Part shown: one piece after another, positions 1 through 64,000 of the stretch
How the letters are laid out: each line of letters starts with the position of its first letter
Numbering within the stretch: the first letter of the stretch is position 1
Origin: Sulfurimonas sp.
GTDB taxonomy: Bacteria; Campylobacterota; Campylobacteria; Campylobacterales; Sulfurimonadaceae
Direction of reading: 5' to 3'
DNA length: 64,000 bases
NCBI GenBank assembly: GCA_028684815.1
Contig: JAQUFE010000003.1
Location: 29,708 to 93,707, forward strand
The notes under the pieces: generated by a model
Told to the model about the DNA's origin: nothing
Seen by the model: the letters and a program-made list of their open reading frames with translations, nothing else
Databases searched by the model: none
Program-made: the position numbers and the translations under genes

Positions 1-224
1 TTGATAAGTTTAAAAAGTACAAAACAAGAGTATTTAAAAAGATAGAGAAAAAAACAATTATCTTTAAAAATATAGATGTTATTCCATATCCTAATACTAA
101 AGATGTTTATCAGATAACTTTTTATGAAAATTACAAATCTGATACTTTTGAGTTTAATGGAGATAAAACGCTAATTGTAAGACTTGATGAATCTGACAAG
201 ATGAAAATTTTAACAGAAAAATAA
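1..224 (+). CDS. C-terminal part of a probable L,D-transpeptidase-fold/NTF2-like cell-shape protein (Csd6/Pgp2-like), 5' truncated by window edge
   Basis: Frame 3 is open from the window start to TAA at 222-224: ...DKFKKYKTRVFKKIEKKTIIFKNIDVIPYPNTKDVYQITFYENYKSDTFEFNGDKTLIVRLDESDKMKILTEK*. The pattern resembles the C-terminal NTF2-like domain of Csd6/Pgp2; the next gene starts 2 nt later. Confidence 0.5.
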   Translation, partial: DKFKKYKTRVFKKIEKKTIIFKNIDVIPYPNTKDVYQITFYENYKSDTFEFNGDKTLIVRLDESDKMKILTEK

Positions 225-225
225 A

Positions 226-1524
226 ATGATATATAAGAAATTATTTATACTTGTTTTTCTACTATTGCATCTATCCCTCTACGCTTCTACAGAAGTTCAA
301 CTTATAAAAAAGCAAAATAGTGACTCAAATACAACACTTCTAGTTATTGGGGGCATCCACGGAGATGAGCCAGGTGGATATTTTGCATCTTCAGTTTTGG
401 CATCCCACTATAAGATACTCTCTAAAAATCTCTGGATAGTCCCTGATTTAAATAAACTCAGTATTCAAGCAGATAAAAGAGGAATATATGGAGATATGAA
501 TAGGAAGTTCTCCTTTGTAAAAGATAGTGATAAGGACAAAAAGAGAGTCGAAGAGATTAAAAAAATTATCTTACAAGAAAATATCTCTTTGGTTTTAAAC
601 CTTCATGATGGAAATGGATTTTATAGAAAAGAGCATCAAGGAAATATCTTTAACCCAAATGCATGGGGACAAACTTGTGTAATAGACCAAAATAGACTCC
701 AACAAGAACAAGAGTTTGGGCATCTAGACTCTATAGCTTCTATTGTTACAACAAACATAAACAAAAAACTTATAAAACAGCACCATACACTTGGTGTTAG
801 AAACACAAACACAAAGTTTGAAGATGAGGCTATGCAACTCTCACTTACATACTTTGCAGTTACAAATAACAAACCAGCCTTTGCCATAGAAACAAGTAAG
901 CATCTCCCTACTCTGGCTCAAAAAGTATTTTATCAACTCCTAGCCATAGAAGAGTTTATGAAGATTATGGAGATTGAGTACGAAAGAGAGTTCGAGCTTA
1001 ATGAAAAAGAACTTGATAAAATATTATCAGATTATGGAGTTTTAAATATAAATAACAATATTTCATTGAATCTACATAATATAAAACCTTCCTTAAGTTA
1101 TATTCCGCTAAAATTATCCGGTAATGTATTTAAGTTTTCTCATCCGCTAGGTAGCATAAAGAAAACAAACAATAGTTTTGTTGTCTATATTGGCAATAAA
1201 ACAGTAACAACATTAAGACCTCAATATTTTGATATTGTAGAAAATAATGATAAAAAATTTGATGTTATTATAGATGGTAATTTAGATTCTGTTGAATTTA
1301 CCTCAACTTTTATTGTAACAGACGAGTTTAATATAGTTGACAGTGATAAGTTTCGTGTAAATATCATAGGTTATAGATCAAACGCTCCTAGTGAAACTGG
1401 AGTCGATATAAATCTAAAAAACTTAGACAAAAACTTTTCTGTTGATAAAAGTCATAAACTATATAGAGTGGAATTTTACAAAGACGGTAAATTTTACGCT
1501 ATGGCAAAGGCTTATTTTAAATAG
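226..1524 (+). CDS. M99 family metallo-carboxypeptidase (Csd4/Pgp1-like, peptidoglycan cell-shape determinant)
   Basis: Signal peptide; GGIHGDEPGG, DMNRKF, LNLHDGNGFY and ETSKHLPTL motifs typical of zinc carboxypeptidases of the Csd4/Pgp1 type. Confidence 0.8.
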   Translation: MIYKKLFILVFLLLHLSLYASTEVQLIKKQNSDSNTTLLVIGGIHGDEPGGYFASSVLASHYKILSKNLWIVPDLNKLSIQADKRGIYGDMNRKFSFVKDSDKDKKRVEEIKKIILQENISLVLNLHDGNGFYRKEHQGNIFNPNAWGQTCVIDQNRLQQEQEFGHLDSIASIVTTNINKKLIKQHHTLGVRNTNTKFEDEAMQLSLTYFAVTNNKPAFAIETSKHLPTLAQKVFYQLLAIEEFMKIMEIEYEREFELNEKELDKILSDYGVLNINNNISLNLHNIKPSLSYIPLKLSGNVFKFSHPLGSIKKTNNSFVVYIGNKTVTTLRPQYFDIVENNDKKFDVIIDGNLDSVEFTSTFIVTDEFNIVDSDKFRVNIIGYRSNAPSETGVDINLKNLDKNFSVDKSHKLYRVEFYKDGKFYAMAKAYFK

Positions 1525-1535
1525 GATGTAAATTA

Positions 1536-3071
1536 ATGAAGAAAAAAACAAAACACTCTTATTCAAGTGTGATTTCTGTTAACCCATATAAAGAGAGTTA
1601 CTTTAGTGGTTCTTCAAAATTCCTTTTTAAAAACAACTCACCAAAATATGGTAAAGATCAATATGCAATTTCTTACCTAAATACAAAAAACTTTATAACA
1701 TCACAAATATCTATATCTAAAAACATACCAGATGAAGATATTTATGATGCTATAAATAACAGAGTCTATGATGAATTAGCCTTAGACCAAGCACTCAACT
1801 ATCAGATAGAGTTCATAGAAACATTTAACTCACCTAATCAAAATAACAAAAACTTTCTTGTCTTTATAGTAGATCCGAGCGAAATCAAGAAAACCTTTGC
1901 TAATGTTGTCTCAAAGATAAAGTATATTGACACCATTATACCCTCTCCTTTACTACTTAAATCCCTCTATCAAAAAGATATTATAGAGTCTAATGGTGTA
2001 GATGCTTTTATATATTTTCAAGAAAATGATGCTTCTATCACAATATATAGGGAAAAAGAATTTTTATATACTAAGTCTATAAATTTCTCTTTTTTACAAA
2101 TGCATGAGAGATTTTGTGAACTCTATGGTGAGAGGGTTTTGTATGAAGATTTTATCGATTTTCTAAGTAACTCTAGCCTAAAAGATACTCAGAGCGATTT
2201 TAAAGAGTATTTCATAAAACTCTATAAAGAGATATTTGCGCATATTAATGATATTTTGACTTATGTAAAAAGAGCCTATGATGTAAAAAAAATAGAGCAT
2301 ATTTATATAGATTTACAAATGCAGACTATCACAAAATTAGATGAGATGAGCGAGGTAGAGCTCGGTGTTAAGTCTAGTAGTTATGATTTTAATTATATTT
2401 TTAAAAGTGACGGCAGCTACACAGATCAACTCCATTTTTTGATGCATCTATATACGACTCTGTCAAAAGATGAGAGATATAACTGCAACTTTACTACATT
2501 TCATAGACCTCCAAAATTTGTGCAAAGACAGAGTGGTAAATTATTTATCTTCTGTGCAGCTTCTTTTGTTATTGCCCTTTTATACCCTTTTACATATTGG
2601 AGTTTGGCTTATGCACAAAATTTACAATATGAATTATTAAATGCAGAGTACACAGAACTTCACAATATGAAGATTACAAGAGAGGCAATTATCAAAAACA
2701 AAGAAGCGGCTAAAACGAACCTTTTTACTCTTCTTCAAAAAGAACAAGAAGATTATGCACAAAAGAAGGCCACTCTTATAAAGATTCACGACGTTAAAGT
2801 AAACTACCCTATGAAGGCAAAATTACTAACAATGTTTACAAAGGATTTAAATAAATTTACTATAAAAGTGAACTCTATTGCTTACAATGAAGATAAAGAT
2901 AAAAAAACCTTTACACTAAATCTACTTTCTAAAAAAGACAAAGAAATCACTCAAATGATAGAGTATTTGACAAAAGTTTATGAAGGAAAATATGATTTTT
3001 CTCTAAGACGCATAGAGCTAAAAAATGAGCCAAATCAATATTTTAGTGAATTAAAGGTGATTATATTATGA
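1536..3071 (+). CDS. MshI/PilM-like type IV pilus/MSHA biogenesis protein with PilN-like C-terminal part
   Basis: 511 aa; actin-like N-terminal half, single TM (FIFCAASFVIALLYPFTYWSLAYA) then coiled coil; first gene of a secretin/ATPase operon. Confidence 0.6.
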   Translation: MKKKTKHSYSSVISVNPYKESYFSGSSKFLFKNNSPKYGKDQYAISYLNTKNFITSQISISKNIPDEDIYDAINNRVYDELALDQALNYQIEFIETFNSPNQNNKNFLVFIVDPSEIKKTFANVVSKIKYIDTIIPSPLLLKSLYQKDIIESNGVDAFIYFQENDASITIYREKEFLYTKSINFSFLQMHERFCELYGERVLYEDFIDFLSNSSLKDTQSDFKEYFIKLYKEIFAHINDILTYVKRAYDVKKIEHIYIDLQMQTITKLDEMSEVELGVKSSSYDFNYIFKSDGSYTDQLHFLMHLYTTLSKDERYNCNFTTFHRPPKFVQRQSGKLFIFCAASFVIALLYPFTYWSLAYAQNLQYELLNAEYTELHNMKITREAIIKNKEAAKTNLFTLLQKEQEDYAQKKATLIKIHDVKVNYPMKAKLLTMFTKDLNKFTIKVNSIAYNEDKDKKTFTLNLLSKKDKEITQMIEYLTKVYEGKYDFSLRRIELKNEPNQYFSELKVIIL

Positions 3072-3700
3072 AAATAATTACTGAAGATTTTTTACAAAAT
3101 ATGGATGCCTCATTTAAAAATAAGAGCAAAAAAGATATCTATATGACATATATTATGATTTTTGGTATCATTTTTACCTTTTCTTATCTCCTCTTTTGGG
3201 ATAGTTCTGAAGCTGCATTTACAGAAAAAAATATGCAGATAAATCAACTCTCTTCTAAAATAACTGCCGATGAAGCTTACTTAGAGGCAAACCCTGAGAA
3301 TAAAATTCTTAACTTAGATCTTGAGATAAACAAATTAGATAGTGCTCTTAAAATACACAAAGAGAACAACGCTTATATAAAGGCCAAGATAGGAACTATC
3401 TCTTCACTTATTTATGATGAGAAAATTTGGGGTGAGTATCTGCACTCTATCTCTATTAACGCTAATAAATATGGTGTTAAAATCATAGATTTTACAAATG
3501 AATATGCAAATACGGATAGAGCTTTTGGGCATATACTAGATATCAATCTAACAACAACTTCCAACTATAAAGATACGCTTAAGTTTATAAATTCACTAGA
3601 GCAGAGTGAGCTAGTAGTAGATGTTCACAGGTTAGCAATAAAATCAAATGAGAGTCTAGATACTAACCTATCAATTTCAGTCTGGGGGATTACATACTAA
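3068..3700 (+). CDS. MshJ/PilO-like inner membrane assembly protein
   Basis: 210 aa, one N-terminal TM, coiled coil, PilO-like C-terminal domain, position between PilM/N-like and secretin genes. Confidence 0.55.
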   Translation: MKIITEDFLQNMDASFKNKSKKDIYMTYIMIFGIIFTFSYLLFWDSSEAAFTEKNMQINQLSSKITADEAYLEANPENKILNLDLEINKLDSALKIHKENNAYIKAKIGTISSLIYDEKIWGEYLHSISINANKYGVKIIDFTNEYANTDRAFGHILDINLTTTSNYKDTLKFINSLEQSELVVDVHRLAIKSNESLDTNLSISVWGITY

Positions 3701-4161
3701 TGAAAATATGCAAAATCATCATAGCATCTCTCCTGTTTTTACAGACGACCTACAGTGCCAATGAGCTCTCATGGGTTGATACTCAAATAGATGCTATCAA
3801 GCCAGAAAGAGTAGGTATAGATGATTCAAAAATTATAAAAGTAGAAGACCCTTTTATATTTTTCAAAAAAGACTCTAAAAAAGATAAGAGTATAAAAATC
3901 TCTACTTCTGTAAAACACAAAAATATTGTAAAGCAAATTCCTAGCACAAATAATGATGTAAAACAAACACCTCCTGATATGAAACTCAGTGCTATTATAA
4001 ACAACTCTGCACTTATAAATGGAGAGTGGTATAGAGTAAACCAATATGTAGCAGATTTTATGGTGTTGAGCGTCACAAGAACGAGCGTAGTGCTTACAAA
4101 AGGCAAAGAGAAGTTAGTTCTTACTACAAACGAGCAAAACAAAAATCTAAAATTTAAATAA
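3700..4161 (+). CDS. MshK/PilP-like periplasmic protein
   Basis: 153 aa with signal peptide and a C-terminal PilP/GspC-like segment (LSAIINNSALINGEWYRVNQYVADFMVLSVTRTSVVLTKGKEKLVL); immediately upstream of the secretin. Confidence 0.55.
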   Translation: MKICKIIIASLLFLQTTYSANELSWVDTQIDAIKPERVGIDDSKIIKVEDPFIFFKKDSKKDKSIKISTSVKHKNIVKQIPSTNNDVKQTPPDMKLSAIINNSALINGEWYRVNQYVADFMVLSVTRTSVVLTKGKEKLVLTTNEQNKNLKFK

Positions 4162-4175
4162 ACTAGGATTAGAGA

Positions 4176-5795
4176 ATGAAATTTATAAAAAAAATAGTTA
4201 CCTTTTCACTACTTACACTTCTTCTATCAAGTAGTTCTTATGCAAATTGTTCCTATGAACTCTTTAGTATAAGTTCTACAAAAGATACAAAAATTATAGA
4301 TTTTATAGAGCAACTTAGTGATGAATGTGAATTTAGCGTGATAGTCACTGATCCTCATGCTCAAAATTTTTTAGAGACTAAGCTGAACAAAACTCACCTT
4401 AAAAATCTGACTATAGAGGAAGTGTTAAATATCATATTAAAAGAGAACAACCTTTACTATGAACTGCAAAACAACATATTAAAAATTTCATATTTAAATA
4501 CAAAAATTTTTGGCATAGATTATATCCTCTCACAAAGAAAAGGTAGTGGAAGCACAAACATAACTCTTAGTTCATCATCTGCGACAAGCACCTCTGCAAA
4601 CAGTACAGCAAGAGCTGGAACTAATTCTAATACTTCTACAGATGGTAACCCATCAGCAGAGTCAGGAATAAAAATCGAATCTACTGATGAAGTGAAATTT
4701 TGGGAAGAGCTTGATTTAGAACTTCAAAGAGTTATTAACAGACCTCAAGATCTATATCAAGCAGATGCTCCTATTATTAACAAAAATGCTGGGCTTATCA
4801 CTATTACCGCTACTGTTAAACAGATGCAAAGACTTGAAAAATACTTAAAAAAACTTCAAGACAAGGTTCAGTTACAAGTCCTTATAGATGTACAACTCCT
4901 ATCTGTTACAATGGAAGAAGGCAAGAGTACTGGAGTTGATTGGCAGCAACTCTATAAACTTCAAAACCTTGAGCTCTCTACTAACTATATCTCCAAAGGA
5001 AATGTTCTTGAATGGGATGAGAAAGGGATAACTAAAGTCGGAGCTCAGACTGCAAATAATGCGAATCTTCTTACAATTAAAGCAGGTGGTAGCCTAAATG
5101 AAGTTATAAAATTTCTACAAACACAAGGTGATGTTGTATCTATATCAAACCCAAAAGTCTTAACTCTTAACAACCAACCAGCACTAATCACTGCAGGGAC
5201 TGAGTATTTTTACAAAATAAAATCTGAAACAAATCAACAAGGCTCAGGTGGTGGAGTAGCAGCTACAACTCAAAATGACACTATCCAGTCTGTTTTTGCA
5301 GGGGTACTTTTAGATATCACTCCAGAAATTGCTGATGACAAGACTATAACACTAAAAATAAATCCATCACTATCTGAGACTTCACAAGACTTGTCACAAA
5401 AAACTTCAGAAGATAGAAAAATGCCACCGGATCTTAATCGTCGCCAGCTCTCATCTGTTGTAACAGTAAAGGATGGAAATAGAATTATTTTAGGTGGTTT
5501 AATTAACTCAAGAAATGTACAAAAATCCAATAAAGTTCCACTCTTAGGAGATATTCCAGGTTTAAGTTACCTCTTTAAATATGAGGAGACAACAAAACAG
5601 GTTCAAGAACTTGTAATTGTTATTGAACCTCATATCATAGATAGGGCTAACAACGTCCTCTCTCTTAGTGATCTAGGTTACGAGGGTATTTCTGACTCCG
5701 CCGCTGGTATAAAAAATCTACCTATCTCAACAGATTTAAATGGCGAGATAGAGTCTAAAGAAGTCCAAGCGGTTAAAGATCAAGATGAAAAATAA
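4176..5795 (+). CDS. Secretin (MshL/PilQ/GspD family)
   Basis: Signal peptide, STN-like N-terminal domain, secretin core (VVSISNPKVLTLNNQPALITAGTEYFY ... RNRIILGGLI... VPLLGDIPGLSYLFK... ELVIVIEPHII). Confidence 0.9.
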   Translation: MKFIKKIVTFSLLTLLLSSSSYANCSYELFSISSTKDTKIIDFIEQLSDECEFSVIVTDPHAQNFLETKLNKTHLKNLTIEEVLNIILKENNLYYELQNNILKISYLNTKIFGIDYILSQRKGSGSTNITLSSSSATSTSANSTARAGTNSNTSTDGNPSAESGIKIESTDEVKFWEELDLELQRVINRPQDLYQADAPIINKNAGLITITATVKQMQRLEKYLKKLQDKVQLQVLIDVQLLSVTMEEGKSTGVDWQQLYKLQNLELSTNYISKGNVLEWDEKGITKVGAQTANNANLLTIKAGGSLNEVIKFLQTQGDVVSISNPKVLTLNNQPALITAGTEYFYKIKSETNQQGSGGGVAATTQNDTIQSVFAGVLLDITPEIADDKTITLKINPSLSETSQDLSQKTSEDRKMPPDLNRRQLSSVVTVKDGNRIILGGLINSRNVQKSNKVPLLGDIPGLSYLFKYEETTKQVQELVIVIEPHIIDRANNVLSLSDLGYEGISDSAAGIKNLPISTDLNGEIESKEVQAVKDQDEK

Positions 5796-6600
5796 TATCT
5801 TTGAAAATTCTAAGGGCGTTTTTCTTGACTCTGTTGATTCAAAAGACTATGTACAGCTAGACCGTGTCTCATCAATATATCAATCTTTAAAGAATTCTGT
5901 CAAAAAGCCTCTAAAAATGGTGCTTTTATATGGTAAACCAGGTACTGGTAAGAGTATGTTTTTAAACAAACTCTATCATGATCTCTCAGCTTCTCAAAAA
6001 GTAATTATATATCAAACTCCTATCCTTGATGAGAGTGAATTTTTTAAATCTCTTGCGCAAGATATTTTTGATATAGAGTATCAAGGGGAGTTAAACTTTA
6101 CGCAATTTATGAATATAGTTAAAAACAATAGTTTTGAAGATTTAGAAGTACCACTGGTGCTTTTAGACGAGGCTCAACTATATTCTAATCTTATGATGGA
6201 GAAAATCAGGCTTCTCTCAGACACAAGAAGTGTAAAGTTTGTTATAACTCTGCACAAAACAAACAAAGAAGATCTTATTGCAAAAGAGCATTTCAAAACT
6301 AGGATTTGGGAGACCATAGAGTTGGATAATGCTCTAAGCAATGAACTAAAAATTTACATACAAAAAAAACTAATCAAAGCGGACTGTTATGACACTGCAA
6401 ATATGTTTAGCCAAAGTAGCGTAAACTTGATATATAAACTGACACAAGGTAACTATAGAGAGACTAACAAACTTCTATATACTCTTTTTGATATATACTC
6501 ATGGTATATACAAAACTCTCCAAATAGTATAAAAACAGATGAAGTGTCAAAAAAAATCATAGAGATGTCAGCAATCCATACAGGCCTTATAGATGCTTAA
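5785..6600 (+). CDS. AAA ATPase of the ExeA/MshM type
   Basis: Walker A LLYGKPGTGKS, Walker B PLVLLDEAQ; overlaps the secretin gene end. Confidence 0.8.
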   Translation: MKNNIFENSKGVFLDSVDSKDYVQLDRVSSIYQSLKNSVKKPLKMVLLYGKPGTGKSMFLNKLYHDLSASQKVIIYQTPILDESEFFKSLAQDIFDIEYQGELNFTQFMNIVKNNSFEDLEVPLVLLDEAQLYSNLMMEKIRLLSDTRSVKFVITLHKTNKEDLIAKEHFKTRIWETIELDNALSNELKIYIQKKLIKADCYDTANMFSQSSVNLIYKLTQGNYRETNKLLYTLFDIYSWYIQNSPNSIKTDEVSKKIIEMSAIHTGLIDA

Positions 6601-7369
6601 TGTATATGATTTAGAAAAAAAGTATAGGCTCTATAAACTAAAAAGCTATATACCATATATGGTCGTATTTGTAAGTTTATGTGTCATTTTCACAGTTATC
6701 TTGTTTGTTAAAAACTCTGATATGTTTAAGAGTAACAAAGCACAGCACAACCAAAAAACTCTCCAAACTCAGATAGAACAAGCAAAAATCACACCTAAAG
6801 AAGAAGTTATTGAAAAGGAAGTCATTGAAAAAAATGAAACGCTTATTCTTACTCCATCACTAAACTTTATGTCAAACATAAAGGATAGCCCTATTGAGGT
6901 GAAACAGCAAAGAGTTGTTAATAAAGAGCAAAGAGAAAAAAACACTCAACAAGAAGAGGCGAAGCAAGAGGTATTTTTAAAACCTACAAATGAAGAGTTA
7001 GATGCAGCTATTATTGAAGAAATAGAAATCCATAAAAGCCATCCACTAAAGATACAAAGACAAAATACCCAAAATGATTTAAACCTTGTTTTAGAGAGAT
7101 TTAGCAAAAACAATAATCCTGCACTTAGTCTCTTTATTGCTAAAAAATATTATGAAATGCAAGACTATCATCAGTCATATAACTATGCTTTAATCACCAA
7201 CAGAATCAACGATAACATAGAGGCTAGTTGGATTGTATTTGCAAAGTCTTTAGTTAAACTCGGTAGAAGGGATGAAGCTATAAAAACACTAAATAGCTAT
7301 TTTAAGTATTCAAAATCAACTCAAGCAAAAACTCTCTTAGAAGAGATAGAGAGAGGAAAGTTTAGATGA
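6593..7369 (+). CDS. MshN-like TPR protein, single-pass membrane
   Basis: N-terminal TM, charged linker, C-terminal TPR-like repeats (NPALSLFIAKKYYEMQDYHQSYNYALITNRINDNIEASWIVFAKSLVKLGRRDEAIKTL). Confidence 0.6.
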   Translation: MLNVYDLEKKYRLYKLKSYIPYMVVFVSLCVIFTVILFVKNSDMFKSNKAQHNQKTLQTQIEQAKITPKEEVIEKEVIEKNETLILTPSLNFMSNIKDSPIEVKQQRVVNKEQREKNTQQEEAKQEVFLKPTNEELDAAIIEEIEIHKSHPLKIQRQNTQNDLNLVLERFSKNNNPALSLFIAKKYYEMQDYHQSYNYALITNRINDNIEASWIVFAKSLVKLGRRDEAIKTLNSYFKYSKSTQAKTLLEEIERGKFR

Positions 7370-7908
7370 AAATAATTCTATTTGTACTTTTAGCTTTTAA
7401 TATATATGCAGATATAAAACAGGATATGCTTAATCTTTATCAAGATAAAAAATATAAAGAAGCTTGTATTATGGGATTTGCTAATTTTAAATATAAAGAG
7501 CAAGATGAAGATTTCGTTTCACTATACGCTTTTTCTTGTCTTCATTCAGACTATATAGATAGACTAGCCTTACCTATAGCTATGCTAAAACTCTCAAGTG
7601 AAGCTCGTGCTAATTCAGCTTATTTTTCTACCATACTTATGCAAAAAAAACTTCTATACCATGCACTTATAGATAATAAGGACCTATCACTTTTAAGATT
7701 TCCTTCCACTGACTATGTACTCTCTAAAGTATTTGATTTTTATGTTGAACTTGGCATTCATGAACAAAAAGAGGTTTATTTGTTTGTTGATAAAGAAGAT
7801 GAAAAATTAAAATATAAACTATATATTAGAAATGATAAAGAACTAAAAAAAATGGTCATTGAAGAGTTTTATGATACAATCCTTCTAAAAACGCACACAT
7901 ACTGGTAG
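7366..7908 (+). CDS. Hypothetical secreted/periplasmic protein in pilus operon
   Basis: 180 aa with signal peptide; overlaps the preceding gene by 4 nt; no family recognised. Confidence 0.6.
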   Translation: MKIILFVLLAFNIYADIKQDMLNLYQDKKYKEACIMGFANFKYKEQDEDFVSLYAFSCLHSDYIDRLALPIAMLKLSSEARANSAYFSTILMQKKLLYHALIDNKDLSLLRFPSTDYVLSKVFDFYVELGIHEQKEVYLFVDKEDEKLKYKLYIRNDKELKKMVIEEFYDTILLKTHTYW

Positions 7909-7920
7909 AGTGAAACTATA

Positions 7921-9657
7921 ATGGACAGAATAACAAACGATTTACTTGCAAATGGCTCTATAATGCAGTCACAAGTTGACAGATTGCTAGCAAAAGGCTT
8001 GAGTTCAGATTTAATTTTAAGAGATATTACTCTATCTGGGTTTATGACTATGGATAGACTTATCCGCTTTATAGTTGAAAAAATCAGAAATGGTGTTTAC
8101 GAACTCTCAATCATTGACAATTATGACTATATAAGCGAAAAAGACGTTTTGCAAAAACTCTCTAGTGAGATGGAACTATCTTTCTTGGATCTAGACTCTA
8201 TAGATATGGACTACAAACTTACTAATAATGTGTCAATAGCACAACTTAAAAAATATACAGCGCTCCCCGTCTCTCAAGATGAGATGTATATAACTATAGC
8301 CTTTAGTGATCCCTTAAACATCGAAGCACAAGAAGCCATTCAAAGAGTCTTCCCAAGAAAAATCATAAAAATAGCTACAGCTACAAAAAAACAGATTCAT
8401 TCTTATCTCTTTAAAGTAGAGTTAAAAGATAGTGTAAAAGATTTAGTTAAAAAAATAAAAGATGAGCTTAACTCCATTAGTTCTATAGAAGAACAGCAAG
8501 ATGCCTCATCTATTTTACTCCTTATTGATGTTATCTTAAGGGCATGTATTAGAAGTAGAGCTAGCGATGTTCACATAGAACCAACTGAGAAAAACTGTGT
8601 AGTTCGGGGACGCATAGATGGTAAACTAGCTGAAATTTTTATCTTTGAAAAAGATATCTACCCTCCATTAGCATCAAGACTAAAACTACTAGCAAATCTA
8701 GATATTGCTGAGAGAAGAAAACCTCAAGATGGCCGTTTTTCAAGCAATATTGGGGATAGAGAGTATGATTTTCGTATATCTACGCTTCCTATTCTCTATG
8801 GTGAATCCATTGTTATGCGCATCCTTGATAAGGAAAAAGCCCTTGTAAGATTAGAAGATGCTGGCATGGATTCGCTAAGCTACAACAAACTCCTAAAAGG
8901 ACTTAAAGAACCATTTGGCATCATCCTAGTAACTGGCCCAACAGGAAGTGGCAAGACTACAACACTCTATGGTGCCTTAAACGAACTTAGAAATGTAGAA
9001 GACAAAGTTATTACAGTTGAAGATCCTGTAGAGTACAGGATGAACCTTATCCAACAAGTTCAAGTAAATCCTAAAATCGGCTTAACTTTTAGCGTTGCAC
9101 TAAGATCTATCCTTAGACAAGATCCAGATAAAATCATGATAGGTGAGATTCGTGACCAAGAGACACTAGAAATCGCCATCAAAGCTGCACTTACTGGTCA
9201 CTTAGTTATCTCTACACTCCATACAAACGACTCTATAAGCGCTATACCGCGTATGGTAGATATGGGCATAGAAAACTACCTTATAAGCGGTGCATTGGTT
9301 GCTATTCAAGCGCAAAGGCTAGTTAGAAAAATTTGCACTAAGTGCAGGGTGATTGAAAAAATTCCAGCATCTATCATTGAGGGCATAAGCGAATTCCTTC
9401 CGCAAAACTACATTTTTTACAAAGGCGAAGGATGCAAAGAGTGTAACGATACTGGATATATGGGAAGAGAGATGATTTGTGAAGTTTTAAATATTACGGA
9501 TAAACTATCATCCCTTATAGCTAAAGGCGCATCCAAAGAGGTTCTGCTGCAACAGGCTGTAGATGAAGGTTTCATAGGTATCTTTGAAAATGGAATTCAA
9601 AAAGCACTAGATGGAGTTACAAGCATTGAAGAGGTACTTAGGGTAGCAAAAGGATGA
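7921..9657 (+). CDS. GspE/PilB/MshE family type II/IV secretion ATPase
   Basis: Walker A VTGPTGSGKTTTLYGAL, Asp box, His box (TGHLVISTLHTNDSI), zinc-binding CTKC...CKEC. Confidence 0.93.
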   Translation: MDRITNDLLANGSIMQSQVDRLLAKGLSSDLILRDITLSGFMTMDRLIRFIVEKIRNGVYELSIIDNYDYISEKDVLQKLSSEMELSFLDLDSIDMDYKLTNNVSIAQLKKYTALPVSQDEMYITIAFSDPLNIEAQEAIQRVFPRKIIKIATATKKQIHSYLFKVELKDSVKDLVKKIKDELNSISSIEEQQDASSILLLIDVILRACIRSRASDVHIEPTEKNCVVRGRIDGKLAEIFIFEKDIYPPLASRLKLLANLDIAERRKPQDGRFSSNIGDREYDFRISTLPILYGESIVMRILDKEKALVRLEDAGMDSLSYNKLLKGLKEPFGIILVTGPTGSGKTTTLYGALNELRNVEDKVITVEDPVEYRMNLIQQVQVNPKIGLTFSVALRSILRQDPDKIMIGEIRDQETLEIAIKAALTGHLVISTLHTNDSISAIPRMVDMGIENYLISGALVAIQAQRLVRKICTKCRVIEKIPASIIEGISEFLPQNYIFYKGEGCKECNDTGYMGREMICEVLNITDKLSSLIAKGASKEVLLQQAVDEGFIGIFENGIQKALDGVTSIEEVLRVAKG

Positions 9658-10895
9658 AGTACTTTGTAGCAACTATTTTAACTAAAGGCAAAAGATTAGA
9701 GATACCATTGTATGCTAAAGATAGAAAAGAAGCTAATAATAATGTAAAGTTAAAATACTCTGGCATCGTTATAAAAGTTGTAGAAAAGGACGAACCACTA
9801 GAAGAGAAGTTTAAGAGATTTAGAGCAAATTTTGCTCAAAATATAAAAAAAAGAAAAATCAAGCCAGATGCGCTTATCGCCGCTATTAGACAGTTAGCAG
9901 TTATGACAAATGCTAGCATCTCAATACATGATTCACTTAGTGAGATAGCTTCTTCGAGTGATGATGGAACATTAAATTATGTTTTTGGCAAGCTAGCAGA
10001 TGAGATAAATTCTGGGCATTCACTCTCTTCATCTATGAAAAACTTTCATTTTGAGCTAGGAAGTTTAACTATAGCGATGGTTCATCTCGGAGAAAAAACT
10101 GGTAATCTAGACGAAGCACTATATTCACTCGCCAATATGCTAGAAGAGATACGCGCAAACTATACCAAATTTAAAAAAGCGATGGCATATCCAAGAAACG
10201 TTATGATAGCTATGGCTATAGCTTTTACAATCCTTATATCCTATGTTGTCCCAAAATTTAAAGATATCTTTGAACAACTAAAAACAGAGTTACCTCTACC
10301 AACACAGATACTACTAAAGCTAGAATCTCTACTTAATAATTATGGTCTATACCTTATAGCTGGTCTAGTTTTATCTTTTATAATATTTAAATATCTCTTA
10401 TCTAACTATAAAAATATAAGACTTGCTTGGCATAAAATACTTCTTAGGATATACCTTATAAAAAATATTATAGTATTTTCTACTCTTAGTAGGTTTACTC
10501 TAGTATTTTCAGAGCTTGTTCGTGCTGGTATCCCAATAGCTGAGGCGCTAGAGACATCCGTCTCTATGATAGACAATCTAGCACTTAAAATAAAGCTCTC
10601 GTCTGTAAGATTAACAGTAGAAAAAGGTGGCACACTAAATACTGGGCTTAAAGAGACAGAACTCTTTGAAAATATGATTATACAGATGGTAAGAGCAGCA
10701 GAAGATAGTGGTACTCTAGATGCAATGATGCAAAAGGTTGCTGAGTTTTATAAGATGAAGTTTGACGCTATTATAGATGGTCTCTCTGAGGCAATTGAGC
10801 CAATAATGCTCATCATTATAGCCGCTATGGTAACGCTACTAGCCCTTGGAATTTTCTTACCTATTTGGGGAATGGGTTCTGCTGTTGGGGGTTAA
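9654..10895 (+). CDS. GspF/PilC/MshG family inner membrane platform protein
   Basis: Two T2SSF domains and multiple TMs; overlaps the gspE-like gene by 4 nt. Confidence 0.9.
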   Translation: MKYFVATILTKGKRLEIPLYAKDRKEANNNVKLKYSGIVIKVVEKDEPLEEKFKRFRANFAQNIKKRKIKPDALIAAIRQLAVMTNASISIHDSLSEIASSSDDGTLNYVFGKLADEINSGHSLSSSMKNFHFELGSLTIAMVHLGEKTGNLDEALYSLANMLEEIRANYTKFKKAMAYPRNVMIAMAIAFTILISYVVPKFKDIFEQLKTELPLPTQILLKLESLLNNYGLYLIAGLVLSFIIFKYLLSNYKNIRLAWHKILLRIYLIKNIIVFSTLSRFTLVFSELVRAGIPIAEALETSVSMIDNLALKIKLSSVRLTVEKGGTLNTGLKETELFENMIIQMVRAAEDSGTLDAMMQKVAEFYKMKFDAIIDGLSEAIEPIMLIIIAAMVTLLALGIFLPIWGMGSAVGG

Positions 10896-11464
10896 ACTAT
10901 CTCTATTAGCCTATTCATTTTTTGCAAAAACAGATCCATACTCTCTTTAGAAGATTTTAGTCTATATAGAGTTTGGTTGTCAAAACTTTTTTCAACTATA
11001 TCGATACCTAACTCTTCACACTCATACTCAACCATTCTAATATTTGAGTATTCAAAGCGTATCTCAACCTCTTCTTCTTTTTTATACTCTAAGAGTTTGA
11101 CTTTTTGCAAACTTAAGTTTATAGCATCACTATATGCACGAACAAGTCCTCCTGGCCCTAGTTTTGTCCCACCAAAGTATCTAACAATAATCACTGCTGT
11201 ATTTATCAGTTTAGCTCCTTGAAGCACAAAAAGAGAGGGCCTGCCTGAGGTTCCTTTTGGTTCACCATCATCACTTGAGTATTCTACAACTTGATCATAC
11301 TCATTTAGATATCTAAAAGCCACTACAAAATGTCTAGCTTTTGGATGCTTTTGTTTTAGCTCTTCTAAGGTCTTTTCATATTCTGAAAAAGGAGTAATGT
11401 AAGCTATGAATTTTGATTGTTTAACTTCAAGAGTATCCGTGTAAATAGCATCTACATAATTCAT
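10892..11464 (-). CDS. YigZ/IMPACT family protein
   Basis: SSDDGEPKGTSGRPSLFVLQG and VIIVRYFGGTKLGPGGLVRAYSDA signature. Confidence 0.9.
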   Translation of the reverse strand: MNYVDAIYTDTLEVKQSKFIAYITPFSEYEKTLEELKQKHPKARHFVVAFRYLNEYDQVVEYSSDDGEPKGTSGRPSLFVLQGAKLINTAVIIVRYFGGTKLGPGGLVRAYSDAINLSLQKVKLLEYKKEEEVEIRFEYSNIRMVEYECEELGIDIVEKSFDNQTLYRLKSSKESMDLFLQKMNRLIEIV

Positions 11465-11546
11465 TACAGCTATTTTCTCTCAAAAAAAAAGTTTTTATTG
11501 TAGCTTTTAGGTATGATAATTAATGCCATACTACATAATAAAGAGG

Positions 11547-11570
11547 TAGCTAGAACAGTTGTTCTAACTA
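11547..11570. other. Near-perfect inverted repeat (TAGCTAGAACA-GT-TGTTCTAACTA) between yebC and yigZ
   Basis: 10 of 11 arm positions complementary with a 2-nt centre; downstream of yebC on the minus strand. Confidence 0.5.
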
Positions 11571-11599
11571 TTATAAGAGGCGTTTGCTCCTTATAAAAT

Positions 11600-12310
11600 T
11601 TATGCAAGGTTAGTAAAAACTCTATGCACATCTTCATCATCTTCAAGTTTTTCTAAAATCTTGTCAATCTCTTCGTGTTGCTCATCTGTTATGCTTATTG
11701 GCGAGTTTGCCATTCTTTCAAGATTCGCTTTTTTAATCTCTATATTCATCTCTTCTAATGCTTCTGTTAGAGTTCCAAAGCTTGTATAGTCTCCTGTAAC
11801 TAAACAGACTCCATCTTCAGCTTCTATCTCTTCTAAACCTGCATCTATGAGTTCAAGCTCTAACTCTTCAACATCCATATCATTTTTAAACTCAAACTCT
11901 ATAACTGATTTTCTATCAAACATAAATTCTAGTGAGCCATTTGTTAGTAACTCACCTCCATGTTTAGTTAGTATATTTTTAATATTAGCAACTGTTCTAG
12001 TATTGTTATCTGTCATACACTCTATAAAGATTAAGACACCATGAGGTGCTTTACCCTCAAAATTTACTTCAAGCATATTTGTAATATCTTTAGCAGTTGC
12101 TCTTTTTATAGCTGCATCTATATTGTCTTTTGGCATATTTTCAGCTTTCGCATTAAGTATAGCTGTACGAAGCTTCGCATTCATATCAGGATCGCCACCA
12201 CCCTCTTTTGCTGCTATTGTGATAATTTTGCCTAACTTTGGAAACAACTTTGACATTGCTCCCCATCTCTTTAGCTTTGATGCTTTTCTATATTCAAAAG
12301 CTCTTCCCAT
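11600..12310 (-). CDS. yebC: YebC/PmpR family regulator (translation-associated TACO1-like)
   Basis: [51 protein letters not shown] signature. Confidence 0.93.
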
Positions 12311-12322
12311 TTTATACTTTCC

Positions 12323-12679
12323 TTAACTGATTTGTATGATATTTATAGCATCATCTTTGCTATAATCAACTAAGATTTTGCTAGTCTCACCATCTTTAAC
12401 AAGATTTATAACTAGCTCTCTTATCTCTAGATTTTTATTTTTAAAAAGCTCAATTTTATAAGATTGCAGATTATTAGAGAGTGCATCTACGATTTTTGAA
12501 CTAAGTTTCAACCAATGTCTTTGAACTCTCTCTTCATCCTCATAAAAAAAACCACTTTGGTCATACTCGATCTCTTTAGCTTGACTTGCCACAATACTCA
12601 ACTTGTCAAAGAGTCTTTGTGACTCTACAAAAGAATTTTTTAAGATTTCATAATCACTGTCATTTAGCACATTTTTCAC
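12323..12679 (-). CDS. Conserved-looking hypothetical protein
   Basis: 118 aa ORF with an ATG, 12 nt upstream of yebC; no recognised family. Confidence 0.6.
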   Translation of the reverse strand: MKNVLNDSDYEILKNSFVESQRLFDKLSIVASQAKEIEYDQSGFFYEDEERVQRHWLKLSSKIVDALSNNLQSYKIELFKNKNLEIRELVINLVKDGETSKILVDYSKDDAINIIQIS

Positions 12680-12756
12680 CTATAAAATTGTATTTTAAAT
12701 TCAAAAATGTATAATACCATACATATAATGTTTTTAAGTCTTATCTAAGGATAGAA

Positions 12757-13248
12757 ATGAAGCTTAGTTTTCGGCTCAAGCACCACTTTTTCAGTGCTTT
12801 TCGTGAGTTTTTTGTTCATCATCATGGCTCTTTAGAGTTTCGTGCTAAAATTTTTGCACTCCTTATCTCATCAAATGAAGATGCAGATGAAGAGAACTAC
12901 ACCATTGTAGAAAAAATAGCTCTAGATATATACAAAGGTGATCAAGATAGAGCAGATCTTTTAGTTCTAACTACAAGGGAGCTGGTAAAAAAAGTACACG
13001 ATATAAGTAGCTTAGATATAGACACCCTAGTTTCGCACATCCAAAAAGAGTTAAAAATCATCCCACGATATGCAAAAAAAATAGATATAGAGTCTCTAAA
13101 ACCTCTTACAGAGATAAACAGAGATATAGATACTCTAGCTTATCAAAAAAATATTTTAGAATTTTTACAAAATCTAAAAGATGATACCCTTTGTAGTCAA
13201 AAATCTCAAATAGAAAAAGATGAAAAAAATCTAATAGCTAAATATTAA
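12757..13248 (+). CDS. Hypothetical protein
   Basis: 163 aa ORF divergent from 12323-12679; helical, no recognised family. Confidence 0.65.
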   Translation: MKLSFRLKHHFFSAFREFFVHHHGSLEFRAKIFALLISSNEDADEENYTIVEKIALDIYKGDQDRADLLVLTTRELVKKVHDISSLDIDTLVSHIQKELKIIPRYAKKIDIESLKPLTEINRDIDTLAYQKNILEFLQNLKDDTLCSQKSQIEKDEKNLIAKY

Positions 13249-13996
13249 ACTTCTCTTTGACAAAAAAACTATCCACTGAAATATTTTTAAATGCAGCATT
13301 CATAGAAGTAAAAAGCGATGGAAACTCTTTTTCCATCTTATTTAGCATCTCTTTTGTGTTTGCTCTAGCGTGTGGCATCTTTATGTCAAAACGCATGGCA
13401 GGACAAGCTTCATCACCAATAGCGGCAATATTATTAGACTCAACAAAGGCTCTTAGTTGTCTCTCGCGCATCTGTATGAGTGGGCGAATAACAATGATAC
13501 CATTATCAGCCCTATACTTTGGAGCAAGTGAGCGCATCTGGCCATTGTAGATAAAGTTCATAAAAAAACTCTCAGCCGCATCGTCCATGTGATGCCCTAA
13601 AGCTAGTTTATTGCAGCCATATTTCTCTGCAACTCCATAGAGTGTACCTCTTCTCATTCTTGAGAAAAAACTACAAAAGGATGAATTTTTTCTAATCTTC
13701 TCTTTGGCTAAATCATAAGTTTTAGTATCATGGAAGATATGCTCTATCTCATGCTCCTTGCAGTGTGCGATGAGTGCTTCATAGTTCTCTCCCATACCAT
13801 AGCCAACCGTTACAGCTAAGAACTCGAACTTAAATGGTGCGCGTCTCTGTTGCTCTTTTAGGGCATGAATCATAGTAAGTGAGTCCTTTCCGCCGCTTAG
13901 ACCCACTAAAATCTTATCACCCTCTTCTATTAGCTCAAACTCGGCATTTGTACGCCCCAGTTTTGACATGATTTTTTGAGAAATTATTATTGACAT
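13238..13996 (-). CDS. ttcA: tRNA 2-thiocytidine biosynthesis protein TtcA
   Basis: PP-loop VGLSGGKDSLTM, CxxC-type FCSFFSRMRRGTLY, LGHHMDDAAES. Confidence 0.88.
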   Translation of the reverse strand: MSIIISQKIMSKLGRTNAEFELIEEGDKILVGLSGGKDSLTMIHALKEQQRRAPFKFEFLAVTVGYGMGENYEALIAHCKEHEIEHIFHDTKTYDLAKEKIRKNSSFCSFFSRMRRGTLYGVAEKYGCNKLALGHHMDDAAESFFMNFIYNGQMRSLAPKYRADNGIIVIRPLIQMRERQLRAFVESNNIAAIGDEACPAMRFDIKMPHARANTKEMLNKMEKEFPSLFTSMNAAFKNISVDSFFVKEKFNI

Positions 13997-14007
13997 ATCA
14001 GATTAAA

Positions 14008-14715
14008 TCAGTTTTTATTTAATGAGAGAACTATCTTATCTACCATTTTCATAACAAACTCAGCACTCTCTATAGCACTAGTCTCTAAAAACTCATCAAA
14101 AGAAAAACTCGCATCCATATCAGCAGCATCGCTAATAGCGCGAAGTATGAAAAAATCAACTCCTAGAGCATCACAAACAACTGCAACACTCCCACCTTCC
14201 ATCTCAAGAGCATCTGCTTCAAAAGTTGAGCCTATCCAGTTCTTTCTCTCTTCATTTGCAACAAACTGATCACCAGTTGCAATAATGCCCTCAACTACAC
14301 TTTTACCCATCTCTTTAGCTACTTGTTTGCTCATCTCTATTAGAGCTTTATTAGCTTCAACAAAAACACTTCCCTCAGGAACAAAACCAAAAGGATGCCC
14401 AAAAGCTGTTATATCTAAATCGTGTTGAGCTAGTTTTGTAGCTACTATCAAATCACCTACTTTTAACTTAGGTGATACCGCACCAGCTACACCTGAGAAA
14501 AGCAGTTTTTCTGCTCCAAAATGCTCTATCATAGTAGATGCAGTAAGTGCTGAGAAGACTTTTCCAATCTTACTATATGCTATAACTAACTCAATGCCAT
14601 TATAAGTAGCTTCATAGTACTTATTTCCAGCATAGTTTGTTGTTTTGTAATCTTTTAATTTCTCTAAAATTGGTGCTATCTCTTCTGGCATCGCACCCAT
14701 TATTGCTATTTTCAT
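14008..14715 (-). CDS. mtnN: 5'-methylthioadenosine/S-adenosylhomocysteine (aminofutalosine) nucleosidase
   Basis: MKIAIMGAMPEEI, FSGVAGAV, ALEMEGGSVAVVC, RAISDAAD motifs. Confidence 0.93.
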   Translation of the reverse strand: MKIAIMGAMPEEIAPILEKLKDYKTTNYAGNKYYEATYNGIELVIAYSKIGKVFSALTASTMIEHFGAEKLLFSGVAGAVSPKLKVGDLIVATKLAQHDLDITAFGHPFGFVPEGSVFVEANKALIEMSKQVAKEMGKSVVEGIIATGDQFVANEERKNWIGSTFEADALEMEGGSVAVVCDALGVDFFILRAISDAADMDASFSFDEFLETSAIESAEFVMKMVDKIVLSLNKN

Positions 14716-14790
14716 ATATTACCTTAGTGTTTACTATTTGAGCGATTGTAGCAAAATAATGGTTAAAATTATTTTATCTCCAATGAGTCA

Positions 14791-15909
14791 TCATCCTTTT
14801 TCCAAACTACGTCTAAAAATCGCAAGTGTTACAAGAAAAAAGATCATACCTATAACAAAGATCCAGAGCATATCAATCCAAACAACAGCAAACCCAGCAT
14901 CTCTATATAGAACTGCCTGTGCAAAGCTTACGAAGTGAGTGTTAGGTAGAAGATACATCAAATACTGAAGTGCTTGAGGCATGCTCTCAAAAGGAGTAAA
15001 TGCACCTGACAAAATCATAATTGGTAAGATTGTTAAGATTAAGATCAAGCCAAATTGTGGCATTGTACGTGCGATCGTACCCATAAAGATCCCCATTGAA
15101 GCGGTAGCAAAAAGAATCAATGAAGTGCCTGCTAAAAAGAGAAAAAGTGAACCAGCTAGTGGTACGCTAAGGATCCCTTTAACAACAAAGAGTAGTGCAA
15201 ATATTACTGCAACAAGTACAATAAAACTCATCGACCATATCTTACCAAGCATAATCTCCGTTGCATTAACGGGAAGTACCAAGAGGTGCTCTAATGTTCC
15301 ATGTTCACGCTCACGAATGAGTGCAGCACCTGATAGCATAATAGAGATCATTGTAATATAATTAATGATTGCCATAATCCCTCCAAACCAAGTGCTATCA
15401 AGTGTTGGGTTGTACTTCATCCTAGTAACTATGTTGATGGGAAGTTTCATCTCTGTAGTTTGCAAAAAATCTGCAAGCTCTTTAGTGATGATTTGTTGTA
15501 TATAACCAGCACCAATCCCCGCTTGTGTTAAGCGTGTTGCGTCTATATTTAGTTGCAGATCTGCCACTTTGCTACTAACTATATCCTTTTCAAACCCTGA
15601 GGGGATAACAACTACAAAGGTATATCTTCCTGCGTCCATACCTGCATCCATCTCATCAGATGAGATAAGACCAGACATCTTAAAGCGCGGTGGATAGAAA
15701 GAGCTGCTAAGTTGCCTTGAGATTGTAGTTCGATCTTGATCTACAAAGGCTATTGGTGCATTGTGCACTTCAACTGAAGCAGATGTTGCATCTATATAGA
15801 TCCCAAAAGAGAAGACCCAAGCAATAAGAATCATCATAACTTTATCGCCCAATAAAATGCGAAGCTCTTTAATCCCAAAACGAAAAATATTAAGTAGATG
15901 TTTTCTCAC
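14791..15909 (-). CDS. ABC-2 type transporter permease (YhhJ-like)
   Basis: ABC-2 permease with RMKYNPTLDSTWFGGIMAI and LIREREHGTLEHLLVLPV motif. Confidence 0.9.
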   Translation of the reverse strand: MRKHLLNIFRFGIKELRILLGDKVMMILIAWVFSFGIYIDATSASVEVHNAPIAFVDQDRTTISRQLSSSFYPPRFKMSGLISSDEMDAGMDAGRYTFVVVIPSGFEKDIVSSKVADLQLNIDATRLTQAGIGAGYIQQIITKELADFLQTTEMKLPINIVTRMKYNPTLDSTWFGGIMAIINYITMISIMLSGAALIREREHGTLEHLLVLPVNATEIMLGKIWSMSFIVLVAVIFALLFVVKGILSVPLAGSLFLFLAGTSLILFATASMGIFMGTIARTMPQFGLILILTILPIMILSGAFTPFESMPQALQYLMYLLPNTHFVSFAQAVLYRDAGFAVVWIDMLWIFVIGMIFFLVTLAIFRRSLEKG

Positions 15910-15910
15910 T

Positions 15911-18619
15911 CTATTTCTCCTGCTGTTTTAAAAGCATCATACTACTGAGTGTTATCACAATTATTGCTATCAATAATGCAAGCATATCAGGATAAACTCC
16001 TGAAAAATCAACATTTTTACTAAAGATAGCCCTACTTATATTGATAAAATATGTCACTGGAAAAATAGTACCAATAATAGCACCTACGCCCTCAAGAGAA
16101 CTTACAGGATCTTTAAGTCCAGAGTAGTTAATAGTTGGTATAAGTGTAAGTATTGCAGTAGCGGCTAAAGCAGCTATCTGAGTCTGTGCGAAAGAGGAGA
16201 TTAAAAAACCCAATCCAGTTGTGGTGATTACAAAAAGTAAAGCTGCAAGGCTAAGTAGTGCTAAGCTCCCTTTTAAAGGTACATCAAACAGCCAAACAGA
16301 TAGTGCCACTAAACCAAAGAAACCTATCATACTTACAACAACATAGGGAATTTGTTTGCCTATTAAAAATTCTAACTTAGTAACAGGTGTCGCATAGAAG
16401 TTAATAATAGATCCCATCTCTTTTTCGCGAACAACACTAAGTGCCATCAATATAGCAGGAACAAAGATAAGTAGCATGGGAATAACTGCTGGAACCATTG
16501 CATTTAGACTTTTAAAGTCTGGGTTGTAACGGTAACGCATCTCTATGTTTGCAGCTGAGAGTGTCGGAACATAGCCTAAGGTTTGCTTTGCTAAGTGTTT
16601 AATATAGTCATAGTGCATTCCAGTTAAATAACCTTTTATTGTCTCCGCACGAAAAGGCATTGCGCCATTTACCCAAACCGCTACATCCACAGATTCTGAT
16701 CGAAGCAGACTCTTAGCAAAACCGGGAGGAATTACTACAGCGACAATAATTTCTCCGCTTTTCATTCTCCTATCTAGTTCCTCTTGTGAACTCAAATCAC
16801 TCTCTTGTACAAAATAGCGAGATCCTGAGATATTTTGAATATAGTCTCTACTTTGTGGAGTTTTATCTTGATCTAGTGCAGAAAATTTTAGATCTTCTAC
16901 ATCTAGTGTAATACCATAACTCATTATAAATAGTAAAAAAACCATACCTACTAGTGCAAAAGTTAAGCGAATTGGATCACGAACTAACTCTAACGACTCT
17001 CGATAACTATATCCAAAAAGTCTCCGCAGACTAAATTCTTTATGCTTATGAAGACTATCTTCCATAAGCTTAATATCTGTATCAGCAATTTTTTCCTGTG
17101 TAGCATCTTCAAGGTAGTCAATAAATGCCTCTTCAAGTGTATCTTTGCCTTTTTTCTCTATCAACACTTTTGGTGTATCACTATCAAGAACTTTTCCCTG
17201 ATGCATCAAAGAGATGCGATCACATCTCTCTCCTTCATTCATAAAGTGAGTAGATATAAAAATAGTTACACCATCACCTCTTGCAAGATCTACTAGTAGT
17301 TTCCAAAAACTATCTCTTGAGATTGGATCAACTCCCGATGTCGGCTCATCAAGTATTAGCATTTGTGGTTTATGAATCACTGCAACTGCTAAAGAGAGTC
17401 TCTGACGAATACCAAGAGGTAGGTTTGATGCATTTACATCTCTATAATCATTGAGATAAAAACGCTCTAACATCTCTTTTATACGCTTTTGGATCTTCTC
17501 CTTTGGTATATGAAAAAGTTGTGCATGAAGGAGTAGATTTTGATAGACACTAAGTTCTGTATATAGCGAGAAGGCTTGTGTCATATAACCAACATTATTT
17601 CGAATTTCAATATCTCCGCTATTGGCAAGTTTACCAAAGAGCCATGCTTCTCCTTCGCTTTGTGGTAAAAGTCCTGTTAGCATCTTCATAGTCGTGGTTT
17701 TACCACAACCATTTGAGCCTAAAAACCCAAAGATCTCCCCTTTCCTGATTTTAAAGCTAACACTATCAACTGCTATAAAATCACCAAATTTTTTAGTCAA
17801 TCCCTCTGCTACAATGGCATAGTCTTCATTTTTATCTTCATACTTAGGAACAACAAGCTTCTCATGTCCTCTGCTCTTTTCTTCTGGGAGCAAAGCGATA
17901 AAAGCTTCATCTAAATTATCTGTATCGGTTTTCTCTTTTAGCTCAAAGGGCGTACCTCTAAAGAGTATCTCTCCATCATCCATAGCGATGATATGATCAA
18001 ACTCTTCTGCCTCTTCCATATATGCTGTAGCTACCAAGACACTCATATTTGAGCGATTTTGGCGTATATGATCTATAAGTGTCCAAAACTGTTTTCTTGA
18101 GAGTGGATCTACACCAGTAGTAGGCTCATCTAATATTAAGAGATCTGGGTCATGAATCAAAGCACAACAGAGTCCCAGTTTTTGTTTCATACCACCAGAG
18201 AGTTTTCCAGCAGGACGATCTTTGAAATTGAGAAGCCCTGTACTCTGCAGAAGAAGTTCTATTCGAGATTCTCTCTCTTTTTTATCTTGTTGAAAAAGAC
18301 GAGCAAAAAACTCTATATTTTCATAAACAGAGAGTGACATATAGAGATTTTTACCAAGTCCTTGTGGCATATAAGCGATGCGTGAACAAATGCTATTTCG
18401 GTTTTTTTTATTCTCTATATCAATATCCAAAACTTCAATAGTTCCACTTTGTATTTTTCTCACTCCAGATATCAATGCCATAGTAGTTGATTTACCAACA
18501 CCGTCAGGTCCAATAAATCCAACCATAGATCCAGCAGGAATCTCTAAAGTAATATTATCAATGGCTACTACATCACCGTAGTGATGTGAGACACCTTTGA
18601 GTCTTGCAACAATATTCAT
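15911..18619 (-). CDS. Fused ABC transporter: two ATPase domains plus ABC-2 permease (RbbA-like)
   Basis: Two Walker A motifs ([24 protein letters not shown]), two signatures ([22 protein letters not shown]), C-terminal ABC-2 permease domain. Confidence 0.9.
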
Positions 18620-18621
18620 TT

Positions 18622-19611
18622 TTAATTATCACGACTTTTTGAGTCTGCTAAATTATTTAAAAACTCAGGCCAAGGGCTTGAGCTCTTTAGTTGTATATAA
18701 GCGACTCCAGGCAAACCAGTCTTTACTTTTTCTATATGTTTAGCCAATAGATCTGCATCAATTTTAACTTTTATGCGAAACATCAACTTTTCACGCTCAC
18801 TCTCTGTCTCTATCTCTTTTGGAGTAAATTGTGCCTCTGCCGAGATAAAAGTAACTTTAGCAGGAATAGCAACACTTGGTAGAGCATCTAGGATAATACG
18901 AGCTTCTGAACCGATATTGATATGAGCAACTTTGGAAGTTGGTAAAAAAACTGTCATAAATACATCTGTTAACTTCAAAACAGAGAGAACCCGTCCTCCA
19001 TTACCAACAACTTCACCAGGTTCAACTAAACGATATAATACTCGTCCATCAATAGGTGATTTTAATATGCTATCTTCTATATTAACCTTGATAGTTTCAA
19101 CTAGTGCTTGAGCCTCTTTAATAGCAGCTTTAGCACTTGTTGCTTGTGCTTTAGCTGCTGCAAGTCCAGCTTTTAAACGCTCCACTGTTGTCTCATCTTG
19201 TTGCAGCGTAGCAAGAGGAATATTTTTATCTACATAGAGTGATTCTGAGCGAACTAAATTTTTAAGTGCATGATCTAGTCCACTTTGCCGCTCGGTAACT
19301 ATCGCTTGTGCATACTTTTCATTTTGTAGAGATTGCTCTTTTTTAGCTTCTGCTTGCATAAGAGATGCTTCAAGTGACTTGATATCCAAGCGTACAAGTA
19401 TTTCATCTTTGCTTACCATATCCCCTTCTTCAACCATGATCTCCTCTACTCTAGCGGAGAGTTTACTGGAAATATCAACTTGTGTACCTTCAATACGACC
19501 ATTACTTGAAGCAAATCCATCAAGCTCATTTGCTTGATTTAAGTAGCGATAAACAAATATAAGTGCAATAACAGTAGATGCGATAAGTAGGCTATATAAA
19601 ATTCTTTTCAT
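18622..19611 (-). CDS. HlyD/MFP family efflux adaptor (YhiI-like)
   Basis: N-terminal TM, biotinyl-lipoyl-like hairpin, [30 protein letters not shown]. Confidence 0.9.
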
Positions 19612-19618
19612 AAAAGAG

Positions 19619-21952
19619 TCACTCCTTGTTGTTTTTTAAAGCGAGTTCAAGACGCTTGATCAACTGATCATAGCCATCACTATCGAAAAAGAAATCATAT
19701 GAGCCAATATCATGTTGCAACTCTATAAAATCGATCATAAACTTGTAAATGGCACTAGCAGATGCTTGTTCAGATGAAATCATACTCAACTGAGATGTCA
19801 AAAGAACAGTCATAGAATGCGTTCCTTTTGCATAATTTTGTCGAATAATTTCAAAGCTTTTTTTTGCAGCTCTTGCTGCTTGTTTTGAGAGCTGTATAGA
19901 TGGATAACTAGCTTTTATATCGTGCATATCTGAACGAATACGCTCCTTTGTAAGCTCTCTTTGCATCTCTTTCTCAACACCTAATTGCTGTAGTTTTAGA
20001 GATGAGCGGCTTTTACGAGCATTTTTTGCACCACCTTCGAAGAGTGGCAAAGAGACTATAACTCCAACCTGCCAATTGTTTTCATTTTCAAGAGAGACTC
20101 CCAAAAGTTGGTTTCTCTCTTCATCAAAAACACGAGAAACTTCACCTTGTAAGATAACATCTGGTACCCAGTATGAGTGATTATCAGATCTGAGTTGTCT
20201 CTTTTGAGCACCAAGTTGTGCATCTATCATATTGAGTTCTGGTGCAAGTTCTAAGCCTTCATTAACAAAAAATTGTGTCACATATTCATAGTTTTTCTCA
20301 TTTGAGATCTCATTTAATAGTGTTTGATATGGGATTAGACGATTTAAATCTTTTAGATCAATAGGTTGTGTAGCTATTGATTCTGTCATTGGGCGGTGTA
20401 AAATGCGTTTTAAAAGATCTTTTGCTTTTAGAAGACTTGATTGTGCACTAAGAAGATTTTGACGCACTCTTGTGATCTGACTCTCCCAGTAGTAAACATC
20501 AGATAGATCCGAAGCTCCTGAGTTAACACGACTATTTGCTAGATCTAGATTTGTTTGTGTCAAACTTAGATTATATTGTGCAATATTTTTATATGTCTGA
20601 GCTACAAGCACATTTAAAAACACAGTAGTAGCTTGTTTAACTACTTCAAGTTCAAGTGCTTTTTGTTGAGCTTCTTGTGCAATTTGCAGTTTTTTTTGGA
20701 TCTCTAAATTTGCCAAAGCCTTTTGTGAAAAAAGGATCTGTTCTAAAGCAATCGACCCAAAAGTTGTCTTTTGAGCATTAAAACCACTCTTAACATAGGC
20801 ATTATTACTATTTACTTGAGTATATCCAAGGTTTGCTCTTATTTGTGGATATAAAATTGAGCGTACCTCTGCAATATTTTCTTCAGACGCTTTAAGACTA
20901 AGTTGCCCAGCGATAATGTTTAAATTGTTAAGAATTGCTTCTTCTGCAACTCTTGAGAGTGTTAATGGTGTAGTATCATCCCTATCTTCATAGAGTAGTT
21001 TTGCATGTCGAAGCAGTTGGAAGTTTGGATAAACTCCAATGGCACCTGCCGTTTGCATATTAATAGTTAACTCATGTTTTTCTCTAAAGTTAGTTGGTTG
21101 TCTATTTGCAGACTCTCCGCGAAGTACTGAGTGCATGTTTAGTGCTAAACGACGAACTCTTTTAGAAATATCCTTCTCACTATAAGATGAGGCTAAAATT
21201 CCATCAACGGGGCTAAACTCATATGATAAGCTGTAACTTGGTAGTTGCTTTATTATCAAGCCTTTGATCAACTCTTCTTTTGCACTTCTTTTTAGCAAAG
21301 GAAGCTGTGTAATCATAATAGCTTCTGTTTCTGAGGGGATCATTTCTAGTACAGCATCATGCTCACTTTTAATGCGTACAAATGTTAACACAACATCCGC
21401 CTTAGCCGCAAATAGCTTCGCGTGATTGATTGCTTCTGGAAAAAGAGCATAAAGATTCTCATCTATTACAAGTGCAAGATTTGTAAACTCTGTAATCTCT
21501 TTAAATGTTTTAAGTTCTTCATCAAAAGCACTATCAATTTTAAGATAATTAAAATTTTCACTCTTAGCTTGTGCATGCGTCATATCAAAAATAAATGGAG
21601 CAAAAGTTGGCTTATTTAGCTTTATACTTTGACTTGCAATCTGACTTGAATCTACTCCTATTGTCACAACAAAGTCAACTTCTGAATTTTCTTGCAAATC
21701 ATTGAAGTGTTTTTGGATTAGTTGAGTTGAATAGTTTCCATTTAGTTGAACTGACAAAGGAAAGTTAATGATAAACTCACCTTTAGTCAATATAGAAAGC
21801 TCTTCTTTGAGTAGTTCTTCAATCACCTCTGATGAAGCACTTTTACCGTCACTTAGCACAGCAATATTGACAGATGGCAGACTATTGATTACAGCAAAAG
21901 CATTTAAAGAAAACAATAGAGCAAATATAAAGCCAAATAGCTTACTTTTCAT
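19619..21952 (-). CDS. TolC family outer membrane factor with an extra N-terminal ABC-substrate-binding-like domain
   Basis: Signal peptide; about 300 aa Rossmann-like segment (VDFVVTIGVDSSQIASQSIKLNKPTFAPFIFD ... FSPVDGILASSYSEKDISKRVRRLALNMHSVLRGES) then a TolC-type OEP region. Confidence 0.8.
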   Translation of the reverse strand: MKSKLFGFIFALLFSLNAFAVINSLPSVNIAVLSDGKSASSEVIEELLKEELSILTKGEFIINFPLSVQLNGNYSTQLIQKHFNDLQENSEVDFVVTIGVDSSQIASQSIKLNKPTFAPFIFDMTHAQAKSENFNYLKIDSAFDEELKTFKEITEFTNLALVIDENLYALFPEAINHAKLFAAKADVVLTFVRIKSEHDAVLEMIPSETEAIMITQLPLLKRSAKEELIKGLIIKQLPSYSLSYEFSPVDGILASSYSEKDISKRVRRLALNMHSVLRGESANRQPTNFREKHELTINMQTAGAIGVYPNFQLLRHAKLLYEDRDDTTPLTLSRVAEEAILNNLNIIAGQLSLKASEENIAEVRSILYPQIRANLGYTQVNSNNAYVKSGFNAQKTTFGSIALEQILFSQKALANLEIQKKLQIAQEAQQKALELEVVKQATTVFLNVLVAQTYKNIAQYNLSLTQTNLDLANSRVNSGASDLSDVYYWESQITRVRQNLLSAQSSLLKAKDLLKRILHRPMTESIATQPIDLKDLNRLIPYQTLLNEISNEKNYEYVTQFFVNEGLELAPELNMIDAQLGAQKRQLRSDNHSYWVPDVILQGEVSRVFDEERNQLLGVSLENENNWQVGVIVSLPLFEGGAKNARKSRSSLKLQQLGVEKEMQRELTKERIRSDMHDIKASYPSIQLSKQAARAAKKSFEIIRQNYAKGTHSMTVLLTSQLSMISSEQASASAIYKFMIDFIELQHDIGSYDFFFDSDGYDQLIKRLELALKNNKE

Positions 21953-22035
21953 GAAGCTCTCCTTTGATTTTAAATAAACACTATTAGCTTAAGAAGTGTC
22001 TTTATTTATTAAACCCTCTGATTATATTATATACT

Positions 22036-22095
22036 AGATTCCATGTCAAGCACGAAATGACGAGGCACACGTCATCCTGAACTTGATTCAGGATC
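22036..22095. repeat. Dispersed palindromic repeats (AGATTCCATGTCAAGCACGAAATGACG; TCATCCTGAACTTGATTCAGGATC)
   Basis: Related sequences recur at 60655-60768; ATCCTGAA/TTCAGGAT is a perfect inverted repeat. Confidence 0.75.
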
Positions 22096-22143
22096 TAATT
22101 TAATAATTGTTCAGAGCACTCGATTATTAATTAGATTCTATAG

Positions 22144-23082
22144 TTATTTACAAATTTCTTCTATAACACTCTTTAAACTCGTCATATCAGAGATATTTAA
22201 AGTTGTAAGATCTTTTGCTATTCTTCTATTTAATCCCTTTAGAGTTGAGCCATTTCCAAACTCTATTGCTAAATCAACGTCATTAGATATAGCCAAGATT
22301 GATTGCTTATACTTTACAGGTTTTACAAGTTGTTCACTTAACAAGGAGACGGCATCTGATTTCGTGCTATAGGCTTTTGTTGTAACATTAGAGATTACAG
22401 GAGCTTCAAAGCTATCTTTTATCATGTTATTCATCATCTCTTCTAATGGCTTTTGCGCAGATGCTAAGATCTCACAATGCGATGCAACAGACATATTAAG
22501 CAGTAGTGCTCGCTTTGCGCCAGCGTCTTTAAAAGTCTGCTCTAGTGAGACTAGATCTTCTTTCATACCAGCTACAACGAGTTGTCCATCTTGGTTATAG
22601 TTTGCAGGCCAAACTTTTTTGCCCTCTTTTTGTGCATCTTCGCAGATTAACTCTACACTTGCATCATCAAGCCCAACTATTGCCATCATTCCAGCTTCTA
22701 TTGTCTGGCAAGCCTTTTGCATATAAGCACCACGATTATGCACAAGCTCTACTGCATCAAGGTAGTCTATTGCTCCGCTTGCACATAGTGCTGAGAATTC
22801 TCCTAGAGAGTGACCCAAAAACATCGTAGCTTTAATATCAGGACAAGCATCTTTAAAAAGTTTGTAAGCTATCATCTGCACCAAAAGAATTGCAGGTTGT
22901 GTGTAAGCTGTTTGATTGAGCTTTTCATTCTCTTCAAATATAAGCTCTTTAAAATCTACACCTATTCTTTGTGAAGCTTTTTCAAACATCTCTTTAGCCA
23001 GATTTGAATTTTCATAAAAGTCTCTACCCATTCCAACTGCTTGGCTACCCTGCCCTGCAAATATCATTGCTATTTTACTCAT
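22144..23082 (-). CDS. fabD: Malonyl CoA-acyl carrier protein transacylase
   Basis: FAGQGSQAVGMG, GHSLGEFSAL, QxxR-like NRGAYMQKA. Confidence 0.95.
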   Translation of the reverse strand: MSKIAMIFAGQGSQAVGMGRDFYENSNLAKEMFEKASQRIGVDFKELIFEENEKLNQTAYTQPAILLVQMIAYKLFKDACPDIKATMFLGHSLGEFSALCASGAIDYLDAVELVHNRGAYMQKACQTIEAGMMAIVGLDDASVELICEDAQKEGKKVWPANYNQDGQLVVAGMKEDLVSLEQTFKDAGAKRALLLNMSVASHCEILASAQKPLEEMMNNMIKDSFEAPVISNVTTKAYSTKSDAVSLLSEQLVKPVKYKQSILAISNDVDLAIEFGNGSTLKGLNRRIAKDLTTLNISDMTSLKSVIEEICK

Positions 23083-23343
23083 AAAATCACCTTTAAATTA
23101 ATATTGAAATTATATCTAAGTTGTTTATATCTTCAAGGAAATATAGTAAAAAAATCTCAAAATAAGAGTATTTGCTTTAATATCATTTAATTTGTGTAAT
23201 TTAAGTTTGATTAATTGAATCGGTTTAAGATAAGGAGGATTTATCAACACTAGCCTCTCCAAAGATTGAAGAGTTAAAGCTAAGTGTTTTAATAGTAGAG
23301 CAACTTTACATGCTTAATGTAAATATTTTATAGAGTTTAAAAA

Positions 23344-23862
23344 CTAGTCGCAACCACAACCGCTACCGCCACCAGATCCGCAACAACCGTCTTCTTGCAT
23401 ATTCTCAGCAGGAATTCCAGACAGAGCTTCTTCAGCAGATGCTTCTCTTACATTGTTGATAACTACGCTAAACATTAAATCTTTACCAGCTAAAGGATGA
23501 TTAAAATCTATTATAACGCTGTCAGTTCCTATCTCTTGAACTACAACTTGAACAGTTCCACCATCTTCACCTTGACCATAGAGAGTCATCCCTACTTCTA
23601 AATCTATCCCAGCAAATTGGTCTTTTGGAACTTCTTGTTTAGCATCAGGATTGTGAGTTCCATAAGCATCTTCAGCTTTTACTAAAACATCACCTTTTTC
23701 GCCTATTGCCATATTTTGTATTCCATTTTCTAGTCCTGGAATAACTTGACCTTTACCAAACATAAATACTAGGGGTGCTTCACCTAAGTTTGAGTCTACT
23801 ACTTTGTCACCATCACGAACTTCATATTCTAATGATACTATTTGATTTGTTTCTATTGCCAT
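23344..23862 (-). CDS. slyD: SlyD-like FKBP peptidyl-prolyl isomerase
   Basis: FKBP/IF-domain organisation (VSLEYEVRDGDKVVDSN ... PLVFMFGKGQVIPGLE ... FNHPLAGKDLMFSV) and a Cys-rich tail CCGSGGGSGCGCD. Confidence 0.9.
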   Translation of the reverse strand: MAIETNQIVSLEYEVRDGDKVVDSNLGEAPLVFMFGKGQVIPGLENGIQNMAIGEKGDVLVKAEDAYGTHNPDAKQEVPKDQFAGIDLEVGMTLYGQGEDGGTVQVVVQEIGTDSVIIDFNHPLAGKDLMFSVVINNVREASAEEALSGIPAENMQEDGCCGSGGGSGCGCD

Positions 23863-23932
23863 AAATAAGCCTTTTTTAAATTTTTTTGGATTTTAACATA
23901 AGTTAAACAATATCTCCAAATCTTCCTTTAAA

Positions 23933-24853
23933 CTACTTCATCTGACTAAGCTTAGTTTTTGCTATGCCTGCTGCTTTAGAATCTGGATACTTGGAAATAA
24001 CCCCACTATAGAAAGATTTTGCATTCTTCTCATCGGAAGTTTCATGCATAGAGATAGCAGTATGAAGCATCAACGTAGGCATATAATCAGCTTTAGAATA
24101 AAGTGATGCACTCTTTTTAAAGTATGCAATTGCCTCCGCATAATTTTTTCTATAATAATTCATCTCACCTATCATATAGTGAGCTCTAGCGGGTCTATAG
24201 TTATTATTTATAAGATGAGTATAGTACTCTATACTTTTTGTATAATGTTTTTTGTCATAACTCTCTTGCGCTAACTTCTCTACCTCTGCATTTGGAATTG
24301 TGTCAGATTGAGAACTTTGTTTTGGTAGATCTTTTTTTAACTCTTTTGAGACTAGCTCTTTAAATTTATTTAAATCGCCTACTAAAATGTTGTACTCTTT
24401 TTTTGTAACGTATGAAGACTCTATACTCTCAAGTAAAACTACTGTCTTAGCTAGAGTTTGCTTTATCTCTTTAATCTCTACTGCATTTACTTGGGAAATT
24501 TCACTAAGTCTTTTCTCATACTCATTAGAGTTTTTTAACCCCTGCTCATTTTTTCTCTCAAGCTCTTGCAAACTTAATCTATTTTCTTGAGATTTTCTAG
24601 TAAGACCCTCAATAATAGTCTGAAGACCATCTATTCTCTCTCTTAGAGATTCAACTTCATTTGCTTGATTATTGCTTTTTACAACAACTTTGTTTAGTTT
24701 GTCTTTTGTTTGAAGGATAACTTTTTCGCTTTGGGTTAAGCCGTAAGGTTGAGAATCATCTAGATTACCAGCGCCAAAAGCAGAAGGTTCAGCAGCTAAT
24801 AATCTTAATGGCAAGATAGCTGCAAGGATTGCAGCTAAATAGATACTTTTCAT
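23933..24853 (-). CDS. Tol-Pal associated TPR protein (CpoB/YbgF-like)
   Basis: Signal peptide, coiled coil, C-terminal TPRs; adjacent to pal. Confidence 0.8.
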   Translation of the reverse strand: MKSIYLAAILAAILPLRLLAAEPSAFGAGNLDDSQPYGLTQSEKVILQTKDKLNKVVVKSNNQANEVESLRERIDGLQTIIEGLTRKSQENRLSLQELERKNEQGLKNSNEYEKRLSEISQVNAVEIKEIKQTLAKTVVLLESIESSYVTKKEYNILVGDLNKFKELVSKELKKDLPKQSSQSDTIPNAEVEKLAQESYDKKHYTKSIEYYTHLINNNYRPARAHYMIGEMNYYRKNYAEAIAYFKKSASLYSKADYMPTLMLHTAISMHETSDEKNAKSFYSGVISKYPDSKAAGIAKTKLSQMK

Positions 24854-24856
24854 TTA

Positions 24857-25441
24857 TTATGGAAGAAGCTTAAAGTCAACACGACGATTTTGTGCCCAGC
24901 ACTCTCTAGTTTTTTCAGTACAAACTGGATTGCTCTCACCATAACTCACCATTGTAATGCGAGTCTCACTAACACCCTCAGATACTAATGCTTTTTTTAC
25001 ACTTGATGCTCTTTTTAACCCTAGTGCAAAGTTATACTCATCACTTCCCCACTCATCACAATTACCTTCAAGTTTAATAGTATAAGAACTTGCTGTACCT
25101 TTTGCTACAGTTGAGTTATTTGTAACTTTATCTTGCATATCAGAACGGATATTAAATTTGTCAAAGTCAAAATATACTGTAGAGAGCTCTTTTTCTAAAT
25201 TTGCCATATTCATCTCGCTTGAATCTGAACCATACATAGAATTCTCACCTATAGATGAGTCTTCTCCTGAAACAACTTCAGTTCTTACACTTTCAACTTC
25301 TTGAGCTACTACTTCTTGCTGAACTCTCTCATCGACCACTGGTTCTTTATCAGCACACCCACTAAAAACTAAAAGTGCCATTGCAACACTTGATATTATG
25401 ATTTTTTTCATACTTGTATATCCTTGATTTAAAATTACCAT
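24857..25441 (-). CDS. pal: Peptidoglycan-associated lipoprotein Pal (OmpA-like domain); start probably the downstream ATG giving MKKIIISSVAMALLVFSGC
   Basis: Lipobox LVFSGC; OmpA-like LEGNCDEWGSDEYNFALGLKRASSVKKALVSEG. Confidence 0.92.
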   Translation of the reverse strand: MVILNQGYTSMKKIIISSVAMALLVFSGCADKEPVVDERVQQEVVAQEVESVRTEVVSGEDSSIGENSMYGSDSSEMNMANLEKELSTVYFDFDKFNIRSDMQDKVTNNSTVAKGTASSYTIKLEGNCDEWGSDEYNFALGLKRASSVKKALVSEGVSETRITMVSYGESNPVCTEKTRECWAQNRRVDFKLLP

Positions 25442-25511
25442 GATTGTACCAAAAAAAAAGTAATAAACTAATATATAGAGCTAAAAACTACTAATTAGCC
25501 CCATAAACTGG

Positions 25512-26768
25512 CTACCAATCCATTGCTTGCAATCTTCCATGTTTAAGTGGAAAGAGATAGTTTTTATTGTGATGCAATCTTATGATGCCAATAGAGCTTT
25601 GAGATTTATAATTTTTTATAAATAAAACAGCATCTCCATCTACAGAAAATTTAGGAAATTCGTTTATGCCTGTAGCAGTAAGCCTTCTTATAAAGTCTGT
25701 TTTAGTAGAAATCAGATGTAAATTAAATGTGTTTGCAGAAAAGGCATTTGAGCTCTCTCTTGATTTATATACTATATAATCTCCATGAGCACTACATGCC
25801 GAGTTACTTTTACCATAGTAAACCATCTGTTCAACACTATTACCTTCAATCTTTTTAGAAAAAATATTTGGATAGCCCAATCTTCCTGAGACAAACACTA
25901 TAGTATCATCATTTAAAAATTGACCATTAACATCTATGCCAGCATAATTTGTAAGCTTTTTGCTCTTAGCAGATGCTACATCATATATATACACATCTGG
26001 CTGTCCATCAGGCGCCATAGTTAAGAGCAATCTCTTTGAATCCTTACTTACATCTGAACACACCATCATTCCATCAGAAGAGATTATAGATTTACTTTGA
26101 CCCGTTCTTATATTTACATGTTTTAGAGTTGGTTTTTTAGCATCAAGTGATGTATAGTAAAATGCATCTTGATTTTTATTTGCCCATTTTGGAAAAATAT
26201 TAAATCCACCCTTTATTACAGTGTGCTGATATGCTAGTGTATAGTCTGAGATAACTATCTCTGTTTTTTGTGGAGCTACTGTCCTTGAAAAAATCACTCT
26301 TCTTTTCATCCATTCAACTGGGGGGGCTTGCATATACTCATTTATATCATAAGCAATAGTATGAGCAACAAACATAAAGACATTTTTCTTACTAATCTTG
26401 TACTGTTTTATTAAAACATTTTTTTCTTTGTGTATTAGTTTTAAATCTACATTTAGAGCACCACTATCATCTTGATACATCTTATACCTTAAGACATAAT
26501 CCGCGTCTTTATTCTCAACCATTACACTTGCATCATTAAAATGCGTTTTACGATGATGTCTATCTACATTAAAAAGGGATAGAACGTTCAAATCAGCAAC
26601 AATAGTTTTAAAAAAACTCTCTTTAAATGTATTGTCATAGCTGATTGATGAGTCCTCTACTGCTATACTAGGTAGGGATTCTACTTTTTTTATAACCTCT
26701 ATAGTTGCATCGCTTGCATGCGAGATACCAAACACAAATAAAAAAATCAACAATATTCTCAAAGTCAC
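25512..26768 (-). CDS. tolB: TolB-like protein
   Basis: Signal peptide, N-terminal TolB domain, WD40-like PD repeats; between tonB/tolA-like gene and pal. Confidence 0.9.
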   Translation of the reverse strand: MTLRILLIFLFVFGISHASDATIEVIKKVESLPSIAVEDSSISYDNTFKESFFKTIVADLNVLSLFNVDRHHRKTHFNDASVMVENKDADYVLRYKMYQDDSGALNVDLKLIHKEKNVLIKQYKISKKNVFMFVAHTIAYDINEYMQAPPVEWMKRRVIFSRTVAPQKTEIVISDYTLAYQHTVIKGGFNIFPKWANKNQDAFYYTSLDAKKPTLKHVNIRTGQSKSIISSDGMMVCSDVSKDSKRLLLTMAPDGQPDVYIYDVASAKSKKLTNYAGIDVNGQFLNDDTIVFVSGRLGYPNIFSKKIEGNSVEQMVYYGKSNSACSAHGDYIVYKSRESSNAFSANTFNLHLISTKTDFIRRLTATGINEFPKFSVDGDAVLFIKNYKSQSSIGIIRLHHNKNYLFPLKHGRLQAMDW

Positions 26769-27481
26769 TCCTTAGCTTTTAAAACTATAGTATAATTACC
26801 AGATTTATTTTGTGGATTCATAGGAAACAAAACCCCTAAAAGTCTATCTTTGATCTTATCGCACTCTTCATTTAAAGCACCATTTGCAGAATAAGTTAAG
26901 ATTCTAAAATCCATAACTTTTCCAATAGAGTTCAACTCTATAACTGCTTTGACACTATATCCCTCAGAGTTTGAAGGTGGGAAAAAGTTCTGATATACTA
27001 AAGCCTGAATTTTAGCAAAATATTCATTAACCGCGTCCGCACTTGAGTCTTTTTTGGAATCCTCACTATTTTTAACCATATCATTAGCTAAAACTTTTTG
27101 CGAGCTTTTACTTGTTATATTTTGATCTATTACTTTAGATTTTTTAGCTATCTCTTGGAGTCTTTTGTTTTCAACTTTTTTTTCTTTTGGTTTTATTTTT
27201 TTAACATCTTTAGTCCAGACATCACTAAATAGTTCATCTATATTTATCTCTTTTGACTCAACTGGAGTAACCTGTTCTTCTTGTTTTTGAGGAGTTGCTT
27301 TTGTGCTTTTTTGCACCTTTGGCATCTCTAGCGAGATAGATATATAGTTATCTTTTTTTAGAGCGTATGCATCTATTTTTGAATTTGAAAAAAGAGTTTG
27401 TATGATTAAAAAGAAAAAAAAAGAAAAAAGCGATATCGAGATAAGGCCGCTAGTATAAAAATATGTATTGTTACTATCCAT
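26765..27481 (-). CDS. TolA/TonB C-terminal-like protein
   Basis: N-terminal TM, charged linker, TonB-C-like VKAVIELNSIGKVMDFRIL. Confidence 0.8.
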   Translation of the reverse strand: MDSNNTYFYTSGLISISLFSFFFFLIIQTLFSNSKIDAYALKKDNYISISLEMPKVQKSTKATPQKQEEQVTPVESKEINIDELFSDVWTKDVKKIKPKEKKVENKRLQEIAKKSKVIDQNITSKSSQKVLANDMVKNSEDSKKDSSADAVNEYFAKIQALVYQNFFPPSNSEGYSVKAVIELNSIGKVMDFRILTYSANGALNEECDKIKDRLLGVLFPMNPQNKSGNYTIVLKAKE

Positions 27482-27863
27482 TTGTAGCTAATGAAACCTC
27501 AGAAAAACCTGCCTGTTTTACAGCAGCTAAGACTGACATAACAACACCGTAGTCCAAAGTTTTATCCGCACTAATAAGCACAGTAGCTTTTAAGTCCAGT
27601 TTTTTAGAATAAAGAAAGAAATTGTCCATAAACTCATGAAGTTGATAATTGTCTTTATTTATTTTAACATTTTGCTCTTTATCTATTGAGATGTGAACAG
27701 GTGGGATTTTAGATAGTTGTTGGCTCATAGAACCTTGTGGAAGCCTAATGCTCTCTTCATATATAATATTTGGGGCTATAACCATTAAGATAGCTAGTAA
27801 AACCAACATTACATCCACAAGTGGAGTAATATTTAGTTCTGGTTTATCATCAAAATCATACAT
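27474..27863 (-). CDS. ExbD/TolR biopolymer transport protein
   Basis: NITPLVDVMLVLLAILMV signature. Confidence 0.93.
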   Translation of the reverse strand: MYDFDDKPELNITPLVDVMLVLLAILMVIAPNIIYEESIRLPQGSMSQQLSKIPPVHISIDKEQNVKINKDNYQLHEFMDNFFLYSKKLDLKATVLISADKTLDYGVVMSVLAAVKQAGFSEVSLATNG

Positions 27864-27874
27864 AAATCAGGCTC

Positions 27875-28444
27875 TTAGTCATTTTTTCTAGCTAATATAG
27901 CTTCGATTTGCATCTGAATAAATCCAACAAGCTCAAAAGAATTTCTTTTTAAAACCTGATGATAAGTATATGCAAATATAGCTACAAAAATACCAGCGGC
28001 AGTTGCTATGAGTGCATCTGAGACACCACTTGAGATAATGGACATACTTCCACTACTCTGACCTATATGAGTAAAGGTATCAAGAATAGATACAACAGTT
28101 CCAAATAGTCCAATAAAAGGTGTCGTAGATGCAAAGATAGAGAGAAGTGAAAGACCTTTTGTAGCCTCTTTCGTAGCAGCTAACAAGGCTAAATCTAAAA
28201 TCTCTTTATTTACATTTGACCTTGTCTTTATAAAGTTATTTAAAAATGAGCTCTCACTAACTTTAGAAGCGCCCATAAGAAGAGACTCTAGTGAGTTACT
28301 CTCAATTTTTAGCCAACTGTTTATAGAGAAGTAGCGATAAAAAAATACCCAGTTTAAAACTATAAAGTATATTGACAAAAGAGCCAAAACACCTATAGTT
28401 ACTGGGTGACTCTTAAGATAAAAGTCAATTATGTTGTTAAGCAT
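27875..28444 (-). CDS. ExbB/TolQ proton channel protein
   Basis: LSIFASTTPFIGLFGTVVSILDTF and SDALIATAAGIFVAIFAY. Confidence 0.93.
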   Translation of the reverse strand: MLNNIIDFYLKSHPVTIGVLALLSIYFIVLNWVFFYRYFSINSWLKIESNSLESLLMGASKVSESSFLNNFIKTRSNVNKEILDLALLAATKEATKGLSLLSIFASTTPFIGLFGTVVSILDTFTHIGQSSGSMSIISSGVSDALIATAAGIFVAIFAYTYHQVLKRNSFELVGFIQMQIEAILARKND

Positions 28445-28447
28445 ATA

Positions 28448-28840
28448 CTATAACAATCTTCTAGCTGCTGATTCTATTCTAGCTGTAGCTGATGCGATTG
28501 CTGGATTATGGTCAGCAATATCGTTAATAAGCTTTTTAGCATCTTCTAGAGCATTAGCAACAGCACTTTCACTATCACCACGAATAGCAACAGCACCTTC
28601 AACTAAGACGATAACTTTGGTTTCATCAACTTGAACTACGCCCCAGTTTATTAAGATCGACTCAACTGTTTTATCATCTTTTTCGATGTCTATAACGCCA
28701 GCATCTAACAAAGTTGTTAGAGATGCGTGATGTGGTAAGACACCGAATTCTCCCTCTTCGCCTGGAAGAGTTACGCTAACGACGACATCGTTAAAGATTT
28801 CACCATTAGGAGTCAGGATTTCAAGTTTTAACTTATCCAT
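28448..28840 (-). CDS. atpC: ATP synthase F1 epsilon subunit
   Basis: LEILTPNGEIFNDVVVSVTLPGEEGEFGVLPHHASL. Confidence 0.95.
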   Translation of the reverse strand: MDKLKLEILTPNGEIFNDVVVSVTLPGEEGEFGVLPHHASLTTLLDAGVIDIEKDDKTVESILINWGVVQVDETKVIVLVEGAVAIRGDSESAVANALEDAKKLINDIADHNPAIASATARIESAARRLL

Positions 28841-28862
28841 TACAATCCTTTAGTATTGCGAG

Positions 28863-31159
<2,297 letters not shown>

Positions 31160-31169
31160 AAAGTTTTCC

Positions 31170-32687
31170 TTACGCTACTACGAAAGTAGCTTTGAATTCT
31201 TCAAGTGCTTTGATAAGTAGTGCTCTAGTATCATCATCTACTTTTGAAGTGCTTCTAATACTCTCAAAAATTTGAGGATAACTAGCTTCTATAAATGGAT
31301 ATAACTCAGCTTCAAAACGAACAACATTTGATGGAGGCATATCATCTAAGAAACCTTCATTACCAGCAAAAATAATAGCAACTTGCTTCTCAGCAGATAG
31401 TGGAGAGAATGGTCCCTGTTTTAGAACCTCTACCATTCTTTGGCCACGTTCAAGTTGGTTACGAGAAGTCTCATCAAGGTCAGATGCAAACTGTGCAAAT
31501 GCTTGAAGCTCACGATATTGTGCAAGGTCAAGTCTAAGTGTTCCAGCAACTTGCTTAGTAGCTTTAATCTGAGCAGCACCACCAACACGAGATACAGATA
31601 GACCAACGTTAATCGCTGGACGAACACCAGAGTTAAATAGTTCAGTCTCAAGGAAGATTTGACCATCTGTAATAGAGATAACGTTTGTTGGAATATATGC
31701 CGCAACGTCTCCTGCTTGTGTTTCAATAATCGGAAGAGCAGTTAATGAACCAGCACCTTTCTCATCTGAAACCTTAGCAGCTCTTTCTAAAAGGCGAGAG
31801 TGAATATAAAAAACATCCCCAGGATATGCTTCACGACCTGGAGGACGGCGAAGGATAAGTGACATTTCACGGTATGCAACTGCATGTTTACTTAAATCAT
31901 CATATATGATTAGACCGTGTCTAGCGTTGTCACGGAAATATTCACCCATAGTAACACCAGTATATGGAGCTAAAAATTGTAGTGCTGCTGCTTCAGATGC
32001 AGTAGCTGATACAATTATAGTGTACTCCATTGCACCATGTTCTTCTAGACGGCGAATGATTTGAGCTACAGTTGATTCTTTTTGTCCGATTGCAACATAT
32101 ACACAAGAAACGCCATTACCCTTTTGGTTAATGATTGCATCTATTGCAACTGTTGTTTTACCAGTCTGTCTATCACCAATGATAAGTTCTCTTTGACCAC
32201 GGCCAATTGGAACTAGTGCATCAATCGCTTTAATACCAGTAGCTAGTGGCTCATGAACAGATTTTCTATCCATAATTCCAGGTGCTTTTTCTTCAACGAA
32301 ACGAACTTCAGTTGTCTCAATCGGACCTTTACCATCAATTGGCTCACCTAGTGCATTAACTACGCGACCTAAAAGAGCATCTCCTACTGGAACTTTAAGT
32401 AGACGGCCTAGTCTTTTAACACTCATGCCCTCTTTTAAGTCTACTCCAAGACCAAGAATAACAATACCTACGCTACTCTCTTGAAGGTTCATAACTAAAC
32501 CTCTAGTCCCCTCTTCAAACTCTACCATTTCTCCAGCCATAACATTGTTAAGTCCGTAAACTTGAGCAACGCCATCAGCGTAAGAGACAATTTTACCTAT
32601 CTCATTTATATCAACACTTAGTTCAAAGTTATCGATACGCTCTTTAATTATTGAGCTGATTTCATCAGCTTGTATTTTTGCTACCAC
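31170..32687 (-). CDS. atpA: ATP synthase F1 alpha subunit
   Basis: [18 protein letters not shown]; 505 aa. Confidence 0.98.
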
Positions 32688-32710
32688 TATTTTTCTCCTC
32701 TCGTTGAAAG

Positions 32711-33244
32711 TTAAATTGCTTTTATTATATGTTGTATAATTTGATCGTTGATTCTTGTTTTAGAGAAGTTAATCTCTATACCTAAATCTTCAACATCCAC
32801 TTTGATACCATTAAAGTTATCTTTAACAAACGAAAGTGAAATGTTTGAATCAAACTTTTTACTTAAACCATTGCTTAAGTCTTCTATGACTTTTGTATCT
32901 AAATCGCTATCGCTATAAACATTACCTTTGTAAGTTTTATCTGTATGAGCTGTATCTTTTCTCATTGATTCAGCCATAGCTGGAATGATTTCTATACGGT
33001 TTTTCTCAACTAACAACTTAATCAAAGAGTCAATATTGCTAGATTTAGCAGGTTTTACACTCGCTAAAAGTATATCTAGTTTTTGCTCTTTACTTACATT
33101 TGAACTGCTCATAATTTCAACAAACTTAGCGTCTTCAAAGAACTTTGCTAGAGTGTCAAAAAGCAGAGTCGCATTTTTCATTGACTCTGCATCTAAACCC
33201 TCTTTAAAAGCTTTAATGTATCTTTTTGCTATCAATTCTTCCAT
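32711..33244 (-). CDS. atpH: ATP synthase F1 delta subunit
   Basis: OSCP/delta-like sequence, position between atpF and atpA. Confidence 0.93.
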
Positions 33245-33760
33245 CTATGCCACCTTCTTTAAGATAACATTAGCCATAGCTTCTTTATCGAAACTCTCAC
33301 TACTTTGACTTAACACTTCGTTTAGCACACTCTCAACAACACCTCGAACCATTCTTCTTTGTTCAAACTCCATCAGTGATGCACTCTGTTTAGTAATATT
33401 TACTAAATCTGATTCACACTGAAGCATAATGCTGTCATTTAAAATCTTATTCTCTTTTTTTGAAGCAGCTACTAACTCTTCTGCAAACTTTTCAGCTTCA
33501 GAAATTTTAGAAAGTGCATCTTTTTTAAGATTTACAGATTCATTTAATTTATCTTGTACTTTTTGCAACTCATCAGCTATGCCTTGGCTTCTAGCTGCGA
33601 AGTAATTTTTAGCAGGTTCAGCTACAAGGTACCAAATAAGCCCAAAAAATAGTAAAAAGTTTACTGTTCTTTGAACGATATCAGTCCCCCCACTCTCTGC
33701 ACCACTAGATGCTAATGCATAAGTTGATATCATCATTATTAAAAGTAAAATTCTACTCAC
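33245..33760 (-). CDS. atpF: ATP synthase F0 b subunit
   Basis: N-terminal TM and long helix, position upstream of atpH. Confidence 0.92.
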   Translation of the reverse strand: MSRILLLIMMISTYALASSGAESGGTDIVQRTVNFLLFFGLIWYLVAEPAKNYFAARSQGIADELQKVQDKLNESVNLKKDALSKISEAEKFAEELVAASKKENKILNDSIMLQCESDLVNITKQSASLMEFEQRRMVRGVVESVLNEVLSQSSESFDKEAMANVILKKVA

Positions 33761-33769
33761 ACCACATCC

Positions 33770-34192
33770 TTATATTTGACTAAATTTAGCTTTAACAGCT
33801 TCTTTAAACAGTGGAACTTGAGACATAATGTCTTTCGTTAACTGCTCTTTAGTTTGAGCAAGTAATTGCTCAAATTCTAAATACTGACTAGCTAATTCAG
33901 CTCGTTTTGCTTCTATCTTACTCTCTGCTAACTCTTTAGCATCTTGTATTACTTTCTCTCTTAGGGCCGCAGCTTCTAGTTTAGCATTAGTAATTATTAG
34001 TTTAGCTTTTGAATTGAGTTCGTTGATTTCATCATCATTATTGCCAACTTTTTGCAAATCTTTTTTGATGTCATCATCTCTTTTATTCATAAAACTAAAT
34101 AATGGATTATATAGCCAACTATTAAGAACGGCGATTAGTGAAAGAAATACAACAAATGTAGCTAAAAGTAGTATCGGATTAATATCTAACAT
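33770..34192 (-). CDS. atpF': ATP synthase F0 b' subunit
   Basis: MLDINPILLLATFVVFLSLIAVLNSWLYNPLFSFMNKRDDDI; second b-type subunit. Confidence 0.9.
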   Translation of the reverse strand: MLDINPILLLATFVVFLSLIAVLNSWLYNPLFSFMNKRDDDIKKDLQKVGNNDDEINELNSKAKLIITNAKLEAAALREKVIQDAKELAESKIEAKRAELASQYLEFEQLLAQTKEQLTKDIMSQVPLFKEAVKAKFSQI

Positions 34193-34316
34193 AGCACCTC
34201 CTAAAAGTTGCGTGATTATACTATTACAAAATTGAAAGGATAGTTAAATCAAAAAAAAATTTAAAAGAAATTTGTTAATTTTACAAACTAAGTAAAATCT
34301 ACACAGATATTTGAGG

Positions 34317-35159
34317 CTATTTTGAGATATATTCTAATAAATTACTAATTTGACTCTCATTGTCAAACTCTATAGTTAGTTTATTGCTTGAAGTTTTAAC
34401 TCTTAACCCCAAAGAGTCAAATTTTTCCATTATCTCACTAAAATCAAATTTATTACTTTGACTCTTAGAAGAGGCTGGTTTTTTCTCATCTTTGATATTT
34501 TTTATAATAGCTTCAACTTCTCTAACACTTAACTTTTGCCCAATTATTGAGTTAACGATAATCTGCTGCTCTTTCTCATCTAGCCCAATTAAGACCTTAG
34601 CATGTCCAGCTGTAATCTTCTTTTCAACCAAAGCTCTTTGAGTTTTAACAGAGAGTTGCAGCAATCTAATAGTGTTTGTTATGTGAGTCCTACTCTTATG
34701 TATCTTGCTTGCAAGCTCTTCTTGTGTAACATTATACATTTTGATAAGTTCACTATAAGCCTCAGCTAACTCAACTGCATTCAACTCATCTCTTTGAATA
34801 TTTTCAATCAGAGCAAATTGGCGCATCTTTTGTTCATCAGAATTTAAAAGGATTGCGCGGATAGTTTTTAACTTTACAAGTTTTGAAGCACGAAGTCTTC
34901 TCTCCCCAGCAATAAGCACATAACCATCAAAGTCTTGAGTTACAACTATGGGTTGCAGGAGCCCATCATGTTTTATAGATTCACCCAATTCTAAAAGCGA
35001 GTTCTCATCAAAGTGTTTTCTAGGTTGGTATGGATTTGGTCTGATATCTTTTACACTTAGTTCAATAACAGCATCTCTTGCGGTACTCTCATTTTCATAA
35101 GCTTCATCCATTTCGCCAAGAAGTGCATCTAAACCGCGGCCGAGTTTTTGAGACTTCAT
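34317..35159 (-). CDS. parB: Chromosome partitioning protein ParB/Spo0J
   Basis: RPNPYQPRKHFD, AGERRLRASKL, ENIQRDELNAVELAEAY. Confidence 0.96.
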   Translation of the reverse strand: MKSQKLGRGLDALLGEMDEAYENESTARDAVIELSVKDIRPNPYQPRKHFDENSLLELGESIKHDGLLQPIVVTQDFDGYVLIAGERRLRASKLVKLKTIRAILLNSDEQKMRQFALIENIQRDELNAVELAEAYSELIKMYNVTQEELASKIHKSRTHITNTIRLLQLSVKTQRALVEKKITAGHAKVLIGLDEKEQQIIVNSIIGQKLSVREVEAIIKNIKDEKKPASSKSQSNKFDFSEIMEKFDSLGLRVKTSSNKLTIEFDNESQISNLLEYISK

Positions 35160-35941
35160 TATGCTATTATCGATTGTGCCAGATTTTGATAGGCAATAGA
35201 GCCTATTGATTTTACATCATAAAGAATCGCAGGTTTTCCAAAAGATGGAGCTTCTGCAAGTTTTACATTTCGTGGTACTACTATGTATTCGTTTTGCATA
35301 TCTTTAAATAACTTACCCTTAAAGTGTTGAGAAAGATCCGCAAAAACTTGTTTTGAGAGATTATTTTGAGAACTAAACATAGTTGGCAAAAAACCTTTAA
35401 TGCTAAGTTTTGGATTAATCGATTTTCTTACAAGTTTAACTGTATTTAAGAGTTGTGCTAAGCCTTCGAGCGCAAAAAATTCACACTGGATTGGAATGAT
35501 AACTGAGTTAGATGCACATAGTGCATTTATAGTCATTGGTCCTAGTGCTGGGGGTGAGTCTATAATAATATAGTCATAATCTTTTCTAACATTTGCTATA
35601 GCTCTTTTTAGTACTAACTCTCTTCCTTCTTTGTTGTCATTGTCATAGTACTCTTTTTCAATTCCAACAAGCCCTATATTTGATGGAGCTAAGTGAAGTG
35701 TTGGAAGATCTGACTTTAGGATGATATCTTTTAATTTTTTTGTTCCAATAAGCACATGGTAGATGTTAAACTCATAATCATTTCTATGAAATCCTAGCGA
35801 TGTTGTGGCGTTAGCCTGTGGATCTGAGTCAATCAAAAGCACTTTTTTTTCTGCAACAGCCAGTGACGCAGCTAAGTTAACAGCAGTAGTTGTTTTACCA
35901 ACTCCGCCTTTTTGATTTGCAATTACTATTACTTCACTCAT
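35159..35941 (-). CDS. parA: Chromosome partitioning ATPase ParA/Soj
   Basis: IANQKGGVGKTTTAVNLAASLA deviant Walker A. Confidence 0.96.
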   Translation of the reverse strand: MSEVIVIANQKGGVGKTTTAVNLAASLAVAEKKVLLIDSDPQANATTSLGFHRNDYEFNIYHVLIGTKKLKDIILKSDLPTLHLAPSNIGLVGIEKEYYDNDNKEGRELVLKRAIANVRKDYDYIIIDSPPALGPMTINALCASNSVIIPIQCEFFALEGLAQLLNTVKLVRKSINPKLSIKGFLPTMFSSQNNLSKQVFADLSQHFKGKLFKDMQNEYIVVPRNVKLAEAPSFGKPAILYDVKSIGSIAYQNLAQSIIA

Positions 35942-36591
35942 CTTCTACTATATATCCTCTCGCCGTTACTTATGATTGAACCATCTTGCTGAAGCTTGAC
36001 ATCTTCTAATGGAATTTTTGTATTTTGATTATGTGTAAAAAAGTTTTTGTTCTTGTAAAATTCTAGCTCATATTTACTAAAAACTTGCTTCCATAAAAAC
36101 TTTTCATCAATTTTTTTGAAATACTTTCTGAGTATTTCTTTTTTATCTACTATAATATCGAGCTTTGCAAACCCTACTGGAGAAGTCACTAAATTTAGCC
36201 CGAGACCACATATAATAGCATCTCCTTCAAGATTTGTAATCATACCACCAGTTTTTTTATCATCTATATAGAAGTCATTTGGCCACTTTATCCAAACACT
36301 AGAACCCTCTTCGCAAAGTAGACTCTTAAAAAGATAGGAGAAGTAGATCGATGCAGACTCTAGTTTGAGATCTTTTGGTAGGTCACTAAGTTTTATGGCA
36401 AAAGATAAAAAAAGGTTTCCCTCTTGTGAGTTCCAAGTGTTATCTCTACTTCCAACTCCAGCACTCTGTAAATCGCTAACAACTGCAAAGGGTGCCTCTA
36501 TCTCTTTACTCTTTATAAGTTTTTTTAAGAGATTTTGAGTAGAATCAATCTCTTTAAGATAGAGTATCTGCACAAAGGAGTCTTTGCCCAT
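35938..36591 (-). CDS. birA: Biotin--[acetyl-CoA-carboxylase] ligase
   Basis: Biotin ligase fold WIKWPNDFYIDDKKTGGMI, GVGSRDNTWNSQEGNLFLS. Confidence 0.9.
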   Translation of the reverse strand: MGKDSFVQILYLKEIDSTQNLLKKLIKSKEIEAPFAVVSDLQSAGVGSRDNTWNSQEGNLFLSFAIKLSDLPKDLKLESASIYFSYLFKSLLCEEGSSVWIKWPNDFYIDDKKTGGMITNLEGDAIICGLGLNLVTSPVGFAKLDIIVDKKEILRKYFKKIDEKFLWKQVFSKYELEFYKNKNFFTHNQNTKIPLEDVKLQQDGSIISNGERIYSRR

Positions 36592-37465
36592 TTATGTAAG
36601 ATAGGATATCCATCTCTTTTTTTGAAGCAGGTTGCACCATAAAGACTCTTATGCTGCCTTTTTTACATCCTACGACTATGCTATCTTTTGCTATAGAGAG
36701 GATACTCCCCTCTTTATTAGTAGATGTGGCATCTTCAAGTGAGATATTTTTTAGCTTTAATCCACTATCAAGATAGATGCCAGGCCAAGGAGTAAATGCA
36801 CGATATTTATTATAAATCACTTGTGCATCTAAAAACTCTATTTTGCCATCTTCTTTAGTGATTTTTTTACAATGAGAAGCCTGACTATCATCTTGTTTTA
36901 TAGCTTTGAGTGAGTCAAAGTTTTTTAAAACATCAATAGTAAGCTTTGTTGCTACTTCTGTTAATCTATCAAACAAAGCCTCAACCATCTCATCATCTTC
37001 AACACTGATAGTCTCTATCTGTAAGATATCTCCAGTATCTAGCCCCTCGTCCATAAGCATAGCTGTTACACCTGTTTTATCATCACCATGAAGCAAGGTT
37101 TGTTGGATTGGACTTGCACCTCTATACTCTGGAAGTATTGAAGCGTGAAGGTTTATACACGCGGCGTGCTGTAGTACTTCAAGCGGTAAAATCTGTCCAT
37201 AGGCTGCTACGACTATAAAGTCACACTCTATGCCTAAAAGTTCATCTACAACCTCTTTGTCTCTTAGTCTTTGTGGTTGATAGACTTCTATGTTATGTCT
37301 CTGTGCTAAAGTTTTTACAACAGGCGGAGTCATAACTTTTTTTCGCCCTACTGGCTTGTCAGGCTGTGTATAAACCGCTACAACTTCCATATTTGGAGTA
37401 TCTATAATTTTGTCTAAAATAGCTTTTGCATAAAAGGGTGTACCCATAAATATTATACGCATCAC
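36554..37465 (-). CDS. fmt: Methionyl-tRNA formyltransferase
   Basis: FMGTPFYAKAIL, NLHASILPEYRGASPIQQ, FTPWPGIYL. Confidence 0.96.
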   Translation of the reverse strand: MMRIIFMGTPFYAKAILDKIIDTPNMEVVAVYTQPDKPVGRKKVMTPPVVKTLAQRHNIEVYQPQRLRDKEVVDELLGIECDFIVVAAYGQILPLEVLQHAACINLHASILPEYRGASPIQQTLLHGDDKTGVTAMLMDEGLDTGDILQIETISVEDDEMVEALFDRLTEVATKLTIDVLKNFDSLKAIKQDDSQASHCKKITKEDGKIEFLDAQVIYNKYRAFTPWPGIYLDSGLKLKNISLEDATSTNKEGSILSIAKDSIVVGCKKGSIRVFMVQPASKKEMDILSYINGQRLLCADTLS

Positions 37466-38229
37466 ACCTCTCCTTTAGTAAATAGTGTACCGCCTCTATG
37501 TTTAGCATCTAACATATAACTCTTTGCATCACTTAGGTCAAATCCACTAGCTAAAAACATGTCAATATTGTGTTTTAAAAGATAAGATGCAGCTTTAAGT
37601 TTTGTTACTATACCGCCAGTTGCAAAGGTTCCATGAGGAGTTGCCTCTCTGCCCAATGCACACTCATCAATCTCTCTTACGATTTTTTGAACTTTTGCAT
37701 TAGGATTTTTATGTGGATCTTCATCATAGTAGGCATCTATATCTGAGAGAATTATTAACAAGTCACTATTAGTATGCTTTGTCATATATGCTGAGAGTTG
37801 GTCGTTATCTCCTACTACAAGCTCTTCTGTAGCTGTTGCATCATTTTCATTTATGATAGGAATAACACCGCTACTAAGAAGTGTATCTACTGTATCTTTG
37901 ATTTTTTTTGTTTCTTCATCTTTGTTTAGATTTGCGGCAGTAACTAAAACCTGTGAAGTAATTATGTTATATTTTTGAAACTCTTGTGCATATTTATGCA
38001 TCAAAACTGGCTGCCCGATGGAAGCTAGAGCTTGTTTATTTTTTAAGATGCTACGATTAAGTTGAACCTTTGTATATCCAGCTGCAACTGCACCCGAAGA
38101 GACTAAAAGAACTTCATTCTCCTCTCTTAACTCTACTAAAAACTCCACTAAAGCTCTCATTCTCTCTTTAGCTATAGAGTCGCCCTCTGTTAAAACAGCA
38201 CTACCAACTTTAACAACCACTCGTCTCAT
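37462..38229 (-). CDS. proB: Glutamate 5-kinase (no PUA domain)
   Basis: VVKVGSAVLT, LVSSGAVAAG, INENDATATEEL, GTGGIVTKLKAA-like FATGGIVTKLKAA. Confidence 0.94.
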   Translation of the reverse strand: MRRVVVKVGSAVLTEGDSIAKERMRALVEFLVELREENEVLLVSSGAVAAGYTKVQLNRSILKNKQALASIGQPVLMHKYAQEFQKYNIITSQVLVTAANLNKDEETKKIKDTVDTLLSSGVIPIINENDATATEELVVGDNDQLSAYMTKHTNSDLLIILSDIDAYYDEDPHKNPNAKVQKIVREIDECALGREATPHGTFATGGIVTKLKAASYLLKHNIDMFLASGFDLSDAKSYMLDAKHRGGTLFTKGEV

Positions 38230-38231
38230 TT

Positions 38232-39332
38232 CTAGTCTCTATCTACTTGAACTAGGTTAAATAGGGCATTTTTTAGAGCTGAAATATTTTTTGAAGTAGC
38301 CGAAGATATAGGAGCTATAAAGTAAGGCTTAGTTCTATCATATCCAAGCGTCTCATCAGCACTCTCTTGTATGAAGTAAGGGATGTTAGCATCAAAATCA
38401 AAATCGCTCTTTTTTGTTGGGGAGAGTTCAAAAAGCTCTATAAAACCATTTACAAGGTTCTCAACATCTTCTTGTGGCACTACATCTAATCGAGTAAGAG
38501 CAATAGCGAATTTATTTTCACCTAAATTTTGCGAAAAAGCGGATATCTCTTCTCTTAGAGTATCTATCTGCTCTTTTAAATCTCTATAAGATGCCAAATC
38601 TATCATATATAAAAGAATTTTCGTTCTCTCAATATGTCTTAAAAATTCAATTCCAAGACCCTTGCCCTCATGAGCTCCGCCAATAATACCAGGAATATCA
38701 GCCATTACAAATGACTCATAATCTCCAATATCAACTTGACCTAGCTTAGGTGTGAGTGTTGTAAACTCATAGTTTGCTATCTCTGGTCTTGCATTTGAGA
38801 GTGTTGAGATAAGAGTAGATTTGCCAACATTAGGAAAACCGACAAGACCCACATCTGCGATAAGTTTAAGGTCTAGTCTTATCTCTCTTGTCTCACCTTT
38901 TTCACCTGGTTGTGCATAAGTTGGTCTTTGGTTTGTTGATGATTTAAAGTGAATATTTCCAAGTCCACCTTTTCCACCTTCTAAAAACTTAACCTCTTGG
39001 CCATCTACGAGCATATCAAGAAGGACTTCGCCACTCTCTACGTCAATTATTTGAGTCCCAGGAGGCACGATAATGACTTTTTTCTGGCCAGATTTTCCGC
39101 TCATTCTAGAACCTTCACCAGGTCTTCCACCATCAGCTTTTATATGCATCTTTTTTTGGAAGTGAGATAGTGTGTGAGTGTTGTTATCACACTTAAACCA
39201 GATATCTCCACCCTTTCCACCATCGCCACCATTTGGACCACCATTTAGTACAAACTTCTCACGACGAAAAGCGACACATCCTTGTCCGCCTTTTCCTGAA
39301 CTAACTTTTAACTCAACGCTATCTGTAAACAA
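38232..39332 (-). CDS. obgE: Obg GTPase
   Basis: Glycine-rich Obg domain, [28 protein letters not shown]. Confidence 0.97.
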
Positions 39333-39512
39333 AGTAAACTCCTTGTTATTATAAACTCGACATAGATATAAATCACTCGCTTTGGCGAATTTATCATTCT
39401 GAAATGTTCAGTTTTATAAACTTAAATACTTAAGAACAAACTATTAAATAAAGAGTAAATTGTTAAATATTTATATTTCTTTAGGTGCAAAACCTAAAAT
39501 TTGTGAGTAGAG

Positions 39513-39536
39513 ATATTTGAGCCGAAGCTCAAATAT
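39513..39536 (-). terminator. Strong hairpin downstream of rpmA with UUCG loop on the minus strand
   Basis: ATATTTGAGC/GCTCAAATAT 10-bp stem; minus-strand loop TTCG closed by C-G; ends just past the rpmA stop. No clear U-tract, so terminator versus processing hairpin is open. Confidence 0.6.
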
Positions 39537-39544
39537 TTGTGGAA

Positions 39545-39802
39545 TTATGCAGCAGTTACGATTGAAACTTGTTGACGCTTTTTATCTTTTCTATGAAAAG
39601 TTACAACACCATCAACTAGTGCAAATATAGTATGATCTTTTCCCATACCAACATTTTTTCCAGGATGAACCTTAGTTCCTCTTTGACGAATAATGATGTT
39701 TCCAGCTACTACAGCCTCTCCACCAAACTTCTTAACACCAAGTCTTCTACCAGCTGAGTCACGATTATTCTGTGTACTACCTTGACCTTTTTTGTGTGCC
39801 AT
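39545..39802 (-). CDS. rpmA: 50S ribosomal protein L27
   Basis: [29 protein letters not shown]. Confidence 0.98.
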
Positions 39803-39951
39803 TACTATCTCCTTAAATTTAGTTCCTAAATTTAAGGAACCGATATATTTTTATTTATTACGTAAAAGGAACAAAGTCCCTTTTACTACGCTAACGCTTA
39901 GTTTTCTTCAGCAGAAAGCTCGCGCAACTAGTTGCTTTTTAGCTTTTGTTG

Positions 39952-40266
39952 TTACGCTGCTATTTTCGTGATACGAACACGTGTGAAGTCTCTTCTGAAA
40001 CCTCTTTTAACTTTAGAGTCCTTACGACGACGCTTTTTAAAAGTAATAACTTTTCTATCGCGTCCTTCGTTAATTACTTCAGCAGTAACAATAGCACCAT
40101 CTACAAATGGCGCTCCCATTTTAAGTTCTCCTGCATTAACAGCTAGAACTTCTTTAATCTCGATAGTAGCTTTTGGCTCAAGAGACATCTTATCAAATAG
40201 TAAAATATCACCCTCTTGAACTTTATACTGCTTACCACCGTTTTTGATAATTGCGTACATGTACAA
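39952..40266 (-). CDS. rplU: 50S ribosomal protein L21
   Basis: [20 protein letters not shown]-terminal [24 protein letters not shown]. Confidence 0.97.
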
Positions 40267-40380
40267 ATTCCTTGAATCTTTATAAAAGTTCGGAATTGTA
40301 TCTAAATAAGCTTTAATTTTTATTTAGTTTTAGAGTTTGCCCTATATTTCTTAAAATTTTCTGCCTACTCAAATATCTCG

Positions 40381-40500
40381 TTAGTACCTTTTATAATCAT
40401 CTTTTAAAAACACTTCACTATCATCTCGCTCTATATCTTTGCCCTGTAGGTAACCTATACCTTGCTCTACAAGTAGCTCTATAAACGCCAGCTCTGATTT
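40381..40500 (-). pseudogene. Possible relic of a type I restriction enzyme R subunit N-terminus (HsdR-like)
   Basis: Minus-strand 39-codon open segment KSELAFIELLVEQGIGYLQGKDIERDDSEVFLKDDYKRY* with no start codon upstream; similar to HsdR N-terminal domain pattern by eye. Confidence 0.4.
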
Positions 40501-40534
40501 TTCTTGTTCCCAAGCTGGAGCTTGGGAACAAGAA
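40501..40534. repeat. Perfect 16-bp inverted repeat TTCTTGTTCCCAAGCT-GG-AGCTTGGGAACAAGAA
   Basis: Arms 40501-40516 and 40519-40534 are fully complementary. Confidence 0.85.
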
Positions 40535-40555
40535 AGTAAGAAAGACAAATGGTGT

Positions 40556-41575
40556 TTAGCCCATCGGGTACATAATTTCCTCTTGTATAACTCTTATCTT
40601 TTGCATCACCTCATCACTTAGAACAAGATCCATCGCTGCAAATGAGGCATCTAATTGCTCTGCGTTTACTGCTCCTATAATGGTAGAAGCCACAAAGTCA
40701 AACTGCTTTGAGTAGGCTACTGCTAGGGTTACTGGGCTTATCTCTAAGCTTTTTGCTATCTCCATATACTTCGCGGTAGATGCTAATGATTTTTCATTTA
40801 CAAATCTTGTTCCTTGCGCTTTTGTACGAACATCTTTGCTTTTAAGATATTCACTAAATCTTGCATCTGATGGATAAAAAGCACCGTTATACTTTCCACT
40901 CAAAACTCCACCAGCTATGGGCGAGTACGGCAAAAGTGAGATTTGCTCTTTTTGGCAGATAAGAGAAAGTTCATCTAAAAACCGTGGATTGTTCAAAGAG
41001 AAGTTGTTTTGAATGGACTCAAACCTTGAGATGCCAAGTCTTTTTGAAGTCTCATTTGCTTTTGTCAGTCCATAAGCGCTATCGTTTGATGTTCCTATGT
41101 ATCTGACTTTGCCCTCTTTTACAAGCTCATCAAAGGCTAAAAGTGACTCTTCTATGGGAACTATAGTATCTGGCCAGTGCATCTGGTAAAGGTCTATATA
41201 GTCCGTTTGAAGTCTCTTTAAACTCCCCTCCACTGCTCTTTTTATATGGAACTTATCAACAGCAGTAAAACCATGACGAACAGGCGGAACAAACCAACCA
41301 TTTGCGGCTCCTGCTATCTTAGATGCTAAGATGATGCTATCTCTGTGTTTTGTCTTTAACCACTTACCTACTATGGTCTCAGTCGCTCCAACATAGCTCT
41401 CTTTTGGAGGAACTGGATAGAGTTCTGCAGTATCGAAAAAGTTTATGCCTCTCTCATAAGCTTTGTCCATGATTTTAAAAGACTCTTGCTCATCACTCCA
41501 ACTTCCAAAACCCATAGTTCCTAAGCATATTGGCGTAACTCTAAGCCCAGTTTTTCCGATGTATCTATAGTTCAT
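40556..41575 (-). CDS. Aldo/keto reductase
   Basis: GLRVTPICLGTMGFG, FFDTAELYP, DYIDLYQMHWPD. Confidence 0.92.
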   Translation of the reverse strand: MNYRYIGKTGLRVTPICLGTMGFGSWSDEQESFKIMDKAYERGINFFDTAELYPVPPKESYVGATETIVGKWLKTKHRDSIILASKIAGAANGWFVPPVRHGFTAVDKFHIKRAVEGSLKRLQTDYIDLYQMHWPDTIVPIEESLLAFDELVKEGKVRYIGTSNDSAYGLTKANETSKRLGISRFESIQNNFSLNNPRFLDELSLICQKEQISLLPYSPIAGGVLSGKYNGAFYPSDARFSEYLKSKDVRTKAQGTRFVNEKSLASTAKYMEIAKSLEISPVTLAVAYSKQFDFVASTIIGAVNAEQLDASFAAMDLVLSDEVMQKIRVIQEEIMYPMG

Positions 41576-41595
41576 TTGTACTCCTTCAATTATCT

Positions 41596-41826
41596 CTACT
41601 TCGCATCTATCATCTTAAGATACAACTCTTCAACCTTCTCTCTAGCCCAAGGGGTTTTTCTAAGAAACTTCAAACTAGAATTAACCGTAGGGTCAAACAA
41701 AAAGCATCTTATCTCTATAAGCTTCCCCAGTTTTTTCCAACCATAATGCTTCACAAGCTCTTCTAAAATATCTTTTAGTTTAACACCGTGAAGCGGATTG
41801 TTTTTGTTTTTATCTTGCTCACTCAT
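41596..41826 (-). CDS. VF530 family (DUF2132) DNA-binding protein
   Basis: [61 protein letters not shown]. Confidence 0.85.
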
Positions 41827-41895
41827 AATCTACCTTTTTTTATAATCTTTCATCTATTTTATCAACTCTACTTTTCTCAATCTTTGCTTATTTTA

Positions 41896-42567
41896 CTACA
41901 CAAACTCCAAGGCTTTCTGGTCAAATTGATATGTTTTGTGAGATATTTTTGTTAGGATTTTTTTACTTGCTAAGTCTTTAAAGAGTTTTATAAGAGTTGG
42001 TTTTGAGATGCTTACCTCTTGCATGATGTCGGCGTAAGATGCTAAAAGTTGGCATTTTTCATCTAAGTTGTCCATTATAAATCGTATTACATCAACTTGC
42101 TTTGAGTCTGTGATGGCTGAGATGGTTCTAATGATATTTGAATTTTTCTGTATCTCTTTTTTTTGCATAAGCGGTAAGAGTATGTCATGCAGAGTATTTA
42201 GCAACTCTTTTAGGTTTATAGGTTTTACTATGTAGTTCTCTACCTTTAGTTTTATAGCATCTAGTAGGTACTTTGTATCTGTGTGAGCAGTTGTGAGGAT
42301 TGTAGGGATATGGATATTGTGAACCTCTTTTAACTCTCTTAAAAAGTCGATACCATTTTCATTTTCTAGCAAAATATCTGATACTATAACATCAACTCTA
42401 TGTCTTTTTATAACATCAAGCGCCTCTCTTGATGTTTTTACAGCAAAGATGTTTTTCACAAAATCGCCTAACATATCTTTAGTTTGATATAAAAGTGAGT
42501 CATCATCTTCTAAGTAGAGTATGTTGTAGCCATTTAGTATGTTTAAGTTTCTAGTTATCATTTTCAT
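41896..42567 (-). CDS. Response regulator with CheY-like receiver and winged-helix-like C-terminus
   Basis: Receiver domain with IVSDILLENENGIDFL and ILTTAHTD; C-terminal helical segment with HTH-like EVSISKPTLIKLFKDLASKKILTKI. Confidence 0.88.
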   Translation of the reverse strand: MKMITRNLNILNGYNILYLEDDDSLLYQTKDMLGDFVKNIFAVKTSREALDVIKRHRVDVIVSDILLENENGIDFLRELKEVHNIHIPTILTTAHTDTKYLLDAIKLKVENYIVKPINLKELLNTLHDILLPLMQKKEIQKNSNIIRTISAITDSKQVDVIRFIMDNLDEKCQLLASYADIMQEVSISKPTLIKLFKDLASKKILTKISHKTYQFDQKALEFV

Positions 42568-44140
42568 CCTTGAGTGGTATAGTTATGCTAAAGAGTGTGC
42601 ATTTTTGAAACTCTTTATTTTGTATTTTATAGTAAACATTCTTACACTCAATTTTACCGTTCATATGTTTTTGCACAATCTGTTGTGACATATAGAGCCC
42701 AATGCCAGTTCCACTACTCTTATATTTTGTTGTATAGTAAGGTTCAAAGATGTGATCTATTATCTCTTCATCGATGCCGCCACCATTGTCTACTATGTTT
42801 ACTCTTATGTTATTTTTCGACTTTTTAACTACTACTTCTATATATCTTTTATACTCTTTATCTTTTAGTGCATCTATAGCGTTTGAGATGATGTTTAAAA
42901 AAACATGTGAGAGTTCATTATAAAAACCATAAATCTCCTCATCAGCTTTAACATTTAGTAAAAAACAAACCTCTTCTTTTTCTAGTAAATATTTAGACAG
43001 AAGAAAGGAGTGTTGAATACATTTTTTTATAAAAAATCTCTCTTTAGATCTACTAGGCTTAAAGAAATTTTGAAAATCATCTAGCGTTTTTGACATATTG
43101 TCACCAAGTAACGTTGCATCCTCAACTTTTTGTTTTAAAACCTCTGGTGTCAGTTTTCCTAACTCCATCTTAGTCTCAACACCTTGTACTATCATCATCA
43201 AAGAAGAGAGTGGTTGTCTCCACTGATGAGCGATGTTTGCTATCATCTCCCCAAGGCTTGCAAGTCTGGCTTGTTGAAACATTATCAGGTCTTTTTTCCT
43301 TGAGTTTGCAACCTCAAAAGCTATACGTTTTTCTAAAGATTCATTTAGTTTTAGTAGCTCTTTTGTTTTCTCATTTACAACATCTTCAAGCCCAAAGTGA
43401 ATCTTTTTAAAGTGCATAATTATCATAACTGAGAGCATAATAGAAAAAACAAAAACAAAGATTATAGAAATATTTAGTATAGTTGAGAGAGTATTAAAGA
43501 TATTTTGAGTATCTCTTTTCTCACGAATTGCCATATTTAGATCATAGTTAGTTAGATTTGTAAGGTAGATAGAGATTGCATTTACTTCAAAATTTACTTT
43601 TTGTATAAGAGTCTCTATTTTTATACTATTTGGACTTTTTAACTCAAGCAAAATCTCACTTACAAGAATATCTACCTTTTTGATTTTTTCATTTATATTT
43701 GAGATGATGCTTCTTTGTAAGATTTTGTTTTGGTTTTGGTTTCCAATAGTAAAGAGTTTTTTTATAGATTTCGTTATAAAAGAAGCTTTATATTCATCTG
43801 AAAAGTTTATCTCTATATACTTTGCCCAATTATCTTTAATAACTTGCTCTCCTAAAGTTATAACATCATAAGAGTATTTCAAATCTATATTTTTGTTATA
43901 CACATCTAATATAGTCTCTTGTATATTTATAAGATAAGCATCTTTTATAGCTTCAAGTTTTAAGATGGGCTTTGTTCTTTTTTCAAACAAAACATCAAAA
44001 TCGTTTTTTATAGTATAGATGGAGATTTGCGAGAGAGCTATAATAGACATCATACCACCAATGATAATAAACATCAAAATAGATGTTTTATATGAAAATG
44101 AAATTTTTTCTATAGATGCGAGTAGTTTTTTAATCTTCAT
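42551..44140 (-). CDS. Membrane sensor histidine kinase
   Basis: Two TMs, periplasmic helical domain, ANIAHQWRQPLSSL H-box, N/G boxes (NIISNAIDAL, VDNGGGIDEEI, GTGIGLYMSQQI). Confidence 0.93.
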   Translation of the reverse strand: MKIKKLLASIEKISFSYKTSILMFIIIGGMMSIIALSQISIYTIKNDFDVLFEKRTKPILKLEAIKDAYLINIQETILDVYNKNIDLKYSYDVITLGEQVIKDNWAKYIEINFSDEYKASFITKSIKKLFTIGNQNQNKILQRSIISNINEKIKKVDILVSEILLELKSPNSIKIETLIQKVNFEVNAISIYLTNLTNYDLNMAIREKRDTQNIFNTLSTILNISIIFVFVFSIMLSVMIIMHFKKIHFGLEDVVNEKTKELLKLNESLEKRIAFEVANSRKKDLIMFQQARLASLGEMIANIAHQWRQPLSSLMMIVQGVETKMELGKLTPEVLKQKVEDATLLGDNMSKTLDDFQNFFKPSRSKERFFIKKCIQHSFLLSKYLLEKEEVCFLLNVKADEEIYGFYNELSHVFLNIISNAIDALKDKEYKRYIEVVVKKSKNNIRVNIVDNGGGIDEEIIDHIFEPYYTTKYKSSGTGIGLYMSQQIVQKHMNGKIECKNVYYKIQNKEFQKCTLFSITIPLKDENDN

Positions 44141-45272
44141 TTTTAACTTCTATAAAATTTGAGTTTTTATATTTGTAGAGATAGACTTTGTTATGGAGTT
44201 GTGTATTTTTAAAGCCAATCTCTAAAGCACCCAAAGAGTCACTTTTAAGACTTTTTATCTCTTTTAAAAACTTCTCTCTTGTTATATCACCTTTCATATT
44301 TTGCAGGGCTGCTACTACTGTTTTTGCGGCAAGAAACGACTCTAGAGATATAAATCCAAGTGCCTGATTTGGATAGTATTTTTGCATAAGCTCTTTATAC
44401 TCCAAAACGACGCTTAGTTTAGAATTTTTGTAGTTTGGTACGACTTCGCTAAAGAGTAAATTAGTAGTGTTTTTGTCTAACTCTTTTACCATCTCATCAG
44501 CATCCCCAAAGGAGATATTGCAAAAGTAAGTATTTTTAAAAATCTTATCTTCTTTAGCAGTTTTTATAAAAAGAGCATTGGCTCTATGAGCTCCAACCAT
44601 TAGTATTGCCTCAGGTTGAACACTCTTTATCTCATATAGCGCGTGTTTTATGGAGAGAGTATTTCTTTTGTAAGTACCCTCACCTGCTAACTTTAAGCCT
44701 CTTTTACCTAAAGATTCTAGAAGTGATACAAAACCCTCTTCTCCATAATCATCATTTTGGTAAAAAACTGCAAATCTTTTTACACCTTTTTTCTCATAAA
44801 GATACTTCACAATAGCATCTATTTCTTGGTCATAAGAGCTTCTAAAGTTTACAAAGTATTTATTGTTTTTATCTCTTAAAAATTCAGCTCCACTAAATGG
44901 AGCTATAAAAGGTATTTTATTTTCTTGAAGTATAGGTAAGCTTTTTTTTACCGTAGGAGTTCCGACAAAACCAAAAAAGGCAAATATATTTTCATCTATA
45001 AGCTTCCTAATATTTTTTATAGTTCGCTCAGGCTCATACATATCATCATAAACTATAAGAGATATTTTTTTATCTTTTAAAAGGTTGTTATCATTAGCAT
45101 ATCTAAAATAAGCGTTAGCACCACTATAAACAGAACTACCCCAAGCTTTCATAATCCCAGTATTAGCAACAGAGATACCTAACTTTAAGCTCTCTTCTGT
45201 AAACCTCTCATCTCTAAGAGAAAAGTATAAAAAAATTAAAACCCCAATTAGAGCTAGAAAATACCTTATCAC
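44130..45272 (-). CDS. Periplasmic (membrane-anchored) Leu/Ile/Val-type binding protein, probable ligand sensor
   Basis: N-terminal hydrophobic segment then Peripla_BP_6-like sequence (FFGFVGTPTVKKSLPILQENKIPFIAPFSGAEFLRDK). Confidence 0.85.
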   Translation of the reverse strand: MIRYFLALIGVLIFLYFSLRDERFTEESLKLGISVANTGIMKAWGSSVYSGANAYFRYANDNNLLKDKKISLIVYDDMYEPERTIKNIRKLIDENIFAFFGFVGTPTVKKSLPILQENKIPFIAPFSGAEFLRDKNNKYFVNFRSSYDQEIDAIVKYLYEKKGVKRFAVFYQNDDYGEEGFVSLLESLGKRGLKLAGEGTYKRNTLSIKHALYEIKSVQPEAILMVGAHRANALFIKTAKEDKIFKNTYFCNISFGDADEMVKELDKNTTNLLFSEVVPNYKNSKLSVVLEYKELMQKYYPNQALGFISLESFLAAKTVVAALQNMKGDITREKFLKEIKSLKSDSLGALEIGFKNTQLHNKVYLYKYKNSNFIEVKNED

Positions 45273-45422
45273 CCATAAGCCTTTTTTATGATGATTGTAT
45301 CATAAATGGATTGATTTTTATATTTTTGGTAATCAGTAAAGTATATTTTACTTTTTAAGTATTATTAAAGTTTCATGAAGCTAAACTTTGGTCATATTTT
45401 TTTTACCAAAAGGAGTTTATAG

Positions 45423-47090
45423 ATGCAAGAGTTTATCTACTATAGTGATAGAGGACTTGATTTTCCGCTTCCTGAGCACATTCTAGTTACTTCGACTTAT
45501 GAGCAAAAAAACAGTTTTATTGTCTCAAACTCACAAGAGGTGCATGGAGAAGTAATCGCTGATGAGATTGACTTTTACATCTCTAACTCACAAGATTCCA
45601 TAGCAGATAAGATTAAAAATGTTGAAAAACTCTACGAGATAAATGCTATTCGCTTTGATATGGCACAAGATGTGAGTTTCAGCCAAGATGTCTCTAAAGA
45701 GGTTTTACTCATAGCAACAAAAGAGCAAAAGGAGAGTTTCCTTAAGGCTATGGTTCCAGATGAGTTTAATCTTTTTCATGTACTTCCAGATGCTATAAAA
45801 TCTATTGATGGCCACATTGGAGCTTTGAATGCTGTTATTAATGACACATTTAAAGATGCTACGCTTAAAGTTTCTCAGGTAGTTTGGTTTGATCGCGACA
45901 AAAGAAAAAAAGAGAGAAGCGGAGTTTACGATCCACAAGAGAATTCTATAGATGCAACACTTGCAACACTTAGAAAAAATCTTACAAACTATGACTATAA
46001 AAAATTTACTATTTATGATCAAAACATCTGTCAATACCATGAAAGACGAGAAGAAGTTTGCTCCAAATGTGAAGAGGTATGCCCAACTGTTGCCATCATC
46101 AAAATTGATGAGAGTAAACATCTAAAGTTTTCACAAATAGATTGTCATGGCTGTGGTGGCTGCATCTCTGTTTGTCCTGCAGGCGCGTTAGACTATGCCC
46201 CAACTACTAGAGAGAGCATCTATGAGATGGCTAAACATTTTCGTTATCACACACCTTTAGTTATACCAAAGATTATGAATCTTAAAGATTTAGAAATCTC
46301 TTTAAAAGAGAATGTTTTACCTCTAAAGATAGAAGGCGAAAAGTTCCTGCATGAGTCAACTTTTCTGACTCTACTTCAAGAGTCTGGCTCTCAGGTAATT
46401 TTCTACTCAGATTTTTTATCTAAGGGTGTAAAAGATTCCATCTTAATTTTAAATCAAATCTATCAAAAAAAGTACAACAAAGATGCAATCCTTGTTGCTG
46501 CTAACAAAGAAGAACTCCAAGATGCTATACAAAAGGCTGAGTTTATAGAAAACTCAAGATATTCATACAATGAGATAGGTTCTAAAAAAAGAGAGGTTTT
46601 CTCACTTCGTCTCTCACACATGATAGGCGAAGAAGATTTGGGAGTAGTCACTACTGGCGAGCATGTTCACTACGCTACTGTAAAAGTTGACCAAGACAAA
46701 TGTACACTCTGTTTAGCTTGTGTTGGAGCTTGTAATGTAGATGCACTTGTAGCAGACCCGAAGACTTATGAGTTAAAACTAAATGCTTCAATCTGTACGG
46801 CATGTGGATATTGTGTTCCATCTTGTCCTGAAAAAGATTGTCTCACTTTAGAGCAAGATATTATAGAGTTAAAACCATCTTGGTTTAAAGAGACAACACT
46901 TGCTAAAGATACTCTTTTTGCTTGTGTTGAGTGCGGAGTAGAGTTTGCAACCACTAAGTCAGTTGAAAAAATCGCTGCGATGATGGGGCCTATTTTTGCA
47001 CTTACAAGCCCAGTAAAACAAAGAACACTCTACTGCTGTGAAAACTGCAAACCAAAACTAATGATAAAAGAAGGACTACTAAATGCGTAA
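45423..47090 (+). CDS. Multi-[4Fe-4S] ferredoxin-type protein of formate dehydrogenase locus
   Basis: Several CxxCxxCxxxC motifs (CSKCEEVCP, CHGCGGCISVCP, CTLCLACVGAC, CTACGYCVPSCP). Confidence 0.9.
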   Translation: MQEFIYYSDRGLDFPLPEHILVTSTYEQKNSFIVSNSQEVHGEVIADEIDFYISNSQDSIADKIKNVEKLYEINAIRFDMAQDVSFSQDVSKEVLLIATKEQKESFLKAMVPDEFNLFHVLPDAIKSIDGHIGALNAVINDTFKDATLKVSQVVWFDRDKRKKERSGVYDPQENSIDATLATLRKNLTNYDYKKFTIYDQNICQYHERREEVCSKCEEVCPTVAIIKIDESKHLKFSQIDCHGCGGCISVCPAGALDYAPTTRESIYEMAKHFRYHTPLVIPKIMNLKDLEISLKENVLPLKIEGEKFLHESTFLTLLQESGSQVIFYSDFLSKGVKDSILILNQIYQKKYNKDAILVAANKEELQDAIQKAEFIENSRYSYNEIGSKKREVFSLRLSHMIGEEDLGVVTTGEHVHYATVKVDQDKCTLCLACVGACNVDALVADPKTYELKLNASICTACGYCVPSCPEKDCLTLEQDIIELKPSWFKETTLAKDTLFACVECGVEFATTKSVEKIAAMMGPIFALTSPVKQRTLYCCENCKPKLMIKEGLLNA

Positions 47091-47697
47091 TGAAGAAATA
47101 GATAGAGCAAGACTGTTTATATATAACTTACTGTCTCTTTTGTTTGTAGAGAGCCATGTTAAAAGTGAGCTAGTTCAAATCAAAGAGAACTTAAAACTTC
47201 TCTCTTTAAGCTCTTTTGATGATGATGTAAGTGAGGCAGCATCTTTGATTTTACAAAACTTAGAGAGTGGCTCTGATGATGAGCTTTATGTTGAGTATCA
47301 AGAGCTATTTTTAGTTCCATTTTCATCTTTTATCTCTCTTAGTGCTTCGTACTATTATGAGCAAAGAGAAGGTGGAATGATGCTCTTAAAGGTAAGAGAT
47401 ATCTTAGCTAGAACTAAGATCAGAAAAGATGAAGCTTCTTTTAGTGCCCCAGAAGATCACTTTGGTTTTATCTTCACATTAGCAGCTTATATTATAGAAC
47501 AAGGGATGAAAGATGAGTTAGATGCATCTTTGCAAAAAGAGCTTTTTGAAGCGGTTATAAATCCATTTTGCGATGAAATAGCTTACAAAATGATGTCTAG
47601 CGATACAAAGCTTTACTCCAATGTTGGGGCAATTTTGGGTAACTTTTGTAATTTTGAAAGAGCATACTTGGATGTGACAAAAATAAAAGCAGCTTAA
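47083..47697 (+). CDS. TorD/DmsD family molybdoenzyme chaperone
   Basis: TorD-like helical sequence (YVEYQELFLVPFSSFISLSASYYYEQREGG ... PEDHFGFIFTLAAYIIEQ). Confidence 0.85.
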   Translation: MRNEEIDRARLFIYNLLSLLFVESHVKSELVQIKENLKLLSLSSFDDDVSEAASLILQNLESGSDDELYVEYQELFLVPFSSFISLSASYYYEQREGGMMLLKVRDILARTKIRKDEASFSAPEDHFGFIFTLAAYIIEQGMKDELDASLQKELFEAVINPFCDEIAYKMMSSDTKLYSNVGAILGNFCNFERAYLDVTKIKAA

Positions 47698-47701
47698 AGG
47701 T

Positions 47702-47720
47702 GGAGACTAAAAAAGTCTCC
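47702..47720 (+). other. Intercistronic hairpin GGAGACT-AAAAA-AGTCTCC
   Basis: Perfect 7-bp stem with A5 loop just after the torD-like stop. Confidence 0.55.
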
Positions 47721-47775
47721 CTAAGGGTTTATTTGGAACTTTTAGGGTGGCTTTTAACCACAAATAAGAAGAGGA

Positions 47776-48015
47776 GTGAGTATGTCTGATGATATATTAA
47801 AAAGAAGGGATTTTCTCAAGCGCGCTGGAATTGCCGCTTCAGTTCTTGCTACTTCAGTAGTCGCAGTTGCTGCTACAACTGAGGGTCAGCATAGAGGTCA
47901 TAGAGGAAACAGCGAAAACATAGGAGATGGTGTTGTAGTTGGGTCTTCAAATAAAAAAGAGATTTTGTATACAAAGACTCAAAACTGGGAAGAGTTTTAC
48001 CAAGCGGCAAAGTAA
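47776..48015 (+). CDS. Small Tat-signal protein of formate dehydrogenase operon (FdhX-type)
   Basis: KRRDFLKRAGIAASVLATSVVAVAA twin-arginine signal; 79 aa; directly upstream of fdhA. Confidence 0.82.
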   Translation: MSMSDDILKRRDFLKRAGIAASVLATSVVAVAATTEGQHRGHRGNSENIGDGVVVGSSNKKEILYTKTQNWEEFYQAAK

Positions 48016-48086
48016 CACCTTACAACTCTCGAAAAACTCATTTTTCGTAGCTTCAGGGGTTGAAAGGGACTTTAGTCTCTCCTATT

Positions 48087-48106
48087 AAAACGAACTTGTT
48101 CGTTTT
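48087..48106 (+). other. Hairpin AAAACGAAC-TT-GTTCGTTTT upstream of fdhA
   Basis: Perfect 9-bp inverted repeat about 30 nt before the fdhA ATG. Confidence 0.6.
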
Positions 48107-48138
48107 GATATATAAATAAAAAAAGAAGGAAGAATAAG

Positions 48139-50937
48139 ATGAAAATGCTTAAAAGCTTTGGGAGAAGAAGTTTTTTAAAAATGGCTTCTCTTGCAACAGC
48201 TACAACAGCAACTTCTGCATTTGCAAGCAATAGCGTCTTAAGAGGGGCAACCAAGGATGAGATTAGAAATCCATATCCTGGTTCAAAACTCATTAAGACA
48301 ATTTGTACGCACTGTTCAGTAGGTTGTGGAGTTATAGCTGAAGTTCAAAATAATGTATGGGTTCGCCAAGAGGTAGCTCATGACCACCCTATTAGTCACG
48401 GAGGGCATTGCTGTAAAGGTGCCGATATGATTGATAAAGTTAGAGGTACTAACAGACTCAAATATCCAACTGCTAAAGTAAATGGCAAGTGGGCAAGACT
48501 TGACTGGGACAAGGCTATGAGCCAAATTTCAGATCAACTAATCGGCATCAGAGAAAAGTATGGTGCGGATGCAGTTCAGTTTTTAGGTTCTGCAAAATGT
48601 AGTAACGAGCAAGCTTATTATATAAGAAAGTTCGCAGCTATGTTTGGAACAAACAACATAGATCACCAAGCTAGAATTTGACATAGTCCAACAGTTGCCG
48701 GTGTGGCAAATACATGGGGTTATGGAGCTATGACAAATCATCTAGGTGACATGCAAAACTCAAAAGCTATTATTATTTTTGGAGCAAATCCAGCATCTAA
48801 TCATCCGATTGCGATGCAACATATTTTAAAAGCAAAAGAACAAAATGGGGCAAAAATAATTGTTATTGACCCAAGATATACAAAAACTGCTGCAAAAAGC
48901 GATATATATTGTCGCATAAGAACAGGAACTGATATCGCATTTTTATACGGAATGATAAGACTCATCCGTGATAACAACTGGTATGACAAATCTTTTATAA
49001 ACGATAGAGTTTATGGGATGGAAGAGATTTTCAAAGAGTGTGAAGAGTATACTCCAGAGCACGTTGAAGATATAACAGGATGTCCAAAAGAGCTTCTAAT
49101 CCAAGCTGCAACTGCCTTTGCAACAGCAGAACCAGGTTGTCTGATTTGGAACCAAGGATGGACTCAACACACTGTTGGATCATCAAACACAAGACTAGGC
49201 TCAATCCTACAACTTGTTCTTGGAAACATGGGTAAACCAGGTGGTGGAACTAATATCTTAAGAGGTCATGACAATGTTCAAGGCTCTACAGATATGGGTT
49301 GTCTTTCCGATACTCTTCCAGGATATTACGGACTTGCTGAGGGTTCATGGAAATACTTTGCATCTCAATGGAAAGTTGATTATGAGTGGTTAAAAGGTCG
49401 ATTTAAATCTAAAGAGATGATGGAAGCAAAAGGCTTTAGTTTAAGTTTATGGATGAACGGTGTTTTAGATGAAGCAAATGCTAAAAATAATGCTGGTACT
49501 CCTCTAAAAGCTCTAGTATGTATAGGAAATGGAATATCAACCATTACTCAAACACACAAAGTTAAAGAGGCTCTTGATAAGCTAGATTTAGTTGTTTTTA
49601 TAGACCCTTATGTAAATGATGCGGCTGTTATTACTACAAGAGATAACAACCTCTACTTACTTCCAGCAGCATCTCAAGTTGAGTGTAGCGGAACTGTTGT
49701 AAACACAGGAAGAAGTGCACAGTGGAGAAGTAAAGTTATTGAGCCTCTATATGAAGCAAGACCAGATGAAGAGATTTTATTTGATTTTGCAAAAAGAATG
49801 GGCTTTTATGATGAATTTACAGCTGGTATGGGCAAAGGTAAAGATTTTACTTGGCCAGAAGATGCAACAGATGAGATAGCAAGAAGCTTAAAAACTGTCG
49901 GTTTTCAAGGTAGAACTGCTGCAAGAGTTAAAAAGCATACAGAGAATTGGCATCTTTTTGATACAACTTCACTCAAAGGAAGAGGTCCAGTATCTAAAGA
50001 GTATTATGGATTACCATGGCCTTGTTGGACGCAAGAACATCCTGGAAGCCCAGTTTTATATAATATAAATCTACCAGTTAGTCAAGGTGGTATGGGCTTT
50101 AGAACTAGATTTGGTACTGAGCGAAATGGTGTATCTCTGCTAGCAGCTGATGGCGCGGCACCTGTTGGTTCACGTATCAAAGGTGGATATGATGAGATTA
50201 CTTCTCAAAATATTGAAAACTTAAGTGGTATCAAACTAACAGATGAAGAGAAAAAACTCGTTGAGGGTAAAAACTGGAAGACTGATGATAGTGGCATCTT
50301 AGTTAGAAATGCCCTAAAAGCTGGACTTGCTCCTTATGGGAATGCAAGAGCTAGAACTATTGTTTGGGGCTTTAGAGATGAGATTCCAAAACATAGAGAG
50401 CCATTGCACTCATTTAGACAAGATTTAGTAAAAAGATATCCAGCAGTTGCAGATATAGAAAATCACTATAGAACAACTGTTCGTTATGCAAGTGAGCAAA
50501 ACGCTCAAAACTGGGTTGCCGATTATCCTATAAACATTGTCTCAGGAAGAGTTGTTGAGCATATGGGAACAGGAACAGAGACTCGTGCATCTAAATACCT
50601 AGCTGAACTCTCAGGAGAGATGTATGGTGAACTTCATCCAGAACTAGCTGCAAAACTAGGTATCAGAGATGGCGAGATGATGTGGGTTTATGGAACTGGC
50701 GAGGGTAAAATTAAGATTAAGTGTAAATACTCTTATAGAGTAGATGAGAACTCGGTCTTTTTACCTCAAAACTTCTCTGGTGTTTGGAGTGGTGAGAGTT
50801 TAGAGAGTAGATATCCAGCAGGAACTGCTCCTCATAGTTTTGGTGAGAACTCTAACCAAGTTACAAGTTACGGTTACGACCAACAGACATCTTGTCCAGA
50901 GACTAAGTGTTCTTTGGTAAGAATTGAAAGAGCATAG
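48139..50937 (+). CDS. fdhA: Selenocysteine-containing formate dehydrogenase major subunit (UGA at 48679-48681 read as Sec)
   Basis: ORFs 48139-48681 and 48703-50937 are in one frame, split only by TGA in DHQARI-[TGA]-HSPTVAGVANTWGYGAM, the Sec/Cys ligand position of FdhA; Tat signal RRSFLKM; 4Fe-4S CTHCSVGCG. Confidence 0.95.
48695..48709 (+). promoter_or_regulatory. Candidate bacterial SECIS apical stem-loop TTGCC-GGTGT-GGCAA
   Basis: 5-bp stem starting 13 nt after the TGA, within the coding region, as expected for bacterial SECIS elements. Confidence 0.65.
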
Positions 50938-50947
50938 GAGAAGTAAA

Positions 50948-51538
50948 ATGAGTAAGCCAGAATATGCAAGAATGAAATTTTACTGCGATGAGGATCTTTG
51001 TATTGACTGTAATGGTTGTGTTGTAGCTTGTAAAGAAGCTCACGAAGTTCCAGTTGGAATAAATAGAAGAAAAGTTGTAACTATCAACGAGGGTATTGTA
51101 GGTAAAGAGATCTCTTTATCTATGGCATGTATGCATTGTACAGATGCACCGTGTCAACAAGTTTGTCCAGTTGATTGTTTCTATATAAGAGTGGATGGGA
51201 TAGTCCTCCACGACAAAGATAAGTGTATCGGTTGTGGGTATTGTCTATTTGCTTGTCCTTTTGGTGCGCCACAGTTCCCTCAAGATGGAGCTTTTGGTAT
51301 AAAAGGTAAGATGGACAAATGTACAATGTGTGCAGGTGGTCCAGAAGAGACTAACTCTCCTGCAGAGTTCAATAAATATGGACAAAACAGAATTGCAGAG
51401 GGTAAAGTCCCAATGTGTGCATCTATGTGTTCAACTAAAGCGTTATTGGTTGGAGATTCAACAGAAGTAGCAGCTATTAAAACATATAGATCTGTAGCTC
51501 ATGGAAAAGGCATATCAACACAGTCTTACGGTTGGTAG
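50948..51538 (+). CDS. fdhB: Formate dehydrogenase iron-sulfur (beta) subunit
   Basis: CIDCNGCVVACKEAHEVP, CMHCTDAPCQQVCP, CIGCGYCLFACPFGAPQFP. ATG at 50948 (MSKPEYARMKF) preferred over the ORF-track start at 50924. Confidence 0.94.
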   Translation: MSKPEYARMKFYCDEDLCIDCNGCVVACKEAHEVPVGINRRKVVTINEGIVGKEISLSMACMHCTDAPCQQVCPVDCFYIRVDGIVLHDKDKCIGCGYCLFACPFGAPQFPQDGAFGIKGKMDKCTMCAGGPEETNSPAEFNKYGQNRIAEGKVPMCASMCSTKALLVGDSTEVAAIKTYRSVAHGKGISTQSYGW

Positions 51539-51547
51539 GAGTTTATA

Positions 51548-52495
51548 ATGCAAAGTAGTACATTTTTTACTAGAAACAAAGCATATATATTTACTCTCTT
51601 AGGTCTAGGCCTTGTTGGTTTTGTATTTGTAGGATTTATGATGATTATGGATTGGGAGTACTTTTTAAAGTACCCCCTCCATGTTATTTTAACTGGAGAT
51701 ACTAGCGGAGTTCTATCTGAGCCAACTTCAAACTACCAAGCAATGGTAAATGCGGCTTTTGGACCTAGTTACAACTCTATTGCCCCTGAGATTATTCGTG
51801 CAAGTAATGAGAGACAAGAGTTTATATGGTGGGTTTTTGTAGCTGAGATTGCAATCTTTTGTTTTATGTATGCAAAGTACGGAAGAAAAGTTGCAATAGT
51901 TACAAACCCTAGTGATGAAGTTCAAGTTTTTAGTATATTTCACAGAGCTGTAATTTGGTTAAATATTATCGTAATATCTGCTTTAATAATTACAGGCTTT
52001 AACATAACTTGGGGTATGCGTTCAGGTGGTGGAGATATAGCATTTTTTCTAAGAAGTTCACATGAGATGCTAGGTCTGGTCTGGCTCCCATTATGGTTTG
52101 CTATGACTCTTGTTGCATTTAAAGATGCAAAGATTCTTTTTAACAACTCTTTGAGTAAAAAGTTGATTTTAAAAGGTAGTTATTCGCCAATGGGTAGGAT
52201 TATTTTTATAGTTTTTGTTATTATGGGAGCGAGTCTGCTCTTTAGTGGTATAACTATTTGGTATCTTCATCCTGATGCGTATACGCACAGTGAGTTTATC
52301 CAACTCAAAAGATATCTGCTCTATGTCCATTTTGGAGCTAGTGTACTAATCATGTTTTTCTTGATGGATTTTGTTTACTCGGTAATGGTCGCAGTAAAAG
52401 GAAATCTTAAAGGGTTAATAACAGGAAAATATCCACGAGAGCATCTTGAGCAATTAGCGCCTGATGTTTTAAAAGATATAGAAGAAAAAAGGTAG
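51548..52495 (+). CDS. fdhC: Formate dehydrogenase cytochrome b (gamma) subunit
   Basis: Multi-TM protein with conserved His (FHRAVIWLNIIVISALIITGFNITWG, SSHEMLGLVWLPLWFAMTL, VHFGASVLIMFFLMDFVYS), downstream of fdhB. Confidence 0.9.
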   Translation: MQSSTFFTRNKAYIFTLLGLGLVGFVFVGFMMIMDWEYFLKYPLHVILTGDTSGVLSEPTSNYQAMVNAAFGPSYNSIAPEIIRASNERQEFIWWVFVAEIAIFCFMYAKYGRKVAIVTNPSDEVQVFSIFHRAVIWLNIIVISALIITGFNITWGMRSGGGDIAFFLRSSHEMLGLVWLPLWFAMTLVAFKDAKILFNNSLSKKLILKGSYSPMGRIIFIVFVIMGASLLFSGITIWYLHPDAYTHSEFIQLKRYLLYVHFGASVLIMFFLMDFVYSVMVAVKGNLKGLITGKYPREHLEQLAPDVLKDIEEKR

Positions 52496-52500
52496 TCTCA

Positions 52501-53331
52501 ATGACTAAATTAATGACAAGCAACGAGATTCCACAACTACATCCTAATCTAGGTGAACACACTAAAAGAGTGGTCATAGAGAGATTTGATTTAGATGGAG
52601 TCGATACCTTTGAAGACTATGTTATAAAAGAGCAAAGAGTTAAGTTTTTTTTAAATGGAGTTAAGTTTCTCTCAGTCATGTGCATCGCAAAATATCAAGA
52701 TGCACATATTGTAGGTTTTTTACTCTCAGAAGCTGTCATTAAGAGTCTTGATGATGTTAAGAGTCTTGAAGTTAGCGATGATGGGCTCAGCGTCTATGTA
52801 GATGCTGATGTCTCTCAAGAAGGATATGATAATCTCTTTAAAGAAAAAACTCTAACTTCAGGCTGTTGTATCGGTGTAACAGGAAATGCTGAAGAGCTTT
52901 TTAAATGCTCATTTATTAGCACTGACTACACTATTAGTGCAGAAGATGCACTAAAGACAATGAGAAGTTTTTCAAAGCCATCTGAGCTATTTGATAATAC
53001 TGGTTGCGTTCACAAAGCAAGACTTGTTTTAGAAGATGGTAGCTTTTTTGAAGCTGAGGACATAGGAAGACACAACGCTATTGATAAGGTTGTTGGTCTT
53101 GCATCTCTTAGTAAAAAAGATATACAAAGATCTGTTTTATATGCAAGTGGAAGATTATCTATGGAGATGGTAGTGAAGTGTGTTATGCACAAGATTCCCA
53201 TAGTTATATCAAAAGCTGCTGTTACATTTCAAGGTATAAAAGCTGCGAATGAGCATGGCATCACTCTTGTTGGTTTTGCAAGAGGAAACAAGATGAATCT
53301 ATATACCCATTCTGCTAGAATAGGTGTATAG
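52501..53331 (+). CDS. fdhD: FdhD sulfur carrier/sulfurtransferase
   Basis: FdhD pattern (FKCSFISTDYTISAEDALKTMRSF... FDNTGCVHKARLVLEDGSFFEAEDIGRHNAIDKVVG ... YASGRLSMEMVVKCVMHKIPIVISKAAVT). Confidence 0.93.
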   Translation: MTKLMTSNEIPQLHPNLGEHTKRVVIERFDLDGVDTFEDYVIKEQRVKFFLNGVKFLSVMCIAKYQDAHIVGFLLSEAVIKSLDDVKSLEVSDDGLSVYVDADVSQEGYDNLFKEKTLTSGCCIGVTGNAEELFKCSFISTDYTISAEDALKTMRSFSKPSELFDNTGCVHKARLVLEDGSFFEAEDIGRHNAIDKVVGLASLSKKDIQRSVLYASGRLSMEMVVKCVMHKIPIVISKAAVTFQGIKAANEHGITLVGFARGNKMNLYTHSARIGV

Positions 53332-53364
53332 ACTATTTGCCACACTGAAGAGAGTGACTCCTCT

Positions 53365-53418
53365 TTTGTAAAGAAACTTCGATTTGTAAAGAAACTTCGT
53401 TTTCTAAAGAAACTTCGT
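53365..53418 (+). repeat. Three tandem 18-bp repeats, consensus TTTGTAAAGAAACTTCGT
   Basis: Starts at 53365, 53383 and 53401; units differ by one or two bases. Confidence 0.85.
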
Positions 53419-53485
53419 TTTGTGGGAGGGATTACATATCCCAAAATTATTTCCAAACTATGAGAAGTGAATTTTTTCATAATCA

Positions 53486-53646
53486 GCAAGGCACTCCAAT
53501 GTATGCTTCCCCTAGCTAAAGAGGAGTACCTTGCTTAAACCTTGTTAGGTGCTCCAACATACGCTTCCCCTAGCTAAAGAGGGGCACCTACTTAAATTTT
53601 GTTAGGTACTTCAAGATATGCTTCCCCTAGCTAAGGGAAGTACCTA
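53486..53646 (+). repeat. Three tandem 57-60 bp hairpin-forming repeats with GCTTCCCCTAGCTAA core
   Basis: Arm pairs 53486-53497/53523-53534, 53546-53555/53581-53590, 53603-53612/53637-53646; arm sequence varies but stays complementary. Confidence 0.85.
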
Positions 53647-53662
53647 CTTTAAGAGGATAAAA

Positions 53663-54637
53663 ATGTTACATTTAAACAAACTACAATATAACCCTCTAAA
53701 TATCGTAGAACTCTCAAACTCACTCTCGCTAAATGCATTAAAACAAAATGAAGACTATGAAAAGCTATGTTTGGATTTTCAGACAAAATATAAGCGCAAG
53801 ATGCTAAAAACATTTTCTTTTTCAAAAGAGGGTTTTTTAGGTCTTTTCCTTGAGTTAGATGCAAATATTGCAATTAGTAGGGGTGAGAGCCAAGCTGTTA
53901 TTGAAGCTGGCTTACTATATGAAAAACTTGGATTTACCATCACATGGCTTGAACTAAACAGAGATGGAGGTGTGAACTTATCAAACTTAAACGATATAGA
54001 CTTTATATTTATCTCCTCTTATGTAATGGATACCTTTGTAAAAACAGATTTAAAAGAGATAAAAAAAAGAGTAGATGCAAAGATTATCTCTAATGCATCT
54101 GCTCATTATCATCAATGTAGTGATGCCCTTTATTTTGATTCTTATAAGTTAACAGGCTTTGCCCTTAGCGGAGTTTTACTCTTTGATGATGAGATGTTTG
54201 AGCTAATAAGTATAGGATTTATGGATACAATTACTCTAAAACTCTCCTTAGATGCACTAAAGATGCAGAGCTTTAACACTACGCTAAAAGCTAAGTTTTT
54301 AGAAGAGTTAAAGAGGATTTTTAAAGAAGATTTATACTTTTTTGTCTCCCCAGATTCTACACTTGAATACTCTCTTCATTTTGGACTAAAGGGTATAAAG
54401 GCTAGAGAGTTTATAAGAACTTTAGCTCTTAGTAAACTCTTTATTACAAATGGAGAGGGCTGCTCACTAGGACTTGCAAAACCATCAAGAGTTATTCAGG
54501 CTATGGGTTATAGTGAGGAGCAAAGTAGAAATAGTATTGAGCTATCTTTTGTAGATGAAATGAGTGATAAAGAGATAGAGAGTGCAGTAAAGACTATGCA
54601 TCTAAAATATATTCAGCTACTCTCTTTTAGTGAGTAA
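53663..54637 (+). CDS. Divergent class V aminotransferase, cysteine desulfurase (NifS/IscS)-like
   Basis: ATG at 53663 after AAGAGGA (ORF-track start 53618 lies inside a hairpin repeat). Retains FDSYKLTGFALSGVLLFDDE (PLP-Lys region) and NGEGCSLGLAKPSRVIQAMGYSEEQSRNSIELSFVDEMSDKEIE (catalytic Cys loop and C-terminus). Confidence 0.75.
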   Translation: MLHLNKLQYNPLNIVELSNSLSLNALKQNEDYEKLCLDFQTKYKRKMLKTFSFSKEGFLGLFLELDANIAISRGESQAVIEAGLLYEKLGFTITWLELNRDGGVNLSNLNDIDFIFISSYVMDTFVKTDLKEIKKRVDAKIISNASAHYHQCSDALYFDSYKLTGFALSGVLLFDDEMFELISIGFMDTITLKLSLDALKMQSFNTTLKAKFLEELKRIFKEDLYFFVSPDSTLEYSLHFGLKGIKAREFIRTLALSKLFITNGEGCSLGLAKPSRVIQAMGYSEEQSRNSIELSFVDEMSDKEIESAVKTMHLKYIQLLSFSE

Positions 54638-54659
54638 CAAAGAGCCTTAGCAAAATCTA

Positions 54660-54733
54660 ACATCTCTTACAAGATTCATCGTGGAGAACGCCAAGAGTTA
54701 GCATTCCTAAAAAACCTGCTTGCGAAGAGATGT
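54660..54733. repeat. Structured element A: outer stem ACATCTCTT/AAGAGATGT enclosing CATCGTGGAGAACGCC...TTAGCATTCCTAAA core
   Basis: 9-bp perfect outer inverted repeat; core at 54677-54711 is similar to element B core. Confidence 0.65.
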
Positions 54734-54761
54734 ATTACTTTAAAGTTGTTAGGGCTTTTGG

Positions 54762-54858
54762 AACCCCGAACTTGTTCGGGGCAATTGGGCTTAAAATAAC
54801 ATCAGCCCCGAAACATCATGGAGAATGCCATTGGCTAGCATTCCTAAAGTTCGGGGTT
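54762..54858. repeat. Structured element B: outer stem AACCCCGAACTT/AAGTTCGGGGTT enclosing CATCATGGAGAATGCC...CTAGCATTCCTAAA core
   Basis: 12-bp perfect outer inverted repeat; internal CCCCGAAC-TT-GTTCGGGG hairpin at 54764-54781; core 54814-54848. Confidence 0.7.
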
Positions 54859-54883
54859 TCATTAGTTTTTTGTTGTCTTCTAC

Positions 54884-56479
54884 TTAAATCCTAGCGTAAT
54901 CAACACTCAAACAAGCGTCAAGCTCTCCTAGCTCTTTTAAAGTTTTCTCATCAACTCCATCATCAACTAAAATAACTGCCAATGCTTCTGAATCTTTATT
55001 CCTTGCAAGTGAAAAGTCTGCAATATTTACATTGTTTTTAGCTAAAGTTGAACCAATGCTACCAATAACACCAGGAACATCACTATTTTTAAACAAAATC
55101 ATATTGCCTTTTAGTGCAACTTCAATATCAAAACCATCAATTGCTACAATTCTCTTAATGCCATCATCAAAGATAGTAGCACTAATAGTTGTAGTACCCT
55201 CAGCCGTAGTTAGTTTAACTGTTATAAGGCTTTTAAAAACTGATGAATCACTAAGCTCTTCTGACTCTATCTTAATGCCTTTTTCTTTTGCAACAAATTC
55301 AGCATTTACATAGTTTATGGTATCGCTTGAGCTTTCACTCATAGCACCAACTGCGACAAAAGTAGAAAGAGACTCAACATACTTAGCTATCTCACCTTGT
55401 CCACTAACTTTTATAGCTACGATTTGAGACTGGTTTATCTGAGATGCCAAAAAGCCTATCTTTTGTCCCATCTCTAAAAATGGCTTTACAAAAGATGGTA
55501 TTTTACTCTCATCTATTGGCAAGTTCATCGCATGAGCAAATGAGATGCCTTTAGCTGCTTCTATTGCATTTTGTGCAGCCTGAGTCCCAATGTTGTACTG
55601 CGACTCATAAGTATTTGCACCTAAGTGTGGAGAGACGATGATGTTATCAAGATCTAAAAGGGGATGATCTGTTGCTGGTTCTTTGTTAAAAACATCAATA
55701 CCTGCAAAACGGATTTTTTTAGATTTTAAATTATTATAGAGTGCTTCTTCATTATAAAGTCCACCTCTTGCACAGTTGATTAAGACTACTCCATCTTTCA
55801 TCTTAGCAATTTCTGGCTCATCTATCATATTTAAGGTTTCTTTATTTTTAGGAGTGTGAATCGTAATAATATCACAAGCTAAAATATCCTCAAAATTTTT
55901 AGTATAAGTCATATCTAGGTCGGTAACTTTTGATGGGCTAATATATGGGTCATAAGCGATGATATCCATCTCAAAAGATTTAGCTCTTATTGCTACACGT
56001 GAGCCAATATTACCAAAACCGATAACACCTAGTTTTTTTCCTTTCATCTCATAACCATACCACTTCTCTCTTTTCCAGATTCTTTGGTTTTTAAGGTGGT
56101 CATGTGAGTATGGAAACATTCTCATACATGAGAGCATGTGAGCTAGGGTGAGTTCTACTGCTGCCACTGTGTTTGCAGTTGGTACATTCATAACGATGAT
56201 ACCCTCTTTTGAACATCCATCTATATCTACATTATCAACACCAACACCTGCACGTACTATAGCTTTCATGTTTTTAGCAGCTGCAATAAAAGCCGTGTCT
56301 ACATCTGTAGAACTTCTCGTTATTGCAACATCTGCAGTAGCGATTATATCAAGAAGTTTTACCTTATCTTCATCAGCTGCCATTATTAAGTTAATATTCT
56401 CATCACTCTTAAGCATCTCAAGACCAGCTTCATGGATATGATCACAGACTACTATTGTATGTTTTTTACGACTCGGCAT
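54884..56479 (-). CDS. serA: D-3-phosphoglycerate dehydrogenase
   Basis: GVIGFGNIGSRVA, NCARGGLYNEEAL, C-terminal ACT domain VPGVIGSIGSTLAKNNVNIADFSLAR. Confidence 0.96.
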   Translation of the reverse strand: MPSRKKHTIVVCDHIHEAGLEMLKSDENINLIMAADEDKVKLLDIIATADVAITRSSTDVDTAFIAAAKNMKAIVRAGVGVDNVDIDGCSKEGIIVMNVPTANTVAAVELTLAHMLSCMRMFPYSHDHLKNQRIWKREKWYGYEMKGKKLGVIGFGNIGSRVAIRAKSFEMDIIAYDPYISPSKVTDLDMTYTKNFEDILACDIITIHTPKNKETLNMIDEPEIAKMKDGVVLINCARGGLYNEEALYNNLKSKKIRFAGIDVFNKEPATDHPLLDLDNIIVSPHLGANTYESQYNIGTQAAQNAIEAAKGISFAHAMNLPIDESKIPSFVKPFLEMGQKIGFLASQINQSQIVAIKVSGQGEIAKYVESLSTFVAVGAMSESSSDTINYVNAEFVAKEKGIKIESEELSDSSVFKSLITVKLTTAEGTTTISATIFDDGIKRIVAIDGFDIEVALKGNMILFKNSDVPGVIGSIGSTLAKNNVNIADFSLARNKDSEALAVILVDDGVDEKTLKELGELDACLSVDYARI

Positions 56480-56516
56480 TTAATGCCTCCCTTAATGTAA
56501 TTTTATATTTAATCAT

Positions 56517-56996
56517 TTATGTATCTTCTTTGAAAAGTTCTACATTAGCTGATATTTGATAATTTTTCAAGACTCTAACTAGAGAGTTGAGCCTATCTAC
56601 ATCTCTAGAATAGATAAGTAACTCTACACTATTTTTCTCTCTTACAAGATAATATTTTAAGCCATGTTGCTTTAGCTCCTCTTTTAAACAAAAGAGTTGA
56701 TATGGATCTAGGAGTGAGGCCGATAGTTTGTAGGTAGTTTTACTTACTATCTCTTCATTTAGATCTAGCTCTATAAAGACTTCATTGACGGGATAAAAAT
56801 ATCCTAACTTTTGGGTTTTTGAAAAATGATTTAACCAAACATCTTGGGGTTTTTTCTGCAAAATTTCACTCTTATGTGTAAGTGGCTGCCCATAGTCTTG
56901 TTCATATGAAGGATTTATAGAGATAAGGAAAAAGATGATAAAAATGGCAACTCCAAGTGCTAAGACCGGAGTAAACCATTTTAATATTTTTTTCAT
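56517..56996 (-). CDS. Hypothetical membrane-anchored protein
   Basis: 159 aa with N-terminal TM; between rpsA and serA. Confidence 0.65.
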   Translation of the reverse strand: MKKILKWFTPVLALGVAIFIIFFLISINPSYEQDYGQPLTHKSEILQKKPQDVWLNHFSKTQKLGYFYPVNEVFIELDLNEEIVSKTTYKLSASLLDPYQLFCLKEELKQHGLKYYLVREKNSVELLIYSRDVDRLNSLVRVLKNYQISANVELFKEDT

Positions 56997-56997
56997 C

Positions 56998-58656
56998 TTA
57001 TTGGAATTTGTCTTTTATAAGATCCCCTAGAGAGTTTGACGTAGTATCATTAATCTCATCTAAAAGTTCTTGGTTTTTAATATAGTCTAGTTTTTTAACA
57101 GATAGACGGATACGGTCTCTTTTTGTATCTATAACTGCGATTGCTGCTTCTATCTCTTGGCCTACTTCTAACTCCTCTTTTACTAGTGGAGCTAAGTCTT
57201 CATCACGAATAAGTGCATCTACCCCATCTTCTAGTGATACAAAAACACCAAAATCTTTGATATCACGAATAGTTCCCTTAACAGTTGTGTTTACTCTATG
57301 GTTTGTAGCAAACTTGTCAATAGGACTCTCTAGTAGAGTTTTACGGTTTAGTGATATTTTTTGGTCTTCTTCGTTGATCTTAGCAATCTTAACTTCAACT
57401 TCTTCACCAATTTTTAAAACATCTTTACACTTGATGTTTTTATCCCATGAGATGTCTTGATTGTGAAGAAGTCCTTCTACTGAACCAACACGAACAAACG
57501 CACCAAAGTCAGTTAAAGAAGTAACTTCTCCAGTTACTACATCACCTTCACGAAAGTTTTTGATAAACTCATCAAATGGTTTTGGAAGTAGTCTCTTTAG
57601 TGAAACTCTCAGTTTATGTGTTTTAGGATTTATCTCAATAACTTCAACATCAATCTCTTGTCCAACTGTTAAATAATCATTTGGATTTTTAACATTTTTG
57701 CTCCAAGTGATTTCAGAGATGTGTAAGAAACCTTCTATATCATTTCCTAAATCAACAAAAACACCATAAGCCTCAATGTTTGAAACTGTAACAGTAATAG
57801 TATCACCCTCATCTAACTCGCTCTCAACTTCTGCCCATGGATCTGGTTGAACTGCTTTGATAGAGAGAGATAGATGTCTTTTATCTTTGTCATAAGAGAT
57901 AGCTTTTACAGTTACTGTATCACCTTCTTTATAGAGCTTTGAAGGGTTAACTGGACCTTTATAGCTGATTTCATTGTAGTGAACTAAACCATCAACACCA
58001 CCAACATCTACGAACATTCCGTAGCTAGTGATTTTCTTGATAGTACCCTCAACTAAAATATCATCTTCCATTAGTTTGTCAATGATCTCTTTTTTCTTTT
58101 TTCTCTCTTCGTTAAATAGTTTACGACGAGATACTACTATAGAGTTCTCTTCTGCATCTATCTTTACAACTTGAGCTTTTATTTTGCGACCAACAACTTC
58201 ATCACTCTCTTTAAAAGCAGCAAGTGAGCGAGGCATAAAGAAAGATACATCATCAGCTTCTACTACGTATCCACCACGATTTTTCTTAGTTATAACGCCC
58301 TCAATAATCAATTCTTCAAAGTCATCTTTGTGTGCTTCAATGAAGTCAATAGTCTTTTGTAGCTCTAACACTTTTTTGTAAGAGATTTTAGGACGCTCAT
58401 TGTAGTATCCCATAACCATTACTTTTATCTTATCGCCAGCATTAAACATTAAACTGCCATCTTTTGAGCGGATCTCATCAAGGCTAATAATACCCTCTAA
58501 CTTATCGCCAACACCTACTAATGCTCTGTTCTCATCTTCTTGAACTTCAACTATTTCGCCCTCTACGATGCGACTTGTTTCTTGTTGTTTCTCACTTGCA
58601 GCGAACATCTCTGCAAAATTTTCTTCTTCTTCAAATGATTCGTTATCGAACGCCAT
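56998..58656 (-). CDS. rpsA: 30S ribosomal protein S1
   Basis: Multiple S1 repeats (GMFVDVGGVDGLVH, GVFVDLGNDIEGFLHISEITW, GAFVRVGSVEGLLHNQDISWDK). Confidence 0.95.
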   Translation of the reverse strand: MAFDNESFEEEENFAEMFAASEKQQETSRIVEGEIVEVQEDENRALVGVGDKLEGIISLDEIRSKDGSLMFNAGDKIKVMVMGYYNERPKISYKKVLELQKTIDFIEAHKDDFEELIIEGVITKKNRGGYVVEADDVSFFMPRSLAAFKESDEVVGRKIKAQVVKIDAEENSIVVSRRKLFNEERKKKKEIIDKLMEDDILVEGTIKKITSYGMFVDVGGVDGLVHYNEISYKGPVNPSKLYKEGDTVTVKAISYDKDKRHLSLSIKAVQPDPWAEVESELDEGDTITVTVSNIEAYGVFVDLGNDIEGFLHISEITWSKNVKNPNDYLTVGQEIDVEVIEINPKTHKLRVSLKRLLPKPFDEFIKNFREGDVVTGEVTSLTDFGAFVRVGSVEGLLHNQDISWDKNIKCKDVLKIGEEVEVKIAKINEEDQKISLNRKTLLESPIDKFATNHRVNTTVKGTIRDIKDFGVFVSLEDGVDALIRDEDLAPLVKEELEVGQEIEAAIAVIDTKRDRIRLSVKKLDYIKNQELLDEINDTTSNSLGDLIKDKFQ

Positions 58657-58756
58657 TACCTATCCTCTTGTTACATAAAAATTGCGTGATTGTACCTTAA
58701 TTATGTTTATTTTACTATAAATTTAAAAATGTAGATGTAAAATTTTGATAAAAAAA

Positions 58757-58797
58757 CTATCTATTAATATTCTTTTGTATAGAGTTTACTACATTTT
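58757..58797. repeat. 41-bp direct repeat of ispH 3' end (copy outside gene)
   Basis: 39/41 identical to 59787-59827; both encode NVVNSIQKNINR* on the minus strand. Confidence 0.85.
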
Positions 58798-59056
58798 AAT
58801 TTCTTACTTAATAGCAAATTTTAGTATATTTGTACACATTTGATATTATTTAAAAATTATTTAGCTTTTAGAAGATATATATGAAACCCGCTGAAATAAT
58901 AAGCATTCAACTTAAAGATACGGCTCGAGTGTAATTGATTGTAAAACAGCAATAAATGTTGCTCGACCAGTAGAAGTGTTTACTAAAGAGTTTGCTGACT
59001 CTTTAATAATCTTGGTGGACTGGGTTTAAGCCACTCAACGGAACTAGAGAGTAAGC

Positions 59057-59680
59057 TTACTCTATTTTGGGTTGGTTGTTTTTACCAGAAGAAATACCAG
59101 CAGTCATAATAAATCTGATAGATTCTTCAATACTCATATCAATAGGTGTGAGATTTTTTTTAGGTATGAGTAAACTGTATCCACCAATCTGATAACTCAT
59201 TTGCAAGTAAACTAGCACTGGCTCTTCTATATCAAGGTTATCAAATTTACTAAGTTCTTCTTGGGTAATTAAGCCAATAATTTTTGCATCCATCGCAGGA
59301 ATATCTACTAAAACAGTTATCTTGTCTTTTTTATCTTTCATATTTGAGAAGAAGTTGTAAAAATCTTTCATACCACCAAAAACGCTACCAATAATTGGCA
59401 TTTTTTCTATTGTAGTGTCGATGAAAGTTCTAAATTTCTGCACAATCCAAAACTTTAAAAGTATCCCAATAATGTAAACAAATACAAGTCCTAAAACAAT
59501 GCCTAAACCTGGTACATAATATTCCTCAGGGAGCATAAGAAGTAAAAGCTGTTTAAAAAATGTTTCTGTCTTTTCTAAAATCCAAATAATAATATAAAAA
59601 GCCAAAGCCGTAGGAAGTATAAGACCTAAACCATTAAAAAATGTTTTCACCGTAGTCTCCTCTCTTTTTTGCCATACCAC
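59057..59680 (-). CDS. DUF502 family membrane protein
   Basis: FFNGLGLILPTALAFYIIIWILEKTE, PGLGIVLGLVFVYIIGIL, PIIGSVFGGMKDFYNFFS. Confidence 0.85.
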   Translation of the reverse strand: MVWQKREETTVKTFFNGLGLILPTALAFYIIIWILEKTETFFKQLLLLMLPEEYYVPGLGIVLGLVFVYIIGILLKFWIVQKFRTFIDTTIEKMPIIGSVFGGMKDFYNFFSNMKDKKDKITVLVDIPAMDAKIIGLITQEELSKFDNLDIEEPVLVYLQMSYQIGGYSLLIPKKNLTPIDMSIEESIRFIMTAGISSGKNNQPKIE

Positions 59681-59786
59681 CTCTAAGAGATGATATATGT
59701 ATATCGCTATATTCTCTCAAGGTGTAGTTATGCTTATTTCTTCTATATTTATTCCATCTCAAAAGTGTGTATAAATGAGAAAATTT

Positions 59787-60620
59787 CTATCTGTTAATAT
59801 TTTTTTGTATAGAGTTTACTACATTTTGGATAATCCAATCAGGCGTAGATGCACCAGCACTAATGCCACAAAACTCTTTATCTCTAAACCACTCATAATC
59901 TAAATCATTTTCATCTTCTATATGATAACTAGATGGACAAAACTCTTCTGAGATGCTAAAGAGTTGCTTAGTATTTGATGAGTTTTTTCCACCAATAATA
60001 ACCATAACATCAGCTCTTTTAGAGATCTTTCTAACAGCCTCTTGATTTTCAAAAGTAGCATTACAGATAGTGTTAAAGACTCTAACTTCTTTATGTCTTG
60101 GTATAAGATAGTTTGCAACTTCCATGTAGTCCTCAACTCTTCTAGTTGTTTGAGCTACAAGGGCAATCCTCTCTTTGAGTTTTACATCTTCTAAATCTTT
60201 AGGACAAGTTACAACCTTAGCCCCATAAGTAGCATAACTTTTTACTCCCTTTATCTCAGGATGGGCATCATCTCCAAAGATTACAATATCATAACCAGCT
60301 TCACTCATCTCTTGGCAAATCTGCTGTGGTTTTGTTACATAAGGGCAAGTGGCATCTACTACATCAACCCTATTTTCTATTAACTCTTCAAGTTCATTTT
60401 TGGGGATGCCATGAGTTCGAATGACTGCTTTATCACCTGTTTTGAAACTCTTATGGTCATCTGTAAGTCCAACTTTAAAGTCTTTCTCTAGTCTTGCAAT
60501 CTCTTTTGAGTTATGAATAAGTGGCCCATAAGTAGCAGAGTTTTTATTCTCTTCTGCTATCTTAATAGCACGCTTAACTCCAAAACAAAATCCATAATTT
60601 TCAGCTAATTCAATTTTCAT
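59787..60620 (-). CDS. ispH: 4-hydroxy-3-methylbut-2-enyl diphosphate reductase
   Basis: MKIELAENYGFCFGVKRAIKIAEE; start set to 60620 because the upstream ORF extension consists of dispersed palindromic repeats. Confidence 0.95.
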   Translation of the reverse strand: MKIELAENYGFCFGVKRAIKIAEENKNSATYGPLIHNSKEIARLEKDFKVGLTDDHKSFKTGDKAVIRTHGIPKNELEELIENRVDVVDATCPYVTKPQQICQEMSEAGYDIVIFGDDAHPEIKGVKSYATYGAKVVTCPKDLEDVKLKERIALVAQTTRRVEDYMEVANYLIPRHKEVRVFNTICNATFENQEAVRKISKRADVMVIIGGKNSSNTKQLFSISEEFCPSSYHIEDENDLDYEWFRDKEFCGISAGASTPDWIIQNVVNSIQKNINR

Positions 60621-60654
60621 TATTATCTGTCTCCTTGCCTTGAAACATATTTTA

Positions 60655-60768
60655 TCATCCTGAGATTCCGTGTCAAGCACGGAATGACGGAGGATTTTAT
60701 CATCCTGAGGTTCCGCGTCAAGCACGGGATGACAAAGTATTTTGTCATCCTGAACTTGATTCAGGATC
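60655..60768. repeat. Cluster of dispersed palindromic repeats (TCATCCTGAGATTCCGTGTCAAGCACGGAATGACGG-like x2 and TCATCCTGAACTTGATTCAGGATC)
   Basis: Near-identical units at 60655-60690, 60699-60733, 60744-60768; related sequences at 22036-22095. Confidence 0.8.
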
Positions 60769-60803
60769 TCTCGTTTCGTATCTAAATGAAACTCATCTCT
60801 TGT

Positions 60804-62084
60804 TTACTTAAATTCTACTTTTGTTATCTTTTGTAGTAGCTCAAAAAAGTTTGGAAAAGATGTGTTTATGCACTCTATATCAGTCACATTCATCCCGCAT
60901 CTAAGCCCAGCGATAATAAAACTCATGGCGATTCTATGATCTCCATGGCTATCAACTCTCGCACTTTTCATCTCGCTACCCACAACCTTATAGCCATCTT
61001 TGTACTCATGAACTTCTATGCCAGATGAACGCAGTCCTTCAACTACTGTAGAGATTCTGTCGCACTCTTTTACACGCAATTCTTCGGCATTTTTTACAAG
61101 ACTCTCACCTTCTGCACAAGCAAAAGCGATAGAGAGTGCTGGAAGCTCATCTATAAGCCATGAGATGTTATCTTCTACTACGATGCCCTTAAGCGGAGCA
61201 TATTTTACATGTATATTGCCTATTGGCTCGTATCTGTTCTCAGTTAGTTCGTAACTAATATCAGCTCCCATTCTCTCTAATGCCTTAAAAGCTTCTATGC
61301 GAGTAGGATTTAGCGTAACGCCTTCTAAAACTATACTCGCATCTGGAGTGATAGCCGCAGCCACTGCAAAGAAAAAGGCACTTGATGGATCAGCTGGAAC
61401 TCTAAGCTCAAGGGGAGAGAGAAGCTTTTTCATTGGAGCTATTGTAGTCGTTAATCCATCTGTTTTTATATCTGCACCCATTCCTTTGAGCATTCTCTCA
61501 GTATGGTCACGAGAGAGTTCAGGCTCGCTAAACGAGCAGACTCCATCAGCGCTAAGTGCTGCTAAAATCATACAAGATTTAACCTGCGCAGATGCGATTT
61601 TGCTTCTATAATCAAAGGCTTTAAGTTTAGCTCCACGGATACTAAGCGGAGCTAGATTTCCTTCATCTCTACCATCTATCATAGCACCAATTTCACGCAA
61701 AGGTTCTGTTACTCTTTTCATTGGACGCTTACGTAGATATTTATCGCCAGTTAAGATAAAGTGACCTTTTGCAGAACTTAAAAGTCCACAAAAAAGTCTG
61801 ATGCCAGTTCCAGAGTTTCCACAATCTAAAATCTCAAAAGACTCTTTTATTCCATTTGAAGTGATCTTAATAGTCTCTCCATCATCTTCAATTTTCGCAC
61901 CTAGATTTTTAACAATCTCTAATGAGTTCAAAGTATCCTCAGCTCTTAGAAAGTTTTTTATCTCACTAGTTCCATCTGCTAGCATAGCAAACATAGCACA
62001 GCGGTGTGATATTGATTTATCAGATGCGATATTGTCTATTTTAAGAGAAAAACTACTCGTACTACTAACTATGACTTCGCTCAT
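60804..62084 (-). CDS. aroA: 3-phosphoshikimate 1-carboxyvinyltransferase
   Basis: [41 protein letters not shown]. Confidence 0.96.
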
Positions 62085-64000
62085 CTAAGCCCTACTTTTA
62101 ACTCTTCATTTAGAGATTTTAAAATAGTGTCCATAGTCGATGTGATGTCATCTTCTTCTAATGTTTTCTCATACGACTGAAGCACAAAACGGATAGAAAG
62201 ACTCATGTTTTTCCCTAAAGCTTTATCACTATATCTATCCACTGGATAAAATCTAATAAGCTCTTTTGTTGCATTTTTTTCAATCACATTCTTAACTTCT
62301 TCATACTTCATAGACTTTGGCATTATGATACTTAAATCTCTTATAGATGATTGATACTTTGATGATGTTTTTGCAGTCTTTAGTCCAAACTCAAGTTTAG
62401 TAAAATCAAGCTCACAAAGGTAAGTAGCCTCAAGGTCATAGTTCTCTTCAACGCTAGGATGCAGACGAAAAAGCTCTCCTATTATCTCACCATTTTGTAT
62501 AACTGATGCACATTGATAAATATGAGATAATTTATGCTTAGTCTCATATTCTTTGAGTGTAAATTCTCCGATAATATCTGAGATTTTTTGACTAAAACAT
62601 GCAAAATCAACACTTTGAGGTTTGCCAGCATTTATCAGGCTATCTCTCTCTTTATCTCCACTAAAGATAAAAGCTATCTTTAGAGACTCCTCTCTACTTG
62701 GGCTAAAAACTGAACCAACTTCAAAGAGTTTTACAGAGTTTATCCCATTTTTTACATTATGTGAGGCCGCTTTTAGTAGCCCCGTTAGGAGCGTAGGTCT
62801 AAGAGTATCAAGTGTGTTTACTATTGGGTTTAGAAGTTCTAAATCTTCATGAGTTGTCTCAAACCCATACTCTGTTAAAACTTTTTTCTCATCAAAAACA
62901 AAGGCGACATTTTCAAAAAAACCACTCTGTGCAGCTCTGTGTCTATATATAGTTCTTTTTTTGTATGCAAAATAGTCATCTTGAAGCTTAGAAGATTCAG
63001 CAAAAACAAAAGGCTTAGAAGGGATGTTGTCTATCCCAACAAGGCGCACTATCTCCTCAACTATATCTTGCTTATTTGTGATGTCGTGACGAAATCTAGG
63101 CACAGTGATAACAAAGTTATCTTGTGATGATTTATTTGTATCAAAACCTAAATTTCTTAAAATCTTAGTGATTCTAACTCTATCAATCTCAGCGCCAATA
63201 ATCTCATCAATCTCTTTTTTTGTAACAGTTATAATCTTATCTTCATAAGAGTCACCAAGCTCTATAGTTCCGCCATAAACAAGCGAAGATGAGTAAGATT
63301 CTATGATATTTAGACAAAAATCAAGCCCTTGATTAAGCTCAGGTTCACTTCCTCTTGATGTTCTGTAGTACATTGGTCCAGAGTCTATTTTCGACTCTTG
63401 CATTTTTTTAGAGATAATATCTGGCGGAATATAACTTGCCTCTATTAAAACAGTAGACTCTTCATCTTTTGCTTTAGATGCATCTTCTTGAATAATTCCA
63501 ATAGTTGATGCTTTCTCATCACTTGCACTAGAGTAGATGCTAGCATAAGAATTTTCATCTTTTTTAAGTTCTATCTTTGCTATGGATTCTCCATTTGCAG
63601 AGAAAAATCCATAATCATAAACTCTCAGAATAACACCACTGCTATGCGTTACATATAGCATAAGTGATTCTATATCTGTACCTCTTGACTCATCTAACTG
63701 AGCTAGCCTTAGCTTGACTATAAGAGGAAGAGCTAACTCTTTTATATCAACTGCTCTGTAGCGGAGATTCACATCAAGTTGAGCTTCATGTGAAAGGCTT
63801 AAAATTCGCCCTATTCCAACTCTTTTGTCTTCATCTTCATTTACCAAAGTCTCTATAAGAGGTTTATCATAAGCTGCACTTAAATCTCTTGCAACACCTC
63901 TAATACTTAGGCAGTCTCCACGATTTGCAGTAAGTTCTATCTCGATTAGATCATCATTTAGTGCAGCGATTGTGCAAACTTCTTGACCGAGTTCATACTC
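62081..64000 (-). CDS. pheT: Phenylalanyl-tRNA synthetase beta subunit, 5' truncated by window edge
   Basis: Frame stays open from 63847 through 64000 ([52 protein letters not shown]...); B5 domain and FDX-ACB C-terminus. Confidence 0.95.

Follow-up and report, generated by a model that had tools for sequence, protein, structure and literature searches.

A conserved NifS-like protein with an eroded PLP site is encoded with FdhD in formate dehydrogenase loci of Campylobacterota

The IscS/NifS proteins (TIGR02006 and TIGR03402) have a fold-type I scaffold and a mobile C-terminal loop, which carries Cys328 in Escherichia coli IscS (PDB 3LVM). In E. coli, IscS is known to bind FdhD and to supply it with sulfur; the binding is direct, and residue Cys121 of FdhD stimulates IscS (PMC6239281). 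Both this pair and the XdhC-NifS4 pair of Rhodobacter capsulatus join a Moco chaperone to a protein with the desulfurase fold to provide the sulfido ligand (PMC6239281, PMC10609526), with an active PLP enzyme as the partner in each case. In E. coli and R. capsulatus, the cysteines of FdhD are not a strict requirement (PMC6239281). Many FdhDs do not have the CXXC motif, and a different mechanism has been suggested in a review for some FdhDs (PMC6239281, PMC10609526). A different use of the fold is known from Archaeoglobus fulgidus IscS (PDB 4HVK/4EB5), which is without the lysine, has no desulfurase activity, and gives a Cys ligand to the cluster of IscU (PMC7585200).

We examined a NifS-like gene, called X here, from a Campylobacterota (Sulfurimonas-like) genome, in which it follows a Sec-type fdhA-fdhB-fdhC-fdhD cluster. 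Positions refer to the window, the whole stretch of 64,000 nucleotides that was analyzed, and all features are on its forward strand. A gene for a TorD/FdhM-like chaperone (Pfam PF02613, 4.7e-20) is found at 47083..47697. The open reading frame (ORF) of fdhA (48139..50937) encodes a selenoprotein, with an in-frame TGA at 48679-48681 (ARI-U-HSPTV). The genes fdhB, for a ferredoxin-type subunit (50924..51538, or possibly starting at the ATG at 50948), and fdhC, for a cytochrome b subunit (51548..52495), were assigned from their ORFs and the conserved gene order. A match to NF001943 (314 bits), a loop motif, and its place in a tree assign fdhD (52501..53331) to the clade with KTL-SGC(C/G)xGVTGN loops, here TSGCCIGVTGN. 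X itself (53663..54637) is predicted from its ORF, an AlphaFold (AF2) model, and its homologues to encode a 324-aa NifS-like protein with an eroded PLP site. The ORF is intact and starts with the ATG at 53663, with AGAGGA upstream; the alternative start, the first ATG at 53618, adds a 15-aa extension without conservation. X is conserved in homologues L018 to L032, and comparison with the 80%-identical homologue L018 gave a dN of 0.11 and a dS of 0.58. X evolves under purifying selection.

The gap between fdhD and X in the window holds two sets of three short direct repeats (53364-53423 and 53476-53634), spaced by 18 and about 58 nt. Their core was found solely here in the genome, apart from one two-mismatch copy. 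In the close relative L018, the gap is only 71 nt long.

The likeness of X to NifS in sequence is weak and chiefly C-terminal. Pfam Aminotran_5 matched X with an E value of 0.004, below the cut-off, and the scores against NCBIfam IscS (TIGR02006; 40 bits, with a curated cut-off of 643 bits) and TIGR03403 (13.8 bits, with a cut-off of 588) lie far under these cut-offs. X is also about 80 residues shorter than IscS/NifS. The AF2 model, built from a 35-sequence alignment (pLDDT 91.3, pTM 0.90), has the fold-type I class-V fold of IscS/NifS. Foldseek returned A. fulgidus IscS, human NFS1, and E. coli IscS as its top matches (E values of 1e-18 to 1e-14 and a TM score of about 0.75 against IscS/NFS1), and the best PDB match was the PLP-less Archaeoglobus protein. 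In a phylogenetic tree, X as a whole stands apart from canonical NifS on a branch of 2.85 with support of 100/100. The kinship of X with NifS is thus real but remote. A canonical NifS (726 bits) is encoded at a separate site in the same genome, unlike the arrangement in the FdhD-IscS and XdhC-NifS4 pairs, in which the active enzyme itself is the partner; here, FdhD is accompanied by a PLP-eroded paralogue, and the active-looking NifS is encoded elsewhere.

Residues were mapped by profile-profile alignment (hhalign) of X with an E. coli IscS sequence that agrees with stretches of PDB 1p3w. This alignment pairs C267 (codon 54461..54463) with Cys328 and K162 (codon 54146..54148) with the PLP-lysine Lys206, so that the lysine region and the catalytic-Cys loop that the first-pass annotation had recognized are both retained. 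The same annotation had proposed that the PLP-stacking His has become Ser and that the Asp contacting the PLP pyridine has become Asn, and realignment restored neither residue. S76 (codon 53888..53890) aligns with His104, a position occupied by S, T, C, or P across alignment A3. Asp180 corresponds to a gap in hhalign, to Ser146 in one HMM alignment, and to Asn144 in the first-pass alignment, none of which is Asp. We favor Asn144 (codon 54092..54094) because Sulfuricurvum and family f2 homologues have Asp or Glu at this position, where the same strand ends. In addition, Y161 aligns with His205 and M122/D123 with Asn155/Glu156, the equivalent of Gln183 is gone, and the Thr76 phosphate loop has no counterpart in X.

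What the first-pass annotation had not noticed is that the erosion of the PLP site varies among lineages and that the Cys loop alone is universal. In the Arcobacter/Sulfurimonas clade of X, His and Asp are gone and Lys is kept in all sampled members except G008, which has Arg. Sulfuricurvum X keeps Asp and Lys and has lost His, and most f2 homologues keep His and Asp/Glu and have lost Lys; a Lys-like residue in the f2 homologue L085 was not accepted as the PLP-lysine, since it probably reflects an alignment shift. Asp loss is limited to the Arcobacter/Sulfurimonas clade, and none of the 47 homologues has His, Asp, and Lys together. C267, by comparison, is kept in 47/47, and its loop (TNGEGCSLGLAKPSR, residues 262-276) is the most conserved (lowest-entropy) 15-mer of X across them; residues 268-271 of this loop have a pLDDT of <50 in the AF2 model. 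The simplest reading of these sequences would be that selection no longer maintains PLP chemistry in X and still maintains the cysteine. X would in this respect resemble A. fulgidus IscS, in which the NifS fold and the loop Cys are kept and PLP chemistry is lost (PMC7585200). The two differ in that A. fulgidus IscS is archaeal, has IscU rather than (by genomics) FdhD as its partner, and has lost Lys, the residue that the window X keeps, having lost His and Asp, and that f2 homologues have lost.

A contig scan with two peptide patterns, by which remote relatives in other phyla may be missed, found 38 X loci, all from Campylobacterota except for one metagenome-assembled genome (MAG) labelled Pseudomonadaceae. 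The fdh/X locus of this MAG (L045, CANRHT010000253.1) is near-identical to that of Arcobacter cryaerophilus, and the contig is probably misbinned. We then surveyed 397 Campylobacterota genomes, counting X at E <1e-14, and found it in 98, of which 95 have FdhD and 3 do not. Within families f1 (Sulfurimonadaceae, from named contigs), f2 (probably Helicobacteraceae, from its pattern), f6, and f7 (Arcobacteraceae, from named contigs), X is present in 95/97 fdhD-positive genomes versus 3/64 fdhD-negative ones, the 64 being those listed rather than every negative and the counts being phylogenetically non-independent. The link to fdhD on which the first-pass annotation hinged is therefore present at the genomic level, both in this co-occurrence and in operon linkage. 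One of the three X genomes without fdhD (G386) ends at a contig break, and the other two (G255 and G260) appear to be real exceptions. Conversely, X was not found, also on recheck, in the fdhD-positive genomes G324 and G415, whose FdhD is of the X-associated type. An ORF beside selA in G324 (orf391) was considered as X and is a canonical NifS instead. Matches to the X profile with E values of about 1e-4 to 1e-9 in f3, f5, and f10 were not counted, and the weak matches examined in full (G205, G223, and G365) were canonical NifS. Homologue L017 (E value of 1e-3) was spurious, its ORF reading as a carbamoyl-phosphate synthase small subunit. Separately, strong FdhA matches with no PF02634 FdhD match were seen in f3/g26 (G208, G221, G232, G248, and others) and f2/g30 (G230, G242, G245, G269, and others).

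The gene neighbors of X in annotated stretches are fdhD, modE, moeA, or selA-selB. X is found beside fdhD in three of the families. In loci of the Arcobacter, Sulfurimonas, and Sulfuricurvum type, X adjoins fdhD or lies within about 700 bp of it, and the two share an operon in which modE, moeA, and overlaps between genes are frequent; in Sulfuricurvum, X and fdhD themselves overlap. The recurring order of the Arcobacter/Sulfurimonas type is fdhA-B-C-D-[ORF132]-[modE]-X-[moeA-mod/tup ABC]. In f2, X is mostly found as selA-selB-X-moeA and not beside fdhD, and one f2 genome (G354) has selA-selB-fdhD-modE-X-moeA. Comparison of the f2 and Arcobacter X profiles gave an E value of 4e-53, showing that they belong to one family.

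Several loci have further features. ORF132, of about 130 aa, lies between fdhD and modE/X (L033:7589-8005, L020:10363-10758, and other loci) and is absent in the window. It has two similar halves, each with conserved Cys and a C(E/Q)LG(V/C)F motif, and had no match in Pfam, NCBIfam, or the PDB; its AF2 model is helical (pLDDT 76). A second X copy without its own fdhD is present downstream of the fdh-mod locus at L039:8001-8975 and L094:6968-7984, accompanied in L094 by a second ORF132. In a Sulfurimonas MAG, fdhA has a second in-frame stop in addition to the Sec TGA (L026:6336-6338, also L059:3862-3864), which is either an assembly error or recent damage.

X goes with one deep clade of FdhD, and Campylobacterota with the other clade are without X. 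The FdhDs of X genomes have KTL(T/V)(S/T)GC(C/G)xG-type loops, whereas those sampled from the X-free families f3, f4, f5, and f10 have a (V/I)(V/I)(I/V)SGCG(R/K)-type loop, and the 14 FdhDs sampled in X-free families form one separate clade (support 99/100, branch 1.5). Distances among X and FdhD proteins are correlated (r=0.61, 0/2000 permutations). In the trees, the window X groups with Aliarcobacter and not with most other Sulfurimonas, and so does the FdhD of L018, the closest relative, as if the X-FdhD module were mobile as a unit.

On balance, we favor the reading that X is a catalytically eroded desulfurase paralogue dedicated to FdhD, acting as a PLP-independent sulfur relay or docking protein; X is probably a protein, not described before, that hands over sulfur for formate dehydrogenase. 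This reading rests on several observations: X has the fold, has lost residues of the PLP site, and evolves under purifying selection, its Cys is universal, it co-occurs and is linked with fdhD, and the genome encodes a canonical NifS separately. X would be a cysteine desulfurase paralogue that gave up PLP chemistry, retained its fold and mobile Cys loop, and works with FdhD in formate dehydrogenase maturation. C267 would be loaded with persulfide by the housekeeping NifS or from sulfide, and X would hand the sulfur to FdhD, to become the sulfido ligand of the Mo/W-bis-PGD cofactor; alternatively to a relay, X might dock on FdhD and replace IscS at that interface. An IscS-shaped partner for FdhD is plausible because E. 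coli FdhD binds IscS directly, and a Cys-to-Cys relay is not certain because FdhD cysteines are not strictly required. The link of X to FdhD is a genomic one: of the roles suggested in the first-pass annotation, that of a dedicated FdhD partner agrees with the co-occurrence, the operons, and the single FdhD clade, and stands to that extent. The suggestion of a shuttle without full desulfurase activity fits the eroded site and fixed Cys; we infer that X does not desulfurate cysteine, that C267 is a sulfur carrier, and that FdhD is the acceptor. Counting against this reading are the lysine retained in the window X, the exceptional genomes G324, G415, G255, and G260, and the f2 genes that accompany selA-selB and moeA.

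Most X genomes make Sec-FdhA, and we therefore tested a selenium role, in which X would supply selenium for selenocysteine to SelD/SelA. SelA is present in 96/98 X genomes, selA-selB-X-moeA operons recur in f2, and G255 and G260 keep X, SelA, and SelD, with FdhD and FdhA not found; in both (L097 and L098), X is intact and away from selAB, and SelD has an in-frame TGA. X is nevertheless not confined to genomes with a Sec or Se trait. G527 has an intact X adjoining fdhD, a Cys-FdhA (ARICHSPTV), and neither SelA nor SelD, which argues against selenium as the general role of X, and G472 has an intact X beside a gene for Cys-FdhA, with SelD and no SelA. SelA-positive genomes without fdhD are mostly without X, which was not found in G103, G243, G309, and G364, and f3 and f10 make Sec-FdhA and FdhD without it. 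X thus tracks FdhD better than Sec. A purely Sec-linked general function was rejected on G527, G472, G103, G243, and G364, and the selenium-handling enzyme for Sec supply put forward in the first-pass annotation did not hold up as a general function on G527 and G472; we consider a selenium supply role unlikely. Five Arcobacteraceae genomes (G530, G386, G225, G470, and G490) each pair Sec- and Cys-type FdhA copies.

It is rather improbable that X, as a partner of MoeA, serves metal insertion or Moco assembly and not sulfuration. In many operons of Arcobacter, Sulfurimonas, and f2, the gene immediately after X is moeA, and in Methylorubrum, a dedicated MoeA serves a W-FDH together with MobB and FdhD (PMC13197769). 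However, the window, Sulfuricurvum, and several Aliarcobacter have no moeA beside X. The order fdhD-modE-moeA occurs without X in f4 and f5 genomes, and MoeA is present in 5/5 checked genomes, only 2/5 of which have X. That X remains an active PLP-dependent desulfurase or selenocysteine lyase, with an atypical site, would accord with the intact fold and Cys loop and with the lysine of the Arcobacter/Sulfurimonas clade. Against this, His104, Asp180, Gln183, His205, and the phosphate loop are all lost, Lys is lost in f2 and replaced by Arg in G008, and the single changes H104Q, Q183E, and K206A each abolish the desulfurase activity of E. coli IscS (PMC9978102), making an active enzyme very unlikely.

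We return to X as a sulfur relay or docking protein for FdhD. In one version, possible but doubtful, X would be a PLP-free carrier whose loop Cys is loaded from sulfide or polysulfide, not from L-cysteine, and passes sulfur to the CXXC-less type of FdhD. We found no published description of X in the literature, including full text on fdhD with Arcobacter or Sulfurimonas, and desulfurase, NifS, and fdhD go unmentioned in a paper on the Campylobacterota selenoproteome (PMC4607533). X is a conserved variant, so far undescribed, of a known kind of protein and a concrete, testable candidate for FdhD sulfur supply outside E. coli, and it may help in the heterologous production of active CO2-reducing formate dehydrogenases. 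If the proposed role is correct, X would be a further NifS fold, after Archaeoglobus IscS, that is kept for its cysteine and not for PLP chemistry. Were loading from sulfide or polysulfide to be true, it would constitute a cysteine-independent route of Mo/W cofactor sulfuration in sulfur-metabolizing Campylobacterota.
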